From: a virus
Length of the DNA: 64,000 nucleotides
Strand: one strand, 5' to 3'
IMG/VR virus record: IMGVR_UViG_3300031957_002643
Span: 124,001-188,000 of that record
In this document: positions 1 to 64,000 of the stretch, one piece after another
How positions within the stretch are numbered: the stretch's first letter is position 1
How the letters are laid out: the number at the start of each line of letters is the position of its first letter
Program-made: the position numbers and the translations under genes
Notes under the pieces: model-generated
Database searches by the model: none
Told to the model about the DNA's origin: nothing
Seen by the model: only the letters and a program-made list of their open reading frames with translations

Positions 1-741
1 TTGAAATCTGATTTTTCCAGTTACCAAAAATTGAGTAATGGATTCTGTCATCAACTCATCCACAACAGCCAGATTATTGTTTCTCGCACTTCCAAATGTG
101 AAGAAGGCATTATAGAAATTGGCAATTTCAGGAGGTTGTCTAAAAACGCCATCATCGGCAGCAAAGCCGGTTGGGGCGCTCCATAGATTATATCCATACA
201 TCTCGGAAATAATTTTTTCCATCTCTCCAAATACTTTTTTGGTGAAGACGTGCCACACATAATCAAATTCCAACCCTTTTCGCGGGTAGTTAATGATTTC
301 ATGTGCAAACCGATGCATGAAACTCCAAGGTGTCATTTTGCCCTTGATCATAACGATGACGCCCTCATCATTTAAAACCTCAACATCCAAACCACTAAGA
401 ATAAGAACAATAGACCCTTTTCGCTTATTGGTAGCTATGAGTTTCTTTAAAGATTCGGGATGTTCGTCTCGGGTATATTTTGTCAAATCCCGATTGATGA
501 CAAAATAATCAATATCAACTGGTAGTCGGTCTAGGACCTTTTTAACACGTTCCAATAGATCGGAATTCAAAATGATGTCTTTTTGCTCATCATTCCAATC
601 CGATCCAGTTTTGTGTATAATCTTTTTGTGGCCCAGCAGTCCGAAGAAACGTGGTTTCTTGTAGACGAGTTCAAACGTGTCCGAATCCCAATCGTCACCT
701 TTGATCACCTGTCCAGCTTCTATCAAATCTTGAATTTTCAT
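1..741 (-). CDS. Tagged virion-type protein, C-terminus cut by the window edge
   Basis: An open frame of 247 codons begins at an ATG at 741 and runs off the window start without a stop. It opens with MKIQDLIEAG, which carries the (L/I)-x-E tag shared by about twenty proteins here. Its second half matches the C-terminal part of the protein at 26666-27958: both have MTPW followed by HRF-x-H, then a FGSAR/FKSAR-type segment and an ELxxQ/ESxTQ, TG segment. The two are therefore paralogues of an unnamed phage family. A late promoter AATAAATA lies 5 nt before the ATG, so the late mRNA would be almost leaderless and has no Shine-Dalgarno site. Function unknown; I infer a head-packaged protein. Confidence 0.75.
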   Translation of the reverse strand, partial: MKIQDLIEAGQVIKGDDWDSDTFELVYKKPRFFGLLGHKKIIHKTGSDWNDEQKDIILNSDLLERVKKVLDRLPVDIDYFVINRDLTKYTRDEHPESLKKLIATNKRKGSIVLILSGLDVEVLNDEGVIVMIKGKMTPWSFMHRFAHEIINYPRKGLEFDYVWHVFTKKVFGEMEKIISEMYGYNLWSAPTGFAADDGVFRQPPEIANFYNAFFTFGSARNNNLAVVDELMTESITQFLVTGKIRFQ

Positions 742-746
742 GAAGA

Positions 747-754
747 TATTTATT
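747..754 (-). promoter_or_regulatory. T4-type late promoter, 5 nt from the start codon
   Basis: AATAAATA on the minus strand, separated from the ATG at 741 by five bases. T4 late promoters consist of a -10-like TATAAATA box only. Confidence 0.6.
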
Positions 755-856
755 GGAAGTATGGCGTTAGATGATCTTTTGCTTCACGAGCGTCATCCCT
801 ACTCGTTGATCGGTCTATCATTAGAGTTGATAGGGTTAAGGACGCCATACTTCCAA
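753..856. repeat. 15-bp perfect inverted repeat upstream of the first gene
   Basis: Arms at 753-767 and 842-856 (TTGGAAGTATGGCGT and its complement) are separated by 74 bases. The proximal arm abuts the late promoter of the minus-strand gene. A read-through transcript would form a long hairpin; its role is unknown. Confidence 0.7.
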
Positions 857-871
857 AGGTTAATATAACGC

Positions 872-990
872 AAAAACGCGAAAGGGCAACCCGTTAGGAC
901 TGCCCTTTCGAGGTCCGTTCTGTTGCTAAGTGGACAAATCTCCGATCAAGCTGCATGAGCTAGATCAAGGCTTTCATTATCGTTGCCAGT
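872..990 (-). ncRNA. Candidate small RNA of about 118 nt with its own terminator
   Basis: On the minus strand a TATAAATA late promoter (997-1004) is followed by about 80 nt without a credible ORF. A 10-bp stem (arms 879-888 and 901-910, CGAAAGGGCA) follows, with CGTTTTTG after it, which is a typical Rho-independent terminator. This arrangement suggests a short late transcript. No known RNA family was recognised. Confidence 0.45.
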
Positions 991-996
991 TGATAG

Positions 997-1004
997 TATT
1001 TATA
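997..1004 (-). promoter_or_regulatory. T4-type late promoter (minus)
   Basis: Exact TATAAATA on the minus strand, directed at the candidate small RNA at 872-990. Confidence 0.5.
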
Positions 1005-1029
1005 TGACACCATAATTCTTATGTCAACC

Positions 1030-1037
1030 TATAAATA
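1030..1037 (+). promoter_or_regulatory. T4-type late promoter (plus)
   Basis: Exact TATAAATA 24 nt before the ATG at 1062, with a GAAGG ribosome site in between. Confidence 0.6.
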
Positions 1038-1061
1038 AAGGAAAATGTGAAGGTATTTTTC

Positions 1062-1871
1062 ATGGCTGATCCACTACGCTTAAAACTGAATGAGATTCTA
1101 ACCGAGTCTGAAGAACTTATGGAACGTCTTGATGTTGCAACGACTGTTCAAAAGATGGGTCCAAAGATTGAAGAGCGTCTTAAGAAAGACAATACTGCAA
1201 ACGGTATCACCGTGGAACAATTCGTCGAACGTGTTATCCAAGTTGATCCCACCCCAAATCAAAAATACGGCATGTGGATCATTCGTGCATATCTAACTGG
1301 TGGAATTCAACGCTACGAAGACCTTTATAAAGTCACTGAACCTCTTGGTATCTTCCATAAGTTCAAAGCAAAAATGGAAATCAAGGACATCAATCAGGTC
1401 AAAAAGCTCATCGATCTAATCCAAATGACCGAACCGTTCAAGGATCAACAAACTGGACGCGAAGGAAAGAAGGGCGAAAAGGACGAACTTATTAACAAAG
1501 GAGAAGCAAAAGTGTTGTATGATGATAAGCGTTTCTCTGTAGTTGTTCCGAAGACCAAAGAAGCTGCATGTCATTTTGGCAAGAACACTCAGTGGTGTAC
1601 CGCTGCAACATCTAGCGACAACATGTTTGACCATTATGCTAAAAATGGTGACCTGTACATCATTCTTGACAAGCCGAACAATCGCCGCTGGCAGTTCTCG
1701 TTTGCCGACCAGCAATTCATGGACGAGCGCGATGAACCGATCAAATTGTACAATTTCTTCAAAGAACATGGAGAACTACTGAAAATTCCAGAGTTCTCCA
1801 CGCACTTCAGTTTCTATACGCATGCTGATGGGGAAGAAGGCTACAAGCTGATTATTCCGCTGAAGTCCTAA
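1062..1871 (+). CDS. Tagged phage protein with NTQWCTA motif
   Basis: 269 residues. The ATG at 1062 is preferred over an upstream GTG at 1047 because GAAGG precedes it at suitable spacing. The N-terminus MADPLRLKLNEILTE resembles that of the protein at 26666 (MSDPIKLKLKAILE) and ends in L-T-E, the form of a T4 prohead-protease site. The conserved centre (about residues 170-225) reads GKNTQWCTAA, then NMFDHY, then YIILDK, then RWQF and QFMDERD. This is an unnamed phage family. The protein at 27959-29992 has a comparable block (GHCGN, ILSFR, PHLTF, KGKGN). The single conserved Cys in WCTA could be catalytic, but that is a guess. Confidence 0.85.
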   Translation: MADPLRLKLNEILTESEELMERLDVATTVQKMGPKIEERLKKDNTANGITVEQFVERVIQVDPTPNQKYGMWIIRAYLTGGIQRYEDLYKVTEPLGIFHKFKAKMEIKDINQVKKLIDLIQMTEPFKDQQTGREGKKGEKDELINKGEAKVLYDDKRFSVVVPKTKEAACHFGKNTQWCTAATSSDNMFDHYAKNGDLYIILDKPNNRRWQFSFADQQFMDERDEPIKLYNFFKEHGELLKIPEFSTHFSFYTHADGEEGYKLIIPLKS

Positions 1872-2158
1872 TTCACCGTATCAAACACCGTAGGATCACC
1901 CCACGTGGCCCCATTCGGACGCTGTTGATAAACAAGTCGCATTATGCCCTTGCCATCAGCCGGAAGTTTACGTGAAATTTGATAAACATCACATCCCTTA
2001 TTGTCGCCCGTGAAAACAAGTCCCGGTTCTCGACAGGATGTCAGCACGCGGACCCATGATAGTTGCACATCCACCATTTCATGAATCACATCATAACGAC
2101 GAGTGCTTCCGTTGTTCACGTATTTGCACTTCTTCTGAATTTCGGCAATATCCAACAT
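1868..2158 (-). CDS. Hypothetical protein, 96 aa
   Basis: Downstream partner of the gene at 2163-2708, four bases away, with AAGGA before its ATG. Its last bases overlap the convergent gene at 1062-1871 by 4 nt. It has four cysteines but no clear metal-binding spacing. Function not recognised; probably part of the early operon read from the promoter at 2736-2764. Confidence 0.75.
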   Translation of the reverse strand: MLDIAEIQKKCKYVNNGSTRRYDVIHEMVDVQLSWVRVLTSCREPGLVFTGDNKGCDVYQISRKLPADGKGIMRLVYQQRPNGATWGDPTVFDTVN

Positions 2159-2162
2159 TGTA

Positions 2163-2708
2163 TTAGTCCTTATTTTTGGGGAATTTCCGATTGATCACCG
2201 TGAGCGCTTCCGGGCAATTCCGTTCCAAAGATGTTTCCACGCTGGCATAAAAGGCCTTCATGAAATTCGAAATGTATTGAATGATCGCTGCCTTGTCGCA
2301 TCCATTTGGAATGAGGAAATCATCCCCGTTTTCAGTCAAATGCACATACTTGAACATGTGCATGAACGGATCAGCGTCCAGTACATCACGGAGGCATTCA
2401 TGTTCAATTTGATATCGAACAGCACACGCTTGAATCTCACGCTGACGCGGAGTTCGAGGAAAGCTGATGATTTTGCCAGATTGGTGATTCGGAAATGACC
2501 CGCTCTCTTTCAGGTCATTCATACCTGTCAGAACCATTTCGGTTTGCTTCGCGTCCATGCGAGCCATATTCAACAGTTGAACCAGCCACTTCGTATCATC
2601 ATCAAGGTCACAATAGCGGTCCATGGTATAGTGATTGTACCGAATACAATCACGATTGTGTTCACCGTTGGTATTTTTACAGTGAGGGCACTGATCTTCA
2701 TACGACAT
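2163..2708 (-). CDS. Early hypothetical protein with N-terminal zinc-finger-like motif
   Basis: 181 residues. The N-terminus has CPHC followed about a dozen residues later by a further Cys (HNRDC), compatible with a small zinc-binding knuckle. The rest is helical and charged. The leader GTTCAACGGGAGAGAACATTATG-type sequence is almost identical to the leaders of the genes starting at 24211 and 25834. These three early operons are therefore likely to be controlled together. Function unknown. Confidence 0.8.
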   Translation of the reverse strand: MSYEDQCPHCKNTNGEHNRDCIRYNHYTMDRYCDLDDDTKWLVQLLNMARMDAKQTEMVLTGMNDLKESGSFPNHQSGKIISFPRTPRQREIQACAVRYQIEHECLRDVLDADPFMHMFKYVHLTENGDDFLIPNGCDKAAIIQYISNFMKAFYASVETSLERNCPEALTVINRKFPKNKD

Positions 2709-2735
2709 AATGTTCTCTCCCGTTGAACAATAACT

Positions 2736-2764
2736 GTTATATACGGAAGAAATACAGTTGTCAA
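2736..2764 (-). promoter_or_regulatory. Early sigma70-type promoter of the 2708 operon
   Basis: TTGACA (2759-2764), 17 nt, TATAAC (2736-2741) on the minus strand. The spacer and leader are shared with the promoters at 24239 and 25862. Confidence 0.8.
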
Positions 2765-2914
2765 TCTAAATTAATGACTGCCGATACCAGTCAGTTACTA
2801 CTCGCTGCTTATCAGCATGACCGCAACCAAGGTGCTGCTCGGGTCCAAGGAACGAATTCCTCTTGATCTTTAACGACCATGGGACATATGCATGGTCAGG
2901 GATATTTATATGAC

Positions 2915-2955
2915 AAAGCCCCAAGGCTTTCGCCAAGGGGCTTTTTCTGTTTCGA
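2915..2955 (-). terminator. Hairpin terminator behind the tmRNA
   Basis: AAAGCCCC...GGGGCTTT stem closing on a GAAA tetraloop, at the end of the tmRNA transcript. The plus strand has the better T tract, so it may work in both directions. Confidence 0.6.
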
Positions 2956-2956
2956 G

Positions 2957-3236
2957 GGTTGTCAGACCCCAAGTGGCTTACGCAGCGATGCGAGCCTCAA
3001 CGGCAAAATCATTATCATTTGCAGTTATTTAAGTTGTGCCTATAACGGGCCACACCCGGCAATCTCAACTTCGCTAATACACACCCATCGATCCTATTTC
3101 GCCCCCATCAGCAGCACATACTGTCGCCATGTTCGCTACGCCGGTCATGACCAAACCTTAAAGTATGTGCTGTTGGTGGAGGCGTCGGGTACTGCCCCCG
3201 AGTCTGGTCTGCTGTTCGCTCCGCATCATCAATTAC
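2957..3236 (-). ncRNA. ssrA: Circularly permuted two-piece tmRNA
   Basis: Read on the minus strand, the acceptor piece comes first, ending CGCCTCC-A-CCA (3184-3174). A spacer follows, closed by an 11-bp inverted repeat (CAGCACATACT/AGTATGTGCTG). Then comes the coding piece starting GGGGGCG at 3106. GGGGGCG pairs with CGCCTCC and gives the G3-U70 alanine identity pair. After CTTAAATAACT the resume codon GCA opens the tag ANDNDFAVEARIAA with a TAA stop (3022-2978). GGTCTG near the end pairs with CAGACC in the acceptor piece. This order is the permuted alphaproteobacterial ssrA form. It has its own sigma70 promoter and terminator. It would rescue stalled ribosomes with a phage-specified degradation tag. 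Confidence 0.9.
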
Positions 3237-3243
3237 AAATATA

Positions 3244-3272
3244 CTTATAAGGGTTACCGATTCAAATGTCAA
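3244..3272 (-). promoter_or_regulatory. Sigma70-type promoter of the tmRNA
   Basis: TTGACA (3267-3272), 17 nt, TATAAG (3244-3249), minus strand. Predicted start near 3237, just upstream of the acceptor piece. Confidence 0.8.
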
Positions 3273-3553
3273 CCGGTTTTTTGCTTATTGTCAGAATTTC
3301 TTCCAATATGGTATCCATCACAAAATAAGCACTTGTAGTTGCTGTAATAGTAGCCGTACTTTTTCTGCATTTTTTGTGCAGCCTTAGTGGCAGATTTCTT
3401 GCTTCCATAGGCAATCTTTGGCTGACCATTCGCATTTTCATGAGAGCGCCTACTACGAAGGCCTCGCATGTGACCTTTGCGCAGATTTCTCAAAAAGCGA
3501 GTTAAGGGGCCTTGGTCCAAAACAACCAGCCAGAGGTTTCTAAGTTTAATCAT
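3269..3553 (-). CDS. Basic protein with C-terminal CxxC-HIG motif
   Basis: 94 residues from the ATG at 3553. A longer frame exists upstream but crosses a hairpin and a promoter-like region and looks non-coding. The protein is strongly basic (RSRRS, KKSATKAAQKMQKK) and ends in YKCLFCDGYHIG. This CxxC...HIG pattern recurs in small phage and bacterial proteins and suggests a one-knuckle zinc site. Probably nucleic-acid binding; function unknown. Confidence 0.7.
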   Translation of the reverse strand: MIKLRNLWLVVLDQGPLTRFLRNLRKGHMRGLRSRRSHENANGQPKIAYGSKKSATKAAQKMQKKYGYYYSNYKCLFCDGYHIGRNSDNKQKTG

Positions 3554-3577
3554 GTGTCTACTTACTGCATTAGTATA

Positions 3578-3615
3578 ATACCAAAACAACAAAGCCCCCA
3601 TTGGGGGCTTTGTCA
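3578..3615. terminator. GC-rich hairpin upstream of the CxxC gene
   Basis: ACAAAGCCCCCATTGGGGGCTTTGT: a perfect 11-bp stem, symmetric on both strands, between the 3553 and 4034 genes. It probably ends the tagged operon at 3693-6163. Confidence 0.65.
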
Positions 3616-3692
3616 TTGACACAGCACATGTGTGCCGTGGCAGAGCGGTCATTTTACATTTAATAGATAAATGTGCGGATGTCAACCCGATA

Positions 3693-4034
3693 TCAAAATA
3701 AATCTGGTTCTTCGTAGTCGTTTGGCACAAATACATATTCAATGCCAGAGTGAACTAGATAATAGACCCGGTAGCCATGAAGCCTACTGGTGGCATATTT
3801 CACATGCCAATCATCTTTCATTTCAAATTCAAACCGAGAATAACCCAAATCTTTTTCGATTTCTTCATAATTGTCTAAGCCCACGAATTGAATAAATTGT
3901 TCTCGTGAAATTTCATCAGACATATCTATCATGTCTGATAGACCACCATCGCTATCAACATCATGATGATTCCAGTTCACACAGTTGCTATAATATTGAA
4001 ATCGGTGTTCATTCAAAAGAATTGAGAGTTTCAT
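3693..4034 (-). CDS. Tagged small acidic protein
   Basis: 113 residues beginning MKLSILLNEH, with the (L/I)-x-E tag ending at residue 9. The ATG overlaps the TGA of the upstream 2H phosphoesterase gene (TGATG), so the two are translationally coupled. The body has an FVGLDNYEE, KDLGYS, FEFEMKDDWH region and several Tyr/Asp residues. No family recognised. I infer a head-packaged protein from the tag and the operon. Confidence 0.75.
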   Translation of the reverse strand: MKLSILLNEHRFQYYSNCVNWNHHDVDSDGGLSDMIDMSDEISREQFIQFVGLDNYEEIEKDLGYSRFEFEMKDDWHVKYATSRLHGYRVYYLVHSGIEYVFVPNDYEEPDLF

Positions 4035-4630
4035 CAAACAACTCCACCAAGATAGATGGTTGATTCTTTTTGATTGCCATCAGAATAGAACAGCGTCGAA
4101 CCGTTCAAGGCGAAATCACCAAGATTTAATTCGTCGTATTTGAAATTGAGAAGGTTTGCGATCTCTTTACCCTTGCCTTTCTTGACATAAGCAATAGTAA
4201 TATGAGCACGATAGTCTTTGAACTGGCTTTCTTGACAATCGAAATGATCCTCGATGAGTTTTTTGATTTTCGCAAGTTGTGACGTGTCTTCGTCGCTGAT
4301 TTCCAAATGAACACAATCGGCCTCGCCCTCCATCACGTTTTCGAAAAATCCAATTTCCTTAATAGCCGAAGCGCCCGTGTTTACTACAGGCTGATCGCCA
4401 AGAAGGTCTTGCATTTTCATAGGATCATATTCATTGATCCCGTATCTGACGGTGATGTGATGGAAATGCTCAACTGGCATTCCACGATCATTGTAAAGAT
4501 CGTCACTATCGATAAGTTTTGCCAGCTTTAATGCTTCTGGACATTCAACTAATAGCATAACAATACCGCTTCTTGGTGGCGATTTATTTTCTTCTAGCAG
4601 AATAGAGTTCAAAAGCTTAGCACTTACCAT
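4034..4630 (-). CDS. Tagged 2H phosphoesterase
   Basis: 198 residues. After an N-terminal tag (KLLNSILLE) the protein shows the two H-x-T signatures of 2H phosphoesterases: HHITVRYG (about residue 56) and HITIAYV (about residue 142). They are spaced as in the LigT/2',5'-RNA ligase fold. Known members open 2',3'-cyclic phosphates or cleave 2',5'- and cyclic oligonucleotides. The phage anti-CBASS protein Acb1 belongs to this superfamily. With the tag, the protein could be injected with the DNA and destroy a defence messenger early; that role is inference. It overlaps both neighbours by a few bases. Confidence 0.85.
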   Translation of the reverse strand: MVSAKLLNSILLEENKSPPRSGIVMLLVECPEALKLAKLIDSDDLYNDRGMPVEHFHHITVRYGINEYDPMKMQDLLGDQPVVNTGASAIKEIGFFENVMEGEADCVHLEISDEDTSQLAKIKKLIEDHFDCQESQFKDYRAHITIAYVKKGKGKEIANLLNFKYDELNLGDFALNGSTLFYSDGNQKESTIYLGGVV

Positions 4631-5670
4631 TCGAATTTTAGTTTTACTGAATCGTCCACAAGTTCAAGTTCCACATCAGCACAATTACATTTGGTCTGAA
4701 GGTCTTTAATAATACTGCTTTTAAGAGCGGTCGTGTTTTTCACACGAATTGCTACATAGCGTTCTGCTTCGTTAATATCAAGATCAACAGAATGAATAGA
4801 TGGTTTGTGTACATCGAAGCCCGGTTTCATGACTGGTGATAGACCAAGCTCGTTCGTCATGACATTCAATAAGAATGATGCGCGAGCCTTATAATCATCA
4901 CCTTCTTCAAACACTTCATTCAGGTGGCGTTCGATTTTATATTTTTCAGCAAAAGATGGAACTTTCGGTGCAAGAGCTTCCTTGAGTTCAACAGCACTTT
5001 TAATCAAAATTCCGCCAGCATTTTCATCCTTACGGTCACCAACGAAAACCTGACCATCCTTGATCGTGAACTCATAGATACCCTTCTTAAGTGATCTTCC
5101 AGTATGCTCTTTGAGAACATTGTGTGTCGCTCTATAAAGAATGCTTTCGGATATTGCTTTAGATTCTTCTTCACGAGCTTTCTTACGATCTGCCATGTTC
5201 TTCATCAACTCATGAACGCTTTCCTGTCCAACTAGCGTTTGAACTGAAATATCATCCTCTGGGAAATCACGTGGGCTTTCACCCATTGCCTGCTTTAGAA
5301 GAGCTTCATCATCTGCCTTCTTGCTGGTTGTGACTTGTGGGATTTTGCCATCTTCAGAAACAAAGAAATACTTCACAGGAATATGTGTGGTTTGGTTCAA
5401 TTCCATTTTGATTTGTTCATACATTCCTCGTGGCATTTGTCCGATGGTTGCTTCAACGGTGTAAAGCGTACCGAACGATAAGGACGGGAATTGCGGTGGT
5501 GCAGATTGGAATGGTTTGGGAGCTTTCGCTTCAATATCACGCAAGTCATACTTTTGGAGAGCCATTTCGATCTTCTCCATATAGTCTTCTTTGAAGATAT
5601 CGTAATATGAGAGGATGGTAATTTTGTACTCATCTTCTGTTAGGGCGAAATATTCATGAATCGTTTTCAT
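4624..5670 (-). CDS. Tagged protein downstream of the small terminase
   Basis: 348 residues from MKTIHEYFALTEDE, chosen over an upstream ATG because this start overlaps the end of the terminase gene in the usual way. MKTIHEYFALTE resembles the T4 internal-protein leader (MKTYQEFIAEA) and contains L-T-E. A proline-rich linker follows (about residues 50-70), then a charged central region and an alpha/beta C-terminus with a CNC segment. In T4 the gene after 16 is the large terminase, but this protein is not one. Function unknown; a head-internal or structural role is likely. Confidence 0.7.
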   Translation of the reverse strand: MKTIHEYFALTEDEYKITILSYYDIFKEDYMEKIEMALQKYDLRDIEAKAPKPFQSAPPQFPSLSFGTLYTVEATIGQMPRGMYEQIKMELNQTTHIPVKYFFVSEDGKIPQVTTSKKADDEALLKQAMGESPRDFPEDDISVQTLVGQESVHELMKNMADRKKAREEESKAISESILYRATHNVLKEHTGRSLKKGIYEFTIKDGQVFVGDRKDENAGGILIKSAVELKEALAPKVPSFAEKYKIERHLNEVFEEGDDYKARASFLLNVMTNELGLSPVMKPGFDVHKPSIHSVDLDINEAERYVAIRVKNTTALKSSIIKDLQTKCNCADVELELVDDSVKLKFEW

Positions 5671-6163
5671 TGTTATCCTCTGCATCGATAATGTTGTTTT
5701 GCTCTTCGAGCATTTTTAGAACTTCTTCGCGGGTTCCGTAAAAATTGTTTTGCTGTGCATTCACTATTGAATTCGGGGCACCAGTCTTCACTTTATCAAG
5801 ATTGTGCTGTTTGCTTTTATGAGCAGCATCTTGTTTCATCTTGATTGCATCTAATGCAATCTTGTAGTATTGTCCGCCAACTTCATACATTCTTGCTTGG
5901 GAACGTGGCTCATAATCTCTAGCCAATTCTGCAATGTGTTTGGCGTTTGACATTGTATGTTTGATAATGTCATCTGTTTTTTCATGACCATCATCAATGA
6001 TTGCATCTTCTTTGCTATCATCAATCGGTTGGATTTCCTGTTCAGCAGGAAGGAAGTCATTAGTAGTAGACACGACATCTTGGCCATCGATAGAGTATTC
6101 TTCGACGGACAAATTAGGCTCTGCCATGCCAAGGCTTTCTGCGATCTTCTTCATATCACTCAT
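5654..6163 (-). CDS. 16: Small terminase subunit, T4 gp16-like
   Basis: 169 residues, close to the 164 of T4 gp16. The acidic N-terminal region is followed by a long helix (about 75-125: SNAKHIAELA, PRSQARMYEVGG, YYKIALDAIK). The C-terminal block has APNSIVNAQQNNFYGTREEVLKML, counterpart of the gp16 region with QMNIQNATVFMGS. It would form the ring that recognises DNA and regulates the packaging motor. The start chosen is the ATG at 6163, which overlaps a TATAAATA box. If that box is used, translation would start at the inner ATG (MKKIAESLG) on a leaderless RNA. The large subunit is not in this window. Confidence 0.75.
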   Translation of the reverse strand: MSDMKKIAESLGMAEPNLSVEEYSIDGQDVVSTTNDFLPAEQEIQPIDDSKEDAIIDDGHEKTDDIIKHTMSNAKHIAELARDYEPRSQARMYEVGGQYYKIALDAIKMKQDAAHKSKQHNLDKVKTGAPNSIVNAQQNNFYGTREEVLKMLEEQNNIIDAEDNNENDS

Positions 6164-6170
6164 ATTTATA
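6163..6170 (-). promoter_or_regulatory. Late promoter overlapping the terminase start
   Basis: Exact TATAAATA whose last A is the A of the ATG at 6163. A divergent late box lies 9 bp away. Confidence 0.5.
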
Positions 6171-6178
6171 GTCCAAGC

Positions 6179-6186
6179 AATAAATA
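6179..6186 (+). promoter_or_regulatory. Late promoter of the lipoprotein/protease pair
   Basis: AATAAATA, divergent to the terminase late box, 17 nt before the ATG at 6204. Confidence 0.55.
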
Positions 6187-6203
6187 TAGCGTAGGAGGAA
6201 TTG

Positions 6204-6377
6204 ATGAAATTCATTCCAGTAATAATTCTTTCCCTATTCATTGCCGGATGTGCAACGGATAGAGGAATGATGCCAAGGGGCACAGAGGCGGGACCAACGC
6301 CATATGGATATATTGAAATGTGCGAAGACCCAGAAAGACGGTCTGAGATACATTGTCCAGAAGAGAACGATCAATGA
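6204..6377 (+). CDS. Small lipoprotein
   Basis: 57 residues behind a strong ribosome site (GTAGGAGG). The N-terminus MKFIPVIILSLFIAGCATD is a lipoprotein signal with lipobox IAGC, so the mature protein would be acylated and membrane-anchored. The remaining 40 residues are polar and proline-rich with two further cysteines. Its stop overlaps the start of the protease gene (ATGA). The size and lipobox fit an outer-membrane spanin-like subunit, but the neighbour is a protease rather than an inner spanin, so this stays open. Confidence 0.8.
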   Translation: MKFIPVIILSLFIAGCATDRGMMPRGTEAGPTPYGYIEMCEDPERRSEIHCPEENDQ

Positions 6378-6775
6378 GTACCAAAGAAATTTGTGATGCT
6401 GTCAAAAAGGCAGTAGACAAGGCTATTATATGGATGGCCGATGAACACACCGTTAACCAAATCGAGCACTGGCAATCCCATGCTCACAGAATTATGGAAG
6501 ACGAAAACTATCACACCGCAGATGATTGTGATGGGTTTGCACTAACTAGTGCTGAACTTTTATTTGAACGCGGAATTGATAGAGCACTAATTCGAATTGT
6601 ATATTGCGAAACATCGGAAGGTGGTCATCTGGTATGTGCCGTAGATGATCCAGACGAAGATACGACATGGGTTTTAGACAACAATGAAACCCGTGTAGTC
6701 AAATGGGGTAGTGTAAATTACAGATGGATCAGTTACATGTCGTATGACAATTTGGGTAACTGGATATCATTTTGA
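6374..6775 (+). CDS. Transglutaminase-like cysteine protease (BTLCP family)
   Basis: 133 residues. The family triad is visible: Cys in DDCDGFALTSAELL (about residue 49), His in GGHLVCAV (about 86) and Asp in WVLDNN (about 103). Bacterial transglutaminase-like cysteine proteinases are mostly found in Alphaproteobacteria, often with a signal peptide; this one has none visible. It is translationally coupled to the lipoprotein gene and shares its late promoter. A role in lysis or in processing a cell-surface protein is plausible but unproven. Confidence 0.8.
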   Translation: MSTKEICDAVKKAVDKAIIWMADEHTVNQIEHWQSHAHRIMEDENYHTADDCDGFALTSAELLFERGIDRALIRIVYCETSEGGHLVCAVDDPDEDTTWVLDNNETRVVKWGSVNYRWISYMSYDNLGNWISF

Positions 6776-7354
6776 TTTAACTTTAGATGTTCTAGATGCT
6801 GTTGGCGTCTTCTTCGCTTTTGAGGAAGGCGCTTTTGTTTTTGATTTCAATGCCGACTTTGGCTTTTTGGTTGCAGCCTTGGGCTTTTTGATGCCCTTCT
6901 TCTTAGGCTTTCGAACAGTTGGTGGTGCTGAGTTTTCAAACAAAGAACTTTCTGTCAGCGTCATGAACTTGATTCCACGACGACTACACCAAGCAGCAGC
7001 AGCCAACCATTTCGCTTTATTCACCATCAAACTTAAGGTGTCATACTGATTTTTGGCTTTTTCCTCTAATGCCTCTTTTTCCGGCTTGATTTCAATCAGT
7101 CTTGTCTCAACTGCACCCTTTGCATTTCTAAATTTAATAATAAAATCAGGAATATAGATTGATTGGGTTCCTTTGACTGGATTTCTATACGGAATTTCAA
7201 CAGGTTCAGAAGCCCATTCCAGCACGTCTTCATTTAAGTCACAATACTGTGCAAATCGGACTTCCCAGCTTGATCGAAGAACGATGGGATACGATCCTCT
7301 ATATTTCTTTGGATTTCTAGGCGTATAATTTACTGGCTTAGGTCTCTTGGCCAT
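6767..7354 (-). CDS. 4: Head completion nuclease, T4 gp4-like
   Basis: 195 residues. The N-terminal 110 residues follow T4 gp4: RSSWEVRFAQYCDLNEDVLEW, EIPYRNP, IYIPDFIIKF and LIEIKPEKE. The PDF...EIK pattern is that of a TnsA/PD-(D/E)xK nuclease core. gp4 trims or seals DNA ends after packaging and completes the head. The C-terminal 60 residues are an extra histone H1-like tail rich in Lys, Ala, Pro and Ser, which probably binds DNA. It converges on the protease gene with a 9-nt overlap. Confidence 0.85.
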   Translation of the reverse strand: MAKRPKPVNYTPRNPKKYRGSYPIVLRSSWEVRFAQYCDLNEDVLEWASEPVEIPYRNPVKGTQSIYIPDFIIKFRNAKGAVETRLIEIKPEKEALEEKAKNQYDTLSLMVNKAKWLAAAAWCSRRGIKFMTLTESSLFENSAPPTVRKPKKKGIKKPKAATKKPKSALKSKTKAPSSKAKKTPTASRTSKVKSK

Positions 7355-7356
7355 GA

Positions 7357-8559
7357 TCAGTTCTTAGGATTTAGATGTCTCGACAGCCATGATCCCGCAT
7401 TATTGATGTTCTGTGTCATAGTATCTCTGACATTCTGAATTGTTTCAGCAGAACCAAACGGATCATAGTTTTTCAGATTACCTAGTTGGCCACCGGCTTC
7501 TCCGAGCAATGGAAGAAGATCAGTGAACCTTCCCTGATCAATTGCCTGTTCAATCAATCGAATATTGGTAATGACATTTCTGATGTTCTGAATTGGTGTG
7601 CCAGAAGCAACAGTCTCGAATACGTTTCGTCTGAGATCATCCAGATTGAGTTCTCCACCTTGAATGGAATTCTGGACTGCCTGAATGAGTTCACCGGGCG
7701 TTACACCAATCCCATTCAGAAAATCATTTACACTGTCTGGAAGAATGCTATCGAATTTTTTCAATACCTTTTCATCATAATTGACACGTCTGGTATCTTC
7801 AATGACCGCTTTGTTCAGTGCAGTCTCAAACAGACCATCAGTATTGTGCAGTTCTTGACTATTATTATATTCATATGTGTCAAAATACTTGTATGCAAGA
7901 GTAATACTTATCTCCTGCATTCCAGACCCATCAGTATAGTCTAGAGTTACATTATCAACGGTCTTGATGATTGGGTCATATAGCTTGTACACTTGAACAG
8001 CATCGGGATCAGTTCCAAGATCGATCAATTTGATATGAGATAGGTATTTTGCCGTAGACACGTCATTTAGTCGAAGCCCCCAACTATATTCGGATGGGTT
8101 CTGTGAAATGCCTTCTGCTAATGATTGGTTCTGAAGGTTACTAGCAGTGCTGATATTATCGCCTTCAATATTGGCATCCGCAGTGCCATAATTTTGAGAA
8201 TGGTAGTGATCTCTGTACCCATTGATAAGACTGCGAGCTTGTGATCTGGAATCGTCGTATAACGTCAATTGGACATCAACGTATTCCTTCTTCGTCTTCA
8301 GATGATATTGAGTGTTGTATGATCTCAGTGTTTCAGTGTTGAAGGCAAATCCCGGTTTTGTGAATGATTTCACAAAGATAGAATTGCCACGGTTGAATTT
8401 TTTATCTAGGACTTCTGCGTTTTCCAGATTGCCATTGAAACCAAATTCAACAAAGAACGTAAAATTGGGGCGAGGCACCGATGGTCTCGCCTGAGAACTA
8501 CCATCGAAGCCTCGCAATTCATATGCGTAATTTTGAAATAGGTGTTTATCCGTAGTCAC
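7357..8559 (-). CDS. Tail-tube-fold baseplate protein (tube initiator candidate)
   Basis: 400 residues with a GTG start. The first 250 residues have the pattern of tube-fold proteins: FFVEFGF, VKSFTKPGFAFNTETL, a strand with VDVQLTLYDD, then YDPIIKTVDNVTLDYTDGSGMQEISITLAYKY. The last 150 residues are helical and glycine-rich. Its place directly after two gp19-like tube genes, with only 21 nt between, suggests a gp54/gp48-like protein that nucleates the tube on the baseplate. The assignment rests on pattern and context. Confidence 0.6.
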   Translation of the reverse strand: MTTDKHLFQNYAYELRGFDGSSQARPSVPRPNFTFFVEFGFNGNLENAEVLDKKFNRGNSIFVKSFTKPGFAFNTETLRSYNTQYHLKTKKEYVDVQLTLYDDSRSQARSLINGYRDHYHSQNYGTADANIEGDNISTASNLQNQSLAEGISQNPSEYSWGLRLNDVSTAKYLSHIKLIDLGTDPDAVQVYKLYDPIIKTVDNVTLDYTDGSGMQEISITLAYKYFDTYEYNNSQELHNTDGLFETALNKAVIEDTRRVNYDEKVLKKFDSILPDSVNDFLNGIGVTPGELIQAVQNSIQGGELNLDDLRRNVFETVASGTPIQNIRNVITNIRLIEQAIDQGRFTDLLPLLGEAGGQLGNLKNYDPFGSAETIQNVRDTMTQNINNAGSWLSRHLNPKN

Positions 8560-8576
8560 GTCTTATACCTCTGCCG

Positions 8577-8584
8577 GTATTTAG
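8577..8584 (-). promoter_or_regulatory. Late promoter variant CTAAATAC
   Basis: Minus-strand CTAAATAC 17 nt before the GTG at 8559; it overlaps the end of the upstream tube gene. Confidence 0.45.
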
Positions 8585-9246
8585 ACGTTACCGTTGCCAC
8601 CGATACCAGTTGAACTATTACCGAATAGACCTTCGATCTCAGGTGCGTGATCGTAATCGCCAAGCATGTTGCCGTTTTCGTCATAAACCGTGCAGTTATC
8701 GAAACGAAGGGTCAATGAAAGTTCTGTTGGATCAGCACTTTCATATTGCATCTCGGAAATTTCTTCACCTGTGATCTGACAACCGACAAGACACCACTTT
8801 TGAAGAATGTTAGGGTCTTGTGCAGACTGTCCAGCAGAAGCACCACCAGCAAGGACATCAATATCCAATTCGAACTTGTAATTCTCACCAGCACGAGATG
8901 CGGTTTGATCAAAGAAGTTGAATTGCTTAGAACGCTGCTTCTGAATCTTTTCAAGAACAGTGTTATCGATGTCTTCATGGAAACGAACAGTGATGTCATT
9001 CCACTCTGGACGGGTTTGTGCATAAACAATCGAATTGTAGCTGTATAGTGTTGCAGTTTCGAATGATGCAGTTGGTCGTGTAATAGCTTTAATCGCTCTG
9101 GTCAAATCATATGGTGCGGTATCACCCGGTGCACCAAAGTTGTTAAAGACAACACGGAAACGGTTTGTTAGAACCGGCTGTAGAACTGGTGATCTTTCAC
9201 CGTTCATTCCCGGCACACCAAAATTTTGTAATGAATTAACGCTCAT
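8581..9246 (-). CDS. 19: Tail tube protein, T4 gp19-like (major candidate)
   Basis: 221 residues. SLQNFGVPG, VLQPVLTNRFRVVFNNFG, TRPTASFET, WNDITVRFHED and a C-terminal LTLRFDN...YDENG region follow the gp19 tube family of T4-type phages. It polymerises into the inner tube under the sheath. Compared with the paralogue at 9276-9800 it is longer and richer at its C-terminus, so it is the likelier major tube subunit. Late promoter CTAAATAC (9272-9279) precedes it. Confidence 0.85.
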   Translation of the reverse strand: MSVNSLQNFGVPGMNGERSPVLQPVLTNRFRVVFNNFGAPGDTAPYDLTRAIKAITRPTASFETATLYSYNSIVYAQTRPEWNDITVRFHEDIDNTVLEKIQKQRSKQFNFFDQTASRAGENYKFELDIDVLAGGASAGQSAQDPNILQKWCLVGCQITGEEISEMQYESADPTELSLTLRFDNCTVYDENGNMLGDYDHAPEIEGLFGNSSTGIGGNGNV

Positions 9247-9271
9247 GAGTTTTCCCTTTAAAACTACACAA

Positions 9272-9279
9272 GTATTTAG
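9272..9279 (-). promoter_or_regulatory. Late promoter variant CTAAATAC
   Basis: Minus strand, 25 nt before the ATG at 9246. Confidence 0.45.
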
Positions 9280-9800
9280 GGCAACGGATCAAGGCACTTG
9301 TCATATATCTTGACATCATGAACTAATAATTTCAAAATACCTTTACACGAATGGGCAAATTCATAGTCTAGATCGCTTGGAATATACTCTTTGGTACTAC
9401 AATTGATTAAAAAATGTGTGTAACCATTCTTTTCGTCGCCAACATATAGTGATAATTCAAATGGAACAGATTTTTGATTATGAATGGCATTCAATACTAT
9501 ATTACTAGTATCTTCGATCATTTTTATAACGATATCATTCCATTTCATTCCTGCGGTTTCGTATACTGTATTTGCATTTTCATCTGTTTTTTCAACCATA
9601 TCAAACGATGCAGTTGGCCGAGTTACGCTTAATACGCATGCTGATAAAGCATTTTTTACTTTTGATTTGATTTCTTCATCCAAACAACCATTTACACCAA
9701 AATTATTAAATGATACTTTGAATTGATTTTTATATGTTGGCTGAAGGATAGGCGTTCTTATGTTCGGAACTCCAAATTCTTTCAATGATGAATCTGTCAT
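9276..9800 (-). CDS. Second tail tube paralogue, gp19-like
   Basis: 174 residues. It shares SLKEFGVPN, ILQPTYKNQFKVSFNNFG, VTRPTASFD and WNDIVIKMIED with the neighbour at 8581-9246, so the pair arose by duplication. It is shorter, more charged and has an extra cysteine-containing insertion (GCLDEE). It may be a minor tube or capping subunit. Base composition is more AT-rich than its neighbour. Its own late box (GCTAAATATC) lies at 9816-9823. Confidence 0.8.
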   Translation of the reverse strand: MTDSSLKEFGVPNIRTPILQPTYKNQFKVSFNNFGVNGCLDEEIKSKVKNALSACVLSVTRPTASFDMVEKTDENANTVYETAGMKWNDIVIKMIEDTSNIVLNAIHNQKSVPFELSLYVGDEKNGYTHFLINCSTKEYIPSDLDYEFAHSCKGILKLLVHDVKIYDKCLDPLP

Positions 9801-9815
9801 GCTTTCCTCTTTTCG

Positions 9816-9823
9816 ATATTTAG
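9816..9823 (-). promoter_or_regulatory. Late promoter variant CTAAATAT
   Basis: Minus strand, 15 nt before the ATG at 9800. Confidence 0.45.
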
Positions 9824-9868
9824 CTATTTACACTGATCTGATTTTGTACTATAAGTAAAAATACGCAT

Positions 9869-9943
9869 GGTCGCGTAGCTCAGTGGGAGAGCACTTCGTT
9901 GACATCGAAGGGGTCGCTGGTTCAATCCCAGCCGTGACTACCA
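9869..9943 (+). tRNA. tRNA-Val (GAC)
   Basis: Full cloverleaf; anticodon loop TTGACAT on a CTTCG/CGAAG stem; GGTCGCG pairs with CGTGACT; ACCA encoded. Confidence 0.9.
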
Positions 9944-9944
9944 T

Positions 9945-10019
9945 GGTCCTCGCGCCAGATGGGAAGGCATCGGCTTTACACGCCGACATGACTTGGTTCG
10001 ATTCCAAGGAGGACTACCA
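9945..10019 (+). tRNA. tRNA-Val (TAC)
   Basis: Anticodon loop TTTACAC on TCGGC/GCCGA; GGTCCTC pairs with GAGGACT; ACCA encoded. It is separated from the previous tRNA by one base. The HNH gene at 10080 follows it. Confidence 0.9.
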
Positions 10020-10079
10020 AATCTTTTCACAAGTTTGAACTCTGTACTAAATACAATCATATTAATGGTTGTAGGTTCA

Positions 10080-10613
10080 ATGTATATTTCAATGTCAGAA
10101 TATTTAAAGAAATCTAGGTGTTCGCGCCTTTCTCATATAAACTTGTCCGAACCATGTATGGAAATTGGGCATTATCACAATATGGAATTAAGAGTGTATC
10201 TGGCGCATGAGCTTAAAGTGATGCTGCCAGATGAAAGATATCAAGCATATGTCTGCCATGCTTGTAATAATGAAAAATGTTCGAACAAGCATCACATTTA
10301 TTGGGGAACTGCTAAAGATAACCATTTAGATAAAGTTGAAAATGGCACATATAAAACAATATACGAATACAGTGTAGAAAAATATGGAGAAGAAGAATTC
10401 CGTCTGATGTGTTTAGATTATGCAAGTAAGGGCGGAAAAGCTGGTGGGGGACATAACAAGTTATCTAAGGAGGAAATCACAAAAAGAACGAAAGACGTTC
10501 AACGCGAGCCAATCATTAGAGGCCGAATCAAAAGACTTGCTGATAAATGGGATGTTTCGCATTCTCAAGTCCGTAGATTTATTAAAAAATACGTTGACGT
10601 TAATATCAAATGA
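10080..10613 (+). CDS. HNH endonuclease next to tRNA-Val
   Basis: 177 residues from the ATG at 10080; the upstream part of the frame lies in tRNA sequence. The core has CHACNNEKCSNKHHIYWGTAKDNHLDK, an HNH nuclease of the homing type (the HHIYWGT..N motif). A basic C-terminal region (VSHSQVRRFIKKY) is a likely DNA-binding helix-turn-helix. One of four homing-type endonucleases in this window that flank tRNA genes. A late-like box CTAAATAC lies about 30 nt upstream. Confidence 0.8.
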   Translation: MYISMSEYLKKSRCSRLSHINLSEPCMEIGHYHNMELRVYLAHELKVMLPDERYQAYVCHACNNEKCSNKHHIYWGTAKDNHLDKVENGTYKTIYEYSVEKYGEEEFRLMCLDYASKGGKAGGGHNKLSKEEITKRTKDVQREPIIRGRIKRLADKWDVSHSQVRRFIKKYVDVNIK

Positions 10614-10652
10614 TTGCTACATTTTATTTTCGAATAGAAGGAGTTATCAGCG

Positions 10653-10835
10653 ATGAGTGCTTATTCAACACTGACCGTTTCCAGATCAGCAGCGCTAAAA
10701 GCGCTAAACAAGAATTTCACCAATGAAGAATTAGGCGATCTTTTAGATGTGGTTCTAAAAGATCGCCTATATAATGCTATCGTTGTGAATGACGGATCGG
10801 ACCAAGCGGTTGACGATCACGTTATTGATGATTAG
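10653..10835 (+). CDS. Hypothetical protein, 60 aa
   Basis: Small acidic protein with GAAGGAG at good spacing before the ATG. No domain recognised. It overlaps the convergent Tad2-like gene by 4 nt. Confidence 0.6.
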   Translation: MSAYSTLTVSRSAALKALNKNFTNEELGDLLDVVLKDRLYNAIVVNDGSDQAVDDHVIDD

Positions 10836-11104
10836 CGTTCAACTTCGACTTCATACCAATCATCAGCAAACACATCTGGTTGAGCAATAGTCCAGACAGT
10901 GATTGAACCATCAACCATCTTCATATCAAGGTGTGGTTGATATTGAACTTCGGTTCCTTCACCAAGAATACTGAGTAGTGGTTCGCGGTTCACATTGAAT
11001 TGCGAACCATTCACCATGAACACAAACATGTTCTTACCATTCCAGCCTTCTCTGGCTAAACGCTTTCCTTGCTTAAGCAAAGCAAGTGCATCTGAAAAAT
11101 TCAT
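10832..11104 (-). CDS. DUF2829 / Tad2-like protein
   Basis: 90 residues with the family pattern: MNFSDALALLKQGKRLAREGWNGKNMFVFMV at the start and WTIAQPDVFADDWYEVE at the end. The phage anti-Thoeris protein Tad2 belongs to DUF2829 and acts as a sponge for the cyclic ADP-ribose-type signal made by ThsB. The same activity here is inference. It is translationally coupled (ATGA) to the upstream gene at 11101-11355 in an early operon. Confidence 0.8.
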   Translation of the reverse strand: MNFSDALALLKQGKRLAREGWNGKNMFVFMVNGSQFNVNREPLLSILGEGTEVQYQPHLDMKMVDGSITVWTIAQPDVFADDWYEVEVER

Positions 11105-11355
11105 GATTTCGTTTTCTCCATTTTTTCCATTGCGCCTCTGATCACTGCCAATTCCACTGAGTATTCTTCAGCGATTTCTTCTTGTATTTTGTTCCGAAGT
11201 GGGATGACCCGTTCTTCGACTCGGTTTTTGATCTCAGATTCAACTTCTCTTTTTCGTTTTTCTAATCGAAAGTATTCAGGTGGAGTGCAGCTTTCACAAT
11301 GCCCAAAGTCAATTCCACCATATACGCCACAATTCTTACAATCGTAATGAGCCAT
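11101..11355 (-). CDS. Small zinc-ribbon and coiled-coil protein
   Basis: 84 residues. CKNCGVYGGIDFGHCESC at residues 5-22 gives a C-x2-C...C-x2-C zinc ribbon. The rest is a charged helix, probably a coiled coil. It overlaps both neighbours by 1-4 nt. Function unknown. Confidence 0.7.
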   Translation of the reverse strand: MAHYDCKNCGVYGGIDFGHCESCTPPEYFRLEKRKREVESEIKNRVEERVIPLRNKIQEEIAEEYSVELAVIRGAMEKMEKTKS

Positions 11356-11768
11356 TAGATTTTCTTACCGCCTTCTTTCATGCGATTTTCAATCTTGTGA
11401 TCAGCTCTGTTCTGATTGAATAAAAGTTTTTCGACGAAGGCACCACCAACATCAAGACCAAATCCACCTGCATAATCAAAAATTCTGATCAATGCATCCG
11501 CTAGTTCTACTTCTTCAGCTTTGCGATGGGTTAGTTTGTCATCTGGAATATCTTTACGGACACCTTCTAATGCTTCTGAGATTTCAGAGTGAATAAGCGC
11601 GATCATCTCACCCTTATTACGTTCGAGCGGTTCACCCGTACTCAAATTGGTCCACCAGCCCGCTTTGGCTGAAAGGCCATAACAAAGATCGGATAGACGA
11701 TTAATATCTTCCGCATAATTTTGGCGGATTTCGGTATCCTCTGGAATCGGTTTGTTTGATGTGCTCAT
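11355..11768 (-). CDS. MazG-like nucleotide pyrophosphohydrolase
   Basis: 137 residues. The MazG-type signatures EMIALIHSEISEALEGVRK (E-x3-E type metal ligands) and EVELADALIRIFDYAG are both present. Such phage enzymes hydrolyse (d)NTPs, and some act on alarmone-related nucleotides. First gene of a tight three-gene operon with the zinc-ribbon and Tad2-like genes. Confidence 0.8.
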   Translation of the reverse strand: MSTSNKPIPEDTEIRQNYAEDINRLSDLCYGLSAKAGWWTNLSTGEPLERNKGEMIALIHSEISEALEGVRKDIPDDKLTHRKAEEVELADALIRIFDYAGGFGLDVGGAFVEKLLFNQNRADHKIENRMKEGGKKI

Positions 11769-11809
11769 AAGTGTTTTCTCCTATGAGCACATAATAGGAC
11801 ATGCGAGAC

Positions 11810-12136
11810 TTAATCGTATGCCGGAAGTTCTTCACCGGTTCGCAAAGCACGACACAACACATTTTGTGTCTGATCCATTGGAAGGCGGCGGGTCATCGTA
11901 TTTTTAGCAACCCATACATAATGCTCACCACCATTAGCAGCGTAGCTTTGATTTGCAGTCCAATACAGAGTATCATCGCCAATCATTCTACAAATAGAAT
12001 ATCCGCTATATTCTCGCGGTGGACGGTTCAACCATACACCCCATACGACAATCACGAGAGAAATTAATGAAATAACAATCAACCAACCAGTGACCGCTGT
12101 GAGATCGCCATCTCGATCAATGAAAATATCCTTCAT
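11810..12136 (-). CDS. Single-pass membrane protein
   Basis: 108 residues. One transmembrane segment (about residues 17-36: GWLIVISLISLVIVVWGVW). A polar domain with CRMIGDDTLYWTANQSY follows. It resembles the neighbour at 12136-12546 in plan (N-terminal helix, PPR segment, then C-x(n)-D-T-[LI]-x-W-T-A), so the two look like diverged duplicates. Function unknown. Confidence 0.75.
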   Translation of the reverse strand: MKDIFIDRDGDLTAVTGWLIVISLISLVIVVWGVWLNRPPREYSGYSICRMIGDDTLYWTANQSYAANGGEHYVWVAKNTMTRRLPMDQTQNVLCRALRTGEELPAYD

Positions 12137-12546
12137 TATTCCTCTCCGATTGTATCGATTTGACGGATTTCGAGCGGATTACAACGAACGGACTTCATAC
12201 GGCTTTCCGTTTGATAACCGGTCACGATGCCATGATAACGCCATTCGTATCCGACAATCGGCAAATCTTGGGTTTCTTCCGTCATCGGAGTCAATTCATC
12301 ATCATTTCTTCGTTCCTGATCCGCATGGACGAGACGAATGGTTTCGTCCGCTGTCCAAGTTATAGTGTCATAACGACACTCCACATATGACGTATATTGC
12401 ATAGGTGGTGCTAGGGGACGAGGAGGACTATTTCGATCCACATAATAGAAACTCAAAGCAATTACTGCAACCAGAGCCACAACAGTTTCCACAATCATCC
12501 ACCACCCAAGAGTGGTAACTTCACGGTATTGCTGATTATAAAACAT
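12136..12546 (-). CDS. Single-pass membrane protein, paralogue of the next gene
   Basis: 136 residues. A transmembrane segment spans about residues 15-37 (MIVETVVALVAVIALSFYYV), followed by PPRPLAPP and a domain with VECRYDTITWTADET, matching the CRMIGDDTLYWTANQ of the downstream gene. It is probably an inner-membrane protein with its domain facing the periplasm or cytoplasm; topology is not clear. Confidence 0.75.
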   Translation of the reverse strand: MFYNQQYREVTTLGWWMIVETVVALVAVIALSFYYVDRNSPPRPLAPPMQYTSYVECRYDTITWTADETIRLVHADQERRNDDELTPMTEETQDLPIVGYEWRYHGIVTGYQTESRMKSVRCNPLEIRQIDTIGEE

Positions 12547-12578
12547 AATTCAATTGTGTCCTGTGTTGTTGATTACAC

Positions 12579-12605
12579 AGTATACTAATTATTTTCAATT
12601 GTCAA
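12579..12605 (-). promoter_or_regulatory. Early promoter of the membrane-protein pair
   Basis: TTGACA (12600-12605) and TATACT (12579-12584) on the minus strand; spacing is only 15 nt, 17 nt if TACTGT is taken. Confidence 0.55.
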
Positions 12606-12613
12606 GAAGAAAA

Positions 12614-12689
12614 TGGTGGAGGTGAACGGGTTCGAACCGATGACCTTCTGCTTGCAAAGCAGATGCTCTCCCAACTGAGCTACACCCCC
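12614..12689 (-). tRNA. tRNA-Ala (TGC)
   Basis: Anticodon loop TTTGCAA on TCTGC/GCAGA; acceptor GGGGGTG/CACCTCC with the G3-U70 alanine identity pair; ACCA encoded. Confidence 0.9.
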
Positions 12690-12701
12690 ATTTTGTTGTT
12701 T

Positions 12702-12779
12702 TGGTGGAGACGGTGCGGAATCGAACCCACCTCATTCTGCTTGCAAAGCAAAATCGCCACCCTTGGTACATGCGCCCCC
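12702..12779 (-). tRNA. Aberrant tRNA-Ala (TGC)-like gene
   Basis: The anticodon arm nearly copies the neighbouring tRNA-Ala. Acceptor GGGGGCG/CGTCTCC keeps G3-U70 and ACCA is encoded. The invariant U8 is missing and the D-arm is irregular (CATGTACCAAGGGTGG). It is either a degenerate duplicate or a tRNA with an unusual fold. Confidence 0.65.
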
Positions 12780-12811
12780 AAAAACAACGGGTATGACTTA
12801 CTTATAGTACA

Positions 12812-13027
12812 TCATCGATCCGTTGTAAAGCGGGTATATGAAGAAATAATTTCGGAATACATTTCGTCACATAATGCCTGTGCGTAAGTCCTGACCGCCT
12901 CATCAAACATCTTCTCGCCATTTTGAATGTCGTTGGACATTGATACACTCATTAGCTTATGGTCACCCATGTAAACTTGAAATACAGTCTCACCCTCATT
13001 TGCCGAAAATTTACCCTTAATCAACAT
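12812..13027 (-). CDS. Hypothetical protein, 71 aa
   Basis: Starts at an ATG at 13027 (MLIKGKF) rather than an upstream ATG inside the promoter region. It has a beta-rich N-terminus (ETVFQVYMGDHKLMSVSM) and a helical C-terminus. Divergent from the gene at 13095. No family recognised. Confidence 0.6.
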   Translation of the reverse strand: MLIKGKFSANEGETVFQVYMGDHKLMSVSMSNDIQNGEKMFDEAVRTYAQALCDEMYSEIISSYTRFTTDR

Positions 13028-13094
13028 ACTGAAATATCCACTTGACATATGTTATAAATTAGATATCGTGTTCATAAGCAAACGGAGACCCCGA

Positions 13095-13262
13095 ATGTCT
13101 AAGAACAAAAAACTCACCGGTATCATTTGGCTGTACGACGATGGATCGCATGCGTTTGAAGAAGTCAAAGCACCAAAGAAAACCGATAAGGTTTCTACCT
13201 CTTTGGTTCAATGGATTAAGACCAACATTCAAAGAGGCATAAAATTCAAAGCGCCTGATTAA
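13095..13262 (+). CDS. Small basic hypothetical protein
   Basis: 55 residues from the ATG at 13095 behind CGGAGA. A TTGACA box lies about 55 nt upstream. The protein is lysine-rich, with an IIWLYDDGSHAFEEV beta segment and a helical C-terminus. Function unknown. Confidence 0.65.
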   Translation: MSKNKKLTGIIWLYDDGSHAFEEVKAPKKTDKVSTSLVQWIKTNIQRGIKFKAPD

Positions 13263-13570
13263 TCGTTTTCAGGCGGATGGAATTCGGCATTCTCGCGTCT
13301 ACTAGATACACAATTCCATCCGTATCCTCGAAGAATAAATTCTTCTCGAAAATACCCGTCAGGAGTATAAACATCCCGAATGGTCATGACTCCTGTATCA
13401 AGATCAACTTCAATATCATTATCACTATAGATCATAACTCCGATTGGCGAGTCGGAAGCATGACACATATGAATCCATTGAAAATCTTCTGGCGAGACAG
13501 TTCCGTCAATATTATTTCCAAACGATGGTGGCTGGATCGTTAGAGCCAGCGCAAGAACAGGTGCTAACAT
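13259..13570 (-). CDS. Exported hypothetical protein
   Basis: 103 residues with a strong AAGGAG site. The N-terminus MLAPVLALALTIQPPSFG looks like a signal peptide with very little charged n-region. The mature part has two cysteines (HMCHASD, WNCVSSRR) that could form a disulphide in the periplasm. Function unknown. Confidence 0.7.
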   Translation of the reverse strand: MLAPVLALALTIQPPSFGNNIDGTVSPEDFQWIHMCHASDSPIGVMIYSDNDIEVDLDTGVMTIRDVYTPDGYFREEFILRGYGWNCVSSRRENAEFHPPEND

Positions 13571-13592
13571 AATATATTCTCCTTGAGAATAC

Positions 13593-14195
13593 TTATGCTC
13601 TCATTCTAAATTCTGCATCCGATTTACATTCAGATTTCAGCTTGTCCAGCCATGCATGATTCTTGATTTTGGTCATCTTCAATTGTTTCTTGACCAATGC
13701 TTTACCAACGATGCCCTCAAAAGACATACCTTCGAATTCGCCAGTATTGACCTGCCGAACAACTTCTTCGGTGATATTCATGGTTCCAAGATATTCAGTA
13801 ATATGAAGATCGCCAAACAGCTTCAAGAAATCATTTGGTCCGAGAATACCTTTTTTATACGGGTTTACATCAAACAGGACGACATCTTTCACATCATCCT
13901 CTTCATGGTTCCCGGCAAAGCTATTCGGACCAAGGTATTCCATGAAACAGGTCGCACTATCATACCGCTGGTCACGATAGATACGTTCAAGATCATCAGA
14001 ATATTTCCCCATGAACAGATCGATAGCCGGGAAAAACGGATTGCCTTCTCCCAGTAGTTGGGTTCGGGTTCCAAATTTGTAGAACCCGTTCTTTCGAGAC
14101 CATTCGACTCGAATATTGGAACCGTCCAATTTTTCAAAGATATAATAGGGCTGGCCCTTAATGATATCTTTTGGAATACTAGGATACGTTTTCAT
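13593..14195 (-). CDS. RNA ligase, compact nucleotidyltransferase
   Basis: 200 residues. It carries the adenylation motifs in order: motif I EKLDGSNIRVEW (Lys about residue 22), FMEYLGPNSFAG (III/IIIa region), EGIVGKA (IV) and KMTKIKNHAW (V). The size is that of a catalytic domain only, without a C-terminal accessory domain. By motif it is nearest to Rnl2-type ligases, which seal nicks in RNA. One of three RNA ligases in the window. It is followed closely by no other repair gene; its upstream partner at 14198 is unrecognised. Confidence 0.8.
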   Translation of the reverse strand: MKTYPSIPKDIIKGQPYYIFEKLDGSNIRVEWSRKNGFYKFGTRTQLLGEGNPFFPAIDLFMGKYSDDLERIYRDQRYDSATCFMEYLGPNSFAGNHEEDDVKDVVLFDVNPYKKGILGPNDFLKLFGDLHITEYLGTMNITEEVVRQVNTGEFEGMSFEGIVGKALVKKQLKMTKIKNHAWLDKLKSECKSDAEFRMRA

Positions 14196-14197
14196 TC

Positions 14198-14488
14198 TTA
14201 AGTGTTTTCCATATCAACACCGGCATTACGAAGAGCATACCAAAGATGTTCGCGCGGTGCAGTGTCCATTCGGGACATATCTTCATGATACTTGATTGTG
14301 AACTCGCCAGCCTTTTTCAAATTGTCAAGAGTTCGAAGTTGAGAACTGAAATCTGAATACACAAGGGCCAGCATGCCCATATCGAGTTCTTCTTCACCCG
14401 TTTTACCAGACCAACGAGCAACATTTTCTTTCATGGCCGAAGTCAGATCGAGCATGGCAGCGGCAATTTGTTGATCAGTAATTTGCAT
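14198..14488 (-). CDS. Hypothetical helical protein, 96 aa
   Basis: First gene of the operon that includes the RNA ligase, two bases upstream of it. All-helical, with acidic middle (GKTGEEELDMGML). Early promoter at 14515-14542. No family recognised. Confidence 0.7.
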   Translation of the reverse strand: MQITDQQIAAAMLDLTSAMKENVARWSGKTGEEELDMGMLALVYSDFSSQLRTLDNLKKAGEFTIKYHEDMSRMDTAPREHLWYALRNAGVDMENT

Positions 14489-14514
14489 AACACAATATCC
14501 TTTGTTGAGTGACT

Positions 14515-14542
14515 AGTATACACCCAACGAATATAAAGTCAA
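14515..14542 (-). promoter_or_regulatory. Early promoter of the RNA ligase operon
   Basis: TTGACT (14537-14542), 16 nt, TATACT (14515-14520). Near-palindromic arms GTTGGGTG and CACTCAAC flank the -10 box. Confidence 0.75.
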
Positions 14543-14558
14543 GCTATATTTTGAGAAT

Positions 14559-14634
14559 TGGCAGGGGCATCAGGACTCGAACCCGAAGTTTCTGTTTTGG
14601 AGACAGACGTGTTAGCCATTAACACTATACCCCT
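14559..14634 (-). tRNA. tRNA-Trp (CCA)
   Basis: Anticodon loop CTCCAAA on TCTGT/ACAGA; AGGGGTA pairs with TGCCCCT; G73 and CCA encoded. Its first ten bases are also the last codons and stop of the HNH gene at 14625-15092. Confidence 0.9.
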
Positions 14635-15092
14635 ACATTTTTACCACAATATGTGGCCGTTTGTGAATGACAATTAGGACATAATAAGCGCAAGTTGTCA
14701 ACCCTATGATCATTACTTATACCATTTATGTGATCAATTTGCAACGACAGGGGCTTTTCATTCCATGTTTCTCCTTGGCCGCATTCATAACATTGGTATT
14801 TTAGTATGTTTTCATTTACTAGACGATTTTTTAAACTTCTCATATTTTTATATGTTGAGTTTTCAACTAACACTTCTTCTAGTGGGAGTCTTCGTTTTTC
14901 TATCCCTCGATTCCGTAAATACACAATGGACGCGAAATGAGAAGTATCAAGACGCAAATCTAATATCCTCTCTTTGATCCGTCTATGATTATATGATCCG
15001 CCTGTGCTTTTTTTAAAATGTCGTAGTACATCCGAAACACATTGACTATCTTTTACTGCTAATTTAAAATCTTCATCACTTTCGTAATTCAT
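14625..15092 (-). CDS. HNH endonuclease ending inside tRNA-Trp
   Basis: 155 residues from the ATG at 15092. The C-terminus has CYECGQGETWN...LQIDHINGISNDHRVDNLRLLCPNCHSQT, a complete HNH site with two CxxC zinc pairs. A region LVENSTYKNMRSLKNRLVNENIL recurs almost unchanged in the HNH protein at 60017-60514, so the two are close relatives. The stop codon TAG is formed by bases 8-10 of tRNA-Trp. Likely a free-standing homing endonuclease targeting a tRNA locus. Confidence 0.85.
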   Translation of the reverse strand: MNYESDEDFKLAVKDSQCVSDVLRHFKKSTGGSYNHRRIKERILDLRLDTSHFASIVYLRNRGIEKRRLPLEEVLVENSTYKNMRSLKNRLVNENILKYQCYECGQGETWNEKPLSLQIDHINGISNDHRVDNLRLLCPNCHSQTATYCGKNVGV

Positions 15093-15292
15093 AATCACCT
15101 ACAATACAATGGCCGATTTGGCCACTGTAATGTATTTACAGAAACCTTCTAAAACTATGTAACCGGGTGTCAACAGGGGATTTGGAAATAAATGTTCCCC
15201 CGTTTTTGCATAGCCATTGTGCGATTCTGCTTATCGACATTCGATAAATGATATGTAAATACATGTGTCGAAGGATCGATAAGGAGAAAGCT

Positions 15293-15397
15293 ATGAACTT
15301 CATCAAAGAAAACATCAACACCATGGTCATGACTGTCATGTATGTCGTAATGATCGGTAGTGCCGCTGTTGTTATGGGTCAAGCGTTGGTCGCTTAA
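15293..15397 (+). CDS. Membrane mini-protein, 34 aa
   Basis: ATG behind AAGGAG. The sequence MNFIKENINTMVMTVMYVVM then IGSAAVVMGQALVA gives one transmembrane helix and almost no soluble part. It is isolated between the HNH gene and the sheath gene and is followed by a terminator. Its small size and strong ribosome site suggest a real membrane-acting peptide of unknown role. Confidence 0.6.
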   Translation: MNFIKENINTMVMTVMYVVMIGSAAVVMGQALVA

Positions 15398-15428
15398 TTC
15401 ATATTTCACAATAAAATAACAAAAGAAA

Positions 15429-15448
15429 AGGGGGCAACAAAGCCCCCT
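15429..15448. terminator. Terminator between mini-protein and sheath gene
   Basis: AGGGGGC-AACAAA-GCCCCCT hairpin, usable by both converging transcripts. Confidence 0.7.
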
Positions 15449-15477
15449 AATTCATTTCTACATTGTGTTAGTATTGA

Positions 15478-17835
15478 TTAAATACTTGCACCCGGCTCTT
15501 CGATACGAAGTTCAACATAGATGAATTCTGTTGCAGTTACCGGGATCATGGCAACTTCAACCCATAATTCATTACGTGCTCTTCTATCAGCCGTGTTGAG
15601 TGTTTCGTCACAACGGACTGCATAATCCTCGACTGCACCAGCAGCGGATAGACCCGCAAAGTAGCGATTAACCGTATTGCGGACAGAGGACCATGTACCA
15701 GCCAAGTTTGGCTGTCCAAGATATGGAAGAAGCAATTGCTTGACTTCGTATCTGATCTTAGAGACCAAACGTGAAACGTTGACACGGTTCGTAAGTTCGG
15801 AACCACCATAGACAGTCTTGTTGCCCATATTTCTCAAACCGACACGGTAGATGTTTTTAACCATGTTGATCTGATTATTATACAGAATATCGGACTGACC
15901 ATCTGTTAGATTGACGACCTTGTAAGCACCTGCATCCGTGATGTATCCAACAGAAGAAACTCTGTTGATGACACCATTTGCATAACCGATAGATGCCTGC
16001 CATGGGCCGGAATTGTTGTCGGTTCTAACAAGCATCGGAAGTACATAGGCAGATGCCGGTGCAACGATGTTTGTTCCATCAACATTCGCCATAAGTGCAT
16101 GTGGATAATACATGGATGCGACCGCATTTGACGCAGATGCAAAGCCTTCTTCGCCTGTTTCAGATGCAGATGCACTATTTGTCTTCCAATCTGCGGCAAG
16201 AACTTCTTTACCAGATGCAGTTCCAGAAGCTACCATTCTGAATGGAACATCGGCAATGACATGAGCACGCTCATTGATCGCTGTAGAAACAGCAACCATA
16301 TCATCATAAAGTTCTGGATATCCCGGTGCGGCAATAAGCTGGTACAAGATTGATTCAGACTTCAATTCATCCGTGTCAGACAATGCAGCCTGAAGCTTGG
16401 AAGAAATCATGTAACGCTGTGCTTTGCGCAAGAAGCGAGCACCAGCAATTGGCTTCCAGCGACCATCAGCAGATTCCCATGTATCTTTTACACCAGAAGC
16501 AATAGTTACTGGCTCATAGGTATCATCATAAACCTTGACCGTGCACTTCGTTGCAGGGTCATCCAAGTTCAACCAGATGGAACCATTAGCAACAAGAGTT
16601 GGAGCGGTATAGGTAGAAGTGATGCTGACAGAAGACGTAATATCTTCCCAACCAGAACCAGTGTAGCGCTTGATGACCGGGAAGTTATCCAGATTGTCGC
16701 CTGAAATATCTACCCAGAATGCACCTGTTGCTGGTGATGCCGGTGCTGATGCACTGATAACTTTTTCTGTAGCAGTTGGGTCTGCATCAGTCGTTGTGGT
16801 GATTGCAACCCATTCATCAGAAACTTCTTTGTACAATGCAAAATCGGTGATGTCTTCGGAGTACCAAAGGTCACCATTGACCGCAGTTGTAGTTGGTGCC
16901 GCAGCTTGAACAGTTGCAGTCAGAGCAACATAAGCTGTTCCGTTAGCAACCTTCAATGGGTGTTGACCGTCATCTGTAAAGGTGGACAAGTCTTCCCATA
17001 CCAAACCAGAAGTTTTGTCTGTTGGTTCGGTTGTTGAGCGAGTTGGAATGACTTCAACCCAAGTCGCATCAGATGCACGGTACTTTGAAAGTTTAAGATC
17101 ATATCCACCAGAAGAAGCAGTTGTCTTCCACCAGTAGTCGTTTGCACCCGCACCCAATGGTGCAGTGTCAGAAATCCAAACGTCAGCCGTTGCTGCTGTT
17201 CTTGAATTGATAGATGTTGCCGACAAGTCGGTTGAACCAACATCAGCCCACGTTGTACCATCTGTCTTGACTTTAACAGTGCCGTCAGCAGTTGAGTAAT
17301 CAAAGGCGATGTCGCCTTCAGAACCGTTACCAGCAGCCGGTGCAGTTGTGTAAACTGCTGCGGTTAGTGCTTCCCATGCTGAGTTGGCAGCATTCCTGCG
17401 ATAGAAACCAGTTACAACTGCGTCACTATCAATCCAATATGTTCCATCTGCTGGTGGATTGACGGGTTCAGTTGAAGAAGGAAGCAACTGATCGAGATCA
17501 ATGTCAGCACGAACGTAATATGCAAGAGAAGAGGTCGCCATGAAATTCCATAGAGCGTGCAAACCATATTCATTACACTCGTGTCCATGGACCTGCAAAC
17601 CACCACTCGTTACGAATGTCGGATTACCGAGAAGTTGAAGAACTTCTCTTTGTGATGTCACAGAGCGAACCGTGTTGCTTTCCGTGGTTCCTGCGGCAAT
17701 GCCTGTTCCCGATGGGTTCGACTTGCTTTCTCTCGTTGCTAGAACGAAAAGCGGAACAGTCGTCGGAAATGTCTCCGCATACTGTGACTGGTTGTTGATG
17801 CTAACTTGTACGTTAGGCGAGCTTAGTGTAGCCAT
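15478..17835 (-). CDS. 18: Contractile tail sheath protein with large repeat insertion
   Basis: 785 residues against 659 in T4 gp18. The N-terminus (VQVSINNQSQYAETFPTTVPLFVLAT) and the C-terminal half (INERAHVIADVPF, LPMLVRTDNNSGPWQAS, NVSRLVSKIRYEVKQLLLPYLGQPN, RNELWVEVAMIPV) follow the sheath family. Between about residues 125 and 470 lies a run of about seven short beta modules of the form G-x2-W-x-D...K-x-Y...W-x-[EA]-[VI]. These would project from the sheath surface, in the place of the variable outer domains of T4 gp18. Its own late promoter is at 17864. Confidence 0.9.
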   Translation of the reverse strand: MATLSSPNVQVSINNQSQYAETFPTTVPLFVLATRESKSNPSGTGIAAGTTESNTVRSVTSQREVLQLLGNPTFVTSGGLQVHGHECNEYGLHALWNFMATSSLAYYVRADIDLDQLLPSSTEPVNPPADGTYWIDSDAVVTGFYRRNAANSAWEALTAAVYTTAPAAGNGSEGDIAFDYSTADGTVKVKTDGTTWADVGSTDLSATSINSRTAATADVWISDTAPLGAGANDYWWKTTASSGGYDLKLSKYRASDATWVEVIPTRSTTEPTDKTSGLVWEDLSTFTDDGQHPLKVANGTAYVALTATVQAAAPTTTAVNGDLWYSEDITDFALYKEVSDEWVAITTTTDADPTATEKVISASAPASPATGAFWVDISGDNLDNFPVIKRYTGSGWEDITSSVSITSTYTAPTLVANGSIWLNLDDPATKCTVKVYDDTYEPVTIASGVKDTWESADGRWKPIAGARFLRKAQRYMISSKLQAALSDTDELKSESILYQLIAAPGYPELYDDMVAVSTAINERAHVIADVPFRMVASGTASGKEVLAADWKTNSASASETGEEGFASASNAVASMYYPHALMANVDGTNIVAPASAYVLPMLVRTDNNSGPWQASIGYANGVINRVSSVGYITDAGAYKVVNLTDGQSDILYNNQINMVKNIYRVGLRNMGNKTVYGGSELTNRVNVSRLVSKIRYEVKQLLLPYLGQPNLAGTWSSVRNTVNRYFAGLSAAGAVEDYAVRCDETLNTADRRARNELWVEVAMIPVTATEFIYVELRIEEPGASI

Positions 17836-17863
17836 TATGTAGTGCTCCTAAAATCCTTCTAAG

Positions 17864-17871
17864 ATATTTAT
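17864..17871 (-). promoter_or_regulatory. Late promoter of the sheath gene
   Basis: CATAAATAT on the minus strand, 28 nt before the ATG at 17835, with TAGGAG between. Confidence 0.6.
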
Positions 17872-17975
17872 GACCGATGGTCGTTTTTGTGCGATTTGCT
17901 TTTACGTATCATTGTGCTAGGTATTTATTAAATAGATGAGATATCCGGCCATATCGGATCATATGAGAGATTTTC

Positions 17976-18524
17976 ATGAGCAGCGTCACATTTTATTATG
18001 GATCAAAACTAAAACCAGTCGATTTCAATGATCCATCTTCACTCCGTTTCAACAACGGAAGCGTGTTCTTCACATCATTGAAAGAAGCAGTTGAAAGTCA
18101 TCTATGGCCGAAGGGCTTTCTCTATCATTGTGAAATTGAAACGATAAAAAGAAATCGCCGCCTCAAAGAAGACAGCGAACCAGATGGTAACAGAATGTTG
18201 GAACTGATGCGATCCGCTCCAAAATATGAGCGGACCATCAAAACAAAATTTTCTGGAAATGAAAAAATTGCTTATGCCATGATTATGGACAAGAGCAGAA
18301 CTGGTGCCATCGTTGATCTAATCAGAACAACTTTTTACGATACACACAACGTGGAATTTTGTAATGCAATGGTAGAGATCGGTTACGATGGATATTATGG
18401 AAAATTCCATCCACCAGCAAACTTCCACACGGATAGAGAGAAGTTCTATTATGCGCGTCTCTTCGATTTTGACCGCATTAGAGTGATCAAAACCGAAGAG
18501 ATCAACGCAAGTATCAGTGGCTAG
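17976..18524 (+). CDS. ADP-ribosyltransferase-fold-like protein (tentative)
   Basis: 182 residues, no packaging tag. The start SVTFYYGSKLKPVDF, followed by SVFFTSLKEA and later IGYDGYYGKF, has the order of ART-fold proteins (Y-x-G, F-x-T-S, then a GYDG loop). No clear ExE motif is visible, so activity is doubtful and the fold call is tentative. Late-like TTTATTAAATA elements lie 40-55 nt upstream. Confidence 0.6.
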   Translation: MSSVTFYYGSKLKPVDFNDPSSLRFNNGSVFFTSLKEAVESHLWPKGFLYHCEIETIKRNRRLKEDSEPDGNRMLELMRSAPKYERTIKTKFSGNEKIAYAMIMDKSRTGAIVDLIRTTFYDTHNVEFCNAMVEIGYDGYYGKFHPPANFHTDREKFYYARLFDFDRIRVIKTEEINASISG

Positions 18525-19012
18525 TCAAAGATCGGTTTGTTGAACAGATCGATTGCACGACGAGCAGTTGATGCCAGACGGTAGCGAGTCTGTTCGCCCG
18601 ATTTAGTGTTCGATGTCGAAACACTGATGATTTCGACCGGAACATTGTTTTGGTCCGTGAAACCGGCTTTCACTGCACGATCACGGAAGGCGTTCACGAC
18701 ACCTTCGATTGCAGCGGTATTCAATTCACGATCAAACCCTTTTAGGGAAAGAGATCGTTTTGCCGGATGAAGGTCACGCAGAACACGCTTCATCATCGGT
18801 GTCAGAGAACAAAGCAGGGTATTTGCTTGTTCCAGACTCGGTTCATTCTTGAATTCATTGGGGAGATCACTTGAACCGAAAAGAAGCGCAAAATGCTTTT
18901 CAGCACGCCGGGCAAGAGAAGTTTCATCATGAACGATGATAGAAGTGGGATGGGTTTCAGCCAGTTTCTTCAGAGTAGAAACATCGGAAGAACGAATGAT
19001 AACGGCAGGCAT
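18521..19012 (-). CDS. Hypothetical protein, 163 aa
   Basis: The start at 19012 (MPAVIIRSS) has GAAGGAG six bases upstream and is preferred over an ATG at 19027. Mixed alpha/beta protein with a basic middle (VLRDLHPAKRSLSLKGF). It is divergent from the release factor gene; TTGACA lies upstream on its strand. No family recognised. Confidence 0.7.
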   Translation of the reverse strand: MPAVIIRSSDVSTLKKLAETHPTSIIVHDETSLARRAEKHFALLFGSSDLPNEFKNEPSLEQANTLLCSLTPMMKRVLRDLHPAKRSLSLKGFDRELNTAAIEGVVNAFRDRAVKAGFTDQNNVPVEIISVSTSNTKSGEQTRYRLASTARRAIDLFNKPIFD

Positions 19013-19109
19013 TGATTTCTCCTTCATGACTAGCCATAAGGTATCAAATCATGTACGTTTTGATTTGTCAACTGATAAGTAACATCATCAACAAAGAGGA
19101 CATTCAATT

Positions 19110-19778
19110 ATGAAACTCGAAATTAGACCCGGTGAAGGTGGTGAAGATTCTCGCCTCTTCATGAAGGACCTCGCATCAGCATACACGAAACTATTTTCCC
19201 GTTTCGGTTGAAAGTGGGACCGCACTGATCATGACAACATGATCATCCTTTATGTAACCAAGACGGACAAACGGTTGCATAATGAATCGGGCGGTCATCG
19301 TATCCAACGTATACCTCCAACTGAAAAACGTGGGCGTGTTCATACGTCAACGGTCACTGTAGCTGTGCTTGAAGACATCAAATCTGATCCAAGATATGAC
19401 ATGCGTGATGAAGAACACTTTTACAAAGAATGGTTTTCAGGAACCGGCAATGGTGGTCAACATCGCAACAAGCATCAAAACTCACTGCGATTATATCATA
19501 CACCAACGGGCTTGTTGACCACAGAACAAGGAAAAAGTCGTACATCGAATGAAGCAACCGCAATGAAGCGGATGAATAAGATGCTCGATGAGATGAAGTA
19601 TGGTGCATCTCAGAACGATTTGAACGATGATCGTCAATCAAAAATTGGTTCCGGTATGCGTGCTGACAAGATACGCACTTATCGTTTCCAAGACGATCAG
19701 GTCAATGATCACCAGACAGGAAAGAAAACAACTTGCAAACGAATTATGAGGGGGCACTTTGATGATCTTTGGAAATAA
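19110..19778 (+). CDS. Class I release factor-like protein with an in-frame UGA
   Basis: From ATG 19110 (AGAGGA upstream) the frame reads MKLEIRPGEGGEDSRLFMKD...LFSRFG, then TGA at 19209-19211, then continues in the same frame as KWDRTDHDNM... to 19778. Release factors have G-W-K-V at this point, so UGA takes the place of Trp. After it come ESGGHRIQRIPPTEKRGRVHTSTVTVAV, with a P-x-T tripeptide as in RF1, and GTGNGGQHRNK, the GGQ peptidyl-hydrolysis motif. Domain 1 is absent. Either the UGA is read through, or only the 179-residue product from ATG 19239 is made. The protein would act at the ribosome on stop codons or stalled complexes. Confidence 0.8.
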
Positions 19779-19781
19779 ATA
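19774..19781 (+). promoter_or_regulatory. Late promoter 5 nt from a start codon
   Basis: AATAAATA inside GGAAATAAATAG, overlapping the release factor stop and five bases before the ATG at 19787. The same block stands before the ATG at 20280. Confidence 0.65.
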
Positions 19782-19786
19782 GGGGT

Positions 19787-20242
19787 ATGAAGATTTTACA
19801 TTTATTCGAAAACAAATATTGGTATAACACAAAGACAAAACAATCTGTCTATTGGCGTGATCCATTGAAATATCATTCTGAATATTTAGAAACAGACCCG
19901 ACAAAATTTGGTATCGATCCAAACATATTCAAATCAGACTCAATATTCCATGATGAGGCTATGGACATGGCATTGGATATTGCATATGATAATAATTGGG
20001 TTCGGGTGGATATGGGAGCTGATTCAAATGCCGATGCTTCTTATATCGTTGGTGCCAATCAATCAGAATGCAGAACCGCCTTAAAATGGTTGGACCGCAA
20101 CGGAGACTTGAAAGGTATGGATGATGATTTGGAGGGGATACGTTTTCCGATATCCATTCAATGGTTGGACCCTTCGCTTGGTGGTAGAATGTTAAATGAT
20201 ATGACGGAAGTTGAAGAATTCATAAAAGGACGAATCAGATAA
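19787..20242 (+). CDS. Tagged hypothetical protein
   Basis: 151 residues opening MKILHLFENKY with L-F-E at residues 6-8, the proposed packaging tag. No Shine-Dalgarno is present; the late box is so close that the mRNA should be leaderless. The body has a helix with DEAMDMALDIAYDNNWVRVDMG and ends LNDMTEVEEFIKGRIR. No known family. Inferred to be delivered in the head. Confidence 0.75.
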   Translation: MKILHLFENKYWYNTKTKQSVYWRDPLKYHSEYLETDPTKFGIDPNIFKSDSIFHDEAMDMALDIAYDNNWVRVDMGADSNADASYIVGANQSECRTALKWLDRNGDLKGMDDDLEGIRFPISIQWLDPSLGGRMLNDMTEVEEFIKGRIR

Positions 20243-20266
20243 TCATTAATTTGTGTTATCTTTGGA

Positions 20267-20274
20267 AATAAATA
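20267..20274 (+). promoter_or_regulatory. Late promoter 5 nt from a start codon
   Basis: AATAAATA in TTTGGAAATAAATAG, a direct repeat of the box at 19774. Confidence 0.65.
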
Positions 20275-20279
20275 GCTAC

Positions 20280-20663
20280 ATGAAACTTCAAGACCTATTC
20301 GAACGCATTGGTGAACAATTATATATCAAAAATCCTTCTTCTAGGAAACTTCAATCATATTTGAATGACAGGGCTGAAGGATTTGCTCGCGCCATTGTTG
20401 ATACTGATGGGAATTTTTACGTTTTCAATCCATATGAAATGATTCACATCGAATTCAGAAAAAGAATGGGCATCTTCATGGGTAAGGATGATCTCAGTGG
20501 AATTTCATTATATGCATTCAAAGATACCTTGGCTTGCCGATTGGACGATGTTGGTGATGAGGAGGTTCATCCCGAAATGACAAGACGTGTCAGGGCAAAC
20601 AAAAATATTGTTCGGGCTTATGGTGAAGATGTCACTTGTATCGATATTCACGGTGATCCCTGA
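20280..20663 (+). CDS. Tagged protein of the NPSxR family
   Basis: 127 residues opening MKLQDLFERIG (L-F-E tag). The body has KNPSSRKLQSYL, AIVDTDGNFYVFNPYEMIH and a C-terminal VRANKNIV. The tagged protein at 54260-54682 shares NPSTRDVLKEL and YAFWPGSTLHEEV, so both belong to one unnamed phage family. Leaderless late mRNA predicted. It overlaps the convergent ART-like gene by 16 nt. Confidence 0.75.
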   Translation: MKLQDLFERIGEQLYIKNPSSRKLQSYLNDRAEGFARAIVDTDGNFYVFNPYEMIHIEFRKRMGIFMGKDDLSGISLYAFKDTLACRLDDVGDEEVHPEMTRRVRANKNIVRAYGEDVTCIDIHGDP

Positions 20664-20998
20664 TTCAAAATTCGATCAGCAGGAACATGCGATGTTAAAA
20701 ATTCATGTTCACTGATATGCCAACTGTTGCAACAATCCTTTTTTGGGCATCGGTATATTGCTGGAATGATTTTTTCGATTTCGATTTCGATTTCCAAAAT
20801 CACGTGTGGCCAATCTGAACCTGCTTGGGTTCGAATGATGTATTCGACATCATCTGTTAGCCACACATATGGTGATTTGGGATAGTATGATAGCGGTGCG
20901 GTTAAACCATAAAAATCTGGATTGATCAATTTTGGAAAAATGCCATTTTCCAAAATTGAAGACAAATTCTCTGGTGGGGTGATATGATACAGGCGCAT
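20648..20998 (-). CDS. DarT/KptA-like ADP-ribosyltransferase fold protein
   Basis: 116 residues. The start MRLYHITPPENLSSILENGIFPK matches the opening of DarT- and KptA-type ART proteins (YHIT..NL.SIL..G). YVWLTDD follows at about residue 45 and a strand-rich VILEIEIEIE at about 67. Four cysteines cluster in CPKKDCCNSW. DarT enzymes modify DNA and KptA removes a 2'-phosphate from RNA; the substrate here is unknown. It carries no packaging tag. Confidence 0.65.
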   Translation of the reverse strand: MRLYHITPPENLSSILENGIFPKLINPDFYGLTAPLSYYPKSPYVWLTDDVEYIIRTQAGSDWPHVILEIEIEIEKIIPAIYRCPKKDCCNSWHISEHEFLTSHVPADRILNQGSP

Positions 20999-21015
20999 AT
21001 TGTCTTATAACTGAA

Positions 21016-21046
21016 GAAGCCCTCAGACACAAGGTCCAAGGGCTTC
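21016..21046 (-). terminator. Hairpin at the 3' end of the large RNA
   Basis: Perfect 8-bp stem GAAGCCCT/AGGGCTTC with a 15-nt loop, followed on the minus strand by only a weak T stretch. Confidence 0.5.
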
Positions 21047-21422
21047 TAAAGCTTGGCCACATGCTATCCTTACAGACCCGCATGTACTCTTTTGAAAGCC
21101 TGAGATTAAGGCTTCTAACGATGACCTTTGGACCGCACCGAAGCCCTTGCGAGGCTTGTTAATCCGTTATCCACAAATTGGTGTCACCACTCAACTTGTA
21201 TTCACCAGTGCTGCCTTTTTTGAGGTGTGGCCTTTCACCTGTCACGCTGTGCTATTCGTCAGACTTTGATCCACCTGCCTTGCGAGCAGTTCGAGGTTGC
21301 AGCCCCTATGAACTCCGTTCTAACAATCATCTTTGGCTTGCGGCCTCCGATGAACCCTGTTCCTTACTAGGCAGGGTATTAAGCACTTTTCACACAACGC
21401 CGAACCAGTCTTTGCGTTTTAT

Positions 21423-21493
21423 CTTCTGAGAAGGGGTTGAACCTTCGACAGATCGCTTTGAATGCGATTGCTCTACCACTGAGCTATCAGTAA
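21423..21493 (-). tRNA. tRNA-like element with UCA anticodon
   Basis: Canonical D-arm (AGCTCAGTGGTAGAGC), anticodon stem ATCGC/GCGAT with loop ATTCAAA (anticodon TCA, which would read UGA) and T-arm GAAGG/CCTTC. The acceptor stem has one A-A mismatch and a terminal U-G pair, and no CCA is encoded. It sits inside the large structured RNA. Confidence 0.6.
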
Positions 21494-21965
21494 CCTACCT
21501 CGATGTGCTGGTCCTGTTGCTTCGCTACCTGTTGGTAACAAAATACAACACACCGACTGTCGTTCACCCGCTAAGGCTAATAAACCAAACTTCTGGATTA
21601 GTCATCACCACCAAAGTGATGCCGTCACCCATTGTTTTGCGAACCGCCCTTACCCGCTAAGGCTCGAACCTGTCCACTATCCGTTAACCATCACATTCAA
21701 CCGTTTAGCATGTGAATCTGCGGGTGCTAACCGCACAGGTCTCGGTGTTACCCAAACCTTCATCACCGGTCTTACTGCTTAGCGCATCCATGGCTGAATA
21801 CGCGCCCTAATAGGCTTGGCTCGGACTTGTATAGCTGAACCATTGCTGGCGCGAGTATGTAGGAATTCCCGCTTTGGGCTGGTTACCCAGCTTATTCTTA
21901 ATGGACGCTATACCGCCCAAACTCTTATTTCATTTCCCAGTGGCCGTAACCACATCGTGAAAACA

Positions 21966-21994
21966 TATATAAGGGTCATTTTTCAGTTTGTAAA
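21966..21994 (-). promoter_or_regulatory. Sigma70-type promoter of the large RNA
   Basis: TTTACA (21989-21994), 17 nt, TATATA (21966-21971), minus strand. It overlaps the end of the upstream gene. Confidence 0.7.
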
Positions 21995-22932
21995 GCGCTT
22001 TTTTCATTTTCTTCAGTTTTTTTGCGACGATCAAAATCTGCATGTCTTTTCAAATCTTCCGCAAGCTTGATGCAATCGGATGCAGACCGAATAACCTCAG
22101 ACATTTCAGTGATATAGCGAATATAATCATCCACTTCGCCATTATGCAGTGCATCACGATCCAACTTGTCAACCGGATGCCATTCCATAAAACGTTCATG
22201 ATCATACACATTACGAACCATTGCCTCAATGGGTGTTGTTCCGTGATGGTTGGTCTGATATTTCAGCGACACCAGCATTCGAATGATCTTATCGAGCCGG
22301 TCGCGATCACCACGATAGATGCGACCAGTATTCATACAATCCCATTCAGGAGAATCGAACCACAAGCCAATTTCGCGGATCAGTTCTTCACCAGTGCATT
22401 CATCGTCAGAATACGGTGCTGAAGTCTTTGCTTTGATTTCATCCATCGAAACTGGCTGTTGGGCGATCTTCAGGATTTCACCATCGATGAAATGAAGCGC
22501 CTCCTGTTCGGTTCCAAATTCGATATCATTGTCATCTTCATCTTTAGCGGTTACCCACCGTGCAGTTCGAGCCGACACATACCGAACAAGATATTTGTCA
22601 TTTGATGCGACAATACTTGCATCGAAGATTCCTTCACCGCGATATTCGAACCGGTGTTCTGCGAGCAGTGCCAGCTTTTCAGAATAGTATTCAGATGCGG
22701 CATCCGCCGTTTCAAACCACATTGTTTGACCAGTATTGTCAACCACAAGGGAATCCGGGTTGTTATTATCACCACCACGAACACGAATATTTTTGTGATT
22801 GGAAAGAAACCATGTCTTTTCTTCACCACGCCGACGACGAGAAGTGCTTTGAACAACCTTGGCATAACAAATGCCAAGATGTGTATGAACTGGTGTAGCC
22901 AGTTGGAATGAGGTCGTAAGCATCTTATCCAT
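21976..22932 (-). CDS. Hypothetical protein, 318 aa
   Basis: Starts MDKMLTTSF behind AGGAG. The N-terminal half is beta-rich with a basic patch (TSRRRRGEEK); the C-terminal half is helical and ends in a charged tail. No enzyme motif recognised. Last gene of the early operon starting at 24211; the promoter of the large RNA lies in its 3' end. Confidence 0.75.
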   Translation of the reverse strand: MDKMLTTSFQLATPVHTHLGICYAKVVQSTSRRRRGEEKTWFLSNHKNIRVRGGDNNNPDSLVVDNTGQTMWFETADAASEYYSEKLALLAEHRFEYRGEGIFDASIVASNDKYLVRYVSARTARWVTAKDEDDNDIEFGTEQEALHFIDGEILKIAQQPVSMDEIKAKTSAPYSDDECTGEELIREIGLWFDSPEWDCMNTGRIYRGDRDRLDKIIRMLVSLKYQTNHHGTTPIEAMVRNVYDHERFMEWHPVDKLDRDALHNGEVDDYIRYITEMSEVIRSASDCIKLAEDLKRHADFDRRKKTEENEKSALQTEK

Positions 22933-22935
22933 AAT

Positions 22936-23100
22936 TCATTCTCCTAAATGATTACATTTTATCAGTTGAAACTGAGCTTTGATTGACGCCTTTTCTACAT
23001 CAAGCAAAGCTAATTGAATTGAGAATCGGTTCGTGTAGGCTTTGAACAACCAATAACCAATAACAACACATACAGTGCTTATGATCACAATACTAATCAT
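22936..23100 (-). CDS. Single-pass membrane protein, 54 aa
   Basis: Short frame overlapping the end of the gene at 23093-23272. The N-terminus MISIVIISTVCVVIGYWLF is a transmembrane helix followed by a 35-residue polar tail. It lies between co-directional genes of one operon. Function unknown. Confidence 0.6.
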   Translation of the reverse strand: MISIVIISTVCVVIGYWLFKAYTNRFSIQLALLDVEKASIKAQFQLIKCNHLGE

Positions 23101-23272
23101 TGTTCGTTGCTCTATGGTGATATCCCTGACGGAAGGCAGAGATCAGGGCAGATTTGATTTGCCATACTGCCAGACCATGAAAGTCCAACTCATCGGACCC
23201 GCGAGTTTCCAGCGTTTCCACATCCAACAATTGTTTGGCAATACCTTCTGCCATTTGTTCTTCAGTTTTCAT
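23093..23272 (-). CDS. Hypothetical protein, 59 aa
   Basis: Begins six bases after the stop of the gene at 23279-24211. Acidic N-terminal helix and a C-terminal HGLAVWQIKSALISAFRQGYHH. No family recognised. Confidence 0.65.
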   Translation of the reverse strand: MKTEEQMAEGIAKQLLDVETLETRGSDELDFHGLAVWQIKSALISAFRQGYHHRATNND

Positions 23273-23278
23273 CACATC

Positions 23279-24211
23279 TTATCCTTTCACCAGTTCTTTG
23301 AACGTTGCTTCCGAAATGCGTTGACCATCAACATAGATCAGAGCAGGCCATTGGACATACGGGTTACCAAGCTTGGACGTGCCGTACTTGATATTTTGAA
23401 CAACCGTGATGACCTTGCCGGTATTCGTGGTGCCGGACAGCTTGAAGATGAAGGTGTGCGGATCGACATGATCCAGAGTGACATCATCCAGATCAACCAG
23501 CTTCAGAGCCAGCTTTTCGACAAAGGCGGTGACTTGATCTTCGGCATACTGGTTAGCCAGCTTCGTCAGACGTTCTTCATCAATTTCCATCGGCTCGGAA
23601 ATCCCGTAGGATGAAGCGCCACTGACAGGACGAAGATGATTGCGAACGAAAGACCAGCGCTTGCTGTCATACGAACCATAAGGCATGCGAGCAAGCTTGG
23701 TCCAATTGCTTTCGTACTTTTTGACCATATTTTCGAAACCGAAGCGAACTTGTTCGATATAGTCTTGGGCGATGCCCGGCTTCAGGATTTCGAATTCAGC
23801 AGCAATGTTCGTAATTTCAGAGCGTTCACGGATCACCGCTTCCTGCTGAGCTTTGGTCGGCTTCTTCACGACTTCCATATCTTTGATCTGATTGCGAAGT
23901 TCGACCAGTTTCAGGACAGTAGTGTGGCGATCCGTGTTGCCCATGAAGCAAACATCATGCTTCCGGTCACGGTACTGGTGAAGATCGAACGGGAGATCGA
24001 CCTTCTTGCGCATACCAGCATAGTAGAGATCAATGTCGTCGCCAGCAGCGGCACGGATACGATCACGCATTTCGTCTTCCGCGTCCTTGCGAATAAACGC
24101 ATAGGCACGGTTCAGGCCGTCAAGGACATTCTTCTGGGCGGACTTCGTTTCGAAGTGATCGGCTTCCAGAGCGGCGGTAGCTTGATTGATGTAATCTTGA
24201 GCGGTGCGCAT
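23279..24211 (-). CDS. Early hypothetical protein, 310 aa
   Basis: Mostly helical protein (MRTAQDYINQATAALEADHFETK...), with a beta-rich C-terminus (VTLDHVDPHTFIFKLSGTTNTGK). Leader and promoter are almost identical to those of the genes at 2708 and 25834. No family recognised. Confidence 0.75.
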   Translation of the reverse strand: MRTAQDYINQATAALEADHFETKSAQKNVLDGLNRAYAFIRKDAEDEMRDRIRAAAGDDIDLYYAGMRKKVDLPFDLHQYRDRKHDVCFMGNTDRHTTVLKLVELRNQIKDMEVVKKPTKAQQEAVIRERSEITNIAAEFEILKPGIAQDYIEQVRFGFENMVKKYESNWTKLARMPYGSYDSKRWSFVRNHLRPVSGASSYGISEPMEIDEERLTKLANQYAEDQVTAFVEKLALKLVDLDDVTLDHVDPHTFIFKLSGTTNTGKVITVVQNIKYGTSKLGNPYVQWPALIYVDGQRISEATFKELVKG

Positions 24212-24238
24212 AATGTTCTCTCCCGTTGAACAATTATT

Positions 24239-24267
24239 GTTATATACGGGAGAAATGTATTTGTCAA
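24239..24267 (-). promoter_or_regulatory. Early promoter of the 24211 operon
   Basis: TTGACA (24262-24267), 17 nt, TATAAC (24239-24244). CTCCCGT and ACGGGAG arms flank the -10 box. Confidence 0.8.
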
Positions 24268-24284
24268 TTCATTTATGAGATATT

Positions 24285-24620
24285 TTATGTAATATCTTCA
24301 TCAATATTCATCGCCCCACCTTGTTTCTCAAAGTAATCGGCAAGCTCATTCAGATGAATCGCGATGATGCGGGCGCGAGCAGGCGAAAGAGTAACGGGTG
24401 TGATTTCAGATTCACCGGGCTTCAACATCAGTCCCAATGTGATACAATCATCCCACAAATGATCAAATCGCATGCATGGTCCAACAATAACGCGGCGGTG
24501 CTCATCATTTGGAGTAGCGCGCACAGCACGAGTGTTATATTGATAGATGTTCATTCCTGCGCGCTTCAACAATTTGTTGAGCTTACGCTGTGCCATCCAA
24601 TTTTTGATTTTCTTGAACAT
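24285..24620 (-). CDS. Hypothetical protein, 111 aa
   Basis: Basic N-terminus (KKIKNWMAQRKLNKLLKRAG) followed by an acidic C-terminal half with ARIIAIHLNELADYF. Four bases after the metalloprotease gene in the same operon. No family recognised. Confidence 0.7.
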   Translation of the reverse strand: MFKKIKNWMAQRKLNKLLKRAGMNIYQYNTRAVRATPNDEHRRVIVGPCMRFDHLWDDCITLGLMLKPGESEITPVTLSPARARIIAIHLNELADYFEKQGGAMNIDEDIT

Positions 24621-24623
24621 AAT

Positions 24624-25055
24624 TTAATCCTCGATAATTGGTTTTGCGGTGATGTCGAACTTCACACCTTCTTTATTTGCAGTGTACATCATTTCGAACA
24701 TCGGAATTCGCATGTATTTGGAAAGAAGCTGCATGTACAGCCCCATGAACAATTCTCCATGGCCGGGATCATCGCTTCCGTTATCCATGTCCATAAGAAG
24801 TGAGTGCGTCACTTCATGGATTACTGTTTGAGTCGAAACGACCGGAGAAAGATGAATTACCGAACGGCACGCATTACCGGCCCATTTTCTCGTTTGTTTC
24901 GGAATTTCACGAACGGCAGGCGGAAATTCATATCCTTCTTCTTTCCAAATATATTCCACCAATGCGCGAGCTTGATCGAGGCTAACGAATTGCCCTTGGG
25001 GGACAAATTCATGTTGCCAGTCATAAACCCTTTGTCTTTGAAAATCCCGGCACAT
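24624..25055 (-). CDS. SprT-like zinc metallopeptidase
   Basis: 143 residues. HEVTHSLLMDM (about residue 81) is an HExxH zinc site. GHGELFMGLYMQLL about 15 residues later provides the third ligand, as in SprT-like and related small peptidases. Cys-free and without a signal peptide, so cytoplasmic. It overlaps the DUF2786 gene by one base. Metallopeptidase and DUF2786 genes are often neighbours in phages. Confidence 0.75.
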   Translation of the reverse strand: MCRDFQRQRVYDWQHEFVPQGQFVSLDQARALVEYIWKEEGYEFPPAVREIPKQTRKWAGNACRSVIHLSPVVSTQTVIHEVTHSLLMDMDNGSDDPGHGELFMGLYMQLLSKYMRIPMFEMMYTANKEGVKFDITAKPIIED

Positions 25056-25834
25056 CAGAGATAACCCGCAACATTATTGGAGGACGATGAAACCCCACCA
25101 TTGAGATTCATCCGAGAACCCGCACTCTTGCCTTGGACGTATGCATCATAGTTATTTGCGGAACGAGAAGCCGTGCGCGTGATCAGGCCATTCGGAGTAT
25201 TTTTGTCTTCATTGAATTCTTGTTGGACCAGTGCTTCTTTCAGAACAACGAGATCGGTGCCCGGCGTTGCCAGTTCGCGGCGACGACGCTCTTCCCGTTC
25301 GACAACTTCATCCTTCATTTCATCCAGACGGGACGTGATCCGGTCGATAAAACCACGTTGGAAACTGGTGGAGGCCCGACGACGACCACCACGTTCCATC
25401 GCAGCATCAGCGTAATCACGAGACCGCTTGAAGGCTTCGGTTTCGTTTTCCATCGTGTTGTTGATCAGGTGGTACATGTATTCCGCAATCGCAACATCTT
25501 GTTCCTGACCATAAAAATGGTAAGAAACTTCTTTCGTGCGATAGCTATTGCTGTGTCGGGATTGCCACACAATACAGTCAGCAAATCGACCAAGCGTAAC
25601 AATAATCCATTGCATGGAATTCGCAGACTTGCGGCCTGTGGGAATAGTGAGATGCTTGCACTTCTGCTCACGAAGCGAAACTTCATCCATCGTGAGATTG
25701 TATTGTTCGAGCAGATCACCGACCTTATTCATGGCGGCGATAGCTTCAGCTTCAGTACAACCACGATTGGTGGTCTTGGACATCAGGGCGCGAATACGAT
25801 CAGCAGCCTTTTGACGTTCGGTAGTGTTAGCCAT
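25055..25834 (-). CDS. DUF2786 family protein
   Basis: 259 residues. The N-terminal region DRIRALMSKTTNRGCTEAEAIAAMNKVGDLLEQYNLTMDE is the DUF2786 signature. It is followed by a central block with SYHFYGQEQDVAIAEYMY and a charged helical region (RITSRLDEMKDEVVEREERRRREL). Biochemical role unknown in this family. First gene of an early operon whose leader is shared with 2708 and 24211. Confidence 0.8.
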   Translation of the reverse strand: MANTTERQKAADRIRALMSKTTNRGCTEAEAIAAMNKVGDLLEQYNLTMDEVSLREQKCKHLTIPTGRKSANSMQWIIVTLGRFADCIVWQSRHSNSYRTKEVSYHFYGQEQDVAIAEYMYHLINNTMENETEAFKRSRDYADAAMERGGRRRASTSFQRGFIDRITSRLDEMKDEVVEREERRRRELATPGTDLVVLKEALVQQEFNEDKNTPNGLITRTASRSANNYDAYVQGKSAGSRMNLNGGVSSSSNNVAGYL

Positions 25835-25861
25835 AATGTTCTCTCCCGTTGAACAATAACC

Positions 25862-25890
25862 TTTATATACGGAAGAAATACAGTTGTCAA
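25862..25890 (-). promoter_or_regulatory. Early promoter of the DUF2786 operon
   Basis: TTGACA (25885-25890), 17 nt, TATAAA (25862-25867), minus strand. Confidence 0.8.
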
Positions 25891-25891
25891 C

Positions 25892-26002
25892 TTATATATG
25901 TTTTTTATAATCAAGCCATGGCTGAATTAGGATCGCCCAAAACGTCCCAATCAACATGACAAAACCAATAAAAAGTAGTTCTGGAATGATTTCACCAATC
26001 AT
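25892..26002 (-). CDS. Membrane mini-protein, 36 aa
   Basis: ATG behind TAGGAG; a CTAAATAG late-like box lies about 25 nt upstream. The helix LLFIGFVMLIGTFWAILI spans residues 9-26 and a short basic tail follows. Too small for assignment. Confidence 0.6.
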   Translation of the reverse strand: MIGEIIPELLFIGFVMLIGTFWAILIQPWLDYKKHI

Positions 26003-26075
26003 TAATATCTCCTAGCTATATAAAGCTATTTAGGGCGATATTAATTTTATTTGATTATCCGTACACGGATAAGAT

Positions 26076-26151
26076 TGGCTCGGGTGGCAGGACTCGAACC
26101 TGCGACATAGGGATTAACAGTCCCCTGTTCTACCAACTGAACTACACCCGA
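26076..26151 (-). tRNA. tRNA-Asn (GTT)
   Basis: Anticodon loop CTGTTAA on GGGGA/TCCCT; TCGGGTG pairs with CACCCGA; G73 and CCA encoded. Confidence 0.9.
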
Positions 26152-26165
26152 ACAGTGTAAAATTA

Positions 26166-26260
26166 TGGCTCCCATCTGAGGTATCGAACCTCACCCGCGT
26201 CTCATCAACGCAGACCTCCGGTTAACAGCCGGGTACCTTCACCGTGCCAGTCCGATGGGA
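26166..26260 (-). tRNA. Class II tRNA-like gene with Asn anticodon GTT
   Basis: 95 nt. Perfect acceptor TCCCATC/GATGGGA, G-CCA encoded, T-arm TGAGG/CCTCA and a long variable arm as in Ser/Leu/Tyr tRNAs. The anticodon arm is CCGG-CTGTTAA-CCGG, so the anticodon is GTT, normally an asparagine anticodon on a class I tRNA. U8 is absent and the D-stem is only three pairs. Confidence 0.65.
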
Positions 26261-26261
26261 A

Positions 26262-26345
26262 TGGTGGGTAGAGTGAGAGTCGAACTCACGGGGCTTGCGC
26301 ATCGGTTTTACAGACCGCTCCCGCCCCCTACGGGACTACCTACCC
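26262..26345 (-). tRNA. tRNA-Tyr (GTA)
   Basis: Class II with variable arm; anticodon loop CTGTAAA; GGGTAGG pairs with TCTACCC; ACCA encoded. Confidence 0.85.
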
Positions 26346-26387
26346 ATATAGGTACAAAGATTATTCAATTTTCAAGAGAGTTGTATA

Positions 26388-26561
26388 TTATCCGCGCCCA
26401 CGCGGATTATATCGACCGGTCACATAAGCCACAGCGGACTTCATGCCCTTCCACGCATTAGAAGCGACACCAGTGATCATGGCACGAGAAGTCGGATTGA
26501 CACCTGCTGCGAACGCAACAGCCATCATCGTTACTTCATCAATGAGTCCAAAAATGAACAT
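26388..26561 (-). CDS. Small hypothetical membrane-associated protein
   Basis: 57 residues from the ATG at 26561 (AGAAGGA upstream). A hydrophobic segment with VTMMAVAFAAGV is followed by a basic, glycine-rich tail (TGRYNPRGRG). Its promoter also reads toward the tRNA block at 26076-26345, so it may be the leader gene of that operon. Confidence 0.6.
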   Translation of the reverse strand: MFIFGLIDEVTMMAVAFAAGVNPTSRAMITGVASNAWKGMKSAVAYVTGRYNPRGRG

Positions 26562-26594
26562 TTTCGTCGTCCTTCTAATCATTCGACACAATTA

Positions 26595-26623
26595 CTTATA
26601 GGACAAATCTCCACAGGTGTCAA
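26595..26623 (-). promoter_or_regulatory. Early promoter of the 26 kb tRNA operon
   Basis: TTGACA (26618-26623), 17 nt, TATAAG (26595-26600), minus strand. Confidence 0.75.
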
Positions 26624-26665
26624 CACATTCGATAAATATTTTTCAGAACCACTGAAAGAACCAAA

Positions 26666-27958
26666 ATGTCTGATCCTATCAAACTGAAACTTAAAGCTAT
26701 TCTTGAATCCAATGACATTGTTCCGGGCAATGTTGAAATTTTGGGACCGGGCGAAATTGGGTCTGGTTACAAGGAAAATTTAACAGCAGAGCAGGCCAAG
26801 GAGATGCTTGAAAATTATCCTGATGGAATTCTAAAACATGATATATTGGAATTCAGTGCCTTCGTGTTTCTGACGAATAGTGGACAATTTGGTTTTTATA
26901 GTGGCGAACATGACGATAATGTTGAACCATGGGACTGGAAAACCGATCTAAATGAACTGGCTGGTTACGGCAATGATGATGGGTATGATCCTTATAATGA
27001 TTGGGCATATTTGCCATCAACCGAAATCATCGATATGACGAATGGTGGTATAGATTTTTGGAATCATCTTAAATCTATCACCTTTACTAAAAACCAACCG
27101 ATATTAGAGGCACCTGTTGCTGGACATGAAAATGTTGGTGATTTTGAAAAGTCTAGCAGTTGGAGAAAACCAGTAGATAGAAAGTTGGTTTCATCAGATG
27201 CAGGGATTCATCGTATCAAACAGGCGTTCAAGAACACCGATCAGGATTTCTATTTCTATTTTGTAAACACGCCCAAAGCAAATCGACATACCGAAGTCGG
27301 TAGCGTCTCATTGGATTGGGTTCGTGAAAACTTGGACGAAGAAGTCTACACCAAACTTGCTGCCGATATGGAAGAAGCAGAAGATTGGAATAGCATTTTT
27401 GTGATCTACACCAACAATAAGGGAACAGCATGGAGACCCATGACGCCATGGATCATGGCTCATCGATTTGGACATGCCGTTGCGCGTTATAATCTTGGTG
27501 CTAGATCACAGAGACAATTTCCTGCATATGGTGAATTTAACCGGTCGGTTAACACAATGGTTGAAGAATTATTGCACATTGGTTTTGATATCAATTTTGA
27601 TGCAACCAAAATTGAAAATTTTTGGGGTAATGATAATTCCGTCCGAAGAACACAATTGATGTTCAAAAACTTTTGCCAAGCGCATCTGACTTTCAAATCA
27701 GCTAGGGACAAAAATTTGAGAGAATGGTTCGAAGTCTATAATGAACTCATCGCTCAATCACTGATAACAGGTGCAACACCAATCAAAACAGAACCACAAC
27801 CATTCAAGATGGGCAACTCAGTCATGAAGCCAAAGGAAATGTCATCTGAGGAAAAAGATGATTTCAGAAACATGGCTGAAATGTATGCAAGGGATATCAA
27901 TGACTACTATATCCATGACATTCTGACGAGTGCCGTTGGAAGAATTTTGGTAATGTAA
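26666..27958 (+). CDS. Tagged 430-residue protein, paralogue of the first gene
   Basis: Opens MSDPIKLKLKAILES, ending in I-L-E, close to the start of the protein at 1062. The C-terminal half has MTPWIMAHRFGHAVARY, MVEELLHIGF, TFKSARDKNLREWFEVYNELIAQSLITG, also found in the protein at 1-741. HRFGH resembles a metal-binding pair but lacks a full HExxH. A GATAAATAT late box precedes it by about 30 nt. Unnamed phage family; inferred to be head-packaged. Confidence 0.8.
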   Translation: MSDPIKLKLKAILESNDIVPGNVEILGPGEIGSGYKENLTAEQAKEMLENYPDGILKHDILEFSAFVFLTNSGQFGFYSGEHDDNVEPWDWKTDLNELAGYGNDDGYDPYNDWAYLPSTEIIDMTNGGIDFWNHLKSITFTKNQPILEAPVAGHENVGDFEKSSSWRKPVDRKLVSSDAGIHRIKQAFKNTDQDFYFYFVNTPKANRHTEVGSVSLDWVRENLDEEVYTKLAADMEEAEDWNSIFVIYTNNKGTAWRPMTPWIMAHRFGHAVARYNLGARSQRQFPAYGEFNRSVNTMVEELLHIGFDINFDATKIENFWGNDNSVRRTQLMFKNFCQAHLTFKSARDKNLREWFEVYNELIAQSLITGATPIKTEPQPFKMGNSVMKPKEMSSEEKDDFRNMAEMYARDINDYYIHDILTSAVGRILVM

Positions 27959-29992
27959 TTACCGAACATCTTTCGGATGTCGTTCACCGACCAACGAAAG
28001 ATATATGTCAAATGGAAGCGTGTTCTTGAAATCATCTGTCATATCTTCAATGTTTATGTTGCCAACATCAAACATTGCTATGAGTTGTGTTAGTGTTTTG
28101 AACGCATTTGACTTTTCTGTTCTATCAGCGGCCCAATTATCTGTTCCATAAACAAAATCAGGCTTATCGCCTGTTGGTTCCAGAGAAGCAGAGCTATAGG
28201 GATTAGAACCAAACAAATTATCTAATACCTCTGACGGTGCAATTTCATCATTACTAAACGCATCCTTACTAACCTCGCACATAATAGGCATCTCATCGAT
28301 TCCTACAGATTGCCAATTTTTCAAGTCATTTAGAAACAGTGAACCATCTCCACCGCCATAGTAATACGTGTATACCATTGAGGTTAAAATATCATAAGCA
28401 TAGTGAGCCAAACTATTATAGATCAATTTTTCCAATGGCTTGGTTGTGTTTTCTAAAACACGCGATGCCACACCTGCCATATTTTTAACCAATCGGTCAC
28501 TTTTTGAAACAAAGTCAAACTCTAATTGCTTTATACTGATATCGCTATATTTCCAAATTGCCTTTTTGATTTTTACATCACCATTCTCGAAGGCATACTT
28601 CAATGCTTTACCCAAAATGATTTCACGATTTTTACTATCAAGTTCTTGAATGAAATCATCAACATCAACACCAAGCATTATAGCTTCAACCCCATGGAAT
28701 ATCGTTGAAACAATATCCTTTGGTGCATTTGTTTCTTTGATAATCTGTTTGATAAATTCATCCTTATAGTCTCTGAAATCACTATCCAGATCGCAGATAC
28801 GTGTTCCTATGTCAAAGCCAAAATAAGATTCATTCACATAAAGACCATCTGGATTATATTCATTGATTAGATATCTCTTGAATTTCTCTGGACCATCTTT
28901 GTGGCCTTCCATCCATGCCATAACTGGTGGGATCAAATCAGGCTTAGCCGTAAGAACTTTCTCACGCTCTTCTGGTGTCAGATCATAAAGATCGAAATTG
29001 TTTTCGGGTTTATATCCTCCACCGACAATATGATCTATGATAGGCATCAACAAAAGATCAACGATATATGGATGATAGTGTTCGGCGGGCTTATCGTTCC
29101 CCTTGCCCTTCATTTCTGTGAGTTCATTGTCCTTGGTTAAAATGAAAGTCAAATGAGGTTCCCAGAACGTACCACCATCTTTTGTTTCATGGAGTGTTCG
29201 GAAGCTGAGGATATTATCACCGCTATGTTCGCGAGGAGAATTCCCACAATGACCCATTGCGCGGGCTTCATCACTACAAGAAGCACGGTCAAGTCTAACC
29301 CATGCTTTAGTTTTACCATCATACCATTTTAGCACTTCGCCATCAAATTCATCATATTCGATATATGAATCAAAGCGCTTATTATATTCATCTTCGATTT
29401 CCGTGAGTTCTTGGAACAGGTCTTCAGGTGATTGATACCCGAATACAAAATTTGCGACCGGTGGCACTGGTTGTGAGAAGAAGTGCCCAATGTTGGCCAT
29501 AAAACTTCCACGCAACCAGTTGCTACTACTCCATGCAATATTGACCGTTAGGTTGAATGAGTCGGTGCCCATTTTAGAAATAAGTTTCTTCAAAAATGGA
29601 AAAGTATTGATTATTTCGTTCGGATTTTCAAAAAATGCTGGTCCTTGATACCTTGATGACATTTGTGCTTCTTTGATAATTGCATAAATTGTGCCTAGTT
29701 TGATTATTCTAACTGCCCAAATAACACGATCCTCTCGAACCAGAATACGTTCACAATCCCTTAGAACGGTTTTCATGATACCTAGTCTGGTTTCGATGAT
29801 TTTTGGTAGGTCTACAGAAATGAACTCTTGTTTGTCTTCCTCATTCCACTGTAATGCTTTAAGCATATGGCTTTCTGTGTTTTCTAATTTCGAAATAAGC
29901 CCCAACATACGTGGACCAATATTATCAATGGCCATGTCCTTGACCATTTCGTTCACATTAGCTTTTTCCAGAAGTAGGGTTAAAAATGACAT
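27959..29992 (-). CDS. Tagged 677-residue protein
   Basis: Opens MSFLTLLLEKANVN, with L-L-E near residue 9. The conserved centre (about 245-340) is CSDEARAMGHCGNSP, DNILSFRTL, EPHLTFILTKD, EMKGKGNDKPAEHYHPYIVDLL. This is a block found in several large phage proteins and comparable with the WCTA block of the protein at 1062. The C-terminal 300 residues are helical. It abuts the convergent gene at 26666 and overlaps the gp15 gene by 1-4 nt. Confidence 0.8.
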   Translation of the reverse strand: MSFLTLLLEKANVNEMVKDMAIDNIGPRMLGLISKLENTESHMLKALQWNEEDKQEFISVDLPKIIETRLGIMKTVLRDCERILVREDRVIWAVRIIKLGTIYAIIKEAQMSSRYQGPAFFENPNEIINTFPFLKKLISKMGTDSFNLTVNIAWSSSNWLRGSFMANIGHFFSQPVPPVANFVFGYQSPEDLFQELTEIEDEYNKRFDSYIEYDEFDGEVLKWYDGKTKAWVRLDRASCSDEARAMGHCGNSPREHSGDNILSFRTLHETKDGGTFWEPHLTFILTKDNELTEMKGKGNDKPAEHYHPYIVDLLLMPIIDHIVGGGYKPENNFDLYDLTPEEREKVLTAKPDLIPPVMAWMEGHKDGPEKFKRYLINEYNPDGLYVNESYFGFDIGTRICDLDSDFRDYKDEFIKQIIKETNAPKDIVSTIFHGVEAIMLGVDVDDFIQELDSKNREIILGKALKYAFENGDVKIKKAIWKYSDISIKQLEFDFVSKSDRLVKNMAGVASRVLENTTKPLEKLIYNSLAHYAYDILTSMVYTYYYGGGDGSLFLNDLKNWQSVGIDEMPIMCEVSKDAFSNDEIAPSEVLDNLFGSNPYSSASLEPTGDKPDFVYGTDNWAADRTEKSNAFKTLTQLIAMFDVGNINIEDMTDDFKNTLPFDIYLSLVGERHPKDVR

Positions 29993-30810
29993 CAATCTTC
30001 AGTCCTAATAATAAAGCCTTCAATCAAGTCTTGAGAAGAGAAATCGTTTTCCACCAGTGCATTATCCATTTCCCGCATTTGAAGATGAATTTCTTCAATC
30101 AATTCAGCAGGATAAACTTTTACAGGTGGACTAATATGCGCAGTCGTGGTGAATGACATCTCAACAATGTGATAATCGTCCTCTCCGCCACCGGCACCAA
30201 GGTCACGTGCAGATTTGACATAATTGAAATCCCCATCAAATGAAATTGTCGTCAGATATGTCCAATCCAAAACTGAATTCGATAATTGAATATCCATTTC
30301 AGGATTGAATTGTTGTCCGATCTGCTCTGTGACCTGTAGGGCTTCATCCATATTTGATGCCCATAGTGTTAGATCGATTGTCATTTCATACGGAACTGGC
30401 ATGTACCTTTCCACCTGCATAGTTTGGAATGTACCACCAGAACCATCTGTTTCTGTTTCCATATTCCCTTCATACGTAGCTTGTGGAATTCGTTCCTGAT
30501 AGGTTTTGACCTCAGTATAAGAAGGTGCACGTCTGGCTTCCGCCTTTTGACGCAATCCGCCCAATGCCATTGAAAATACTGGAACAGTCAATGCCGTGTT
30601 CATATTTCCACCCGATAGATAGTGAAGTACTGTTCGATCCGATGATGCATACAATAATGGAATATCGCGGAACCTTGGTTGACCATCTGCTCTTTTGCCA
30701 CTCATGACCTGATATCCGGCAAACATCGCACCGATTTGCACCAGATATCTTTTGATCTGGGCATCATAGAAGAATGGTTTTCTTTTGATCGTAAATTCTT
30801 TCATCGCCAT
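29992..30810 (-). CDS. 15: Tail completion and sheath stabiliser, T4 gp15-like
   Basis: 272 residues, the same length as T4 gp15. FFYDAQIKRYLVQIGAMFAG, IPLLYASSDR, VPVFSMALGGLR, MPVPYEMTIDLTLWASNMDEALQVTEQIGQQFNPEM and a C-terminal ISPPVKVYP follow the gp15 family order. gp15 forms the ring that caps sheath and tube and binds the neck. It is coupled to the beta-rich gene at 30810-31139. Confidence 0.85.
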   Translation of the reverse strand: MAMKEFTIKRKPFFYDAQIKRYLVQIGAMFAGYQVMSGKRADGQPRFRDIPLLYASSDRTVLHYLSGGNMNTALTVPVFSMALGGLRQKAEARRAPSYTEVKTYQERIPQATYEGNMETETDGSGGTFQTMQVERYMPVPYEMTIDLTLWASNMDEALQVTEQIGQQFNPEMDIQLSNSVLDWTYLTTISFDGDFNYVKSARDLGAGGGEDDYHIVEMSFTTTAHISPPVKVYPAELIEEIHLQMREMDNALVENDFSSQDLIEGFIIRTED

Positions 30811-31139
30811 TATGAAATCCTATGATCGATTACAAATTTGAAAGTGATGTTCTCAACGCCCGATATTGTTTTGTATCTCAATACCCGCTTTCCATTAAAC
30901 AGAGACACATCAAATTCAACATTCAATGATTGGCCTGTCGGAACCACAGTCCATTCATGGTCAAATTGGACCTCTGAACCATTATCATTGATATCGAATT
31001 CACCAACCTGTTGAACGCTGCCACGAGTAGCAACATAATGGAACATGAATTTCTTCCACCCGCCTGCATCGGATTCGAGATTAGGATGAACTGTCTTCCA
31101 ATCTGATGATGGGGTTAGAATAACTGAAGTAGATTTCAT
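30810..31139 (-). CDS. Beta-rich protein coupled to gp15
   Basis: 109 residues. The pattern of alternating strands (VQQVGEFDINDNGSEVQFDHEWTVVP, FDVSLFNGKRVLRYKTI) suggests a small beta-sandwich virion protein. Directly upstream of the gp15-like gene with a 1-nt overlap, so probably a tail or neck component. Confidence 0.7.
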   Translation of the reverse strand: MKSTSVILTPSSDWKTVHPNLESDAGGWKKFMFHYVATRGSVQQVGEFDINDNGSEVQFDHEWTVVPTGQSLNVEFDVSLFNGKRVLRYKTISGVENITFKFVIDHRIS

Positions 31140-31213
31140 TGAGCTTTACCGTATCGCTTTTGGATCATTGACAAGCACCATAAGTATCTCGCCAATTTGA
31201 GTTACAGGTATTT

Positions 31214-31531
31214 ATGAGTTCTTGTTATCTATACGCAATTGGACCTGAGAATAATGGTCCTATCAAAATCGGATTTTCAAAAAATCCGAAAAGACGGATC
31301 AAGTCACTTCAGACATCACATCCTGAAACTCTAGTCATCCATTGTGTGGTCGAATTTGAAACGGATAAGGCCAAATATCTCGAACGGTTCATCCATCGAG
31401 ACATCAATTATAAGCGAACCAAGGGTGAATGGTTTGATATGTCACCCGAAGACGCGAAGGGTACTTTGGAATTTTTTCGTATACATTACGAAGACAAGTC
31501 ATTGAATGAAATAAAATTATTGACAAAATAA
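31214..31531 (+). CDS. GIY-YIG-superfamily (T5orf172-like) nuclease domain protein
   Basis: 105 residues. YLYAIGPENNGPIKIGFSKNPKRRIKSLQTSHPE and the later KGEWFDM follow the T5orf172/MUG113 pattern, a GIY-YIG nuclease relative; the Arg in KRRIK is the usual catalytic position. Such stand-alone domains occur widely in phages with unclear roles. TATTTATG before the start may be part of a late-like signal on the other strand. Confidence 0.75.
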   Translation: MSSCYLYAIGPENNGPIKIGFSKNPKRRIKSLQTSHPETLVIHCVVEFETDKAKYLERFIHRDINYKRTKGEWFDMSPEDAKGTLEFFRIHYEDKSLNEIKLLTK

Positions 31532-31553
31532 TTATACATGCTATTACCACTGT

Positions 31554-31889
31554 ATGAAAGTTGGAACATTCAAAATTAGCAATTTGGTTGCTTGGGGTGC
31601 ATTGCTCGTTGTCCTATCATTGTCTGTAGGATTAGGGATCGGGTTGTCATTTAGAAATGGTGCAGTTTCCGAGTATGAAGATTGGCTAAACCAAGAATCG
31701 ACTCTGGTTACCTTCCTTTATCTGGAAAACACAGGAGCGGGTTTCTATAGTCTTGGTGAGGAACAGATGCCCCTTCGTGAATGCATCTATCGATCCAATG
31801 AAACTCAAATGAGTGAAATTCAAAGTGATACGATTCAAATACGGGTACCAGCATGTCTAGTGAATATGAAACTCGCACCAACGAACTAA
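31554..31889 (+). CDS. Membrane-anchored hypothetical protein
   Basis: 111 residues. The transmembrane helix is at about 14-33 (AWGALLVVLSLSVGLGIGLS). The C-terminal domain probably lies outside the cytoplasm and holds two cysteines. Its end overlaps the next gene by 37 nt. Confidence 0.7.
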   Translation: MKVGTFKISNLVAWGALLVVLSLSVGLGIGLSFRNGAVSEYEDWLNQESTLVTFLYLENTGAGFYSLGEEQMPLRECIYRSNETQMSEIQSDTIQIRVPACLVNMKLAPTN

Positions 31890-32386
31890 TTATAAAGTAC
31901 AAGCGTCAAGATGAGGTTGGTATTCCATTCCTTGCTTGTTCCAAAGATAAGGTTCAACCCCTTGGTGACCCCTACAAGCTCGCATCTATTGAAGGTGGAA
32001 CTGCAATAATCACCAATGGACTTCGTGATTATTCGGTTCCTGTAAAGAATATCATTCTACTTTTCAAGAACAGAAGCATCAATCGTATGTTTTCCGATCT
32101 GATGGATGACTTCAAAGAAAATCTAGATATCTCTACATGCGTTGAGCTTTCATACACGCAGCGTGTCAGCTTCGATTCTGCCATTACCGATTTACGAAAA
32201 TGGTTTCACATGGTGCATCAACTTGTTGGGACGAGCTTTATTGTTATAGATTATGGTCTCGTTTCTGACAACGACGATCATGCTCTCACTATGGTATTTC
32301 CAAATAGCGCCTATGCACTTAATGCTAAACTCACCGGAGAAGAACTTCTAAAAGACCATTCTTATGGTTTTAAGTTTACGAACTAA
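31853..32386 (+). CDS. Hypothetical protein, 177 aa
   Basis: Alpha/beta protein with two cysteines; no transmembrane segment. Its start lies inside the membrane-protein gene, suggesting coupling, although a later start is possible. Convergent 4-nt overlap with the gene at 32383. No family recognised. Confidence 0.65.
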   Translation: MSSEYETRTNELIIKYKRQDEVGIPFLACSKDKVQPLGDPYKLASIEGGTAIITNGLRDYSVPVKNIILLFKNRSINRMFSDLMDDFKENLDISTCVELSYTQRVSFDSAITDLRKWFHMVHQLVGTSFIVIDYGLVSDNDDHALTMVFPNSAYALNAKLTGEELLKDHSYGFKFTN

Positions 32387-32697
32387 CCAAGACGAATGTT
32401 TTTTACATCTTCTGTTCTGATGCTAACCAGTTTCAGCATTCCTCTTGCATGTTCACGCCAATAACCTTGCATTTGAAGGTTCATAAGCGCATAATAGAGA
32501 TAGTCGGGATTAATGATATCGGTACGAACAACACCGATACCTATATGCTCATCTTTAAATTCTTTTGTAGGCGTCCCGATTGCATCAGGCGTGCCCTTCC
32601 TGATCAACCAAAAATGAGCATCTTCGAAGTTTGTTCCAACTTCGGCTAAGTCTTTGAGACGATATCCATTTTCTTCAAATAAATGACGAATTTTCAT
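32383..32697 (-). CDS. Tagged HsdS-like target-recognition fragment
   Basis: 104 residues opening MKIRHLFEENG (L-F-E tag). The body has HIGIGVVRTDIINPDYLYYALMNLQMQGYWREHARGMLKLVSIRTEDVKNIRLG. This is the layout of the end of a type I restriction specificity (HsdS) target-recognition domain: pdyLyy, a-x-G, i-x-D-[LV]-k-x-[IL]. Only about half of a domain is present and there is no methylase or nuclease. A late box lies 5 nt before the ATG. A decoy against type I restriction would fit; this is inference. Confidence 0.65.
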   Translation of the reverse strand: MKIRHLFEENGYRLKDLAEVGTNFEDAHFWLIRKGTPDAIGTPTKEFKDEHIGIGVVRTDIINPDYLYYALMNLQMQGYWREHARGMLKLVSIRTEDVKNIRLG

Positions 32698-32702
32698 GAT
32701 TG

Positions 32703-32710
32703 TATTTATG
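32703..32710 (-). promoter_or_regulatory. Late promoter 5 nt from a start codon
   Basis: CATAAATA on the minus strand, five bases before the ATG at 32697. Confidence 0.6.
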
Positions 32711-32714
32711 AAGA

Positions 32715-32789
32715 TGGTACCCTAGACAGGAATCGAACCTGTGACCTTCACATTCGGAGTGTGACGCTCTTCCTCTGAGCTACTAGGGC
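32715..32789 (-). tRNA. tRNA-Arg (CCG)
   Basis: Anticodon loop CTCCGAA on TCACA/TGTGA; GCCCTAG pairs with CTAGGGT; ACCA encoded. Confidence 0.9.
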
Positions 32790-32898
32790 GCTTATAGTAT
32801 GGTGCCAGTTCTGGCGATTTTACGAACGCTTCTTGTTTAAAAGCTTCTTCCGAATCACGTAGAATTTTCTGTACGTATTCATCACTATAAATTACCAT
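32722..32898 (-). CDS. Possible small protein running into tRNA-Arg
   Basis: 58 residues from the ATG at 32898; the last 22 codons come from tRNA-Arg sequence. The first 36 residues (MVIYSDEYVQKILRDSEEAF...) look coding, with a late-like TAAATTA nearby. It may be a real gene truncated by the tRNA; low confidence. Confidence 0.35.
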   Translation of the reverse strand: MVIYSDEYVQKILRDSEEAFKQEAFVKSPELAPYYKRPSSSEEERHTPNVKVTGSIPV

Positions 32899-32903
32899 AT
32901 TGC

Positions 32904-33299
32904 TTATCCTACGTTTTGATCCCACCAAGCATCATTCTTGGCTAGGAATTTCAGGATATCCTGTTTGGTCAGGTAATCCCAATTCGATTGCATCATAGTC
33001 TTGATCTTTTGTTCACTCAAGTTCTGTGATGGATCATTTTTCATACCATCTAAAATATGTTGATACAATGCGTCACTCGATTCCCATAGGTGCACTTTGT
33101 CATCTGTGGCATCATAGAATTTGAATTGACCTTGGGACGATGCTATCAAATAACAATTTTCTCCCAGAAATTCATGATGGATACCACCATTCGATGCATT
33201 TTGTCTTAACATATTGAATGCGGTTCTGATATCCAATCCGCGTCTTGATGTTGCCTGTTCGTTCAATATTGCGGTGATTTTCTGCTTGGTTACGTCCAT
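32904..33299 (-). CDS. Tagged hypothetical protein
   Basis: 131 residues opening MDVTKQKITAILNEQA (L-N-E tag, longer form). The body has GENCYLIASSQGQFKFYDATDDKVHLWESSDALYQHI, a short beta domain, and a C-terminal helix-rich part with a WWDQNVG end. A GATAAATACG late box lies about 30 nt upstream with GGAG between. No family recognised; inferred virion-packaged. Confidence 0.75.
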   Translation of the reverse strand: MDVTKQKITAILNEQATSRRGLDIRTAFNMLRQNASNGGIHHEFLGENCYLIASSQGQFKFYDATDDKVHLWESSDALYQHILDGMKNDPSQNLSEQKIKTMMQSNWDYLTKQDILKFLAKNDAWWDQNVG

Positions 33300-33334
33300 A
33301 GTTTTAACTCCGATACCAGAACGTATTTATCATC

Positions 33335-33511
33335 ATTACTATTTTACTTACCACACCGCCATATCGGTCGTTGCGTCTAATTGTGAAGCCCGATCTACTC
33401 TTATGCTGGTTGATTCGGTGTACACTACGAATCGTGCGGCGAGTTTACGTCATTCACAGACAAGTAATGGTGCCGTCGCACTTTCCTTGATGTGGTAAGC
33501 AAAATAGTAAT
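33335..33511 (-). ncRNA. RNA-like element closed by a 21-bp stem, next to tRNA-His
   Basis: Arms 33335-33355 and 33491-33511 are inverted copies with a single change that becomes a G-U pair in RNA. The 135 nt between have no ORF and carry further short stems. The distal arm ends exactly where tRNA-His begins, so tRNA maturation would release this element. It could also be a small mobile element. No known family. Confidence 0.45.
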
Positions 33512-33587
33512 TGGCACCGGGCGATGGATTCGAACCATACCTTCCTGACTCACAATCAGGCGTGCTCGCCACTACACTACGCCCGGC
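33512..33587 (-). tRNA. tRNA-His (GTG)
   Basis: Anticodon loop TTGTGAG on CCTGA/TCAGG; GCC-A at the 3' end. The acceptor can pair as GCCGGGC/GCCCGGT (then G73-CCA) or as CCGGGCG/CGCCCGG with an extra 5' G; the second restores U8. The end structure is therefore ambiguous. Confidence 0.8.
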
Positions 33588-33594
33588 ATAAAAA

Positions 33595-33670
33595 TGGTAC
33601 CCCGTGATGGATTCGAACCACCGACAACCCGCCTTCGTAGGACGGTGCTCTTCCACTGAGCTAACGGGGC
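33595..33670 (-). tRNA. tRNA-Arg (ACG)
   Basis: Anticodon loop CTACGAA on CCGTC/GGCGG; GCCCCGT pairs with ACGGGGT; ACCA encoded. Confidence 0.9.
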
Positions 33671-33677
33671 ATAACCC

Positions 33678-33905
33678 TTAGATATCTGATCCCTTTCTGT
33701 GTGATCCTGATCTGACACGCTTTTCTTGTTCTCTAAGTGCTTCTTCAGTCATTGCAGCACCAACAGACAAAACTTTCCAGCCTTCAGACCATACATCATT
33801 TTCTTTCAGACCAACTGTATTTCCTACTTTGGCAAAATTCGCTGGCAAAAATGAAACCATGATCGAATTGCCTTTTCTTAGCCTGCACTGATAAAACCGT
33901 TTCAT
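33678..33905 (-). CDS. Small basic protein within the tRNA block
   Basis: 75 residues from the ATG at 33905 behind AAGGAG; the upstream part of the frame is tRNA-Glu sequence. Beta-rich middle (NTVGLKENDVWSEGWKVLSVG) and a basic tail (EQEKRVRSGSHRKG). Embedded between tRNA-Glu and tRNA-Arg. Function unknown. Confidence 0.65.
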   Translation of the reverse strand: MKRFYQCRLRKGNSIMVSFLPANFAKVGNTVGLKENDVWSEGWKVLSVGAAMTEEALREQEKRVRSGSHRKGSDI

Positions 33906-33922
33906 TTTTATACTCCTTGATT

Positions 33923-33998
33923 TGGTAGACCCGACCGGATTCGAACCGGCATCGCCGCAGTGAAAGTGCAACATCCTAAGCCATTAGAAGACGGGTCC
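33923..33998 (-). tRNA. tRNA-Glu (TTC), copy 1
   Basis: Anticodon loop CTTTCAC on TTGCA/TGCGG; GGACCCG pairs with CGGGTCT; ACCA encoded. Confidence 0.85.
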
Positions 33999-34023
33999 AA
34001 AAGTTATCATCATTCAACCAACT

Positions 34024-34101
34024 TGGTAGTCCCTGCGGGGGTCGAACCCGCTTCTACACCTTGAAAGGGTGTTATCCTAGCCTTCCGTAGACGAAGGGAC
34101 C
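34024..34101 (-). tRNA. tRNA-Glu (TTC), copy 2
   Basis: Anticodon loop CTTTCAA on ACACC/GGTGT; GGTCCCT pairs with AGGGACT; ACCA encoded. It is diverged in sequence from copy 1, so probably a separate acquisition. Confidence 0.85.
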
Positions 34102-34106
34102 AAATT

Positions 34107-34183
34107 TGGTAGTTCCGGCAGGATTCGAACCTGCGATCTCCCGATTATCAGTCGGACGCTTTAGCCAACTAAGCTACAGAACC
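34107..34183 (-). tRNA. tRNA-Ile (GAT)
   Basis: Anticodon loop CTGATAA on TCCGA/TCGGG; GGTTCTG pairs with CGGAACT; ACCA encoded. Confidence 0.9.
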
Positions 34184-34266
34184 ATAAATTCTAAGGCGGG
34201 AACAAGATTTCATTCCTCTTTAAGATCGAATTGCGTTTTCACATACCGCACTCTAGATCACCATGT

Positions 34267-34344
34267 TGGCGGGGAAGACGGGATTTGAACCCGCGATCTC
34301 CTGTTCGACAGACAGGCGCTTTAACCAGACTAAGCTACATCCCC
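34267..34344 (-). tRNA. tRNA-Asp (GTC)
   Basis: Anticodon loop CTGTCGA on CCTGT/ACAGG; acceptor GGGGATG/CTTCCCC has one T-T mismatch; G73 and CCA encoded. Confidence 0.85.
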
Positions 34345-34349
34345 ATGAA

Positions 34350-34424
34350 TGGTGGTGTGAGAAGGGTTCGAACCTCCGACGCGCAGGGCTTCAACCTACC
34401 GCTCTACCGCTGAGCTACCACACC
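34350..34424 (-). tRNA. tRNA-Phe (GAA)
   Basis: Anticodon loop TTGAAGC on GTAGG/CCTGC; GGTGTGG pairs with TCACACC; ACCA encoded. Confidence 0.85.
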
Positions 34425-34471
34425 TTTAACTTTCCTTGTTTCCAAACTCCTTTTCATTTCGACAAAGAAAA

Positions 34472-34499
34472 ACCCTCTGAACCTTTCGATCCAGAGGGT
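34472..34499 (-). terminator. Terminator after the 56-aa gene
   Basis: ACCCTCTGGATCG...CAGAGGGT-type stem of 10 bp followed by TTTTTC on the minus strand. It separates the 34.7 kb unit from the tRNA block. Confidence 0.75.
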
Positions 34500-34528
34500 C
34501 TATTCGCTTGACTTATGCACACATGTGA

Positions 34529-34699
34529 TTAGTCGCGATGACCCTCCGGTCTCTCGATAATATCAAATTCGCGATGTTCACGACGCATAGCCATAACTTC
34601 ATTATCTTTCATTGTTTTGGGCTTTTGCCCGGAACTCAAAACGAGGCTTGCTGCATATTCCGCTGCGGCTCTATAATAGGCACCGTCATAGATAAGCAT
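34529..34699 (-). CDS. Small early protein, 56 aa
   Basis: MLIYDGAYYRAAAEYAASLVL..., ending EFDIIERPEGHRD. It has GTGAGG before the ATG and its own strong promoter (34719-34747) and terminator, so it is a complete single-gene unit. No family recognised. Confidence 0.75.
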   Translation of the reverse strand: MLIYDGAYYRAAAEYAASLVLSSGQKPKTMKDNEVMAMRREHREFDIIERPEGHRD

Positions 34700-34718
34700 A
34701 TCAACCTCACTGTTTGTA

Positions 34719-34747
34719 CTTATAGGATAAATTCAGACCGTTGTCAA
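34719..34747 (-). promoter_or_regulatory. Early promoter of the 56-aa gene
   Basis: TTGACA (34742-34747), 17 nt, TATAAG (34719-34724). Confidence 0.8.
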
Positions 34748-34769
34748 ACAAAATCTGAAAAATTTTATC

Positions 34770-35195
34770 CTATTGTTTTTCAAGGAGTTTTTCGATTTCC
34801 CAAAGAATTGTTTTGGGATTTCCTTTTCCCCGAATCTTCTTCATCACCATTCCCATCAATTTCTGGGCATTGGTTTCATCCGGGTTTTCCGCCAGAACTC
34901 CATCAATAACATCTCCAATGGGAATGAGATGATTGGTTTGTTCAGGAAGATATTCACCAATAATTTTGATCTCATCCAAAATTTCTTGGGTTTCTCTGAG
35001 GTCTCTCGATTTCTCAAGGTTCTTCATGAAGTACTTTGCGGCCTTCTGAAGATCATCATTGGTTGGATCGCGTTGCTCATTCTTTGCACGAGTATTCGCG
35101 TCGGCCAGCAGGGTTGTCAGTACCTTTGCACGAAAGGTATCACGATTTTTGCGAGCTTCTAGAGCTTCGCGTTTCAAGTCTTCAAGGTTTTTCAT
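34770..35195 (-). CDS. GatB/YqeY-domain protein
   Basis: 141 residues. LKREALEARKNRDTFRAKVLTTLLADA, EIKIIGEYLPEQ, and GMVMKKIRGKGNP follow the YqeY family, which shares the tRNA-contacting tail domain of GatB. Whether it takes part in tRNA-dependent amidation is unknown; the many tRNAs nearby make a tRNA-binding role plausible. It overlaps the upstream coiled-coil gene by 4 nt. Confidence 0.8.
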   Translation of the reverse strand: MKNLEDLKREALEARKNRDTFRAKVLTTLLADANTRAKNEQRDPTNDDLQKAAKYFMKNLEKSRDLRETQEILDEIKIIGEYLPEQTNHLIPIGDVIDGVLAENPDETNAQKLMGMVMKKIRGKGNPKTILWEIEKLLEKQ

Positions 35196-35662
35196 TTTTC
35201 ATTTTCCAGTTCTTTGATTTCGGCCTGAAGCTGACGCAATGATCTCTTTTTCTTAATCAACTGTGCCTTCTTGGCTTTTTGGGACTTTGCTTCTCGCCTT
35301 ACCAGTTCAGCCTCAATAGCCTCTTTATTATCTTCATACCATTGGTTGTATTCAGCGAGTTTTTCTTCAAACTGTGCTCGACACTCTTCGATGGCAATAT
35401 CAGATGGCTTGCAAATAGCGCCTAGTTCAACGCCGGATGAATTATAATAGGAATGTGGCACCGAAAAATAAATATCATCGCGATTTGGTTTGGCCCAATC
35501 GGATATAAAATTCCCACGATTAAAGTCCAAATATTCTTGGACTAATTCGTCATATGTCTTCCCATCACCAAAGTTCACATAGTCGAGTTCCAGACCTATC
35601 CATTTAGGTTCTGGAAGAATCAATTCTGGTTTTTGCTTTATACGAATAGGTTTTCTTGCCAT
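35192..35662 (-). CDS. Hypothetical protein with C-terminal coiled coil
   Basis: 156 residues. An N-terminal proline-rich stretch and a globular middle (YDELVQEYLDFNRGNFISDWAKPNRDD) precede a long charged helix (LVRREAKSQKAKKAQLIKKKRSLRQL). One base after the ligase fusion gene in the same operon. No family recognised. Confidence 0.7.
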   Translation of the reverse strand: MARKPIRIKQKPELILPEPKWIGLELDYVNFGDGKTYDELVQEYLDFNRGNFISDWAKPNRDDIYFSVPHSYYNSSGVELGAICKPSDIAIEECRAQFEEKLAEYNQWYEDNKEAIEAELVRREAKSQKAKKAQLIKKKRSLRQLQAEIKELENEK

Positions 35663-35663
35663 G

Positions 35664-36686
35664 TCATCCTGCCAACTTATTCGGAATTACTGCTTGGCCA
35701 TGCATCCAGTGCTTGACTGTCTGAACATGATCCTTCCGAACGAACTTTGCAACCTTTTTTCTGAATTCACCGTAGTAAAAAGAATCGGTGACGCGAACCA
35801 GATATCCTTCACTGATTCCCCAACGATCCTCATCCCAAAGCTTCTTGATTAGCTTTTCGTCCCATGGGCCACGATAAATGACATCAACCGGAGTGATTCC
35901 AAGAAGCTGAAACCATTCCAAGGTCTCATCCCACGAAAGGCACATGTTGCGATCATCCCAAACCGAGAAACCGGTAAAGTATGATTTTAATTCTTCATAT
36001 TCGATAGAATGCTGGGCATAGAGGTTTTCACCACAAACGCGCCAGAACTCAGGAATTTCATGGGCAATCTGAGACCAAAAGTTTTTCATCCAATCACGGG
36101 AAGGATGATGGCGGCTATCAACCGAACGAGCATGAATGTGATCGGAATACATCGTGGTATTCTCACCATCCATCTTTTCAGTGATCACGACTTCCTTTCC
36201 AATGAAGCCCTCAAGCGAATCAATCACACGATCATCATCATGGATGTTTTCAGACCAAGGCAAATGAGGGGTGCGCGGGTATTTCACCCAATGTGTGAAA
36301 TCCTTAAGGACATTGCCGCGTTCCAACACCTTTTGAACAGATGGGTCATAGAACAGTTCTCCTCGCAGGCGAGTGCCATTTGGCATGACCGGATTGCCCC
36401 ATTTGTCGTAGACATGATCGTCATACAGATGAGGAGGAACAATGATCTTAGTAATACCACAGGCAAGACGAACGTCTTCGACCGAAATTTCGGTGGTCTC
36501 GCATTGCATATGGTGATCGGCGCAAACCGATGCGCCATTTTCCAGATAGTATCCACCATCCGGCCAAAGGCGACGTTCTATGATATGATGAGCATCCTGA
36601 GCGGGCTTTGAACAGAAGACACACTGATGCCCATCGCGTTCAAAGACACGTTCTCTGAATTCATCTCTGGACAACAGTTTAAACAT
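35664..36686 (-). CDS. HNH nuclease - RNA ligase fusion
   Basis: 340 residues from ATG 36686. Residues about 10-75 form an HNH domain: RDGHQCVFCSKPAQDAHHIIERRLWP, then NGASVCADHH. From about residue 165 an adenylyltransferase ligase follows: motif I VVITEKMDGENTTMY, then YFTGFSVWDD (IIIa), EGYLVRV (IV) and VAKFVRKD (V). Single reading frame, no stop between domains. The ligase is of the RNA ligase type. A nuclease and a ligase in one chain suggests cut-and-seal processing or repair of RNA, or a switch between the two; this is inference. Upstream genes include a DUF262 protein. Confidence 0.85.
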   Translation of the reverse strand: MFKLLSRDEFRERVFERDGHQCVFCSKPAQDAHHIIERRLWPDGGYYLENGASVCADHHMQCETTEISVEDVRLACGITKIIVPPHLYDDHVYDKWGNPVMPNGTRLRGELFYDPSVQKVLERGNVLKDFTHWVKYPRTPHLPWSENIHDDDRVIDSLEGFIGKEVVITEKMDGENTTMYSDHIHARSVDSRHHPSRDWMKNFWSQIAHEIPEFWRVCGENLYAQHSIEYEELKSYFTGFSVWDDRNMCLSWDETLEWFQLLGITPVDVIYRGPWDEKLIKKLWDEDRWGISEGYLVRVTDSFYYGEFRKKVAKFVRKDHVQTVKHWMHGQAVIPNKLAG

Positions 36687-36687
36687 T

Positions 36688-37107
36688 TCATTTTGCCTTC
36701 TCGTACTGAACCACCTTACTGATTTTATCATAGATGTCAATCAGAATCGGCTCATTGGCACCTTCCAATTTTTCCAACAGTCGTTCCATTTCTTCCATAG
36801 TCAGGTCGAGACGAGGAACAATGACAACGGGTTTTAGTCGTGCTCTGATTTCCTGCCGTTCCCGATAGTTGGGACGATATTTATACAGACGCGAATACAC
36901 CGCAAACTGTCGTTGCATGATTTCCATAGGGTGCGTAATGCCACGAAAACGGCAACGTTCGGCAACCTTTTGATCAATGATGGATTTATCACTACCGAGT
37001 TTTCGGTTGCCATCCATGAACAGTTGGTCATTCGAAGTGATATATCCTTCTTTCGATTTGAAGGGATTTCGCTTCTGGTTACCTTGATGTTCGAAATGAC
37101 TACCCAT
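36688..37107 (-). CDS. Hypothetical protein, 139 aa
   Basis: Start MGSHFEHQGNQKRN at 37107 overlaps the end of the DUF262 gene. Basic N-terminus; middle AERCRFRGITHPMEIMQRQFAVYSRLYKYRP; C-terminal helices with TMEEMERLLEKLEGA. It lies between the DUF262 and HNH-ligase genes with tiny overlaps, so the three probably act together. No family recognised. Confidence 0.7.
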   Translation of the reverse strand: MGSHFEHQGNQKRNPFKSKEGYITSNDQLFMDGNRKLGSDKSIIDQKVAERCRFRGITHPMEIMQRQFAVYSRLYKYRPNYRERQEIRARLKPVVIVPRLDLTMEEMERLLEKLEGANEPILIDIYDKISKVVQYEKAK

Positions 37108-37579
37108 GTACCGTCCCCCCATAAGCAAGACGATTGTAGATGTCTTCCAGCTTCGCCTCATCGTCGAGACGCAGTTCGTAGCACGGGAAAGGCTTCATAT
37201 TGAACCCACGACGATCAACGACATCCACATCTGACCACTTCGAACCAAAAACTTCGAACTCATCGTTCAGGTACGACAGAATAGTAGTGATGCGTTGCTG
37301 GCCGTCGATCAGCCATTGATCGGTCTTACCATCGATCTGAGAAGAACGATTGTACACGAAGGATGCAATCGGCAGACCAAGCCACAGGCTTTCGATCAGA
37401 CGAATACGCTGCTTCATTGTCCATACAGCCGGGCGCTGGAATTTCGGAAGAACGAAGCGTCCAAGAATACGCTCACCATCAGCCAGTTCACTATGGAGAT
37501 CGCGTTCCATAGCAATAAAACTGATGCAGGTAGACATAGCACTACCAGACATGATTTCAGTTGGCATCTTGTTGGTCAT
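37100..37579 (-). CDS. DUF262-domain protein (GmrSD/ParB-like NTPase part)
   Basis: 159 residues. LGRFVLPKFQRPAVWTMKQRIRLIESLWLGLPIASFVYN and WLIDGQQRITTILSYLND are the DUF262 signature; DGQQR is the ParB/Srx-type nucleotide motif. GmrSD-type restriction systems pair DUF262 with an HNH domain (DUF1524). Here the HNH lies two genes downstream, fused to an RNA ligase. Controlled by the promoter with a 14-bp palindrome at 37581-37620. Confidence 0.8.
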   Translation of the reverse strand: MTNKMPTEIMSGSAMSTCISFIAMERDLHSELADGERILGRFVLPKFQRPAVWTMKQRIRLIESLWLGLPIASFVYNRSSQIDGKTDQWLIDGQQRITTILSYLNDEFEVFGSKWSDVDVVDRRGFNMKPFPCYELRLDDEAKLEDIYNRLAYGGTVHG

Positions 37580-37580
37580 A

Positions 37581-37620
37581 CTTCTCTCCCGTGTTATATT
37601 CTTTATACACGGGAGAGAAG
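37581..37620. promoter_or_regulatory. 14-bp perfect palindrome around the -10 box
   Basis: Arms CTTCTCTCCCGTGT (37581-37594) and its exact complement (37607-37620) flank the -10 element. One arm is outside the transcript, so it should act as DNA, for example as an operator. Confidence 0.6.
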
Positions 37621-37630
37621 TATTTGTCAA
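37602..37630 (-). promoter_or_regulatory. Early promoter of the DUF262/ligase operon
   Basis: TTGACA (37625-37630), 17 nt, TATAAA (37602-37607), with the palindrome around it. Confidence 0.8.
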
Positions 37631-37636
37631 GTATTA

Positions 37637-38260
37637 TTATCGAGTAACTTCAATGTTACCCGGCTCATCTCTCATGTTATTCAATTGAACTCTAATGTTT
37701 CTCAAAAATGCCGCAGTATTCATTTTAAATTTGAACAATCCACGAATGGCACCAATGACAAAAGCCATACCCCAAATGAGTTTTAGTGACATCGCAAGAT
37801 CGTTGCCTTCAAGTTGAAAAACTTCTACCGCATGCTGTGCAGCACTAGCTCCAACCGTTGCAACAAGAAATGGCCGAAAAGCAGCATCGATAAATTCTTC
37901 ATCGATATTATCTTTTCTGTGATATCCAGCAATAGCTGCCGGAATAGCGGAAGCAAAATTCACACCAAGATCGAAAATTTTAAGTGCTGCTTCTGGTAAT
38001 TTCAGCGTGCTAACTAGGATACTAATCGCTGTGTCTTTTATAGAGCCTTCAGTAATCGTTGATTCCGATTGCATACCAAGAAAGTCTCTGATCGCCCCAA
38101 TTACCTTCTTGAAAAACGTTTCATCTTTTGGAAGACCAGCAAGTTCGTGCATTTCAGCTTTTACATTTTCTTCCATACGATGAAGAAAATCATCCCATTT
38201 AGCATCGCTTTGGGATTCAAACAAAATATCGTTTAATTGTTTTGGGGTAATGTAAGACAC
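37637..38260 (-). CDS. Tagged protein with hydrophobic segments
   Basis: 207 residues with a GTG start behind AAGGAG. Opens MSYITPKQLNDILFES (L-F-E tag, long form). The middle and C-terminus have several hydrophobic stretches (AALKIFDLGVNFASAIPAAIAGY, FLVATVGASAAQ, LIWGMAFVIGAIRGLF), compatible with a membrane-active protein. If packaged and ejected it could act at the host membrane. A GATAAATATC late box with palindromic flanks lies about 30 nt upstream. Confidence 0.7.
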   Translation of the reverse strand: MSYITPKQLNDILFESQSDAKWDDFLHRMEENVKAEMHELAGLPKDETFFKKVIGAIRDFLGMQSESTITEGSIKDTAISILVSTLKLPEAALKIFDLGVNFASAIPAAIAGYHRKDNIDEEFIDAAFRPFLVATVGASAAQHAVEVFQLEGNDLAMSLKLIWGMAFVIGAIRGLFKFKMNTAAFLRNIRVQLNNMRDEPGNIEVTR

Positions 38261-38305
38261 AAATATCTCCTTGGTTAAGAGATATTTATCTCAATTATGA
38301 AATTT

Positions 38306-38391
38306 TGGTGCGGCTGGGGAGACTCGAACTCCCACGGGATTGCTCCCACTGCCCCCTCAAGACAGCGCGTCTACCATTCCGCCACAGCCGC
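38306..38391 (-). tRNA. tRNA-Leu (GAG)
   Basis: Class II; anticodon loop TTGAGGG on CTGTC/GGCAG; GCGGCTG pairs with CAGCCGC; ACCA encoded. Confidence 0.85.
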
Positions 38392-38412
38392 ACAGGGTAT
38401 TTCTATTTAGAG

Positions 38413-38493
38413 TGCAATTGGAAGGACTCGAACCTTCACGGGGTCTATCCCACAGCCGTCGCTGCGCGTCTACCAGTTTCCGCCACAATTGCA
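38413..38493 (-). pseudogene. tRNA-Leu-like gene without an anticodon loop
   Basis: Perfect 7-bp acceptor (TGCAATT/AATTGCA), Leu-type D-arm and T-arm, and a variable arm GGG-ATAGA-CCC. The anticodon arm is only GCAGC-GACG-GCTGT: five pairs and a four-base loop, so no anticodon can be presented. No CCA encoded. It lies 22 nt from the intact tRNA-Leu. Confidence 0.65.
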
Positions 38494-38497
38494 AAAA

Positions 38498-38839
38498 TTA
38501 TTCTTCGTCCTTGACCTTGAACAATGGAGTTCTTGGTTCACCACTCAGCGTGTCATTATGAATAGCTTGAAGGAAACGATCCAGAAGGACAATACCAAGG
38601 TCTTCAAACAGGACATCACGGTTGGACTGTTTCCATACAACGCCTGTGCCTTTGGCCAAGGAACGCATAGCATTGTAATCTGGTTTGATTCCATTCTTGT
38701 GATAGGCCACATACGCATTCTGGAAGAGACGCCAATCTTCTGCCGCCGAATCAACTGCCTTGCCAGTCTTCGGCAAATACGAATTTACCAGATTGACATC
38801 ATCACGGCGAAAGCCTTTAACGAGAGTATCAGTTACCAT
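38498..38839 (-). CDS. Early hypothetical protein, 113 aa
   Basis: Start MVTDTLVKGFRRDD at 38839 has GGAG six bases upstream. Helical protein with WRLFQNAYVAYHKNG and a C-terminal LGIVLLDRFLQAIHND. It sits between the orphan RNAs and the Leu tRNAs. No family recognised. Confidence 0.7.
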   Translation of the reverse strand: MVTDTLVKGFRRDDVNLVNSYLPKTGKAVDSAAEDWRLFQNAYVAYHKNGIKPDYNAMRSLAKGTGVVWKQSNRDVLFEDLGIVLLDRFLQAIHNDTLSGEPRTPLFKVKDEE

Positions 38840-38861
38840 TTCGAACTCCATATTCTTGATG

Positions 38862-38890
38862 AGAATATATCGTCTATATTGGATTGTCAA
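38862..38890 (-). promoter_or_regulatory. Early promoter of the 113-aa gene
   Basis: TTGACA (38885-38890), 17 nt, TATTCT (38862-38867). ATATTCT and AGAATAT arms lie at the -10 box. Confidence 0.7.
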
Positions 38891-38901
38891 TCTATAAAAT
38901 G

Positions 38902-38933
38902 AAAAAGGACCGCTACAACTCAGCGATCCTTTT
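38902..38933 (-). terminator. Strong terminator of orphan RNA B
   Basis: AAAAGGATCGCT/AGCGGTCCTTTT stem of 12 pairs with a T-rich tail on the minus strand. Confidence 0.8.
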
Positions 38934-39313
38934 CCGGTTAGATGTGCTTCCGACTCTGTTGGTTAGTGCTGGTATGCGTCAGCCAGAGCCTTGGAAATCT
39001 TGGGTGCATACTCCTATCTAAGCTAAATCATTGAGTTGATCTTCGCTACGTCATGGGTTCCACCTTCCTCATTTAATCCTATCTAGCCTTCCACAAAAAC
39101 TTTTTCTTTTCTAAATCTACAAAGGGGGCTTAAACTAGTCCAATTTGGGTTCCTGCCTTTCTTTTAGCGAACATTAGACACAGGGGGTTTTCAAAAAATC
39201 AAGAGGTCTACAAGTGGGGGTTATCTTACTGCAATTTGGGTTCCTACCTTTCTTTCGGCGATAATTAGACGACAAACTTAGTTGGGGACAATGTTTTATG
39301 TTCCCCGTCAACA
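38905..39313 (-). ncRNA. Orphan RNA B, about 410 nt, with a triple motif
   Basis: No ORF. It lies between a sigma70-type promoter (39320-39347) and a strong terminator. Two 39-nt blocks with about six differences (GAAAGGTAGGAACCCA and GAAAGGCAGGAACCCA cores), plus a third partial copy (GGAAGGTGGAACCCA), are arranged in tandem. GGGGA...TCCCC closes a hairpin near the 5' end. The repeats point to a modular structured RNA. No known family recognised. Confidence 0.6.
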
Positions 39314-39319
39314 CTGATG

Positions 39320-39347
39320 AATATATACGTCTTTACTAGAAAGTCAA
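39320..39347 (-). promoter_or_regulatory. Promoter of orphan RNA B
   Basis: TTGACT (39342-39347), 16 nt, TATATT (39320-39325). Confidence 0.65.
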
Positions 39348-39349
39348 CT

Positions 39350-39667
39350 AGCAATTTCATTTGTAATGTTTTGGTAATGTTGGATAGATCGAACCGGACG
39401 ACTTACGGGGTTTTTCTTTGCCCTGCGCCCGGTTCTGGTTTCGCCGCCTTCGATCACGTTCATCGTTAGAAGCGTATGCCTATCAGATGTAGAACCACTA
39501 CTTTTATAAGGCGGGTTTGTAGCCTGCCTCGTCGGGGTCCAAATTCTCCCGCCCGGTTTTTCTATTGAACCGGATAACATTCAGAATGAACTGCAATTTT
39601 TACATCCCTCGGTTCCCTGATCTGGAGCGATGGTCTTGAACTCCATGGTTGGTGATGTTCAGCGGAC
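39350..39667 (-). ncRNA. Orphan RNA A, about 310 nt
   Basis: Follows a consensus promoter (39674-39702). Contains several GC-rich hairpins, such as CCGGTT...AACCGG and GAACCGG...CCGGTTC. A 78-codon frame exists (39344-39580) but has no ribosome site and a composition typical of structured RNA. Ends near the promoter of RNA B. No family recognised. Confidence 0.5.
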
Positions 39668-39673
39668 AGATTA

Positions 39674-39702
39674 TTTATATGATATTGATTTTTGAGTGTC
39701 AA
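39674..39702 (-). promoter_or_regulatory. Promoter of orphan RNA A
   Basis: TTGACA (39697-39702), 17 nt, TATAAA (39674-39679), minus strand. Confidence 0.75.
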
Positions 39703-39721
39703 CGATGAAAATCAATCATCG

Positions 39722-39946
39722 TCAGTTTTTCATAGCGAACTGGCCAATTGTTGTAATTTCGTTTTGGCTTTTTTTAATGCTATGTGTTGCGGAATGCATA
39801 TAATGACCAAGTGCTCGAATCATATCGTCATGCGTTCCTAGATGTTTCTCTTCACCGTTGACGGTCATGTGATATTCTGACCCAAGACAAAGAACCTTGA
39901 TTGGACCATACGGAGAATCAACTTCAATAATGGTATCGTAATTCAT
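39722..39946 (-). CDS. Hypothetical protein, 74 aa
   Basis: Beta-rich N-terminus (DTIIEVDSPYGPIKVLCLGSEYHMTVNG) and helical C-terminus. Downstream member of the Thg1-like operon. No family recognised. Confidence 0.65.
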   Translation of the reverse strand: MNYDTIIEVDSPYGPIKVLCLGSEYHMTVNGEEKHLGTHDDMIRALGHYMHSATHSIKKSQNEITTIGQFAMKN

Positions 39947-39974
39947 GATATTTTAAACTCCGTTGTTTTGAATC

Positions 39975-40298
39975 TTAAGTCTTCTTTGATCCATTTATGA
40001 TGATATCACGTTCTTTCTTGATCTGTTCTATATGTTTGCGTAATTCATCAGTAGCATCATTAAATTTTTTTTGTGCAGCATAAAAATCTCGTGCGGCTTC
40101 CAAATGATTCAACATAAGTCGGAAATTTTCCCAATAGTCTTCAGGAGCTTCTTCCTTAATCAACTTGTCAACATCTTCACGATTAGACACGCTGATGGTA
40201 AACGACCGTGTGTTAATTGTGAAGCTGCCATCTTTTTCAACTTTGACTTCAAAATCGTTGTTTTTCGCAATCAACGAATTTGCATTGTTGAGTTCCAT
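39975..40298 (-). CDS. Hypothetical protein, 107 aa
   Basis: N-terminal beta region (FEVKVEKDGSFTINTRSFTISV) and a C-terminal helical region rich in Lys and Glu, likely a coiled coil. Two bases downstream of the Thg1-like gene. No family recognised. Confidence 0.7.
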   Translation of the reverse strand: MELNNANSLIAKNNDFEVKVEKDGSFTINTRSFTISVSNREDVDKLIKEEAPEDYWENFRLMLNHLEAARDFYAAQKKFNDATDELRKHIEQIKKERDIIINGSKKT

Positions 40299-40300
40299 GA

Positions 40301-41101
40301 TTAGTCCTTTGAAAATTGAGGCGACTCACGATCAAAGATGACTTCAACAGGATTTGTCAATTCCATAAAGCGATCTGTCGCCCAAGTCATCATCTGCGAG
40401 CGCGTGAAGGTTTCACCCGGATTAGGACGCTTCTTTTCAGGAATGCGAGAAATCTCTTCAATAGTCAATTCGCGCTGAACCAGATCACGAGTGATGAATG
40501 CACCATAACGGTATCGCATAGGAAGAGCAGAATAATCATATTCGGCATCTTCCATCATTTGGAGCATTTCGCGAGTACTGCAATTTTGAAGTTTGCTGTG
40601 ACCAAACACCGAATGAGCAGCAGACGTGATCGCATTGCGTCGGGCATCCAGATAGCGCCACCGAAGCATGTTCACAGCCTCCCATTTATCAGGAACACTG
40701 AGAACACGTGCATCAAAGTGGGGCAACCGATGGCAATACGGTTCCCAATTCTTGATGAGAGAGAACAACTTTGCAGTTGTCATCGACGCCAGCACAGAAT
40801 TGAGCTTGTGACTCTTTGCATCAAACAACATTTGAGCATTATCACCATCGACAAACCATACCAAGCTGATTTCATCGGATTGGGTATAACCGATGACTGC
40901 ATTGGTGGCTTCCACCAAATACTTGGTAGTGTCGATCATGGCTTGTGACAGCCGAGCATCGAACGGACGATCCATACCTCTGGTGAATTTGGAGAAAGAT
41001 CGGCCATCGATCCGTGCATAGATCGGGCGATCAGTCGGAAGGCGTCTACCGGTTTCATGAACCTCGTAGTTCTTCATCCGGTTTCCAAGATCGTCTTTCA
41101 T
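40301..41101 (-). CDS. Thg1-like 3'-5' polymerase
   Basis: 266 residues. The N-terminus RPIYARIDGRSFSKFTRGM (first metal-binding Asp) and GYTQSDEISLVW (second Asp-Glu site) are the Thg1 signatures, followed by HFDARVLSVP and RRNAITSAAHSVF. Thg1 adds the extra 5' G to tRNA-His; bacterial and phage Thg1-like proteins mainly repair 5'-truncated tRNAs by 3'-5' addition. This fits the window's tRNAs and RNA ligases, including a tRNA-His with an ambiguous 5' end. Confidence 0.85.
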   Translation of the reverse strand: MKDDLGNRMKNYEVHETGRRLPTDRPIYARIDGRSFSKFTRGMDRPFDARLSQAMIDTTKYLVEATNAVIGYTQSDEISLVWFVDGDNAQMLFDAKSHKLNSVLASMTTAKLFSLIKNWEPYCHRLPHFDARVLSVPDKWEAVNMLRWRYLDARRNAITSAAHSVFGHSKLQNCSTREMLQMMEDAEYDYSALPMRYRYGAFITRDLVQRELTIEEISRIPEKKRPNPGETFTRSQMMTWATDRFMELTNPVEVIFDRESPQFSKD

Positions 41102-41124
41102 GTATTACTCCAAGCTTTTGTTTG

Positions 41125-41152
41125 AGTATACACGACCAATCCATAATGTCAA
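41125..41152 (-). promoter_or_regulatory. Early promoter of the Thg1-like operon
   Basis: TTGACA (41147-41152), 16 nt, TATACT (41125-41130), minus strand. Confidence 0.75.
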
Positions 41153-41154
41153 GT

Positions 41155-41280
41155 TAAAAATGGTGAAGCCCCCCGGCGATTAACCGGAGGGCTTCATTGG
41201 TCAACGGGACAAGATATCTCACTCATCCCGTTGATGGTGCTTGTGGCAAGGTGTTTCACTCACCACAAGCTCAGGATCAC
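41155..41280 (-). ncRNA. Candidate small RNA with three hairpins
   Basis: Between a promoter (41287-41315) and a terminator-type hairpin (GAAGCCCTCCGG/CCGGGGGGCTTC, followed by TTTTT). Two further stems: GCTTGTGG/CCACAAGC and CAACGGGA/TCCCGTTG. No ORF. It could be a regulatory RNA of about 125 nt. Confidence 0.5.
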
Positions 41281-41286
41281 ATCTAA

Positions 41287-41315
41287 TATATAGTACACGC
41301 CTGAAAATTATTCAA
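41287..41315 (-). promoter_or_regulatory. Promoter of the three-hairpin RNA
   Basis: TTGAAT (41310-41315), 17 nt, TATATA (41287-41292). Confidence 0.6.
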
Positions 41316-41323
41316 GCAAATTA

Positions 41324-41569
41324 TCAAAAAATTTCTGATTTTTTGATAACCTGTTCAGTTGAAAAGAAAAATCCCTTTGGGAATGGTACCTCGCCCATGT
41401 TGATATAAGAGATTTGATCAGATGGTACAATGATATTATTACCGTCTTCGTCCTTCATGCCCAAACCAACCATCGAAATAGCCCCTGCTGCCTCGATAGC
41501 TTTAGTGTTATCCTCAAATTCGAGGAAAATTTCTTTTTCAGATTTCAATACGACCGTTATATTGACCAT
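41324..41569 (-). CDS. Hypothetical protein, 81 aa
   Basis: Beta-rich small protein (NITVVLKSEKEIFLEFED, NIIVPSDQISYINMGEV). The last gene of the tagged operon region, but without a tag itself. No family recognised. Confidence 0.65.
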   Translation of the reverse strand: MVNITVVLKSEKEIFLEFEDNTKAIEAAGAISMVGLGMKDEDGNNIIVPSDQISYINMGEVPFPKGFFFSTEQVIKKSEIF

Positions 41570-41615
41570 TTGTGTAGCTCCATGTGACTCACCATAGTAT
41601 AAAACACTATTAAAT

Positions 41616-42092
41616 TTAGTGTGTCAATTTGGCGCTGATCATTGATTGGTCCTTATGAGCGTCAGTAAAATATTCAACATCCATATGATCCCAAAACGGA
41701 ATTGCACTTTTCTTAATATCATTGATTATCAAAACATTGTTCGGTGCCATCGCAACCAAAATACCAAGAACCCTTTCAGCATAACCTTGTTTTCTGAATT
41801 TCGGAGATATTTTGATATCGATCAACCTAAGAACTTGATCATCTTCTGTGATGCCTAACCCGAGTGTACCAATATCATCATCTTCTGAATTGTTCACAAT
41901 CAGGTAATTGATACGCCAGTGTTTGGGATATCCCTCGTATGATGTGATTTCACCACCTGATCCTACGGATGTCGGCATGAGATAAAAGCTTTTATCTGAC
42001 TGTCTGAAAAACACAGGAGCGTCACCGTACATCTGTTTGACGACATCATCGTATTTTTCTATTCGTCCTTCAAACAAATGCATCAACATCAA
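41616..42092 (-). CDS. Tagged GNAT acetyltransferase-like protein (1)
   Basis: 158 residues opening MMLMHLFEGRIE (L-F-E tag). GNAT features: RLIDIKISPKFRKQGYAERVLGILVAMA (motif A, with R-x2-G-x-[GA]) and later NDIKKSAIPFWDHMDVEYF (motif B). It is paralogous to the next upstream gene (same FW..[ML][DG][VI]EYF end). GNATs transfer acetyl groups to proteins or small molecules; the target is unknown. The tag suggests injection into the host, as with T4 Alt. Confidence 0.75.
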   Translation of the reverse strand: MMLMHLFEGRIEKYDDVVKQMYGDAPVFFRQSDKSFYLMPTSVGSGGEITSYEGYPKHWRINYLIVNNSEDDDIGTLGLGITEDDQVLRLIDIKISPKFRKQGYAERVLGILVAMAPNNVLIINDIKKSAIPFWDHMDVEYFTDAHKDQSMISAKLTH

Positions 42093-42640
42093 ACACGAAC
42101 CTTCCCACTGATCATATCTGATCGGCCTTGATCCTGAAAATATTCAATACCAAGAGATTCCCAAAACGGCTTAGCGTCATTTTGAATATCGTTGATAATC
42201 AGTTCATGGTTGGGTGCTATCGATGCAAGCATTCCGACTACACGAGTGGCCAATCCTTTACGTCTGAAGTCCTTGTTGGAATCATATCGGGTTTTAGGCT
42301 CGTCCCATATGTCTGCTTCATCTTCTTCGTCGTCTTCCCATGGGTTGGCTTCGACATTCCCATCATTGATTTCGATATTGATTAAACGAATTGGTGTATA
42401 ATCGTCCCAAACACCCAATGTGACTTCACCTACATGATTATCATCAAGCATGATGTTTCCATAAATGCGCATTTCTGGACGTTCTGTTTTGATTGATGTT
42501 ATCTTGCCATCACCTCTGTATATTGCGATATAAAAGTTACGATCCTCGCCATCGACATAAAGGGTTGCAATAGGATGCTTGTATACTTGAGCTTTTGGAT
42601 AGCGCTTAAGGCCTTCCATCAGAAGATGATTCAGTTTCAT
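42089..42640 (-). CDS. Tagged GNAT acetyltransferase-like protein (2)
   Basis: 183 residues from the ATG at 42640, MKLNHLLMEGL (L-M-E tag). RLINIEINDG, a charged insertion (EDDEEDEADIW), SNKDFRRKGLATRVVGMLASIAPNHELIINDIQNDAKPFWESLGIEYF. It shares the acetyl-CoA loop (RRKGLATRVVGML) and ending with the neighbour, so the pair is a duplication. Overlaps of 4 and 35 nt with its neighbours show a compact operon. Confidence 0.75.
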   Translation of the reverse strand: MKLNHLLMEGLKRYPKAQVYKHPIATLYVDGEDRNFYIAIYRGDGKITSIKTERPEMRIYGNIMLDDNHVGEVTLGVWDDYTPIRLINIEINDGNVEANPWEDDEEDEADIWDEPKTRYDSNKDFRRKGLATRVVGMLASIAPNHELIINDIQNDAKPFWESLGIEYFQDQGRSDMISGKVRV

Positions 42641-42917
42641 CTGTTTGTGCCTTCCACTTTTCGTCCTTCTTATACCAATAATAAGTTCCACCAGTTATAA
42701 CACCGACAAACATTATGATTGCTACAACAATCATCAGAAGGTCATTTCCCGTCGAAGCGATACATTGAAACAATTCAACATCAGCTTCGAATTTTGCATC
42801 TAACGTTTCAGCGTTCCAATATGCTATATCGTGAGCATCACAGCACATTGATAAATCATTTCCTGCGATTTCATCAGGAAATTGAGTACAACCATCCATA
42901 TAATCTTCAGGCGGCAA
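42606..42917 (-). CDS. PLA2-like, membrane-anchored protein
   Basis: 103 residues. DGCTQFPDEIAGNDLSMCCDAHDIAYWNAE has the CC-x-x-HD-x-x-Y arrangement of phospholipase A2-like proteins. ADVELFQCI continues the family's helical part. A transmembrane helix (about 60-80, LLMIVVAIIMFVGVITGG) and a basic tail follow. A lipase-like domain anchored in the membrane would suit entry or lysis; activity is unproven. Confidence 0.7.
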   Translation of the reverse strand: MPPEDYMDGCTQFPDEIAGNDLSMCCDAHDIAYWNAETLDAKFEADVELFQCIASTGNDLLMIVVAIIMFVGVITGGTYYWYKKDEKWKAQTDETESSSDGRP

Positions 42918-42918
42918 T

Positions 42919-43371
42919 TTACTTTGCTCTTATATTGGTGACTTTAATAGTCAGTGTTTCATCGATTCTCACCAATTCTGCTTTGAATTGAATGTCTTTA
43001 AAACTACCATTTTCAAATACAAAATATGACCAAGACGCTGTTCCATATCCAGACATCTTATCGGTCTTGGTTGGTTCGCATTCAAAAACCCTCATAAGTC
43101 GTTTGGCTATTTTCCCAATCAATACTGCTTTTTCAGCAGATGATGTCCAACCAGAACTTAGATATATATCAAACTTTGAAAACGTAACAAGCTTACCATC
43201 AACCTCATGATCTGAATACGATGGTGAATTTACGTGATCGATATCAACATTGAGAAGTGCTAAATGGTCCCGTATGGCACCGAATAGAAGTTCAACTGTA
43301 TATTTGTCTAAATCTACGGAATCTAACTGATTTTCCAAAATCATCATTATTTTTTCTTTAGTGTATTCCAT
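42919..43371 (-). CDS. Tagged hypothetical protein, 150 aa
   Basis: Opens MEYTKEKIMMILENQ (I-L-E tag, long form). The middle FDIYLSSGWTSSAEKAVLIGKIAKRLMRVF and SGYGTASWSYFVFENG have no recognised family. It resembles the next upstream gene in plan (tag, then a helical region with a Q/K-x-L-x-R/K-x-L-x pattern, then a C-terminal L-x-V-x-V/I-K-x-I-R). ATGA coupling on both sides. Confidence 0.75.
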   Translation of the reverse strand: MEYTKEKIMMILENQLDSVDLDKYTVELLFGAIRDHLALLNVDIDHVNSPSYSDHEVDGKLVTFSKFDIYLSSGWTSSAEKAVLIGKIAKRLMRVFECEPTKTDKMSGYGTASWSYFVFENGSFKDIQFKAELVRIDETLTIKVTNIRAK

Positions 43372-43868
43372 CAAATATTCTTCCTAATTGCTTTAACTCG
43401 AATTTCGATCTCATCCAACTTATCGCTGATAAGTACATCAAAAATCATATCACCAAATGTAGCATTGGTGATTAGATAATTGACTCTCTTCATTCTCATC
43501 GCATCTTCTTCTTCGCGTTCGTCAAGATCACCACTCAATTGTTTATGAAGATGTTGAGCCAATTGCTTCATGATGATCACGCGACGATCAGATTGCATGT
43601 CTTCTGTGTCGATATTGACATAGAACCCATAAAGCTTCATCAAACGACCATCGATTGATCCTTCCTGTCCGCCCATGAATTGGTGTGTAGTTTTGAATTT
43701 CTTAGTTACATTCAAAAATCTCTTCATCAGATTTTCAGCTTTGGCTTCTTCCAAATCCACAAGTTTGACATCTGGATTAAACCCATCAACTGGATTTCCG
43801 CTTTCATCTTCATCACCAAATGCTTCATTAAGAATAGAATTCAACTGGTCTCTTGTCACATTAGACAT
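43371..43868 (-). CDS. Tagged hypothetical protein, 165 aa
   Basis: Opens MSNVTRDQLNSILNEAF (L-N-E tag, long form). KLVDLEEAKAENLMKRFLNVTKKF, GSIDGRLMKLYGFYVNID, KQLAQHLHKQLSGD and a C-terminal ITNATFGDMIFDVLISDKLDEIEIRVKAIRK. It may be a distant paralogue of the gene at 42919-43371. Overlaps both neighbours. Function unknown; inferred head-packaged. Confidence 0.75.
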   Translation of the reverse strand: MSNVTRDQLNSILNEAFGDEDESGNPVDGFNPDVKLVDLEEAKAENLMKRFLNVTKKFKTTHQFMGGQEGSIDGRLMKLYGFYVNIDTEDMQSDRRVIIMKQLAQHLHKQLSGDLDEREEEDAMRMKRVNYLITNATFGDMIFDVLISDKLDEIEIRVKAIRKNI

Positions 43869-44212
43869 TATTTTCTTCCTCTATATTTTAGAATTGATTG
43901 CATCGCATTCAAAAGTCCCTCATATTCATTCTGATCGCCATAAATGGCATCAAACCAGTTCAAAATATTCCTAAAAACAATAATAGATGAATTGTCTCTA
44001 TCCGGGTCTTGGCTCATTTCTATAAGCTGTTGCATTCTGCGGGCATTCATTTTTCTTGCGGATTTCCGATCATAGGTGCCACCGCCCTCTACAACTTGAA
44101 GCTCTTCGTCTTCGCGTGCCTGTTTCATAGCCTCTTCATCACCTGCATTGAAATCGGCAGGCGACATCTCATTCAGAATATCATGAATACTTTTTTTGAC
44201 GTTATCTGACAT
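43868..44212 (-). CDS. Tagged hypothetical protein, 114 aa
   Basis: Opens MSDNVKKSIHDILNEMS (L-N-E tag, long form). Mostly helical and charged, with KSARKMNARRMQQLIEMSQDP in the middle. First gene of the tagged operon 41616-44212; a GTAAATAC late box lies about 25 nt upstream with AAGAGG between. Confidence 0.75.
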   Translation of the reverse strand: MSDNVKKSIHDILNEMSPADFNAGDEEAMKQAREDEELQVVEGGGTYDRKSARKMNARRMQQLIEMSQDPDRDNSSIIVFRNILNWFDAIYGDQNEYEGLLNAMQSILKYRGRK

Positions 44213-44269
44213 ATGAAACCTCTTGTAGTATTTACACTATTGGTTCCGATATGTGCGATAGTATTGTAA

Positions 44270-44347
44270 TGGAGAACCGGGAGGGATTCGAACCCCCGGC
44301 GCATGGGGTAAAAACCCATCGCTCTGGCCAGACTGAGCTACCGGTTC
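44270..44347 (-). tRNA. tRNA-Lys (TTT), copy 1
   Basis: Anticodon loop TTTTTAC on ATGGG/CCCAT; GAACCGG pairs with CCGGTTC; T73 and CCA encoded. Its first ten bases overlap the stop codon region of the endonuclease gene. Confidence 0.85.
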
Positions 44348-44805
44348 AAAAATGGAATATTAACAAAATCATCAAACATACGAGTTGTATTTCCGTTTTT
44401 TGTTTTTGGTATTGTATGTCGAAATACTAACATAGTATTATTACTGTTTAGAGCCTCTTGAGCATTAATCCATGCGATCTTATCTGTTTCGTTGTCTACT
44501 ACTGCAAACCAGTCTATATGTTTGACATCATACCGAAATTTATAATTCGGACCAGATTTGGTAAGATATAATTTTGTTGTTTCTGGTGATGATTTTTCAC
44601 GATTATAACATTTAACTTGAACTTTGTGTAAATCTCCCTGTTCGTCTTCAACTATGAAATCTATTTTTGAATTATCACCAATGTCGGTAAAGACCGAAAG
44701 CCCATACTTTAAACATTGTGTAATAACCAAAAATTCACCATAAGAACCCAAATCTTTATTATGCATAAGTACCATCCGGTTAATTGTCTCATGGTACTTA
44801 TGCAT
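44338..44805 (-). CDS. PD-(D/E)XK homing-type endonuclease between tRNA-Lys genes
   Basis: 155 residues from the ATG at 44805; the longer frame upstream is tRNA sequence. GSYGEFLVITQCLKYGLSVFTDIGDNSKIDFIVEDEQGDLHKVQVKCYNREK gives E...D-F-I...Q-V-K, a PD-(D/E)XK core of the type seen in the cyanobacterial tRNA-intron enzyme I-Ssp6803I. The stop TAG is bases 8-10 of tRNA-Lys, as for the HNH gene at tRNA-Trp. A 15-bp inverted repeat covers the start codon. Confidence 0.8.
   Translation of the reverse strand: MHKYHETINRMVLMHNKDLGSYGEFLVITQCLKYGLSVFTDIGDNSKIDFIVEDEQGDLHKVQVKCYNREKSSPETTKLYLTKSGPNYKFRYDVKHIDWFAVVDNETDKIAWINAQEALNSNNTMLVFRHTIPKTKNGNTTRMFDDFVNIPFLNR
44761..44805. repeat. 15-bp inverted repeat over the endonuclease start codon
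   Basis: ATGCATAAGTACCAT (minus 44805-44791) and its exact complement (44775-44761), 15-nt loop. In mRNA the start codon would be paired. Confidence 0.75.
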
Positions 44806-44817
44806 AATATCAAAACT

Positions 44818-44892
44818 TGGTGAACCAGCCGGGATTCGAACCCGGAACAAAGGAATTAAAAGTTCCTTGCCTCACCATTCGGCCTCTGGTCC
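44818..44892 (-). tRNA. tRNA-Lys (TTT), copy 2
   Basis: Anticodon loop CTTTTAA on AGGAA/TTCCT; GGACCAG pairs with CTGGTTC; ACCA encoded. U8 is replaced by A, and the D-arm (GCCGAATGGTGAGGC) is unusual. Confidence 0.75.
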
Positions 44893-44904
44893 ATTAGATG
44901 CATT

Positions 44905-44981
44905 TGGTAAGCCGAGAGGGATTTGAACCCTCGACACGCGGAGTAAGAATCCGCTGCTCTGCCTGACTGAGCTACCGGCTT
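44905..44981 (-). tRNA. tRNA-Lys (CTT)
   Basis: Anticodon loop TTCTTAC on GCGGA/TCCGC; AAGCCGG pairs with TCGGCTT; ACCA encoded. Confidence 0.85.
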
Positions 44982-45025
44982 ACAAAATGCATCCTGATTT
45001 TTATAGGGAATAGGTTAACGCGCGC

Positions 45026-45091
45026 TTACGCACGTTTTCGTGCAGCACGTTTGGTTGCGATTGCTGGCATATGGAAGATCATTGCGTCCAT
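45026..45091 (-). CDS. Possible 21-aa leader peptide of the tRNA-Lys operon
   Basis: MDAMIFHMPAIATKRAARKRA, starting 7 nt after the -10 box, so a leaderless mRNA if translated. Basic C-terminus. May be chance; included because it sits between a strong promoter and the tRNAs. Confidence 0.3.
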   Translation of the reverse strand: MDAMIFHMPAIATKRAARKRA

Positions 45092-45098
45092 GTTTTTA

Positions 45099-45127
45099 CT
45101 TATAGTACTTTTCCGATCAGGTGTCAA
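45099..45127 (-). promoter_or_regulatory. Early promoter of the tRNA-Lys operon
   Basis: TTGACA (45122-45127), 17 nt, TATAAG (45099-45104). Confidence 0.75.
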
Positions 45128-45140
45128 CACAGAAAATGCA

Positions 45141-45401
45141 TTAAATGCGTTCCATACATGACATTGGTACCGTGATAGCAAGATGATCGGGGAGTGGATC
45201 ATCCAAAATGATGATACCAATCAGCTTGTCATCAGTTGCAGGCCCGGCATACGTTCCTTGAAAGGTCGTAGGGTTGGGAATATTCACGGTCTGAACCTTA
45301 TCACCAACTTTCAGCATTTTAATTACTCCATGTTCCATCAAATGCGAAACTAGTTTCGCAGTATCGTTTTTTCCTGTGTGTATGAATACAGTATCAGGCA
45401 T
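45141..45401 (-). CDS. Hypothetical protein, 86 aa
   Basis: The start MPDTVFIHTG overlaps the previous stop by 8 nt; an alternative ATG at 45317 (MLKVGDKVQTV) has GGAG at better spacing. The C-terminal 58 residues look like a small SH3-like or hypervirulence-type beta barrel (LKVGDKVQTVNIPNPTTFQGTYAG). Function unknown. Confidence 0.6.
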   Translation of the reverse strand: MPDTVFIHTGKNDTAKLVSHLMEHGVIKMLKVGDKVQTVNIPNPTTFQGTYAGPATDDKLIGIIILDDPLPDHLAITVPMSCMERI

Positions 45402-45675
45402 CAGGAAGCGGATACCACCCCTCAAGCCATTCATCAGGAAATCCACCATGACCGACAGGGGCAGCGAAGTTCCATCCAATATCGAATCCATCATCTGCAA
45501 GGCCCGGATGTCGCAAAACTGCATAAATGCCATTGAACCCTTTCAGATCAGGTCGATTGTCTCTCATTTCAGGATAGATGTTATCCCGAAATTTTACAAG
45601 TCGAGGTTTGCCATCTTTGATGTCATTCGTGATGGGTTGCATCTGAGTGTTTATAATGCGTTGTTCCTTGTGCAT
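45394..45675 (-). CDS. Early hypothetical protein, 93 aa
   Basis: Starts MHKEQRIINTQMQ after a consensus promoter. Aromatic, proline-rich C-terminus (GHGGFPDEWLEGWYPLPDA). Divergent from the deformylase gene. No family recognised. Confidence 0.7.
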   Translation of the reverse strand: MHKEQRIINTQMQPITNDIKDGKPRLVKFRDNIYPEMRDNRPDLKGFNGIYAVLRHPGLADDGFDIGWNFAAPVGHGGFPDEWLEGWYPLPDA

Positions 45676-45703
45676 TGTGTTCTTATACCAGATATGCTAT
45701 AAT
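45675..45703 (+). promoter_or_regulatory. Promoter of def
   Basis: TTGTGT (45675-45680), 17 nt, TATAAT (45698-45703) with a TG extension. Only 8 nt to the ATG, so def mRNA should be leaderless. Confidence 0.7.
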
Positions 45704-45710
45704 TAGTCAA
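45682..45710 (-). promoter_or_regulatory. Early promoter, divergent from def
   Basis: TTGACT (45705-45710), 17 nt, TATAAG (45682-45687). Confidence 0.75.
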
Positions 45711-45711
45711 T

Positions 45712-46419
45712 ATGGAAAATAAGATCATATACAAAATTGGAAACCCAAAGCTAAGAGAAAAGTCTGAACTCGTAACAGACTTCTCAACGCTGGACATGTT
45801 TCTAATCCCCATGATGGAACGTGGCATTCAAGAAATGTGCGATCAGGGCGTTCGTGCCGCTGGTATCTCAGCCATTCAAGTTGGTGTTACCAAACAAGTT
45901 TTCATCATTACTCAAGAGTTTTCCCACAAAGTTGTGTGCAATCCAAAAATACTCTCATATGGGAAGAACTCCACCAGTATGTTAGAAGGTTGTTTGTCGG
46001 TTGATGATGAATTCTATGATATCACACGACCAGACAAGGTAAAAGTTGAATATCAAGACAAAACTGGCAAAACCATCAAGGAAACGATCAAAGGCTTCGA
46101 GGCACGTGTCTTCCAACACGAACTGGATCACCTTCATGGTATCATGATGCCAGACCGTGTTCTATTTGACGATGCTCTGATTGATGCGTGTATCAATCAT
46201 GATAATGATCGGATCGTCGAAATAGAATTAGATCGTAAAGAAGTAAATGATGAATTTGCAGTACATTGGACAACCCAAGTATTAAAAAAGTATGGACTTG
46301 AAAATAATACTGGACAAATTAGTGTTAGACGTATAAAAGAGATTTCAGATAGAAATCTTGCAATCAAAAAGATAAGACTGAAGGCGATAACTGATGAAGT
46401 ACAAATTTCCGACGATTGA
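45712..46419 (+). CDS. def: Peptide deformylase
   Basis: 235 residues. The three motifs are present: GISAIQVG (motif 1, with G-I-S-A in place of the usual G-V-G-L-A-A), EGCLS (motif 2, metal-binding Cys) and QHELDHLHG (motif 3, HExxH). It removes N-formyl groups from new proteins. A 70-residue C-terminal extension beyond the enzyme domain is unusual and has no recognised domain. It overlaps the RNA ligase gene by 26 nt. Confidence 0.9.
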   Translation: MENKIIYKIGNPKLREKSELVTDFSTLDMFLIPMMERGIQEMCDQGVRAAGISAIQVGVTKQVFIITQEFSHKVVCNPKILSYGKNSTSMLEGCLSVDDEFYDITRPDKVKVEYQDKTGKTIKETIKGFEARVFQHELDHLHGIMMPDRVLFDDALIDACINHDNDRIVEIELDRKEVNDEFAVHWTTQVLKKYGLENNTGQISVRRIKEISDRNLAIKKIRLKAITDEVQISDD

Positions 46420-47587
46420 GCACATCGATCAAGTTCGCGATGCCATCGCGGACGTTGAGGGCATGGGCGAAGTTGATAAAGGAAAATTTATCATCTTCGA
46501 TTATGTCGTTGCTTTTGCTGACACTTTTCCTCCGGTTGAAACTGATGTGGACGCGATTCGTCGTGAATGTCGTGGTATCACGTTCGACAAGGAAACCGGT
46601 GAAATTATTCGTCGTCCGTTCCACAAGTTTTTCAACGTCAACGAACGTGATGAAACTCGCATGGAACTGATTGATGTGAAGCAGCCGCATGTTGTTTTGC
46701 ACAAGTATGATGGTTCCATGATCGCACCGGTAATTGTTGATGGTGAGATTCTTTGGGGTACTCGTAAGATTGCACAAGAATTCCATGAACTTGTTGCAGC
46801 ACATGTTGCGCGGTCTGATGAAGATTATGTTGGACTGGTCGAATGGTGCACCAAGATCGGTGCAACTCCGATGTTTGAATTTATGTCACCTGACAAACAA
46901 ATTGTGGTCGAACACAAGCGTGAAGAACTTCGTCTGCTTGCGGTTCGTGCCATGAAGTCCGGTAATTACTTCACGCAAAATATGATCGAGAATCTTCATG
47001 TTCGTTTCAATGTTCCGATTGCTGGTCAAGCATTCGATTCGGTTGATAGTCTTTCCGACTTCATTCCGTTCGTGCGTAATCTGAAAGATGATCGTGAAGG
47101 TGTTGTCATTCGCTTCGAGGACGGACATCACGTCAAGCTGAAGACCGAACAATATACTGCGGCACACCGTGCAAAAGAGCTTCTTGTTGATAAGGACGTG
47201 GTTAAAATGATCCTACACGATACGGTTGATGACATCATGCCTTATATTGGTATTGATGATCAAAAATCAGTCGAGCGTTTCAAGGACAAAATTTGCCGTG
47301 GTATTCGCGAAACGGCTGAAGAGATGTTCCGTTTTGCTGGTGAATTGCGTGATAACGGTATGACTGTTGGAGAGATTGCAAACAGCGATGAACTCAAGGC
47401 ATATCCGCATCGAATGCTTGTTTCGGTAGTTATGCGGGCCGTGCGCGGCGCTTCCGTTGACGAGATCGAAAATTCAATCTTGATTGTTCTGCGAAAGTGG
47501 ACTGGATCGGGACCGCGTGTCGATTCAATTCGTCCTGTTTTCGGCGGGCATCGCTTTTCTGATCGCGGGCCTTCCGACGAAGAATAG
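46394..47587 (+). CDS. RNA ligase, T4 Rnl1-like
   Basis: 397 residues (T4 Rnl1 has 374). RECRGITFDKETGEIIRRPFHKFFNVNE precedes motif I HKYDGSMIAPV (Lys about residue 102), followed by MFEFMSPDKQIVV (III), EGVVIRF (IV) and HVKLKTEQY (V). The C-terminal domain is helical, as in Rnl1. T4 Rnl1 reseals anticodon-cut tRNA after Pnkp repair. Its last 158 nt overlap a convergent gene. Confidence 0.9.
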   Translation: MKYKFPTIEHIDQVRDAIADVEGMGEVDKGKFIIFDYVVAFADTFPPVETDVDAIRRECRGITFDKETGEIIRRPFHKFFNVNERDETRMELIDVKQPHVVLHKYDGSMIAPVIVDGEILWGTRKIAQEFHELVAAHVARSDEDYVGLVEWCTKIGATPMFEFMSPDKQIVVEHKREELRLLAVRAMKSGNYFTQNMIENLHVRFNVPIAGQAFDSVDSLSDFIPFVRNLKDDREGVVIRFEDGHHVKLKTEQYTAAHRAKELLVDKDVVKMILHDTVDDIMPYIGIDDQKSVERFKDKICRGIRETAEEMFRFAGELRDNGMTVGEIANSDELKAYPHRMLVSVVMRAVRGASVDEIENSILIVLRKWTGSGPRVDSIRPVFGGHRFSDRGPSDEE

Positions 47588-48035
47588 TCTCCCAAGAGGA
47601 AATGAGTGAAAGATATGTTCTCCGAATTTTAGGAAAACCTTTATTCGGGAACATTCTTTCGCTTTCTTCTTCAATCATATCAATCGCATCAATAACATCT
47701 GTTTTGAACTTTTCGTTTTTGATTTTCATTCGGTCAATGCGATTATACACAATCTCTTTCAAAGATGTCAGATATCCATTCATGTCTCGTTTGTCTTTGA
47801 TTGGGTATCGCTTGATCAATAGGGCTGGTTTGACACCATTATCGATTAGATATTTTCTTCGAACAACAGCCAATACATAATGGCGTCCATCCTGTTCAAA
47901 GTATCTAATGACTTCGCTTGCGTCGATCCACAATGACCAAATCTTGCCAGATTTGTTTTCCACAAGAATTCGTAGCTTCTTCTTTTCTAGAAGTCTCGTG
48001 GCAACGAGGCCAATTATTTCAATGTTCATCATCAT
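47430..48035 (-). CDS. Hypothetical protein overlapping the Rnl1-like gene
   Basis: 201 residues. The N-terminal 130 residues look like a regular mixed domain (IIGLVATRLLEKKKLRILVENKSGKIWSLWIDASEVIRYFE). The C-terminal 50 are highly basic and lie opposite the end of the RNA ligase. Either the tail is an over-extension after a lost stop, or the overlap is real. Own promoter at 48071-48100. Confidence 0.65.
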   Translation of the reverse strand: MMMNIEIIGLVATRLLEKKKLRILVENKSGKIWSLWIDASEVIRYFEQDGRHYVLAVVRRKYLIDNGVKPALLIKRYPIKDKRDMNGYLTSLKEIVYNRIDRMKIKNEKFKTDVIDAIDMIEEESERMFPNKGFPKIRRTYLSLISSWETILRRKARDQKSDARRKQDELNRHAVPIQSTFAEQSRLNFRSRQRKRRARPA

Positions 48036-48070
48036 TATGTTTTACCGGAATGTCTGATTCCTATAACTAA

Positions 48071-48100
48071 TTTATAACAACAATAGTAGTTGTAAGTCAA
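48071..48100 (-). promoter_or_regulatory. Early promoter of the 201-aa gene
   Basis: TTGACT (48095-48100), 18 nt, TATAAA (48071-48076). Confidence 0.65.
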
Positions 48101-48330
48101 TGGATGAAGAAGATTTAGACCTGATAGAACTTGTTACCTATGATAATCTGAATAGCCATATTCAGAACTTAAGACATCATTCTCAAAATACAGATATTTT
48201 CGACCTATTCATCCTAAAATACACAAAAGAAATCTTCGCAACTATAACCAACGAGTGTCTACATAAAAAATATGCCCGGCAACCCGTGTTGTTTCTTGAT
48301 TGCGCTCGGACGCCGCCCAATAAGGATTAA
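48100..48330 (+). CDS. Possible acidic protein, 76 aa
   Basis: MDEEDLDLIELVTYDNLNSHIQNLRHHSQN...; no ribosome site, and its last 89 nt overlap the SleB-like gene. The first 50 residues look protein-like. Low confidence. Confidence 0.3.
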   Translation: MDEEDLDLIELVTYDNLNSHIQNLRHHSQNTDIFDLFILKYTKEIFATITNECLHKKYARQPVLFLDCARTPPNKD

Positions 48331-49405
48331 CACTGGTCGAATGATACATGGTTGCCCCGCCAGTCGGATCATCACTATGACCAGTTAGAATTTGAATGGC
48401 TATAACCTGTGCAAGTTTCCATGCTTGTCCATCTGGTGTCGCTGGATTTACCTGATCGATATTCAGCATGCGTTCCCTGTTTGGATCATTCTGATTCCAA
48501 CAAGAGAATTGACGATCATGTAAGGCTACGCCCGGAATAGTATCACCGCCCCACATGTTTGCACCAACGGTAGCACGGTTCACGATCACATGACCAATAG
48601 CTCTCATACCCAATTCGCCCTGTGATCTGGCTTCCCCCCACATCGTCAATGCCAGATAAATGAAATCATCTGTTCTGACCAGTTCATTCAAATCATAATA
48701 GTCGGCATCAATGTTTTCCATACTTTTGTGTTCGACTTCATCATGTGATGGTTCTGTCATCCAGCGTTCGAATGTTTCCTCGTCAATCACGATAGGTGCA
48801 TCAACAGCTTCCACAGCATTGACTGCGGCTTCTGCTGATGTTGAATGGGTGACAGCCTTCATTGGAGCCACTACGGTAGAAACTGTCAATCCCAATGATG
48901 CGATGATAGAAGTAATCCGTTGGGATATACTGCCCTCCATCAATTCCTGTTCCATCAATGCATTGACGTAATCTTTGATATCCTTTTCAGAAAGATTACT
49001 CAAAGCATTTCTAAGACCAAAGTTCATCGCAAAAAGATCAACAATATCCATGCCGCCAAGTTCGACGCTTCTATAGTAAACCTTCATGTCCCCAACAATC
49101 AGACTTTTATTATAGTAGCTTCCCTCTTTGGATTTTATTTGTGTGAGGAATAATTCATAGGATTCTTCTACGTGTCTTAGGTCGAACCCGAGATCATCCA
49201 CAAGGTTTTGTTTGATCATATCATGATCGGCTTCTTTCGCGTCCACAAACACGACCGTCTTACGATCACTGAGCACCAGACCACGAACAGCCAATCTGTT
49301 CTTAACCAGATGTCTTAGCTTACTCTTGTGAGGATTGATGTAGATCAGATATTCTTTATTGTAATCATATGGACTTGAGACCCGCTCCATGCCTTCAATA
49401 ATCAT
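48242..49405 (-). CDS. Cell wall hydrolase, SleB-like, with N-terminal extension
   Basis: 387 residues. The C-terminal 150 are a SleB/Hydrolase_2 domain: YLALTMWGEARSQGELGMRAIGHVIVNRA (catalytic Glu in GEA), QFSCWN, GGATMYHSTSVNPYWA, AGHIFYV. The N-terminal half is unrelated and contains a hydrophobic segment (TSIIASLGLTVSTVVAPM, about 160-177) just after ALMEQELMEGS, which holds two L-M-E sites. The start MIIEGMER only weakly resembles the packaging tag. It could cut peptidoglycan at entry or lysis. Confidence 0.8.
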   Translation of the reverse strand: MIIEGMERVSSPYDYNKEYLIYINPHKSKLRHLVKNRLAVRGLVLSDRKTVVFVDAKEADHDMIKQNLVDDLGFDLRHVEESYELFLTQIKSKEGSYYNKSLIVGDMKVYYRSVELGGMDIVDLFAMNFGLRNALSNLSEKDIKDYVNALMEQELMEGSISQRITSIIASLGLTVSTVVAPMKAVTHSTSAEAAVNAVEAVDAPIVIDEETFERWMTEPSHDEVEHKSMENIDADYYDLNELVRTDDFIYLALTMWGEARSQGELGMRAIGHVIVNRATVGANMWGGDTIPGVALHDRQFSCWNQNDPNRERMLNIDQVNPATPDGQAWKLAQVIAIQILTGHSDDPTGGATMYHSTSVNPYWAASERNQETTRVAGHIFYVDTRWL

Positions 49406-50022
49406 GCTCGTGCCTCCTTCGGTGGATCGAATTTGTCTTCGCGCTCCCCCTGTTGGTTTTTGTACAGGATGCCATGAATACGTATAGGGGCATTTTTATC
49501 CAATCTAATTTCATTTTCATCAGTAAAGCTTTGAGAAATATTCTGTCCTAATGTAGCAATCCAATCAACATTTCGGATATCTGCTGATGCATGAACGATA
49601 AGCGTGTTCTCCGATGCGTGTTTTCCAAAATACGGAAATGCAGAATCTTTAGAATATGCCCAAAAGACACCAACATTAGCAAGGTTCATGTCTTTTAAGT
49701 CTTTCACGGTGACCGCTCGCCACAATGGAATATGCCAATCTGGTCCAACCACCCCTGATACATATTGGATGGTTGCTGAAAAACGATCTATCAATTCAGA
49801 TTCAAGCCACGATTCGAATTCATCATCCCAATTCATACTATCATCGTCTTCATCGTATCCATATTGATATTCAAATTCTTGGCGCATTTCATCTACGCCA
49901 CCAACGTCTTCATATTGCATATGTCTCAATACCTGTTCATAAAAATGATGACCATCAGTTTCAAACCGAAGCCATTGCCTTGGATCATTTGTATTTTCGA
50001 ATAGAGATTGTAATAGCGACAT
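49402..50022 (-). CDS. Tagged ADP-ribosyltransferase candidate (Alt-like role)
   Basis: 206 residues opening MSLLQSLFENTN (L-F-E tag). The C-terminal domain has the order of R-S-E-type ARTs: IPLWRAVTVKDL (Arg), VGVFWAYSKDSAFPYFG (aromatic-S segment), WIATLGQNISQSF, then DENEIRLDKNAPIRIHGI with E-x-E before a hydrophobic strand. T4 packages the ART Alt and injects it to modify RNA polymerase. A similar role is inferred here. The acidic N-terminal region (YGYDEDDDSMNWDDEFE) has no counterpart I recognise. Confidence 0.65.
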   Translation of the reverse strand: MSLLQSLFENTNDPRQWLRFETDGHHFYEQVLRHMQYEDVGGVDEMRQEFEYQYGYDEDDDSMNWDDEFESWLESELIDRFSATIQYVSGVVGPDWHIPLWRAVTVKDLKDMNLANVGVFWAYSKDSAFPYFGKHASENTLIVHASADIRNVDWIATLGQNISQSFTDENEIRLDKNAPIRIHGILYKNQQGEREDKFDPPKEARA

Positions 50023-50768
50023 CAACCAAAGAACGGAATTGGTCCGCCTCCACCATCAGTGCTATCGAGAAGGTCTTGAATAAGCTGTTCCTTCATTTCC
50101 TTGCCAGTTGCAATCAAATCGCTACCCTTAAGAACGGTACCGCCCTGTGGACCCGGAATAGTTGCAAGCTTGGAATATTTTTCACCAAGTATCATACGAA
50201 CACCAGCCTCAGTGTATTGCATCAACCATTTGTATGCGGCTGAATTCTTTAAAAGACGATCAATACTTTTAACTGCTGAACACTCAAGCATCACGGTTTC
50301 ATCACCACGCAATGTTCTCCACAGATGAAGTTTCCCTTCACCTTCATCAAACTCAAACATGATGTGTTCACCGAACATTCTACCAATCTGTTCTTGAAAT
50401 TGGGTTAGTGCTTCAAAATTCAACAGACCGGGGAAAGTAGTATCTCTATATCGCAATGTGTGTTGAATGAATGCGGCTGAGAATGGCTCGAATCCATTAC
50501 CGCCCATCAATAGAGCAGTACGAAGGCGTCTGATCTCTTTAACGCTATCAATTTCTTCTGGAAGTTGATAGGCCATCTCACCCGCTTTTGCTTCCAAGAA
50601 CAAGAACCCTTCATGAATAGATTCACGTGAATACGTTCTATATGTCCTCAATGCTTCATCGAATGCGACGTTATAATCATCCTGTTCCAACTCTACTTCG
50701 ATGTTGGTTCCACCGAGTTTGACATAGACGGAATAGAAGAGCTTATCGAGTTCGTTTTTAATTTCCAT
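50022..50768 (-). CDS. 13: Neck protein, gp13-like head-tail connector
   Basis: 248 residues. Opening LDKLFYSVYVKLGGTNIEVELEQDDYNVAFDEALRTYRTYS, then EGFLFLEAKAGEMAYQLPEEIDSVKEIRRLR, and later YTEAGVRMILGEKYSKLATIPGPQGGTVLKGSDLI. This follows the pattern of phage neck proteins annotated gp13. It would join the portal complex to the tail. It lies head-to-head with the operon holding the gp14-like protein. Confidence 0.7.
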   Translation of the reverse strand: MEIKNELDKLFYSVYVKLGGTNIEVELEQDDYNVAFDEALRTYRTYSRESIHEGFLFLEAKAGEMAYQLPEEIDSVKEIRRLRTALLMGGNGFEPFSAAFIQHTLRYRDTTFPGLLNFEALTQFQEQIGRMFGEHIMFEFDEGEGKLHLWRTLRGDETVMLECSAVKSIDRLLKNSAAYKWLMQYTEAGVRMILGEKYSKLATIPGPQGGTVLKGSDLIATGKEMKEQLIQDLLDSTDGGGGPIPFFG

Positions 50769-50844
50769 GGATCGATACCTATTTGATGCTAGGATTATTT
50801 ATTCGAAAGGTAAATAGTAGGAAGCACTTGGTAGGTATTCAGAA

Positions 50845-51273
50845 ATGGCAACAATTAACGTTTACAATAAATTCAAGCTATACATCGGTGATGGAACTAT
50901 CGATCTCGATAACGATCAGTTGAAAATCGCACTGTTGGACAGCAATCACTCATTCGTTTCAACACACACTGACTGGTCACAGGTCAGTGCGAATGAGATT
51001 TCAGCCGGTAATGGCTATACAGGCGGCGGTAAAGTATTGGTGAACGTCACATGGACCGAAACCGGTGGAACTGCGACACTGGACGCAGATAATGTCACAT
51101 GGACCGCTACAGGTGGTGCTCTTGGTCCCGCAAGCCATGCAATCATCTATGATGATACCGCGACTGATGACAAACTCATTTGTTCTATCGATTTTGAAGG
51201 CAGTCAGACAGCAGGCGAAGGAACAGAGTTCCGCATCACATTCAATTCGAACGGAATTTTGAGACTATCATGA
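50845..51273 (+). CDS. Beta-rich virion-associated protein
   Basis: 142 residues. VYNKFKLYIGDGTIDLDNDQLKIALLDSNHSF, EISAGNGYTGGGKVLVNVTW, ending in FRITFNSNGILRL. This phage family is common and unnamed, usually next to structural genes. Its position before the gp14-like adhesin suggests a neck or fibre component. TAAATAG late-like element about 20 nt upstream. Confidence 0.75.
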   Translation: MATINVYNKFKLYIGDGTIDLDNDQLKIALLDSNHSFVSTHTDWSQVSANEISAGNGYTGGGKVLVNVTWTETGGTATLDADNVTWTATGGALGPASHAIIYDDTATDDKLICSIDFEGSQTAGEGTEFRITFNSNGILRLS

Positions 51274-51521
51274 GCATTTTGAGAGACGGTATCCGCGCAC
51301 AAATTGGTGAAGAGCTAATAAAGCACAAGCAGGAAATTGCTCGTAGTGCTTCTAATATTATCAACGATGTCATTATTAGAAAACAGCGCTTTGATGAAAT
51401 CAGAGAATTGATGCAATCCGATACCAATAGCTTTAGTGCACAAGATATTGCTGATCTCGATTCCATCCAAGGCGAATTGTTGATCAGAATCCAAGAAGTT
51501 TACGACCTTGTTAGTAGTTAA
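51270..51521 (+). CDS. Small helical structural-operon protein
   Basis: 83 residues, all helical, ATGA-coupled to the previous gene and three bases before the adhesin gene. No family recognised; may be an assembly chaperone for the large downstream protein. Confidence 0.65.
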   Translation: MSILRDGIRAQIGEELIKHKQEIARSASNIINDVIIRKQRFDEIRELMQSDTNSFSAQDIADLDSIQGELLIRIQEVYDLVSS

Positions 51522-51524
51522 TAG

Positions 51525-54260
51525 ATGTCACAGTGGTACAATGGATCATGGCTAAACAGACAAGCGGTTACTATTCATCATGAACAGGTTCCGTCTACAC
51601 TAAGCAATTTTGTCTGTTATCTAGACGAGACTGGTTTTGTCAAACCCGGTCTTGATAGCGATATATTTGAGGGTGCAAAGGCCGATGGTTCTGATATCGT
51701 TGTCACCGCGTCCGATGGATTTACCAAATTAGACCACGAGCTTGTTGCGTTTGATGCTGGCAATCAAAAACTAGAGCTATGGGTTAAAATTCCAACTGTT
51801 GCTGCTGGAACAGATACCACTATTTTCGTTTATTATGGGAATGCCGCATATACTGAAACCTATACTGGTGCAGTCTGGACATCCTATCAATATGTTTCAC
51901 ATAATGGTGGTAAAACAGATTCAACCGGTAACGCTGCGGCATCAACCACATATGGTTCACCAACCCTATTAGATGACGGCATCACCGGCAAGGCATATGA
52001 TTTTGAAAATGCTGGTGATATTTTTGACACTGGTCTTGGTGCAATTACCTATCCGTTGACGTTCCAAACATGGGTTAAACCTTCGTCTTTCACAGGCCCG
52101 TATGTGATGGGCAATTACAATTCTTCTAGTGAAGACCTGACCCTCTACACTCAATCATCACAATGGGTATTCAACGTTGAAAATGGTGGCGGTGCTCATG
52201 GTTTTGGTACTGTCAACCAAGGCGCATGGAACTTTTTGGGCGTCACCATTGATAGCCAATACAACAAGACCTACCACAATGGGTCTTTCATTGGAACCAT
52301 TTCTTCTGCTGGTGCTACCGGAAGTATTGATACCGGGAACACTCTTCATATAAATGATAGAGGCGATACAGTAAACACTGCTGGCGGGATCGCCATTGAT
52401 GAGATTCGTTTTTATGCTGGTGTGCTTGATGCCGATCATATCGAAGCCGAATACAACAACCAAGTATCACCAGCAACATTCTATTCCGTATCAAACCAGC
52501 AAGAAGTTTCCGGTGCATATGTTGCGCCGCCAACAGCAGACATAACCTTAACTGATTATGTTCCGCTAATATCTGTTGGGGTTAATATCGTTGCTCCCGC
52601 CGCAGCATTATCATTTGTCACACAAGCGCCAGTCGTAGGAACTGGTGTGGTTGTAAGTCTTGGCTTTGGAACCATCACACTAGATGCACCAGTTGCCGGT
52701 GTTGATGCCAATGTGAATATTCCATCCGCCATCAATGTTGACATTGGAAAACATTGGGGCGGTGCTCGTAAATTCAAACCAGTCAAACCATTTGAATTAT
52801 TCAAAGAAGGCAATTTGAAGAATAAGGATTCCCAATTTATTTCAGGTATCAACCGCCAGATTATCGAGTTCGGTGGTGTCGTTTGTTATATTTGGAAACT
52901 GCTGGGAACCTATGATCAATCCTCAGCAAACGGAAAACCCGGAACACAACTTGATGAAGCATGGGGCGAATTGGACGATGATGGTAATCTCATTGGTATC
53001 CAAGATACTATTCTTGGTGAGAACCGAGATCGCAAGTATTCAGAAAATTCCATTCGCCTCAAAGGAACATATGCCGTTTCAGAAAATGAACTAGATTATG
53101 CTCGCTTCGGAATGGCATTACTTGGTGACATCATCCAAATCGAATTCCACAAGGAAGACATGGTAGAAAAGGTTGGCAGACGATTAAAGCCCGGTGATGT
53201 CATTGAAATGGTTCACCTGAGAGAAATTGGTGAAGATGGTACAATTGCCAATCGTTATTATGAAGTCGATAATATTGCGCGTTCTCCTTCTGGTTACGAT
53301 CACACATATCAATACCACATTCTTGCAGCAACGCTAAAGCCAATCAGAGACAGTCAAGAATTTATTGATCTGATGGAACGTGAAGACGAATACGGCAGAA
53401 CACTTCAAGATCAGATTTCGAATAGGAAATATCTAGAAGGCCTAACTGCGAAGAATCAAGACGCTGCTAATGAGCAAGCGTATACGACCAATTATGACAC
53501 TACACCATTGTACATCACAGATGAGGGACAGATTGTTCCGCATATTTGGACTGATGATGGTGAGCCGCCAAATGGAAGACCTGTTACACAGGTTACGAGT
53601 TTCCCATCAACGCCGACCGAAGGTGATTATGTTGTTCGTATCGATTTCTTCCCAAATAAATTGTATCGCTACCAGTCTGGCAAATGGCTTCTCAAAGAAA
53701 AAGACACGAAGAGAGAATGGCAACCATACAACTGGACCAGAAAACTTCGTGAATTCTCTTCTGATCGAACGATCCATGATGATATCAGACCATGGGAATT
53801 GAAATCCATCCATGATATCGGAACTCCGACACAGGGACGTTCTAATCCATCACCAAAGGGTCATGATATTATTCACGCGAATATTTTTGATTGGGACCGC
53901 AAGATTAAAGTCGAAATTCCAGATGATGTCTTGGAAGAGGCACCAGAAGTCGAACGTTCAGCGACGTTGATTCCTACGAATGCTCAAACCAATATTTCTG
54001 ATTTCCTAAATGCGACATCAGGTCAATATGATTTCTTCTTGGTCTATTATGTAATCACTCGTGGTAACAATCAGCAAACAGGTGAACTATTGCTTAATGA
54101 TGATGGGACCAATGTTTCAATCGACCAAGAAAAATCAGACATTGGGGATGTTGGTGTTACTTTCTATGGCGTACACGAAGGTGGATACAGAAAGCTTAAG
54201 TACACTATGACTGATGGTTCTAATGCAACAATCAAATTCTTCGTGAAGGGTGCTTGGTAA
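51525..54260 (+). CDS. Multidomain virion protein: adhesin-like N-terminus, gp14-like neck domain
   Basis: 911 residues. Residues 1-110 match DUF2341 (WLNRQAVTIHHEQVPSTLSNF, ELWVKIPTVAAGTDTTIFVYYGNA). Residues about 130-320 form a LamG-type jelly roll (AYDFENAGDIFDTG, FQTWVKPSS, WNFLGVTIDS, IDEIRFYAGVLDADHI). A linker follows. From about 440 the pattern is that of the gp14 neck protein: GVVCYIWKLL, RKYSENSIRLKGTY, FGMALLGDIIQIEFHK, RRLKPGDVIEMVHLRE, ANRYYEVDNIARSP. A Y-x-W module (LYRYQSGKWLL) and a beta C-terminus end it. It probably connects the neck to a sugar-binding fibre. Confidence 0.7.
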   Translation: MSQWYNGSWLNRQAVTIHHEQVPSTLSNFVCYLDETGFVKPGLDSDIFEGAKADGSDIVVTASDGFTKLDHELVAFDAGNQKLELWVKIPTVAAGTDTTIFVYYGNAAYTETYTGAVWTSYQYVSHNGGKTDSTGNAAASTTYGSPTLLDDGITGKAYDFENAGDIFDTGLGAITYPLTFQTWVKPSSFTGPYVMGNYNSSSEDLTLYTQSSQWVFNVENGGGAHGFGTVNQGAWNFLGVTIDSQYNKTYHNGSFIGTISSAGATGSIDTGNTLHINDRGDTVNTAGGIAIDEIRFYAGVLDADHIEAEYNNQVSPATFYSVSNQQEVSGAYVAPPTADITLTDYVPLISVGVNIVAPAAALSFVTQAPVVGTGVVVSLGFGTITLDAPVAGVDANVNIPSAINVDIGKHWGGARKFKPVKPFELFKEGNLKNKDSQFISGINRQIIEFGGVVCYIWKLLGTYDQSSANGKPGTQLDEAWGELDDDGNLIGIQDTILGENRDRKYSENSIRLKGTYAVSENELDYARFGMALLGDIIQIEFHKEDMVEKVGRRLKPGDVIEMVHLREIGEDGTIANRYYEVDNIARSPSGYDHTYQYHILAATLKPIRDSQEFIDLMEREDEYGRTLQDQISNRKYLEGLTAKNQDAANEQAYTTNYDTTPLYITDEGQIVPHIWTDDGEPPNGRPVTQVTSFPSTPTEGDYVVRIDFFPNKLYRYQSGKWLLKEKDTKREWQPYNWTRKLREFSSDRTIHDDIRPWELKSIHDIGTPTQGRSNPSPKGHDIIHANIFDWDRKIKVEIPDDVLEEAPEVERSATLIPTNAQTNISDFLNATSGQYDFFLVYYVITRGNNQQTGELLLNDDGTNVSIDQEKSDIGDVGVTFYGVHEGGYRKLKYTMTDGSNATIKFFVKGAW

Positions 54261-54682
54261 TGAAAATTTGTGATCTACTTGAGAAAGTCCAAATTGAATA
54301 CGTAAGAGGACCAAGAGGAACTACTGAGGTATTGATGAATCCTTCTACCCGTGACGTTTTGAAGGAACTCCACAACCAAGGTGATCTTCGTGGCTATTGG
54401 GAACCTGTTATGGGAAGTTATGCCTTTTGGCCCGGTTCTACTTTGCATGAGGAAGTGATTGGTAATGATCCAATCTTTTTCGAATATGAAGATGTGATCA
54501 AGCTTTATCTATCAAGAAGCAATTTTGGAATCTATCATTTCGAAAACCGCAAAAGAACAAGCGAAGAAGTGTATGAGCTTGCCGGTGGGAGCCGCGAAGA
54601 GCTATTGAAAAACATGGCAAGCTCATCACACGTTCTTAAAAACCTGATCAAAAGCAAAGAAGTAGTCTGGGATGACGAATAG
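54260..54682 (+). CDS. Tagged protein of the NPSxR family (2)
   Basis: 140 residues from ATG 54260, overlapping the preceding TAA by one base. Opens MKICDLLEKVQIEY (L-L-E tag). NPSTRDVLKELHNQGDLRGYWE and YAFWPGSTLHEEV match the tagged protein at 20280. The C-terminal half is helical. Lies in the virion gene operon, which supports packaging. Confidence 0.75.
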   Translation: MKICDLLEKVQIEYVRGPRGTTEVLMNPSTRDVLKELHNQGDLRGYWEPVMGSYAFWPGSTLHEEVIGNDPIFFEYEDVIKLYLSRSNFGIYHFENRKRTSEEVYELAGGSREELLKNMASSSHVLKNLIKSKEVVWDDE

Positions 54683-54892
54683 TTACTCAATTCGTTTGAT
54701 GGTTCGGAAGTCCGTTTGAACAGATTGTCCAACTTCCAATGTCATCACATGGCCGAACCAGAACCAAGTATTGTCCATAGTTGATCCTTTGGTCTTCTCG
54801 TTATAAAGCCACGTTGGTGGATTTTCTTCTGTGAAATATTCAGGATCACCTTTACGCTTCCACGCGGTCATCACCATTTCAAATTTTTTCAT
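54683..54892 (-). CDS. Hypothetical protein, 69 aa
   Basis: Start MKKFEMVMTAW at 54892, with GGAG six bases before. Trp-rich beta protein (TWLYNEKTKGSTMDNTWFWFGHVMTL). Convergent, abutting the tagged gene. No family recognised. Confidence 0.65.
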   Translation of the reverse strand: MKKFEMVMTAWKRKGDPEYFTEENPPTWLYNEKTKGSTMDNTWFWFGHVMTLEVGQSVQTDFRTIKRIE

Positions 54893-54910
54893 CTGTATCT
54901 CCAATACAAA

Positions 54911-54938
54911 AACGCCCCCGTTTTTACACGAGGGCGTT
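54911..54938 (-). terminator. Terminator of the SPFH gene
   Basis: AACGCCCTCG/CGGGGGCGTT stem followed by TTTTTG on the minus strand. Confidence 0.75.
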
Positions 54939-54965
54939 TCCGTTGTCTAGATCAGTTTGATCCTA

Positions 54966-56951
54966 TTACTGGTTTCGACCAAGCATCTCACCGAACAGGG
55001 TCGCGGCATTTTCCGTCGAACCCGATCCCATCAGCAGAACTTCAGGGACATTGATCGATCCCAGAACTTCCGGGTTGTCACGAAGGACACCAAGAACGTC
55101 TTGGACGATTGCACGTTGGAAGTCCAGTTGGAGTTCCAGTTCGCGAAGTTCTTGCACGCGGTCTTCACCCAGAACTCGTGCCTGAGTAAGCTGACCAGCA
55201 GCCAGTTCTTCGAGATAGTTACGGTCAGCCGATGCGCGGCGTGCGCGGGTCTGCTCGTAAACTTCAGCGGCAACCACTTCGGCTTGCTGATCAGCCGTTG
55301 CACGCTGTTGTTCAGTTGCGATACGAGCACGCTGGGCACGTTCTTCCTGAACAAAGGTGGTTTCAAGCTGAGAAGCAACTTGGTTACGTTGCGGTGCGAT
55401 CAGCAGTTCAGGCGGAACTGCCGGATCGCCCATCGTGACTTCCAGAATGGTGAGACCCGAAGTCGTAGAACCATTCATGACCGCGTAGGAGATTTCTGCT
55501 TCGATAGAAGCACGGTTCTGAGAGAAGTCCAGAGCGCGCGTCGGACGATAAGCGTAGGCTTGAGTGCCAGCAGATTGCATCACCGGTTGATCATTCTGAT
55601 CGCGCAGATACGGGTGAGGCATGTCGCGTTCGAACAGAACCGCTTCACACACTTCCGTGCTGCCTTCCATGTGACACATATCGTCAACCGGTGCATAGAT
55701 ACGACCGCCCCCGATATTGCGAACGCGAGAGCGGATCATCGGAGTGATGATACGATCTTCGACTTCGTTCAGATCACCAACAGCAGCCACGATAGCCGGT
55801 GCTTGTTCAGCGGTGACTTGTGCCATGACACGAAGTTCCACCGGAATATCCCAACCTTCGGCAATAACATTGATTGCACGATCAGCGGCATGAGACGGGA
55901 CCGGAACTTGCTGACAAGTACGAGTGCCTTGTTGGATTTCACCTTCCGGGGTCACATCCAGCGGAATACGGCAGCGTTCAAAACCACCATTGTATTCGAA
56001 GCGCTGGGCACGAGTTTCAATCAGCGTGATATCATAGATCAGCGGATTGATCATATAGGAACCCGGAGTCAGCGGACGTTCCCAGACACCCTTGCAACCA
56101 ACCGGTACCAGAGTTGCAGTCAAATCGCCCTGCGAAACTTCACGCACTTGGTTACAGTTGTTGTTCCAACCTTCATCGATGTTCGAACGAACAACACCAA
56201 CGAAACCAGTCGGAATAACGGTGGTCACGGTCGGAGTACGATCCAGACCGGCGATATCACGCGGATCGTCAGTGTATCCATCGGAATTGTAGTAGCCGAC
56301 AAGATTGCCGCCAGCATCCGTGATACGAACATTGAACAGATAAAGGTTGATACGATGCGTACCCGGAAGCAGTGGAGTCGATTGTAGACCCTTGCGACCA
56401 CCGAGTCCACCTTCAGCCAGCGGAGTCAGGAATGCCGTAGCATCGAAAACATTCTGGCCAGTCGTGGCGCGTGTGGGACGTTGTTCATCACCACGAGCCG
56501 GAATAGAACCAGAAATTGCAGTACCCGGAAGCGGCGGTGCAGCGATTGCATCTTCAGAAAGCGGCTGACCATCAACAGCGACCAGCACACCGTAATGGTC
56601 TGCCGGAACCGTGACGACCGGAAGCATTTCGAAATCGCCCCACAGACCCATCAGTGGTTCAACATGGAGTCCGGGTCCCCAGATGTGGGCATTCGGACCT
56701 TGTTGATTGGCCAGAGCGATGATTTGGCCATCGCGCATGGAATTACCGAAATAGGTACGGGTATAATGGCCCGTTTGATCATCAGGAACAACGATGATCG
56801 AGGTTGTCCATGCACCGAGAACGAAAAAGAGAGCACCGGCGACTGTGGTCCCCGCACGAACGGCCCATCGATATGAACCGGCAAAACCACCGAGTGCCAG
56901 ACCGGCAATAGCCAGTACAACACCGAAGGTCATAAGGATAATAGAACCCAT
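54966..56951 (-). CDS. SPFH/Band 7 domain membrane protein
   Basis: About 661 residues; the start MGSIILMTFG at 56951 has GGAG six bases before. Two N-terminal transmembrane helices (about 3-25 and 32-52) are followed by a split SPFH domain: IWGPGLHVEPL, VPADHYGVLVAVDG, IPTGFVGVVRSN, PVELRVMAQVT. Then comes a long Ala/Glu/Gln/Arg coiled coil (EERAQRARIATEQQRATADQQAEVVAAEVYEQTRARR), as in flotillin/prohibitin. Such proteins form large membrane rings that scaffold or control proteases. Cysteine pairs are unusual for the family. It has its own strong early promoter. Confidence 0.85.
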   Translation of the reverse strand: MGSIILMTFGVVLAIAGLALGGFAGSYRWAVRAGTTVAGALFFVLGAWTTSIIVVPDDQTGHYTRTYFGNSMRDGQIIALANQQGPNAHIWGPGLHVEPLMGLWGDFEMLPVVTVPADHYGVLVAVDGQPLSEDAIAAPPLPGTAISGSIPARGDEQRPTRATTGQNVFDATAFLTPLAEGGLGGRKGLQSTPLLPGTHRINLYLFNVRITDAGGNLVGYYNSDGYTDDPRDIAGLDRTPTVTTVIPTGFVGVVRSNIDEGWNNNCNQVREVSQGDLTATLVPVGCKGVWERPLTPGSYMINPLIYDITLIETRAQRFEYNGGFERCRIPLDVTPEGEIQQGTRTCQQVPVPSHAADRAINVIAEGWDIPVELRVMAQVTAEQAPAIVAAVGDLNEVEDRIITPMIRSRVRNIGGGRIYAPVDDMCHMEGSTEVCEAVLFERDMPHPYLRDQNDQPVMQSAGTQAYAYRPTRALDFSQNRASIEAEISYAVMNGSTTSGLTILEVTMGDPAVPPELLIAPQRNQVASQLETTFVQEERAQRARIATEQQRATADQQAEVVAAEVYEQTRARRASADRNYLEELAAGQLTQARVLGEDRVQELRELELQLDFQRAIVQDVLGVLRDNPEVLGSINVPEVLLMGSGSTENAATLFGEMLGRNQ

Positions 56952-56992
56952 TAATTTCTCCATAGGTTGGTGACCCAATGTCACGTATAGCG

Positions 56993-57021
56993 GTTATAGA
57001 GGTCAAAACATTTTATGTCAA
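56993..57021 (-). promoter_or_regulatory. Early promoter of the SPFH gene
   Basis: TTGACA (57016-57021), 17 nt, TATAAC (56993-56998). GTGAC/GTCAC arms lie downstream. Confidence 0.8.
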
Positions 57022-57034
57022 TAAGTTTTTCCGT

Positions 57035-57063
57035 TTGACAATGATTTAAATCACGTATATAAC
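57035..57063 (+). promoter_or_regulatory. Early promoter, divergent from the SPFH gene
   Basis: TTGACA (57035-57040), 17 nt, TATAAC (57058-57063). Confidence 0.8.
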
Positions 57064-57091
57064 ATAGATCAAATACAGAGGAACGCAATTC

Positions 57092-57400
57092 ATGTCTAAT
57101 ACTGAAATCGCAAATACCATTCTGTCTCAACTTGGCGGTCGCCGGTTTATTGTTATGACCGGTGCAAAGGATTTCGTTGCAATCGACAATGGAATCAAAA
57201 TGACGCTTCCGCGTGGCATGAAAAATAAGGCAAATCGTCTTACCATCACTCTGACCGACATGGACACGTACAATATGGAATTTGGTCGTTATGTCCCGTC
57301 AAGCTTCTCCTACAAGGAGATCAACACGGTCGAAGGGGTGTACTGTGACATGCTCCAAGAAATTTTCACGAACGAAACTGGATTTTACACGAAAATGTAA
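57092..57400 (+). CDS. Common phage protein of unknown function, 102 aa
   Basis: TILSQLGGRRFIVMTGAKDFVAIDNGIKMTLPRGM, LTITLTDMDTYNMEFGRY and a C-terminal VYCDMLQEIFTNETGFYTKM. The pattern QLGG..F..MTGAK.F recurs in many phage and prophage proteins without assigned function. Single-gene early unit with its own promoter and terminator. Confidence 0.8.
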   Translation: MSNTEIANTILSQLGGRRFIVMTGAKDFVAIDNGIKMTLPRGMKNKANRLTITLTDMDTYNMEFGRYVPSSFSYKEINTVEGVYCDMLQEIFTNETGFYTKM

Positions 57401-57459
57401 TATCTAAGATATGAGGCTTGGGCAACACCTCCTTTCTCAGCTCAAGTTTCATGAATGTC

Positions 57460-57492
57460 GAAAGCCGCCAGTTAATTCAACTGGCGGCTTTC
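57460..57492. terminator. Bidirectional terminator
   Basis: GAAAGCCGCCAG/CTGGCGGCTTTC stem between converging genes. Confidence 0.8.
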
Positions 57493-57497
57493 TTCGT

Positions 57498-57998
57498 TTA
57501 GATCAACACAAAGCCTTTGTATGGCTTTCCGAGGATTTCGCAGGCTTTGTCGAAATCCTCCATCATGATCCCATTCTGAGAACTGGTCTGCACATGATGA
57601 TCTTCAACGCCCTTGACACTGGCATCGTCAATCACACACCAATGCGTGATGTTCTCATGATACTCATCACGAAGCATTTTTAAGTGCTTGTGAATTGCAT
57701 CACCGCGATCATCGCAACCCGGATAAGTCGTGACCCATTCGGGGTACAGGTCTTCAGAGATATCATATCCAACACGCATGAAGCGATCACGAATATGATC
57801 TTCTCCGTATGCACCATGTGTGGAATTGATAACGACCTTACAACCAGTCCATTCACAAATGGTGCGAACTGCATGACAGGCGGACTGGTCGAAGAACTCC
57901 ATGAACGAACCTGCTTCGTGATGCATCTCTGAAGGAAGCCACAACAGATTTCGACCAGTGTTCACAACACCATCGATATCCAAAAACAAAATTTTCAT
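57498..57998 (-). CDS. HAD phosphatase of the RNA-repair type
   Basis: 166 residues from the second ATG. KILFLDIDGVVNT is HAD motif I (DxDGV); VVINSTHGAYG is motif II (Ser/Thr); WCVIDDASVKG is the acidic motif IV. This short, cap-less form is the one described as the HAD domain of Swiss Army Knife RNA-repair proteins. It may dephosphorylate 2'/3'-phosphate RNA ends before ligation; the link is inferred. Confidence 0.75.
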   Translation of the reverse strand: MKILFLDIDGVVNTGRNLLWLPSEMHHEAGSFMEFFDQSACHAVRTICEWTGCKVVINSTHGAYGEDHIRDRFMRVGYDISEDLYPEWVTTYPGCDDRGDAIHKHLKMLRDEYHENITHWCVIDDASVKGVEDHHVQTSSQNGIMMEDFDKACEILGKPYKGFVLI

Positions 57999-58019
57999 AC
58001 ACATAACTCCATGTAACTC

Positions 58020-58048
58020 ATATTACACGGAAAATATGAATGTGTCAA
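58020..58048 (-). promoter_or_regulatory. Early promoter of the HAD gene
   Basis: TTGACA (58043-58048), 17 nt, TAATAT (58020-58025). CCGTGTAA/TTACATGG arms flank the -10 box. Confidence 0.75.
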
Positions 58049-58053
58049 TACTG

Positions 58054-58082
58054 TTGACAATCAAATTAAAACCTGATATACA
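58054..58082 (+). promoter_or_regulatory. Early promoter of the NYN gene
   Basis: TTGACA (58054-58059), 17 nt, TATACA (58077-58082), divergent from the HAD promoter. Confidence 0.75.
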
Positions 58083-58119
58083 GTGTTCATTGTCAAGTTC
58101 ATACATGGAAAGGAACTTT

Positions 58120-58656
58120 ATGAGCAACAATGTTTTTGGTCTCGTCCCCGAACGCAAGACCTACGTCGCAATCGATGGCGTCAATCTTCATGCGGCACTC
58201 CGCAATGAGGAAGGGACTATCGATTTCAAGAAAATGCGGGAAGACTGTGAAATCGAATGTGACTATATCAACTTCGGTTACTTTACCGGCGTTGCTGATG
58301 ATGAAGATGGTCACAATCCGATCAAGCCTCTTATCGACTTCCTGTCGTTCAATGGCTTCGAACTGCACACCAAGCCGCTGAACAAGTTCACCACCAATGA
58401 TGGTCGTACTATCGTCAAGGGCAATACCGATGTCGATCTCGCTGTCAAGGTCATGGAAATGGCATGGAACGGTGCCTGTGAACATCTCGTGCTGTTTTCT
58501 GGAAACAACGAGTTTTCTCCCCTCGTCAAAGCGCTGCGTTCTCGTGGTATTCGAGTCAGTATCGTTTCCGGTGAAGGCGTTGTGGGCGAATCTCTGCGTG
58601 CTTCTGCGAACGAATTCATCAACGTGAAAGAAGTTCTCGCGGACTTCAAACGTTAA
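58120..58656 (+). CDS. NYN-domain (LabA-like) nuclease
   Basis: 178 residues with AGGAAC before the ATG. TYVAIDGVNLHAAL (first Asp and Asn), VKGNTDVDLAVKVMEMAW (K-x-x-D-x-D), HLVLFSGNNEFSPLVKALRSRGIRVSIVS (S-G-[DN]-x-[DE]-F) and SLRASANEFI follow the NYN/PIN-like fold. In S-G-N-N-E-F the usual Asp of S-G-D is Asn, which may affect metal binding. Known members act on RNA. Confidence 0.85.
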   Translation: MSNNVFGLVPERKTYVAIDGVNLHAALRNEEGTIDFKKMREDCEIECDYINFGYFTGVADDEDGHNPIKPLIDFLSFNGFELHTKPLNKFTTNDGRTIVKGNTDVDLAVKVMEMAWNGACEHLVLFSGNNEFSPLVKALRSRGIRVSIVSGEGVVGESLRASANEFINVKEVLADFKR

Positions 58657-58677
58657 TTTGTTCCAACCAAAAATGAT

Positions 58678-58711
58678 AAAAGGGGCGGACTACGACTGTC
58701 CGCCCCTTTTT
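58678..58711. terminator. Bidirectional terminator
   Basis: AAAAGGGGCGGAC/GTCCGCCCCTTTT stem with T run between converging genes. Confidence 0.85.
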
Positions 58712-58713
58712 CT

Positions 58714-58980
58714 TTATACCAATTCGAGACTCAAAATCACATAGTCCCGATCAAGAACCGCACTGGAAAATGCACACGGTGTTGCTCGACCAGTGATGTA
58801 TGTAATCTTTACGCGACATTCCTCACCAGAATATTCTCCTTTGAATGGATCGTACTCCTGAAGGATTAGGACATCTCCTAGCTGAAAGTTTCGATCATCT
58901 TTTCTAAGGTCATGCTTCTTGTCACCAGCCTTGATGGCTTGAAAGAATGAAGTCCAAGATTTTACTGTATGTTCTGTCAT
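58714..58980 (-). CDS. DUF3850 (ASCH/PUA-like) protein
   Basis: 88 residues from the inner ATG MTEHTVKSW with AGGAGAAATAAAA upstream. FFQAIKAGDKKHDLRKDDRNFQLGDVLILQEYDP, VKITYITGR and YVILSLELV follow DUF3850. This is a small ASCH-related fold thought to bind RNA or modified nucleotides. Its function in phage is unknown. Confidence 0.8.
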   Translation of the reverse strand: MTEHTVKSWTSFFQAIKAGDKKHDLRKDDRNFQLGDVLILQEYDPFKGEYSGEECRVKITYITGRATPCAFSSAVLDRDYVILSLELV

Positions 58981-59059
58981 TTTTATTTCTCCTAATTTTA
59001 GACATAATTGTACCTCGCTATATCCCGGCCCCAATAATATTTCTCTGATCAACAGATTC

Positions 59060-59460
59060 TAAAAATATTATTCAGGTTAATAGCGACTTAACCGGGTGTC
59101 ATGGTTTTACGATAAGCGTAGAAATCCCACAGAATGCAGTTTCGGTTGCCAGCCGTCCCGGCCCATGATGTATGGTCACCATGGAAACCCTACTCTTTCC
59201 AGAATAGAAAGAATTGCCGTTCAAAGTTCTGTGTTCTGATCAGGCCTATGACCATCTCTTGCCTGATCCGACCGAGGTTCAATATTCTTTTGAATATCTA
59301 TCCAAATCGCCTACAATATCAACCTTGTTTTCTCCGCAGAGAGGGTGTTACAAGGAACACGTTGGTCGCTCATCAAAAGGGACAGAGACCAATCCGACCT
59401 GAATCGATTCTAGGACATTTCGTAAGTGATTCATTTATCAGTGGAATATTAAATACAGTT
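59060..59460. other. 400-bp region without a credible gene, rich in hairpins
   Basis: Only a 113-codon plus-strand frame without ribosome site is present (59134-59475) and it does not look like protein. Stems include GGTTAA/TTAACC, GATCAGGC/GCCTGATC and ATATTC/GAATAT. Possibly another structured RNA; no clear promoter. Confidence 0.4.
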
Positions 59461-59471
59461 GGAGCGCCACC

Positions 59472-59621
59472 ATGAAAAAACCTATAGACCGTAAGATTCA
59501 AAAGCTTATATCCCGATATCAAGACAGAGCAGCCATCGCATTAGGAGATGTTACTATAGAAGAAATCAATAGTAAGAATAATCACACACGTGGGTTTCGG
59601 GTGAATTGGGATCGTGTTTGA
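59472..59621 (+). CDS. Small basic protein, 49 aa
   Basis: MKKPIDRKIQKLISRYQDRAAIALGDVTIEEINSKN..., with GGAG before the ATG and a TTAAATAC late-like box about 18 nt upstream. It ends 37 nt before the intron-containing tRNA. Function unknown. Confidence 0.65.
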   Translation: MKKPIDRKIQKLISRYQDRAAIALGDVTIEEINSKNNHTRGFRVNWDRV

Positions 59622-59658
59622 CATATGGAGATTTTACCCATATAAGTAGATGTACGTT

Positions 59659-59952
59659 GTGGGTGTGGCGAAATGGTAGACGCGACAGACTTATAGTGAT
59701 TGAGTGCTCTCTTAGAAATAGGAGATGTAGAACTGCTCAAATTCGGGGAAACCTGTAAAATGGCAATCCCGAGCCAAGCTTTCCTGAAAAGGATTGAAGG
59801 TGTAGAGACTAGACGGGCAGCATCTAAGTTGGGAAACCAATATGATGAAGGGATAGTCCAGACTACAAACCGTAATGGGCAGCGAAAGCTGTAGTTAGTA
59901 CGAAAATCTGTTTCCTTATGGAGTGGGGGTTCGAGTCCCCCCACCCACACCA
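59659..59952 (+). tRNA. tRNA-Leu (TAA) split by a group I intron
   Basis: Exon 1 is 59659-59692, exon 2 59903-59952. Joined, the anticodon arm is ACAGA-CTTAAAA-TCTGT (anticodon TAA). GTGGGTG pairs with CACCCAC; a class II variable arm is present; T-arm GGGGG/CCCCC; ACCA encoded. The intron breaks the anticodon after U34, the same position as in cyanobacterial and chloroplast trnL(UAA). Confidence 0.9.
59693..59902 (+). other. Group I intron, 210 nt
   Basis: Conserved core elements in order: P (AAATTCGGGGAAACC), Q (AATCCCGAGCCAAG), R (GTGTAGAGACTAGACGG, 59800-59816) and S (AAGGGATAGTCC, 59848-59859). S pairs with R to form P7. Exon ...ACTT pairs with intron GAGT, leaving the usual U-G at the 5' splice site, and the intron ends in G. 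It has no internal ORF. It closely resembles the trnL intron class (IC3). Confidence 0.9.
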
Positions 59953-60016
59953 ATTGCAAAATACGAACGCTATATTTTCTAATCAACTATAAGTATACCT
60001 AAAATGGGTGTACAAT

Positions 60017-60514
60017 ATGGAATTAGAAAATATATTTAAAAGACGTGGTTATACTAAGCAAGAATTTATTACTGCTGTTGAAACTTCATTTAGTAAAAGA
60101 CAGGTCTTACATAAATTAAATCTTGTAGAAGCTGGTGGGAATTATAAAGTATTTGATCGTGCTGTGAAAGAGCTTGGGTTGGATACTTCACATTTTAAAG
60201 GCCAAGGTTATCTTTCAGGCAAAACTCATGATTGGTCCAAAAAGATTCCTATACAAGACATTCTGATTGAAAATTCAACGTATACCTCTTCATTCAATCT
60301 TAAAAATAGGCTATTATCAGAAGGACTTTTAATAGAACAATGTTCCAAATGCGGTATCAGTGATGAATGGCAGGGAGAACATTTATCATTGCATTTGGAA
60401 CACAAGAATGGTATAAACAATGATCACAGGATAGAAAATTTGACACTTCTCTGTCCTAATTGCCATTCACAAACCAAAAGCTACTGTGGTAGGAACAAAG
60501 GCAAATACAAATGA
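60017..60514 (+). CDS. HNH endonuclease next to the intron-bearing tRNA
   Basis: 165 residues from the ATG at 60017. CSKCGISDEWQGEHLSLHLEHKNGINNDHRIENLTLLCPNCHSQT is a full HNH site with two CxxC pairs. LIENSTYTSSFNLKNRLLSEGLL matches the HNH protein beside tRNA-Trp (14625-15092). Lying 64 nt behind the split tRNA-Leu, it is the best candidate for the intron's mobility enzyme. Confidence 0.85.
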   Translation: MELENIFKRRGYTKQEFITAVETSFSKRQVLHKLNLVEAGGNYKVFDRAVKELGLDTSHFKGQGYLSGKTHDWSKKIPIQDILIENSTYTSSFNLKNRLLSEGLLIEQCSKCGISDEWQGEHLSLHLEHKNGINNDHRIENLTLLCPNCHSQTKSYCGRNKGKYK

Positions 60515-60792
60515 TCGACCTTAAAAAAATTCATGACAATGTTGAGTACCCGTTGGTGAAACTCCGTTGTGGTGGAATCGTTGGCATCCATGAAATTGGA
60601 ACACTAAAAACGAACAATAGCGATCAGGTGACGTATTGTGTCCGCTTCACTGGAAGTGAGGACTGGTATTATTATGATGCGCAAGGTTGTTATTATGAAT
60701 CAAATGGTGAATGCAAATGGGGACCGCCCTTCGATATTGAAGGAATTGTCGAAAATCATGAGGTAGAAGATGAAGGGTCCGAAAGAACTTAA
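60511..60792 (+). CDS. Hypothetical protein, 93 aa
   Basis: Overlaps the HNH stop by four bases. Beta-rich with aromatic cluster (EDWYYYDAQGCYYESNGECKW). First of a run of small coupled genes. No family recognised. Confidence 0.7.
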   Translation: MIDLKKIHDNVEYPLVKLRCGGIVGIHEIGTLKTNNSDQVTYCVRFTGSEDWYYYDAQGCYYESNGECKWGPPFDIEGIVENHEVEDEGSERT

Positions 60793-60952
60793 AAATTATG
60801 TTTCCAAAATGAGGCGATGGTTCAAGGATAGTGGTCGAAAGAATGGCCACATTCCCAGTTTTGCATGGGATGACCTAACCATCTTCAAATTGGAGAGATG
60901 CAAGAAATGGAAATCCCATAGGAAAAGAAAGCATAAAAGTAATTTTGAGTAG
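60770..60952 (+). CDS. Small basic protein, 60 aa
   Basis: Very basic (KKWKSHRKRKHKS); overlaps both neighbours by about 8-23 nt. Could bind nucleic acid. Function unknown. Confidence 0.55.
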   Translation: MKGPKELKNYVSKMRRWFKDSGRKNGHIPSFAWDDLTIFKLERCKKWKSHRKRKHKSNFE

Positions 60953-61139
60953 CAATCTTCCACATTCATATGAAATTTCAATTTCATCTCATCCTTCTAT
61001 CTTTTCTATAAAAGGAGAAGAAACGATACATGTCAATGGAATTCAATTTATCGTTGATGAAGGCTGGTATGTCAAAAATGTTGGACCATTTAAAACAAAG
61101 AATGATTCAATAGCTTATTATATGGCGGTTATTTACTGA
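60945..61139 (+). CDS. Hypothetical protein, 64 aa
   Basis: TTG start overlapping the previous stop. Beta-rich (FSIKGEETIHVNGIQFIVDEGWYVKNV). No family recognised. Confidence 0.55.
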   Translation: MSSNLPHSYEISISSHPSIFSIKGEETIHVNGIQFIVDEGWYVKNVGPFKTKNDSIAYYMAVIY

Positions 61140-61333
61140 TGGGTGTTTCAACTTTACAAGACAAAGATTGTATGTTAGTTTATATCGGTGATGACTTGAA
61201 AGAATTCATGACGGTTTCAACTTATGCTTCTCTTTATAAGATCGATGCCGAATATGTTCGTGAAGAGCTTCGCAAAAACCATATGATGAAACATGAAGGC
61301 CGATTATTGAAGCCGGGTATCTTTTTCAAATGA
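61139..61333 (+). CDS. Hypothetical protein, 64 aa
   Basis: One-base overlap with the previous gene. The middle FMTVSTYASLYKIDAEYVREEL looks like a helix-turn-helix. No family recognised. Confidence 0.6.
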   Translation: MGVSTLQDKDCMLVYIGDDLKEFMTVSTYASLYKIDAEYVREELRKNHMMKHEGRLLKPGIFFK

Positions 61334-61342
61334 GTTAGTACC

Positions 61343-61651
61343 ATGGTTGCTTACAAACCACATCACAGAATTCCAGAATGTTGGAAACCGAGATACGATC
61401 AAACGTATAAAGAGATGCGTCGTGCTGACGAGGGCATCACCATGTTTTCATGTCTTTATTCATTGTTGGCCGGTGGTGGTCGTAGATCGGCATCATGGCT
61501 CAATTCTTCCAAATTGGGTTCCCGCGCTCTCAAGAAAGGGTACATCTATTATACACGTGAAGGTGGCGGGTGGAAATGTAATAGAACAATTGTGCACTTG
61601 ACCGACAAGGGCAGAGATTATGTATTGAATAGATTGAAGAAACTGAAATGA
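61343..61651 (+). CDS. Hypothetical winged-helix-like protein, 102 aa
   Basis: RSASWLNSSKLGSRALKKGYIYYTREGGGWKCNRTIVHLTDKGRDYVLNRL has the helix-turn-helix and wing plan of small regulators. Basic overall. No named family. Confidence 0.6.
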   Translation: MVAYKPHHRIPECWKPRYDQTYKEMRRADEGITMFSCLYSLLAGGGRRSASWLNSSKLGSRALKKGYIYYTREGGGWKCNRTIVHLTDKGRDYVLNRLKKLK

Positions 61652-61893
61652 AAATAGGTTGTTCTGGGGGTCTTAATTTTGCACCATTAAAAGAATTGAA
61701 GGAAAGAGGATGTGTTTTGTGCATTCCGCTTGTCAGTGGTAGTTCATTGGCTAATGTTGGGTTTTGGTGTGGCGCGAAATACGATAAAAATAAATATGAA
61801 CAATTTGTATATGGAGATATTGGACTTTTTGAAGTGAGAAGTCATATATTTAATTTGCCATCTTCATACGAAATATGTGTCGCAAGTTTTTAA
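61648..61893 (+). CDS. Hypothetical protein, 81 aa
   Basis: ATGA-coupled to the previous gene. Four cysteines and GFWCGAKYDKNKYEQFVYGD. No family recognised. Confidence 0.55.
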   Translation: MKIGCSGGLNFAPLKELKERGCVLCIPLVSGSSLANVGFWCGAKYDKNKYEQFVYGDIGLFEVRSHIFNLPSSYEICVASF

Positions 61894-61894
61894 A

Positions 61895-63019
61895 ATGAAA
61901 ATCGCTGTAACATCAATTGCCAAAAATGAAGAACAATTTGTGGAACGTTGGGCCAGATCAGCAAAAGATGCTGATCTGATCATTTTGATTGATACTGGTT
62001 CTACAGATAATACTGTGGAATGGTTCACCAAGTTCTGTGACCAAAATGGAATTAATGGTGTTTGTCATTCTATTACGATTGATCCATGGCGTTTTGATCA
62101 TGCTAGAAACGCCGGTCAAGCTTTGATCCCTAATGATGTAGATTGGGTGATTGATCTTGATTTGGATGAGGTGTTGGTTGATGGATGGCGGCAAGAATTA
62201 GAAAAATCGATTGAAGAACAGCCACATGCTACACGCTTCAGATATCAGTTTGTGTGGTCATGGAATGATGATGGCACACCAGCAGTTCAATTCAATTCTG
62301 ATAAAATCAGAACTCGAAAGAATTATTTTTGGAAGCATCCAGTACATGAATGTCTATACTTCTGGTCTAATGATGAGCGGCAAATAGAGTCATTTGGAAA
62401 TACAGGGGTCAAGATTTACCATTTCCCTGATGAAACAAAACCGCGAAGTCAGTATATTGATTTGTTGAAGCATGCGGTAACGGAACAACCCAATGATGAT
62501 CGAATGGCTCATTATTATGCTCGCGAATTGTATTTTTATAATCGATTTGTTGAGGCCATGCCTGAGTTCGAACGTCATCTGACGTTGGGTAAATGGGAAC
62601 CTGAGCGTGCCATGAGTATGTGTTATATGGCGCGAATCTATCACGCATGGAAGCAACCCGACAAGGCAATCAAGACTGCACGTTTAGCGGTGGCTGAAAA
62701 TCCGAATGCCCGTGAAACATGGATGACCATGGCTGATGTTTCTCATTTTAATGGCCAGCATATGGATTGCTTCCATGCAGTTGTGCAGGCTTTACGAATA
62801 ACGGAACATCCAATGCTGTATATGAGTGATCCCAAAGCGTGGGGGTCTCATTTATATGATATCGGGTCTGTCAGTGCGTATAGTGTTGGAAATTTAACGG
62901 TTGCCATTGATTGGTGTTCCAAGGCATTATCTTTGGACCCGAATAATGATAGAATCAAGATGAATTTGGAAAAGCTGGAAGGGGAAAAGAATGATCGAAA
63001 TAACCCTGAAGAGAGTTGA
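61895..63019 (+). CDS. Family 2-type glycosyltransferase with TPR tail
   Basis: 374 residues. MKIAVTSIAKNEEQFVERWARSAKDADLIILIDTGSTDNTVEW is a GT-A nucleotide-sugar site. DLDLDEVLVDGW gives the D-x-D metal motif. KNYFWKHPVHECLYF is typical of this phage/bacterial GT2 group. The C-terminal 150 residues are TPR-like helices (AMSMCYMARIYHAWKQPDKAIKTARLAVAENPN). It may glycosylate virion or host proteins, or modified DNA bases. Overlaps the next gene by 29 nt. Confidence 0.85.
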   Translation: MKIAVTSIAKNEEQFVERWARSAKDADLIILIDTGSTDNTVEWFTKFCDQNGINGVCHSITIDPWRFDHARNAGQALIPNDVDWVIDLDLDEVLVDGWRQELEKSIEEQPHATRFRYQFVWSWNDDGTPAVQFNSDKIRTRKNYFWKHPVHECLYFWSNDERQIESFGNTGVKIYHFPDETKPRSQYIDLLKHAVTEQPNDDRMAHYYARELYFYNRFVEAMPEFERHLTLGKWEPERAMSMCYMARIYHAWKQPDKAIKTARLAVAENPNARETWMTMADVSHFNGQHMDCFHAVVQALRITEHPMLYMSDPKAWGSHLYDIGSVSAYSVGNLTVAIDWCSKALSLDPNNDRIKMNLEKLEGEKNDRNNPEES

Positions 63020-63182
63020 GCGCGAAATCAACCACCAGATGGATGACAAAGGAATGACTCGTGATGAGGCAAAAGTGTTTGTCACGAAAATGATCGCCAC
63101 AGTTCCACCCGGTCTTATTGAATTTGTCGATGATAGAGACCTCATTATAGAATATTTGGATAATTCTCGCGTCATTCATTGA
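62991..63182 (+). CDS. Hypothetical protein, 63 aa
   Basis: Coupled to the glycosyltransferase. Helical N-terminus (ITLKRVEREINHQMDDKGMTRDEAKVFVTKMI). No family recognised. Confidence 0.6.
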   Translation: MIEITLKRVEREINHQMDDKGMTRDEAKVFVTKMIATVPPGLIEFVDDRDLIIEYLDNSRVIH

Positions 63183-63280
63183 TTGTATCTATGTATCTCA
63201 ACGGATGGGACTATTGACAAGTTGGGTGTCTGGTCCCAAATTTAGAACTTCTGATGAAGCCAAAGGCATGGAGGAGACAT

Positions 63281-63520
63281 ATGAGTCTCAAATTGCAATC
63301 CGCAGACACCAACCAAATTGAAGTCATGATCGATGAATTTCGTTCTCTTTCAGAAGAGGCCGGATTGATTGGAATGGTGTCATCGGATGATGGTGGTGTT
63401 AGAAACTATTTGGATGACACCGAAGATGGTCGTCGTCTATCTGCGCAGCTAACTACTGTTCAAACCATGTGCAATGAGGTTGCTACTGCACTGGAAGAGC
63501 AGGTTCAAAAGGCTGAGTAA
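63281..63520 (+). CDS. Hypothetical helical protein, 79 aa
   Basis: Start at ATG 63281 with a strong GGAGGAG five bases before, preferred to an ATG at 63254. Acidic, all helical. No family recognised. Confidence 0.7.
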   Translation: MSLKLQSADTNQIEVMIDEFRSLSEEAGLIGMVSSDDGGVRNYLDDTEDGRRLSAQLTTVQTMCNEVATALEEQVQKAE

Positions 63521-63560
63521 CAAAATAGTTACTTCTGACCCGTTCGACAACTACACTGAT

Positions 63561-63596
63561 CGGTTGCTCATGATAAATATACATCATGAGCAACCG
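63561..63596. promoter_or_regulatory. Late promoter inside a 14-bp palindrome covering a start codon
   Basis: CGGTTGCTCATGAT, then AAATATAC, then the exact complement including the ATG at 63586. A transcript from upstream would hide the start codon in a hairpin; one starting at the GATAAATA box lacks the first arm. Confidence 0.7.
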
Positions 63597-63987
63597 ATTT
63601 ATTTCATTAGAGCAGAAGTTCAAAGCTGCCGCACAGTATGTGAAATCATTACATGCTGATCGTCAGGTCGATATTGATTCAAATGGCGAACCTGTTGTTA
63701 TTGGCATTGAAGAGATAGCTGATCAGCCAAATCTAATTCGCGTATTCATTAAGCGAAACAACAAAAAAGAAAATTTTGTCATCAGTAAGCGTGCTCGTAA
63801 GGCAGAGCCGATCAAGAAATCATTTGATTCTGATGATGGGTTTCGTAGAAGCGATTCCCGCCCTGTTGAAAAGAAAAAAGAGCCAGCGACTAATGAAGAA
63901 AAGTCTAATGGTGAAAGAAGTTACCGCGTGAGTAATAGTGAAGACTATGAAGAGTTGATCCGCACATTAATGAGGAATAACGACTAA
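63586..63987 (+). CDS. Hypothetical basic, low-complexity protein
   Basis: 133 residues. The N-terminal 70 residues are a mixed domain (EQKFKAAAQYVKSLHADRQVDIDSNGEPVVIGIEEI). The rest is Lys/Ser/Glu-rich and disordered. No Shine-Dalgarno; the late box lies six bases before the ATG. A late virion-associated protein is likely. No family recognised. Confidence 0.7.
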   Translation: MSNRFISLEQKFKAAAQYVKSLHADRQVDIDSNGEPVVIGIEEIADQPNLIRVFIKRNNKKENFVISKRARKAEPIKKSFDSDDGFRRSDSRPVEKKKEPATNEEKSNGERSYRVSNSEDYEELIRTLMRNND

Positions 63988-64000
63988 TGGTTACGAAGCA
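63987..64000 (+). CDS. Start of a further gene, cut by the window end
   Basis: ATG overlapping the last base of the preceding TAA, reading MVTK before the window ends. Listed only because the overlap pattern is typical here. Confidence 0.3.

Follow-up and report, generated by a model that had tools for sequence, protein, structure and literature searches.

The minus strand carries a complete circularly permuted tmRNA gene at about 3240-2937 of the window (the whole 64-kb stretch of DNA analysed, bases 124,001-188,000 of a 335,552-bp jumbo-phage record), with its promoter at 3272-3244. It is probably a functional permuted ssrA gene from a lineage of jumbo phages, which would be transcribed and processed by the host and would rescue stalled ribosomes (probability about 0.78). 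The phage origin claimed in the original prediction is borne out by the surroundings of the gene in the virus record, which include tail tube, tail sheath, head-closure, endolysin, lysis and other phage genes. Agrobacterium phage Atu_ph07 is the nearest isolate by tail sheath (39% identity). The only pointer to the host class is the alphaproteobacterial type of the tmRNA.

Anatomy of the permuted gene

The covariance search proposed earlier, with the alphaproteobacterial tmRNA model, gave a match: RF01849 (alpha_tmRNA) aligns with 3276-2936 (minus) at 110.2 bits (E 3.3e-29, Rfam cut-off 50). RF04321 (tmRNA_permuted) aligns with 3236-2978 (minus) at 107.7 bits (E 4.9e-20, Rfam cut-off 47), and with both scores above cut-off the assignment to the alphaproteobacterial two-piece type holds. 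ARAGORN also calls a permuted tmRNA, with the tag ANDNDFAVEARIAA, so that two Rfam models, ARAGORN and direct reading agree on a complete gene. No other alpha_tmRNA match occurs in the whole 335,552-bp (335.6-kb) record. In the Rfam alignment the inter-piece helix fits the alpha model poorly in its middle part, with several non-standard pairs. The parts of the gene are as follows.

3244..3272, minus: promoter TTGACA-N17-TATAAG (direct reading)
3174..3237, minus: acceptor (tRNA-like 3') piece with encoded CCA, ending CGCCUCCACCA at 3174 (ARAGORN and Rfam; 5' end approximate)
3107..3173, minus: intervening spacer, 67 nt, predicted to be removed in processing (direct reading)
3172-3162 / 3122-3112, minus: 11-bp spacer stem with arms CAGCACAUACU/AGUAUGUGCUG (MFE -24.8 kcal/mol, z -3.2)
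2978..3106, minus: coding (mRNA-like) piece, from the 5' acceptor strand through the tag stop codon (RF04321 end at 2978)
2978..3022, minus: tag reading frame ANDNDFAVEARIAA-UAA (ARAGORN)
2910..2977, minus: conserved 3' segment (identity in relatives)
2944-2915, minus: trailer hairpin of 8 bp + 3 bp with a GAAA loop (z -5.1 against shuffles)

The order of acceptor, spacer and coding piece is that of a permuted tmRNA. The coding piece begins with GGGGGCGAAAUAGGAUCGA at 3106 (first bases GGGGGCG) and forms with CGCCUCCACCA an acceptor stem of 7 bp: G1-C72, G2-C71, G3-U70, G4-C69, G5-C68, C6-G67 and G7-C66. The G3-U70 pair in this stem, together with the CCA, corresponds to alanine identity, and both are the same in the relatives described below. 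The tag frame contains a resume alanine codon, a stop codon and an end of the hydrophobic-Ala-Ala type. The z scores of the spacer and hairpin folds were obtained against shuffled sequences; the hairpin at 2944-2915 is probably the trailer or terminator of the tmRNA gene.

Direct reading of the DNA confirmed each element named in the original prediction, i.e., the consensus promoter, the G3-U70 acceptor, the 11-bp spacer stem and the tag. The interval assigned to the gene, 2957-3272, was right in its span, but it did not name the strand, which is the minus strand, and left the trailer hairpin outside.

The order of the pieces is common to the phage gene and the alphaproteobacterial permuted tmRNA (RF01849 / RF04321), as are the GGGGGCG...CGCCUCC acceptor, the G3-U70 pair, the encoded CCA, the GAAAUAGGAUCGA segment and a tag of the ANDN type. 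By model score the viral tmRNA is far diverged from bacterial alpha ssrA, since it reaches 110 bits, whereas five bacterial genes reach 251-295. The 67-nt spacer compares with a median of 35 nt in bacterial and 87 nt in viral genes.

Conservation in related phages

The gene was found in two related viral contigs, L083 (a 79-kb record) and L084 (14.5 kb). The tail sheath of L083 is 82% identical to that of the window phage, and the gene order of window positions 4034-9246 is kept in both contigs, with protein identities of 39-84%. The promoter hexamers and their 17-nt spacing are fixed in both relatives, while the bases between them vary (12/16 and 7/15 identical to the window). The acceptor stem is unchanged across the three phages, the 84-nt part ahead of the tag is 80-83% identical, and the 3' segment shares 58/68 and 60/67 bases with its counterparts. 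The trailer hairpin covaries: four pairs are changed on both sides with pairing kept, including A-U/C-G and G-C/A-U in the outer stem and two inner pairs.

The tags themselves differ, ANDNDFAVEARIAA in the window phage against AASNDNAPSEVRIAA and AVNDNSPVEARLAA in the relatives. Nevertheless, the frame in the relatives is open and keeps the NDN core, the arginine and the final (I/L)AA, one of the tags having a net one-codon insertion. The inter-piece spacers show no sequence similarity among the three phages, yet each contains a stem (11 bp in the window, 7 and 10 bp in the relatives). Since the promoter, acceptor stem, tag frame and trailer hairpin stay conserved or covary while the inter-piece spacer diverges, selection appears to act on each working part, which is the pattern expected of a working gene. 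The spacer of the L083 gene (L083:2232-2591) also holds CGCCUCCAC and GGGGCGAAAU, near-copies of both acceptor strands; pairing in the genuine acceptor stem could face competition from them.

A permuted tmRNA is absent from Atu_ph07, SCTP-2, PA5oct and CBB, four isolated jumbo phages with the shared tail sheath, and so the wider group can do without the gene.

Expression, ribosome rescue and the tag

TTGACA-N17-TATAA sites with no more than one mismatch occur 20 times in the window, against 2.3 expected, and the tmRNA promoter is among them. The general promoter scan requires T at the last -10 position and so misses this promoter; the explicit pattern was used instead. Sites of this class at 9827, 12802, 26596, 34720 and 45100 lie ahead of tRNA clusters. 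Since several of them are directly upstream of such clusters, the tmRNA is grouped with the tRNAs among the genes that should be transcribed by host RNA polymerase. Sites of the pattern are found, e.g., at 1000, 2737, 24240, 25863, 26596, 34720 and 45100 (minus) and at 57035 and 59618 (plus). The promoters at 2737 and 25863 match each other at every one of their 28 bases, which suggests that leader regions were copied.

Expression, processing, charging, function and benefit of the tmRNA most likely take the following course. Transcription would be performed by host RNA polymerase from the consensus sigma-70-type promoter, of the same class as those ahead of the phage tRNA clusters. In the precursor the two halves of the tRNA-like domain would pair, with the spacer stem holding the ends together, and host tRNA-processing enzymes (RNases) could excise the spacer to give a two-piece tmRNA. 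Host AlaRS would read G3-U70 and charge the tmRNA with alanine. Host SmpB and EF-Tu would then bring it to ribosomes halted on mRNA that is broken or nonstop, where the tag would be added and the ribosome freed. SmpB was detected neither in the phage record nor in 22 further virus records picked because they matched tmRNA, and therefore host SmpB would have to serve. The likely benefit is that ribosomes are kept in circulation during infection, while mRNA is cleaved and host transcripts are lost. The tmRNA could form part of a phage translation kit with the 20 tRNA genes predicted in the window.

Other RNAs of the window include a GOLLD RNA at 21097-21556 (minus; RF02032, 177 bits in Rfam), in which a tRNA gene (21422-21493) is nested. 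Its anticodon, UCA, would read UGA. Recoding of UGA, suggested by this tRNA, was rejected for the window at large because TGA is still an ordinary stop, ending 29/77 long ORFs. A borderline Rfam match to a group I intron is located at 59691-59875 (plus; 50.8 bits, cut-off 50).

The missing SmpB gene also fits a decoy, i.e., a phage RNA that occupies host SmpB or stalled ribosomes and thereby blocks host trans-translation. Such a role has been proposed for the tag-less tRNA-like RNA of mycobacteriophage DS6A. Inhibition of tmRNA by a tRNA-like-only phage RNA is reported, from earlier work, in PMC4131195 and PMC11915505. A decoy, however, needs no tag frame, resume region or (I/L)AA end. Unlike the DS6A RNA, the present gene keeps a full tag frame with its stop codon, the resume region and the (I/L)AA end in all three phages although their sequences have changed, and a decoy function is accordingly considered unlikely.

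The window tag is unlike all sampled bacterial tags. It has 14 residues, most sampled bacterial tags having 12; it keeps the AANDN start when the charged alanine is counted, and its IAA ending is found in 7/115 sampled bacterial tags. None of 84,980 species genomes matched a degenerate pattern in which a tag beginning ANDNDFA follows ATAANTGC. The claim that the phage has a tag of its own therefore stands within the bacterial genomes searched. A further suggestion, that the tag could alter which protease degrades the tagged products, is not supported: the end is the ordinary IAA, the AANDN start is kept, and there is no sign of a changed protease.

The record does encode a ClpP-family protein of 213 aa (L087:1420-2061; record about 212559-213110; Pfam 138 bits). 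On reading its sequence, Ser, His and Asp are found in the usual motifs. The gene adjoins a small predicted lipoprotein-like ORF. In other jumbo phages, related proteins carry the annotation ClpP in some cases and head maturation protease in others. Neither a ClpX/ClpB-type C-terminal domain (PF10431) nor SspB was found in the phage record, so a self-contained phage tag-and-degrade system, considered as a candidate, was rejected despite the presence of ClpP. The idea of this ClpP as a dedicated tmRNA partner is weakened by the related phage CBB, which has ClpP without a permuted tmRNA.

These observations bear on the possibility of selective tagging, aimed at degrading particular host proteins or at routing products to the phage ClpP-family protease. 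A tag that differs from all sampled bacterial tags and between related phages would suit such a role, as would a ClpP-family protein with its usual motifs in the same record. The ordinary tag end, the lack of PF10431 and SspB matches in the record, the occurrence of ClpP in CBB and the other annotated use of such proteins, head maturation, speak against it, and selective tagging is as improbable as the decoy. A tag that has drifted from bacterial tags, with phage ClpP on a host unfoldase handling tagged proteins differently from host-tagged ones, could be envisaged with slightly lower probability still.

Lineage and relation to known phage tmRNAs

Ribosome rescue by an established phage gene, the preferred reading, agrees with the lineage of the tmRNA. 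In a maximum-likelihood tree of 187 tmRNAs the window gene groups with its two relatives (support 100/96), and the next nearest rows are also viral. It is placed among viral tmRNAs and inside no sampled alphaproteobacterial ssrA. An earlier, quicker tree with fewer bacteria put 52 viral rows, the window included, on one branch without bacteria inside (support 91). The deep branches are weak, being based on some 240 columns, and the bacteria are incompletely sampled; a single origin of all viral copies is therefore not claimed. Among 385 evenly drawn alphaproteobacterial genomes no close ssrA was found, the best matches being mostly 30-50-nt stretches of the tRNA-like domain. Named phages gave no near-identical tmRNA at E 1e-5, and at relaxed E the matches were only short. 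On these sequence comparisons the gene is no recent copy of any sampled host ssrA, because it has a viral placement in the tree, mostly short matches in the 385 genomes and a tag pattern absent from the bacterial genomes searched. A recently captured host ssrA, possibly taken up at an attachment site and now decaying, is thus very improbable: integration at host ssrA is common, and ssrA fragments occur in prophages (PMC9004378), but the present gene is complete, deep inside the 335-kb record, conserved in place in relatives and distant from the sampled bacterial ssrA, with no integrase domain by Pfam or PHROGs among the scanned nearby ORFs.

Phage tmRNAs, permuted ones included, are already published (PMC9004378, PMC11915505). 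They have long been listed (PMC4131195), and a tmRNA database includes a permuted model as well as 79 unique sequences from phages (PMC11915505). A 2022 paper counts 402 tmRNA-bearing phages and 53 structures of the two-piece form, almost all of them aquatic (PMC9004378). Among these marine phages the same paper describes Methylophilales phage Melnitz, a myophage of 141.5 kb with a two-piece tmRNA. The window phage resembles Melnitz in having a complete permuted tmRNA; the Melnitz gene is linked to a glutamine riboswitch (PMC9004378), whereas Rfam matched no riboswitch family alongside the window gene. Sinorhizobium jumbo phage AP-J-162, related to Atu_ph07, is reported to have one tmRNA and many tRNAs (PMC11242549). 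It thus resembles the window phage in being a tmRNA-bearing jumbo phage with a link to Atu_ph07.

Permuted alphaproteobacterial-type tmRNAs were also found, by DNA similarity and ARAGORN, in phages RcXuper, vB_RpoS-V10 and Cp1R7A-A1. Their tags are ANENFAPMEMRLAA, ANINNAPMEMAIAA and VAANDNHFEARALAA, and in the tree they are not close to the window gene. The public records of these three phages (OP186293.1, MT188704.1 and MH015255.1; L088-L090) annotate no tmRNA where ARAGORN predicts one.

The new element is that three related phages conserve the gene in place while their tags diverge. A permuted tmRNA can thus be inherited stably within a jumbo-phage lineage and be more than a transient copy of host ssrA; selection holds it in place as the tag changes. 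The role of ribosome rescue in phages becomes testable, since the three relatives have the promoter, acceptor and trailer in common but not the tag.

What the first reader, a model, noticed from the sequence alone, without database searches (positions are those of the whole stretch)
21010..21994. Roughly 950-nt structured RNA with promoter, terminator and embedded tRNA
An ORF-less stretch with many stems, a promoter placed exactly at its start and a hairpin at its end, holding a tRNA-like fold. Giant phage RNAs such as GOLLD and ROOL share these features. The sequence itself is not recognised, so it could be a divergent member or a new class.
Basis: partly seen in the sequence, partly recalled or inferred. 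Interest (0 to 1): 0.86.

Follow-up and report, generated by a model that had tools for sequence, protein, structure and literature searches.

The report
Phage GOLLD RNA with tRNA mimic
This is a known kind of giant phage RNA (GOLLD, whose relatives assemble into hollow RNA cages); the 'tRNA' buried inside it appears to be a disabled tRNA mimic whose anticodon loop is swapped rapidly among related phages, rather than a working tRNA.

Summary
The stretch encodes, on the minus strand, a roughly 950-nt GOLLD RNA. Rfam RF02032 matches over its full length at 21556-21097 (177.4 bits, gathering cut-off 150, E 3e-48). There is no ROOL or OLE match. Relatives in isolated phages (Phaeobacter MD18, DSS3_MAL1, Sinorhizobium phage Phosso) and many IMG/VR contigs show massive covariation in the 3' domain (61 of 82 pairs) and the 5' domain (71 of 82). 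So it is a member of a known family, not a new class.

The embedded 'tRNA' (21493-21422, anticodon UCA) is the informative part. Compared with 410 stand-alone tRNAs from the same contigs, 37 linker tRNAs mostly lack acceptor pair 2-71 (14% against 98% paired), lack encoded CCA (1/37 against 394/410), and sometimes have 8-nt anticodon loops. UGA ends 24 of 60 long window ORFs, so a working UCA tRNA would be an opal suppressor. Among near-identical scaffolds (at least 95%), 10 of 14 pairs differ in anticodon, against 0 of 75 stand-alone pairs. Two relatives carry circularly permuted tRNAs there.

My reading is a tRNA/anticodon-loop mimic held inside the RNA nanocage. A decoy for anticodon-targeting enzymes is the likeliest role, but this is inferred, not shown.

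The parts
21989..21994 (-). -35-like hexamer TTTACA (5 of 6)
   Evidence: read from sequence; 17-nt spacer to the -10; not reported by the consensus scan
21966..21971 (-). -10-like hexamer TATATA (4 of 6); start of transcription inferred near 21959
   Evidence: read from sequence; inference
21557..21959 (-). 5' domain of the GOLLD RNA (cap domain in the env-38 structure)
   Evidence: homologous in 37 loci (alignment A2); RNAalifold 82 pairs, 71 with both-sided changes; its 5' limit is inferred
21097..21556 (-). conserved 3' domain, RF02032 GOLLD, model 1-416, linker included
   Evidence: 177.4 bits, gathering 150; A1 covariation, 61 of 82 pairs
21412..21504 (-). variable linker inside the 3' domain (interior of the cage in the env-38 structure); holds the tRNA-like element
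   Evidence: alignment, where the insert falls in the AU-rich model region; relatives; PMC12286853
21422..21493 (-). tRNA-like domain: acceptor 4 bp + 1x1 mismatch (A3.A70) + U2-A71 + U1.G72; no CCA
   Evidence: ARAGORN and Rfam tRNA
21459..21461 (-). anticodon UCA (loop AUUCAAA), would read UGA
21015..21047 (-). terminal hairpin (GAAGCCCUUGG...UGAGGGCUUC), terminator-like, weak U-tract
40301..41101 (-). Thg1-like tRNA 5'-end polymerase gene of the same phage (context, not part of GOLLD)
   Evidence: PF04446, 99.3 bits; ORF limits

Best explanation
The element is a GOLLD RNA gene of a large (335-kb record) phage, probably of an alphaproteobacterium. It is transcribed from about 21959 to about 21010 on the minus strand, and by analogy with GOLLD env-38 it should assemble into a hollow RNA 14-mer. 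Its linker, which in env-38 points into the cage, carries a tRNA-like domain instead of a disordered loop. Shown by comparison: this domain keeps its cloverleaf under selection, but its acceptor end is open and has no CCA. Inferred: it is therefore not excised and used as a tRNA; it stays covalently in GOLLD as a tRNA mimic. Shown in relatives: the anticodon loop is exchanged rapidly on a fixed scaffold while U33 and a purine at 37 are kept. Inferred, about 0.3 on its own: its job is to present anticodon loops, up to 14 per cage, to an anticodon-reading factor, most likely as a decoy or sink for host anticodon nucleases or other tRNA-directed defences. The stated confidence covers GOLLD identity plus 'tRNA-like domain, not a normal tRNA gene'; identity alone is about 0.98.
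For: GOLLD: RF02032 177.4 bits, full model; relatives at 150-187 bits in named phages and up to 224 bits in IMG/VR contigs; covariation 61/82 pairs in the 3' domain and 71/82 in the 5' domain. tRNA-like rather than tRNA: 2-71 paired 14% against 98%, no G1-C72 in 36, CCA 1/37 against 394/410, loop not 7 nt in 7/37 against 2/410; all 19 other window tRNAs encode CCA. Cloverleaf under selection: both-sided changes in anticodon, D and T stems and acceptor pairs 4-7. UGA is the stop of 24/60 long window ORFs, so a working UCA tRNA would be an opal suppressor. Loop exchange: scaffolds at least 95% identical differ in anticodon in 10/14 pairs against 0/75 (p 2e-10); L047 and L057 have 5' (399 nt) and 3' (240 nt) domains 100% identical but loops AUUGAUAA and AUUUUGA. 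Eight loops on one stem and five on another, all with U33. Linkers without a tRNA keep an anticodon-arm-like hairpin (L004, L019, L027, L040, L090). A pseudo-tRNA inside mycobacterial GOLLD showed no detectable expression (PMC6582537).
Against: No transcript or processing data. Some phages could mature such a tRNA: this one encodes a Thg1-like enzyme, whose known relatives rebuild tRNA 5' ends, and a CCA-adding/poly(A) polymerase family protein. L058's embedded tRNA is complete (7-bp acceptor, CCA), and two relatives have permuted tRNAs with full acceptors and CCA. Four embedded tRNAs have G33 rather than U33. About three quarters of the open-acceptor cases share one acceptor lineage (GCAAA/UUUG), so the independent cases number roughly ten. 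Nothing identifies a nuclease or other partner.
Confidence: 0.78

Rival explanations
1. The embedded element is a genuine tRNA gene processed out of the GOLLD transcript: 5' end repaired by the phage Thg1-like protein, CCA added by the phage or host enzyme. GOLLD would then act as a carrier or delivery cage for tRNA.
For: Cloverleaf is maintained by compensatory changes. The phage encodes Thg1 and a PolyA_pol/CCA-type enzyme. Known mitochondrial 5' tRNA editing repairs exactly positions 1-3 (own knowledge). L058 has a complete tRNA in the same place.
Against: UCA would suppress the phage's own UGA stops. 8-nt loops occur in 6/37. Thg1 is found in only 4/50 records with this linker type and 2/50 of the other GOLLD set, and is absent from Phosso (469 kb) and from 330- and 357-kb contigs that do carry the element. 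Excision would cut GOLLD in two.
Confidence: 0.15
2. The tRNA-like domain lets GOLLD bind the ribosome (A or P site) at chosen codons, acting in hibernation or in takeover of translation.
For: GOLLD has been reported to pull down ribosomes (cited in PMC12286853). Anticodon loops keep U33 and purine 37 while the triplet varies.
Against: In the closed env-38 cage the linker is inside (PMC12286853). Ribosome binding alone does not explain why the triplet changes so fast. Not tested here.
Confidence: 0.15
3. A tRNA inserted by chance into a tolerant linker and is now decaying neutrally; it has no function.
For: Linkers vary; some GOLLDs have no tRNA or only remnants, and another GOLLD group has short AT-rich linkers.
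Against: Stems show many compensatory changes with 97-100% pairing outside acceptor 1-3. Loops change completely while scaffold and GOLLD are identical, yet keep U33. tRNA-type linkers include permuted forms of separate origin.
Confidence: 0.15
4. Not GOLLD but an unrelated new class of large phage RNA.
Against: RF02032 above gathering score over the full model; relatives share both domains.
Confidence: 0.01

Closest known systems
GOLLD RNA (Rfam RF02032), env-38 cryo-EM 14-mer nanocage (Kretsch et al. 2025, PMC12286853)
   Same: Full-length match to the conserved 3' domain; separate 5' domain upstream; phage genome rich in tRNA genes; variable linker in the same place; similar length (833 nt in env-38).
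   Different: The linker holds a 72-nt tRNA-like domain with UCA instead of a 42-nt disordered loop; cage formation not tested for this sequence.
GOLLD with a predicted pseudo-tRNA in Mycobacterium tRNA arrays (PMC6582537)
   Same: GOLLD gene with a tRNA-like inside it, judged a pseudo-tRNA with no detectable expression.
   Different: Here 37 phage examples show the acceptor defect is systematic and the anticodon loop hypervariable; host group differs.
ROOL RNA
   Same: Phage/prophage giant RNA near tRNA genes, linker inside a cage (PMC12286853).
   Different: No covariance match; distinct sequence and structure.
Circularly permuted tRNA genes (red algae, archaea; own knowledge)
   Same: Two relatives (L029, L139) have tRNA 3' half plus CCA upstream of the 5' half.
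   Different: They lie inside GOLLD linkers; the window's own element is in normal order.

Membership tests
GOLLD RNA (RF02032) | Covariance-model score at or above the Rfam gathering threshold | tested here: met
   177.4 bits against 150, model 1-416 of 416, E 3e-48
GOLLD RNA (RF02032) | Conserved, covarying secondary structure of the 3' region | tested here: met
   27 distinct sequences, 61 of 82 predicted pairs with both-sided changes
GOLLD RNA (RF02032) | Structured, less conserved 5' region of about 400 nt | tested here: met
   37 sequences, mean column identity 53% against 67% for the 3' domain, 71 of 82 pairs with both-sided changes
GOLLD RNA (RF02032) | Phage or prophage location near tRNA genes | tested here: met
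   335-kb virus record; 19 further tRNAs in the window
GOLLD RNA (RF02032) | Homo-14-meric nanocage | not testable with these tools
   Known for env-38 (PMC12286853)
GOLLD RNA (RF02032) | Transcript induced during lysis | not testable with these tools
   No expression data
Functional tRNA gene (linker element) | Cloverleaf fold | tested here: met
   ARAGORN and Rfam, 55 bits; stems covary
Functional tRNA gene (linker element) | Paired 7-bp acceptor stem | tested here: not met
   Window: mismatch at 3-70 and U.G at 1-72; family: 0 of 36 with all 7 pairs against 356 of 410
Functional tRNA gene (linker element) | CCA encoded as in the phage's other tRNAs | tested here: not met
   Absent here; present in the other 19 window tRNAs; 1/37 against 394/410
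Functional tRNA gene (linker element) | Anticodon compatible with the genome's code | tested here: not met
   UCA, while UGA ends 24 of 60 long window ORFs
Functional tRNA gene (linker element) | Mature, charged product | not testable with these tools
   Needs RNA from infected cells
ROOL / OLE RNA | Covariance match | tested here: not met
   No match at E up to 1

The most novel reading that the evidence does not exclude
GOLLD nanocages of this phage group carry a built-in tRNA mimic: acceptor end disabled (open, permuted, or lost), elbow and anticodon arm kept, anticodon loop replaced rapidly on an otherwise unchanged RNA. GOLLD would then be a counter-defence device, a cage displaying or hiding up to 14 anticodon loops as decoys for anticodon nucleases, with loop exchange driven by an arms race.
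Probability: 0.33. Interest if true: 0.88.

Novelty: new member of a known kind. Interest (0 to 1): 0.6.

Why it matters
GOLLD function is unknown, and its linker was treated as a variable, disordered or tRNA-containing loop. If the linker is a hypervariable anticodon-loop mimic inside an RNA cage, the long-standing question of what GOLLD does becomes directly testable in isolated phages (MD18, DSS3_MAL1, Phosso). It would connect giant phage RNAs to tRNA-directed immunity. The window itself adds one more GOLLD.

Tried and rejected
(1) ROOL, OLE or a new class: no match up to E = 1 apart from GOLLD, tRNA and a sub-threshold sX14 hit.
(2) UGA recoding by the phage to explain the UCA tRNA: rejected, UGA is a common stop.
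(3) Thg1 5'-end repair as the explanation of the open acceptor: predicted, then found in this genome, but co-occurrence across GOLLD records is weak (4/50 and 2/50), so only a rival. Brevundimonas phages and CcrColossus carry Thg1 without a GOLLD match.
(4) Anticodon loop as a kissing loop with a covarying partner in the same RNA: not supported, since L047 and L057 differ in the loop but have identical 5' and 3' domains.
(5) Prophage copies in bacterial genomes with the 3'-end motif: only two hits, one of which lacked other GOLLD features in my check.
(6) The Caulobacter phage hits cover only about 11% of the query under annotated tRNAs; treated as tRNA similarity, not GOLLD.
(7) My first acceptor count used end-anchored positions, which mixed 7- and 8-nt calls; it was redone anchored at the stem base, and the conclusion is unchanged.

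Full report
1. What is there. The region 21010-21994 has no convincing gene. Read on the minus strand it starts with a weak sigma-70-like promoter (TTTACA, 17 nt, TATATA at 21994-21966), runs about 950 nt and ends in a long GC-rich hairpin (21047-21015) with a poor U-tract. The promoter/terminator scan lists neither, so both ends are inferred. The RNA folds more stably than dinucleotide shuffles (z -3.8).

2. Identity. Rfam search gives GOLLD, RF02032, at 21556-21097, 177.4 bits (cut-off 150), complete model, and it is the only GOLLD in the 335-kb virus record that holds the window. There is no ROOL or OLE match up to E = 1. The Rfam model covers only the conserved 3' domain; the 400 nt upstream are the less conserved 5' domain. 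BLASTN finds relatives in Phaeobacter phage MD18, DSS3_MAL1, DSS3P8, V10 and Sinorhizobium phage Phosso. Four of them were tested and are GOLLD by covariance score, three well above and DSS3P8 at the cut-off. Motif scans of IMG/VR gave dozens more. Consensus folding shows both-sided compensatory changes in 61 of 82 pairs of the 3' domain (27 sequences) and 71 of 82 of the 5' domain (37 sequences). Identity is therefore secure.

3. Host. The tail sheath is closest to Agrobacterium phage Atu_ph07 (38.7%) and the tmRNA matches the alphaproteobacterial family, so the host is inferred to be an alphaproteobacterium.

4. The embedded tRNA. It lies at 21493-21422 in the AU-rich linker of the model, where relatives have theirs. 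In the env-38 cryo-EM structure this linker is disordered and sits inside a hollow 14-mer; the authors note that phage tRNAs are sometimes present there (PMC12286853). A pseudo-tRNA without detectable expression has been reported in mycobacterial GOLLD (PMC6582537). So 'GOLLD with an embedded tRNA' is known.

5. It does not look like a tRNA gene. I compared 37 unique linker tRNAs with 410 unique stand-alone tRNAs from the same contigs (L058 set aside). Acceptor pair 2-71 is paired in 14% against 98%, and 1-72 in 58% against 93% with no G1-C72 at all. CCA is encoded in 1 of 37 against 394 of 410. The anticodon loop is not 7 nt in 7 of 37 against 2 of 410. All 36 have fewer than seven contiguous acceptor pairs, against 54 of 410. 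Yet the anticodon, D and T stems and acceptor pairs 4-7 are almost always paired with many compensatory changes, so the fold is under selection. In the window, the other 19 tRNAs all encode CCA and the embedded one does not. Its anticodon UCA would read UGA, which ends 24 of 60 long window ORFs. About three quarters of the linker tRNAs share one acceptor lineage, so independent cases number roughly ten; the p-values treat rows as independent and are too small.

6. The anticodon loop is hypervariable. Among linker tRNAs whose scaffold is at least 95% identical, 10 of 14 pairs differ in anticodon; among stand-alone tRNAs 0 of 75. L047 and L057 are identical over 399 nt of 5' domain and 240 nt of 3' domain but have loops AUUGAUAA and AUUUUGA, with one further D-loop change. 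L007 and L015 have identical scaffolds but loops CUCUUAA and AUUGAAG. On the stem AUUCC/GGAAU I found eight loops, and on ACAGU/ACUGU five; all thirteen keep U33 and all eleven 7-nt ones a purine at 37 (my reading). Over all 37 linker tRNAs U33 is kept in 89%. Neutral decay should not preserve these positions while replacing the triplet. Because the rest of GOLLD is identical in L047 and L057, the loop is not tracking a pairing partner inside GOLLD.

7. Other linker forms. Some GOLLDs of this group lack the cloverleaf but keep a 5-bp stem with a 7-nt anticodon-like loop: L004 UUUGA[UUUAGGA]UCAAA, L019 UUUGA[UUUUGGU]UCAAA, L027, L040, L090 (read; no statistical test was made). In a scan of all loci then held, the only two circularly permuted tRNAs found were both in GOLLD linkers: L029 (loop AUGAUAA) and L139 (loop CUAAGAA), each with a 7-bp acceptor and CCA, 3' half first. 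ARAGORN accepts both when the halves are put in normal order. A different GOLLD group has short AT-rich linkers without tRNA.

8. Mechanism. Shown: GOLLD identity, cloverleaf under selection, defective acceptor end, loop exchange. Inferred: the tRNA-like domain stays in GOLLD and is held in the cage interior. Most likely role (about 0.3): presenting anticodon loops to an anticodon-reading factor, with anticodon nucleases of host defences the best fit because such enzymes read the anticodon arm (own knowledge) and because an arms race would explain fast loop exchange. The phage also carries an RNA-ligase-like gene, Thg1 and a CCA-type enzyme, consistent with pressure on tRNAs. Rivals are ribosome binding, a processed tRNA, and neutral decay.

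9. Test of a rival. An open acceptor at positions 1-3 is what Thg1-like enzymes repair (own knowledge), so I predicted and found Thg1 in this genome (PF04446, 99.3 bits). But it is present in only 4 of 50 records of this linker group and 2 of 50 of the other set, and is absent from large records that have the element. I leave it as a rival at 0.15.

10. Limits. No expression data. Many relatives are metagenome fragments. Key GOLLD papers (Weinberg 2009, Morgado 2020) were not in the library; within the held library I found no description of the loop variability or permuted tRNAs in GOLLD, which does not prove novelty.

Noticed in passing
L029 7620-7708 (+); L139 3709-3801 (+): Circularly permuted tRNAs (3' half with CCA upstream of the 5' half) inside GOLLD linkers; 7-bp acceptors, anticodons GAU and AAG; ARAGORN accepts them when re-ordered. 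They could allow a two-piece GOLLD with a free CCA end.
   Followed up: partly
window 40301-41101 (-): Thg1-like (tRNA-His guanylyltransferase family) gene, PF04446 99.3 bits; relatives in Brevundimonas and Caulobacter jumbo phages.
   Followed up: partly
G000:C1:268034-268396 (+), outside the window: PolyA_pol / CCA-adding family protein encoded by the same phage.
   Followed up: no
window 19239-19778 (+): Short RF-1-domain protein with GGQ, apparently lacking most of the N-terminal release-factor part; possible ribosome-rescue factor.
   Followed up: no
window 2887-3276 (-): Phage-encoded permuted alphaproteobacterial-type tmRNA; in DSS3_MAL1 and MD18 a tmRNA lies directly downstream of GOLLD.
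   Followed up: no
window 59691-59875 (+): Group I intron match just above the gathering score (50.8 against 50 bits).
   Followed up: no
window 13593-14195 (-): RNA-ligase-like protein (phrog_548; Pfam RNA_ligase slightly below cut-off).
   Followed up: no
L071-L151 (many contigs): A second GOLLD group with short AT-rich linkers and no tRNA.
   Followed up: no
L002, L003, L117, L009 linker tRNAs: G33 instead of the near-universal U33 in the anticodon loop (CGUCUAA, CGUUUAA).
   Followed up: no
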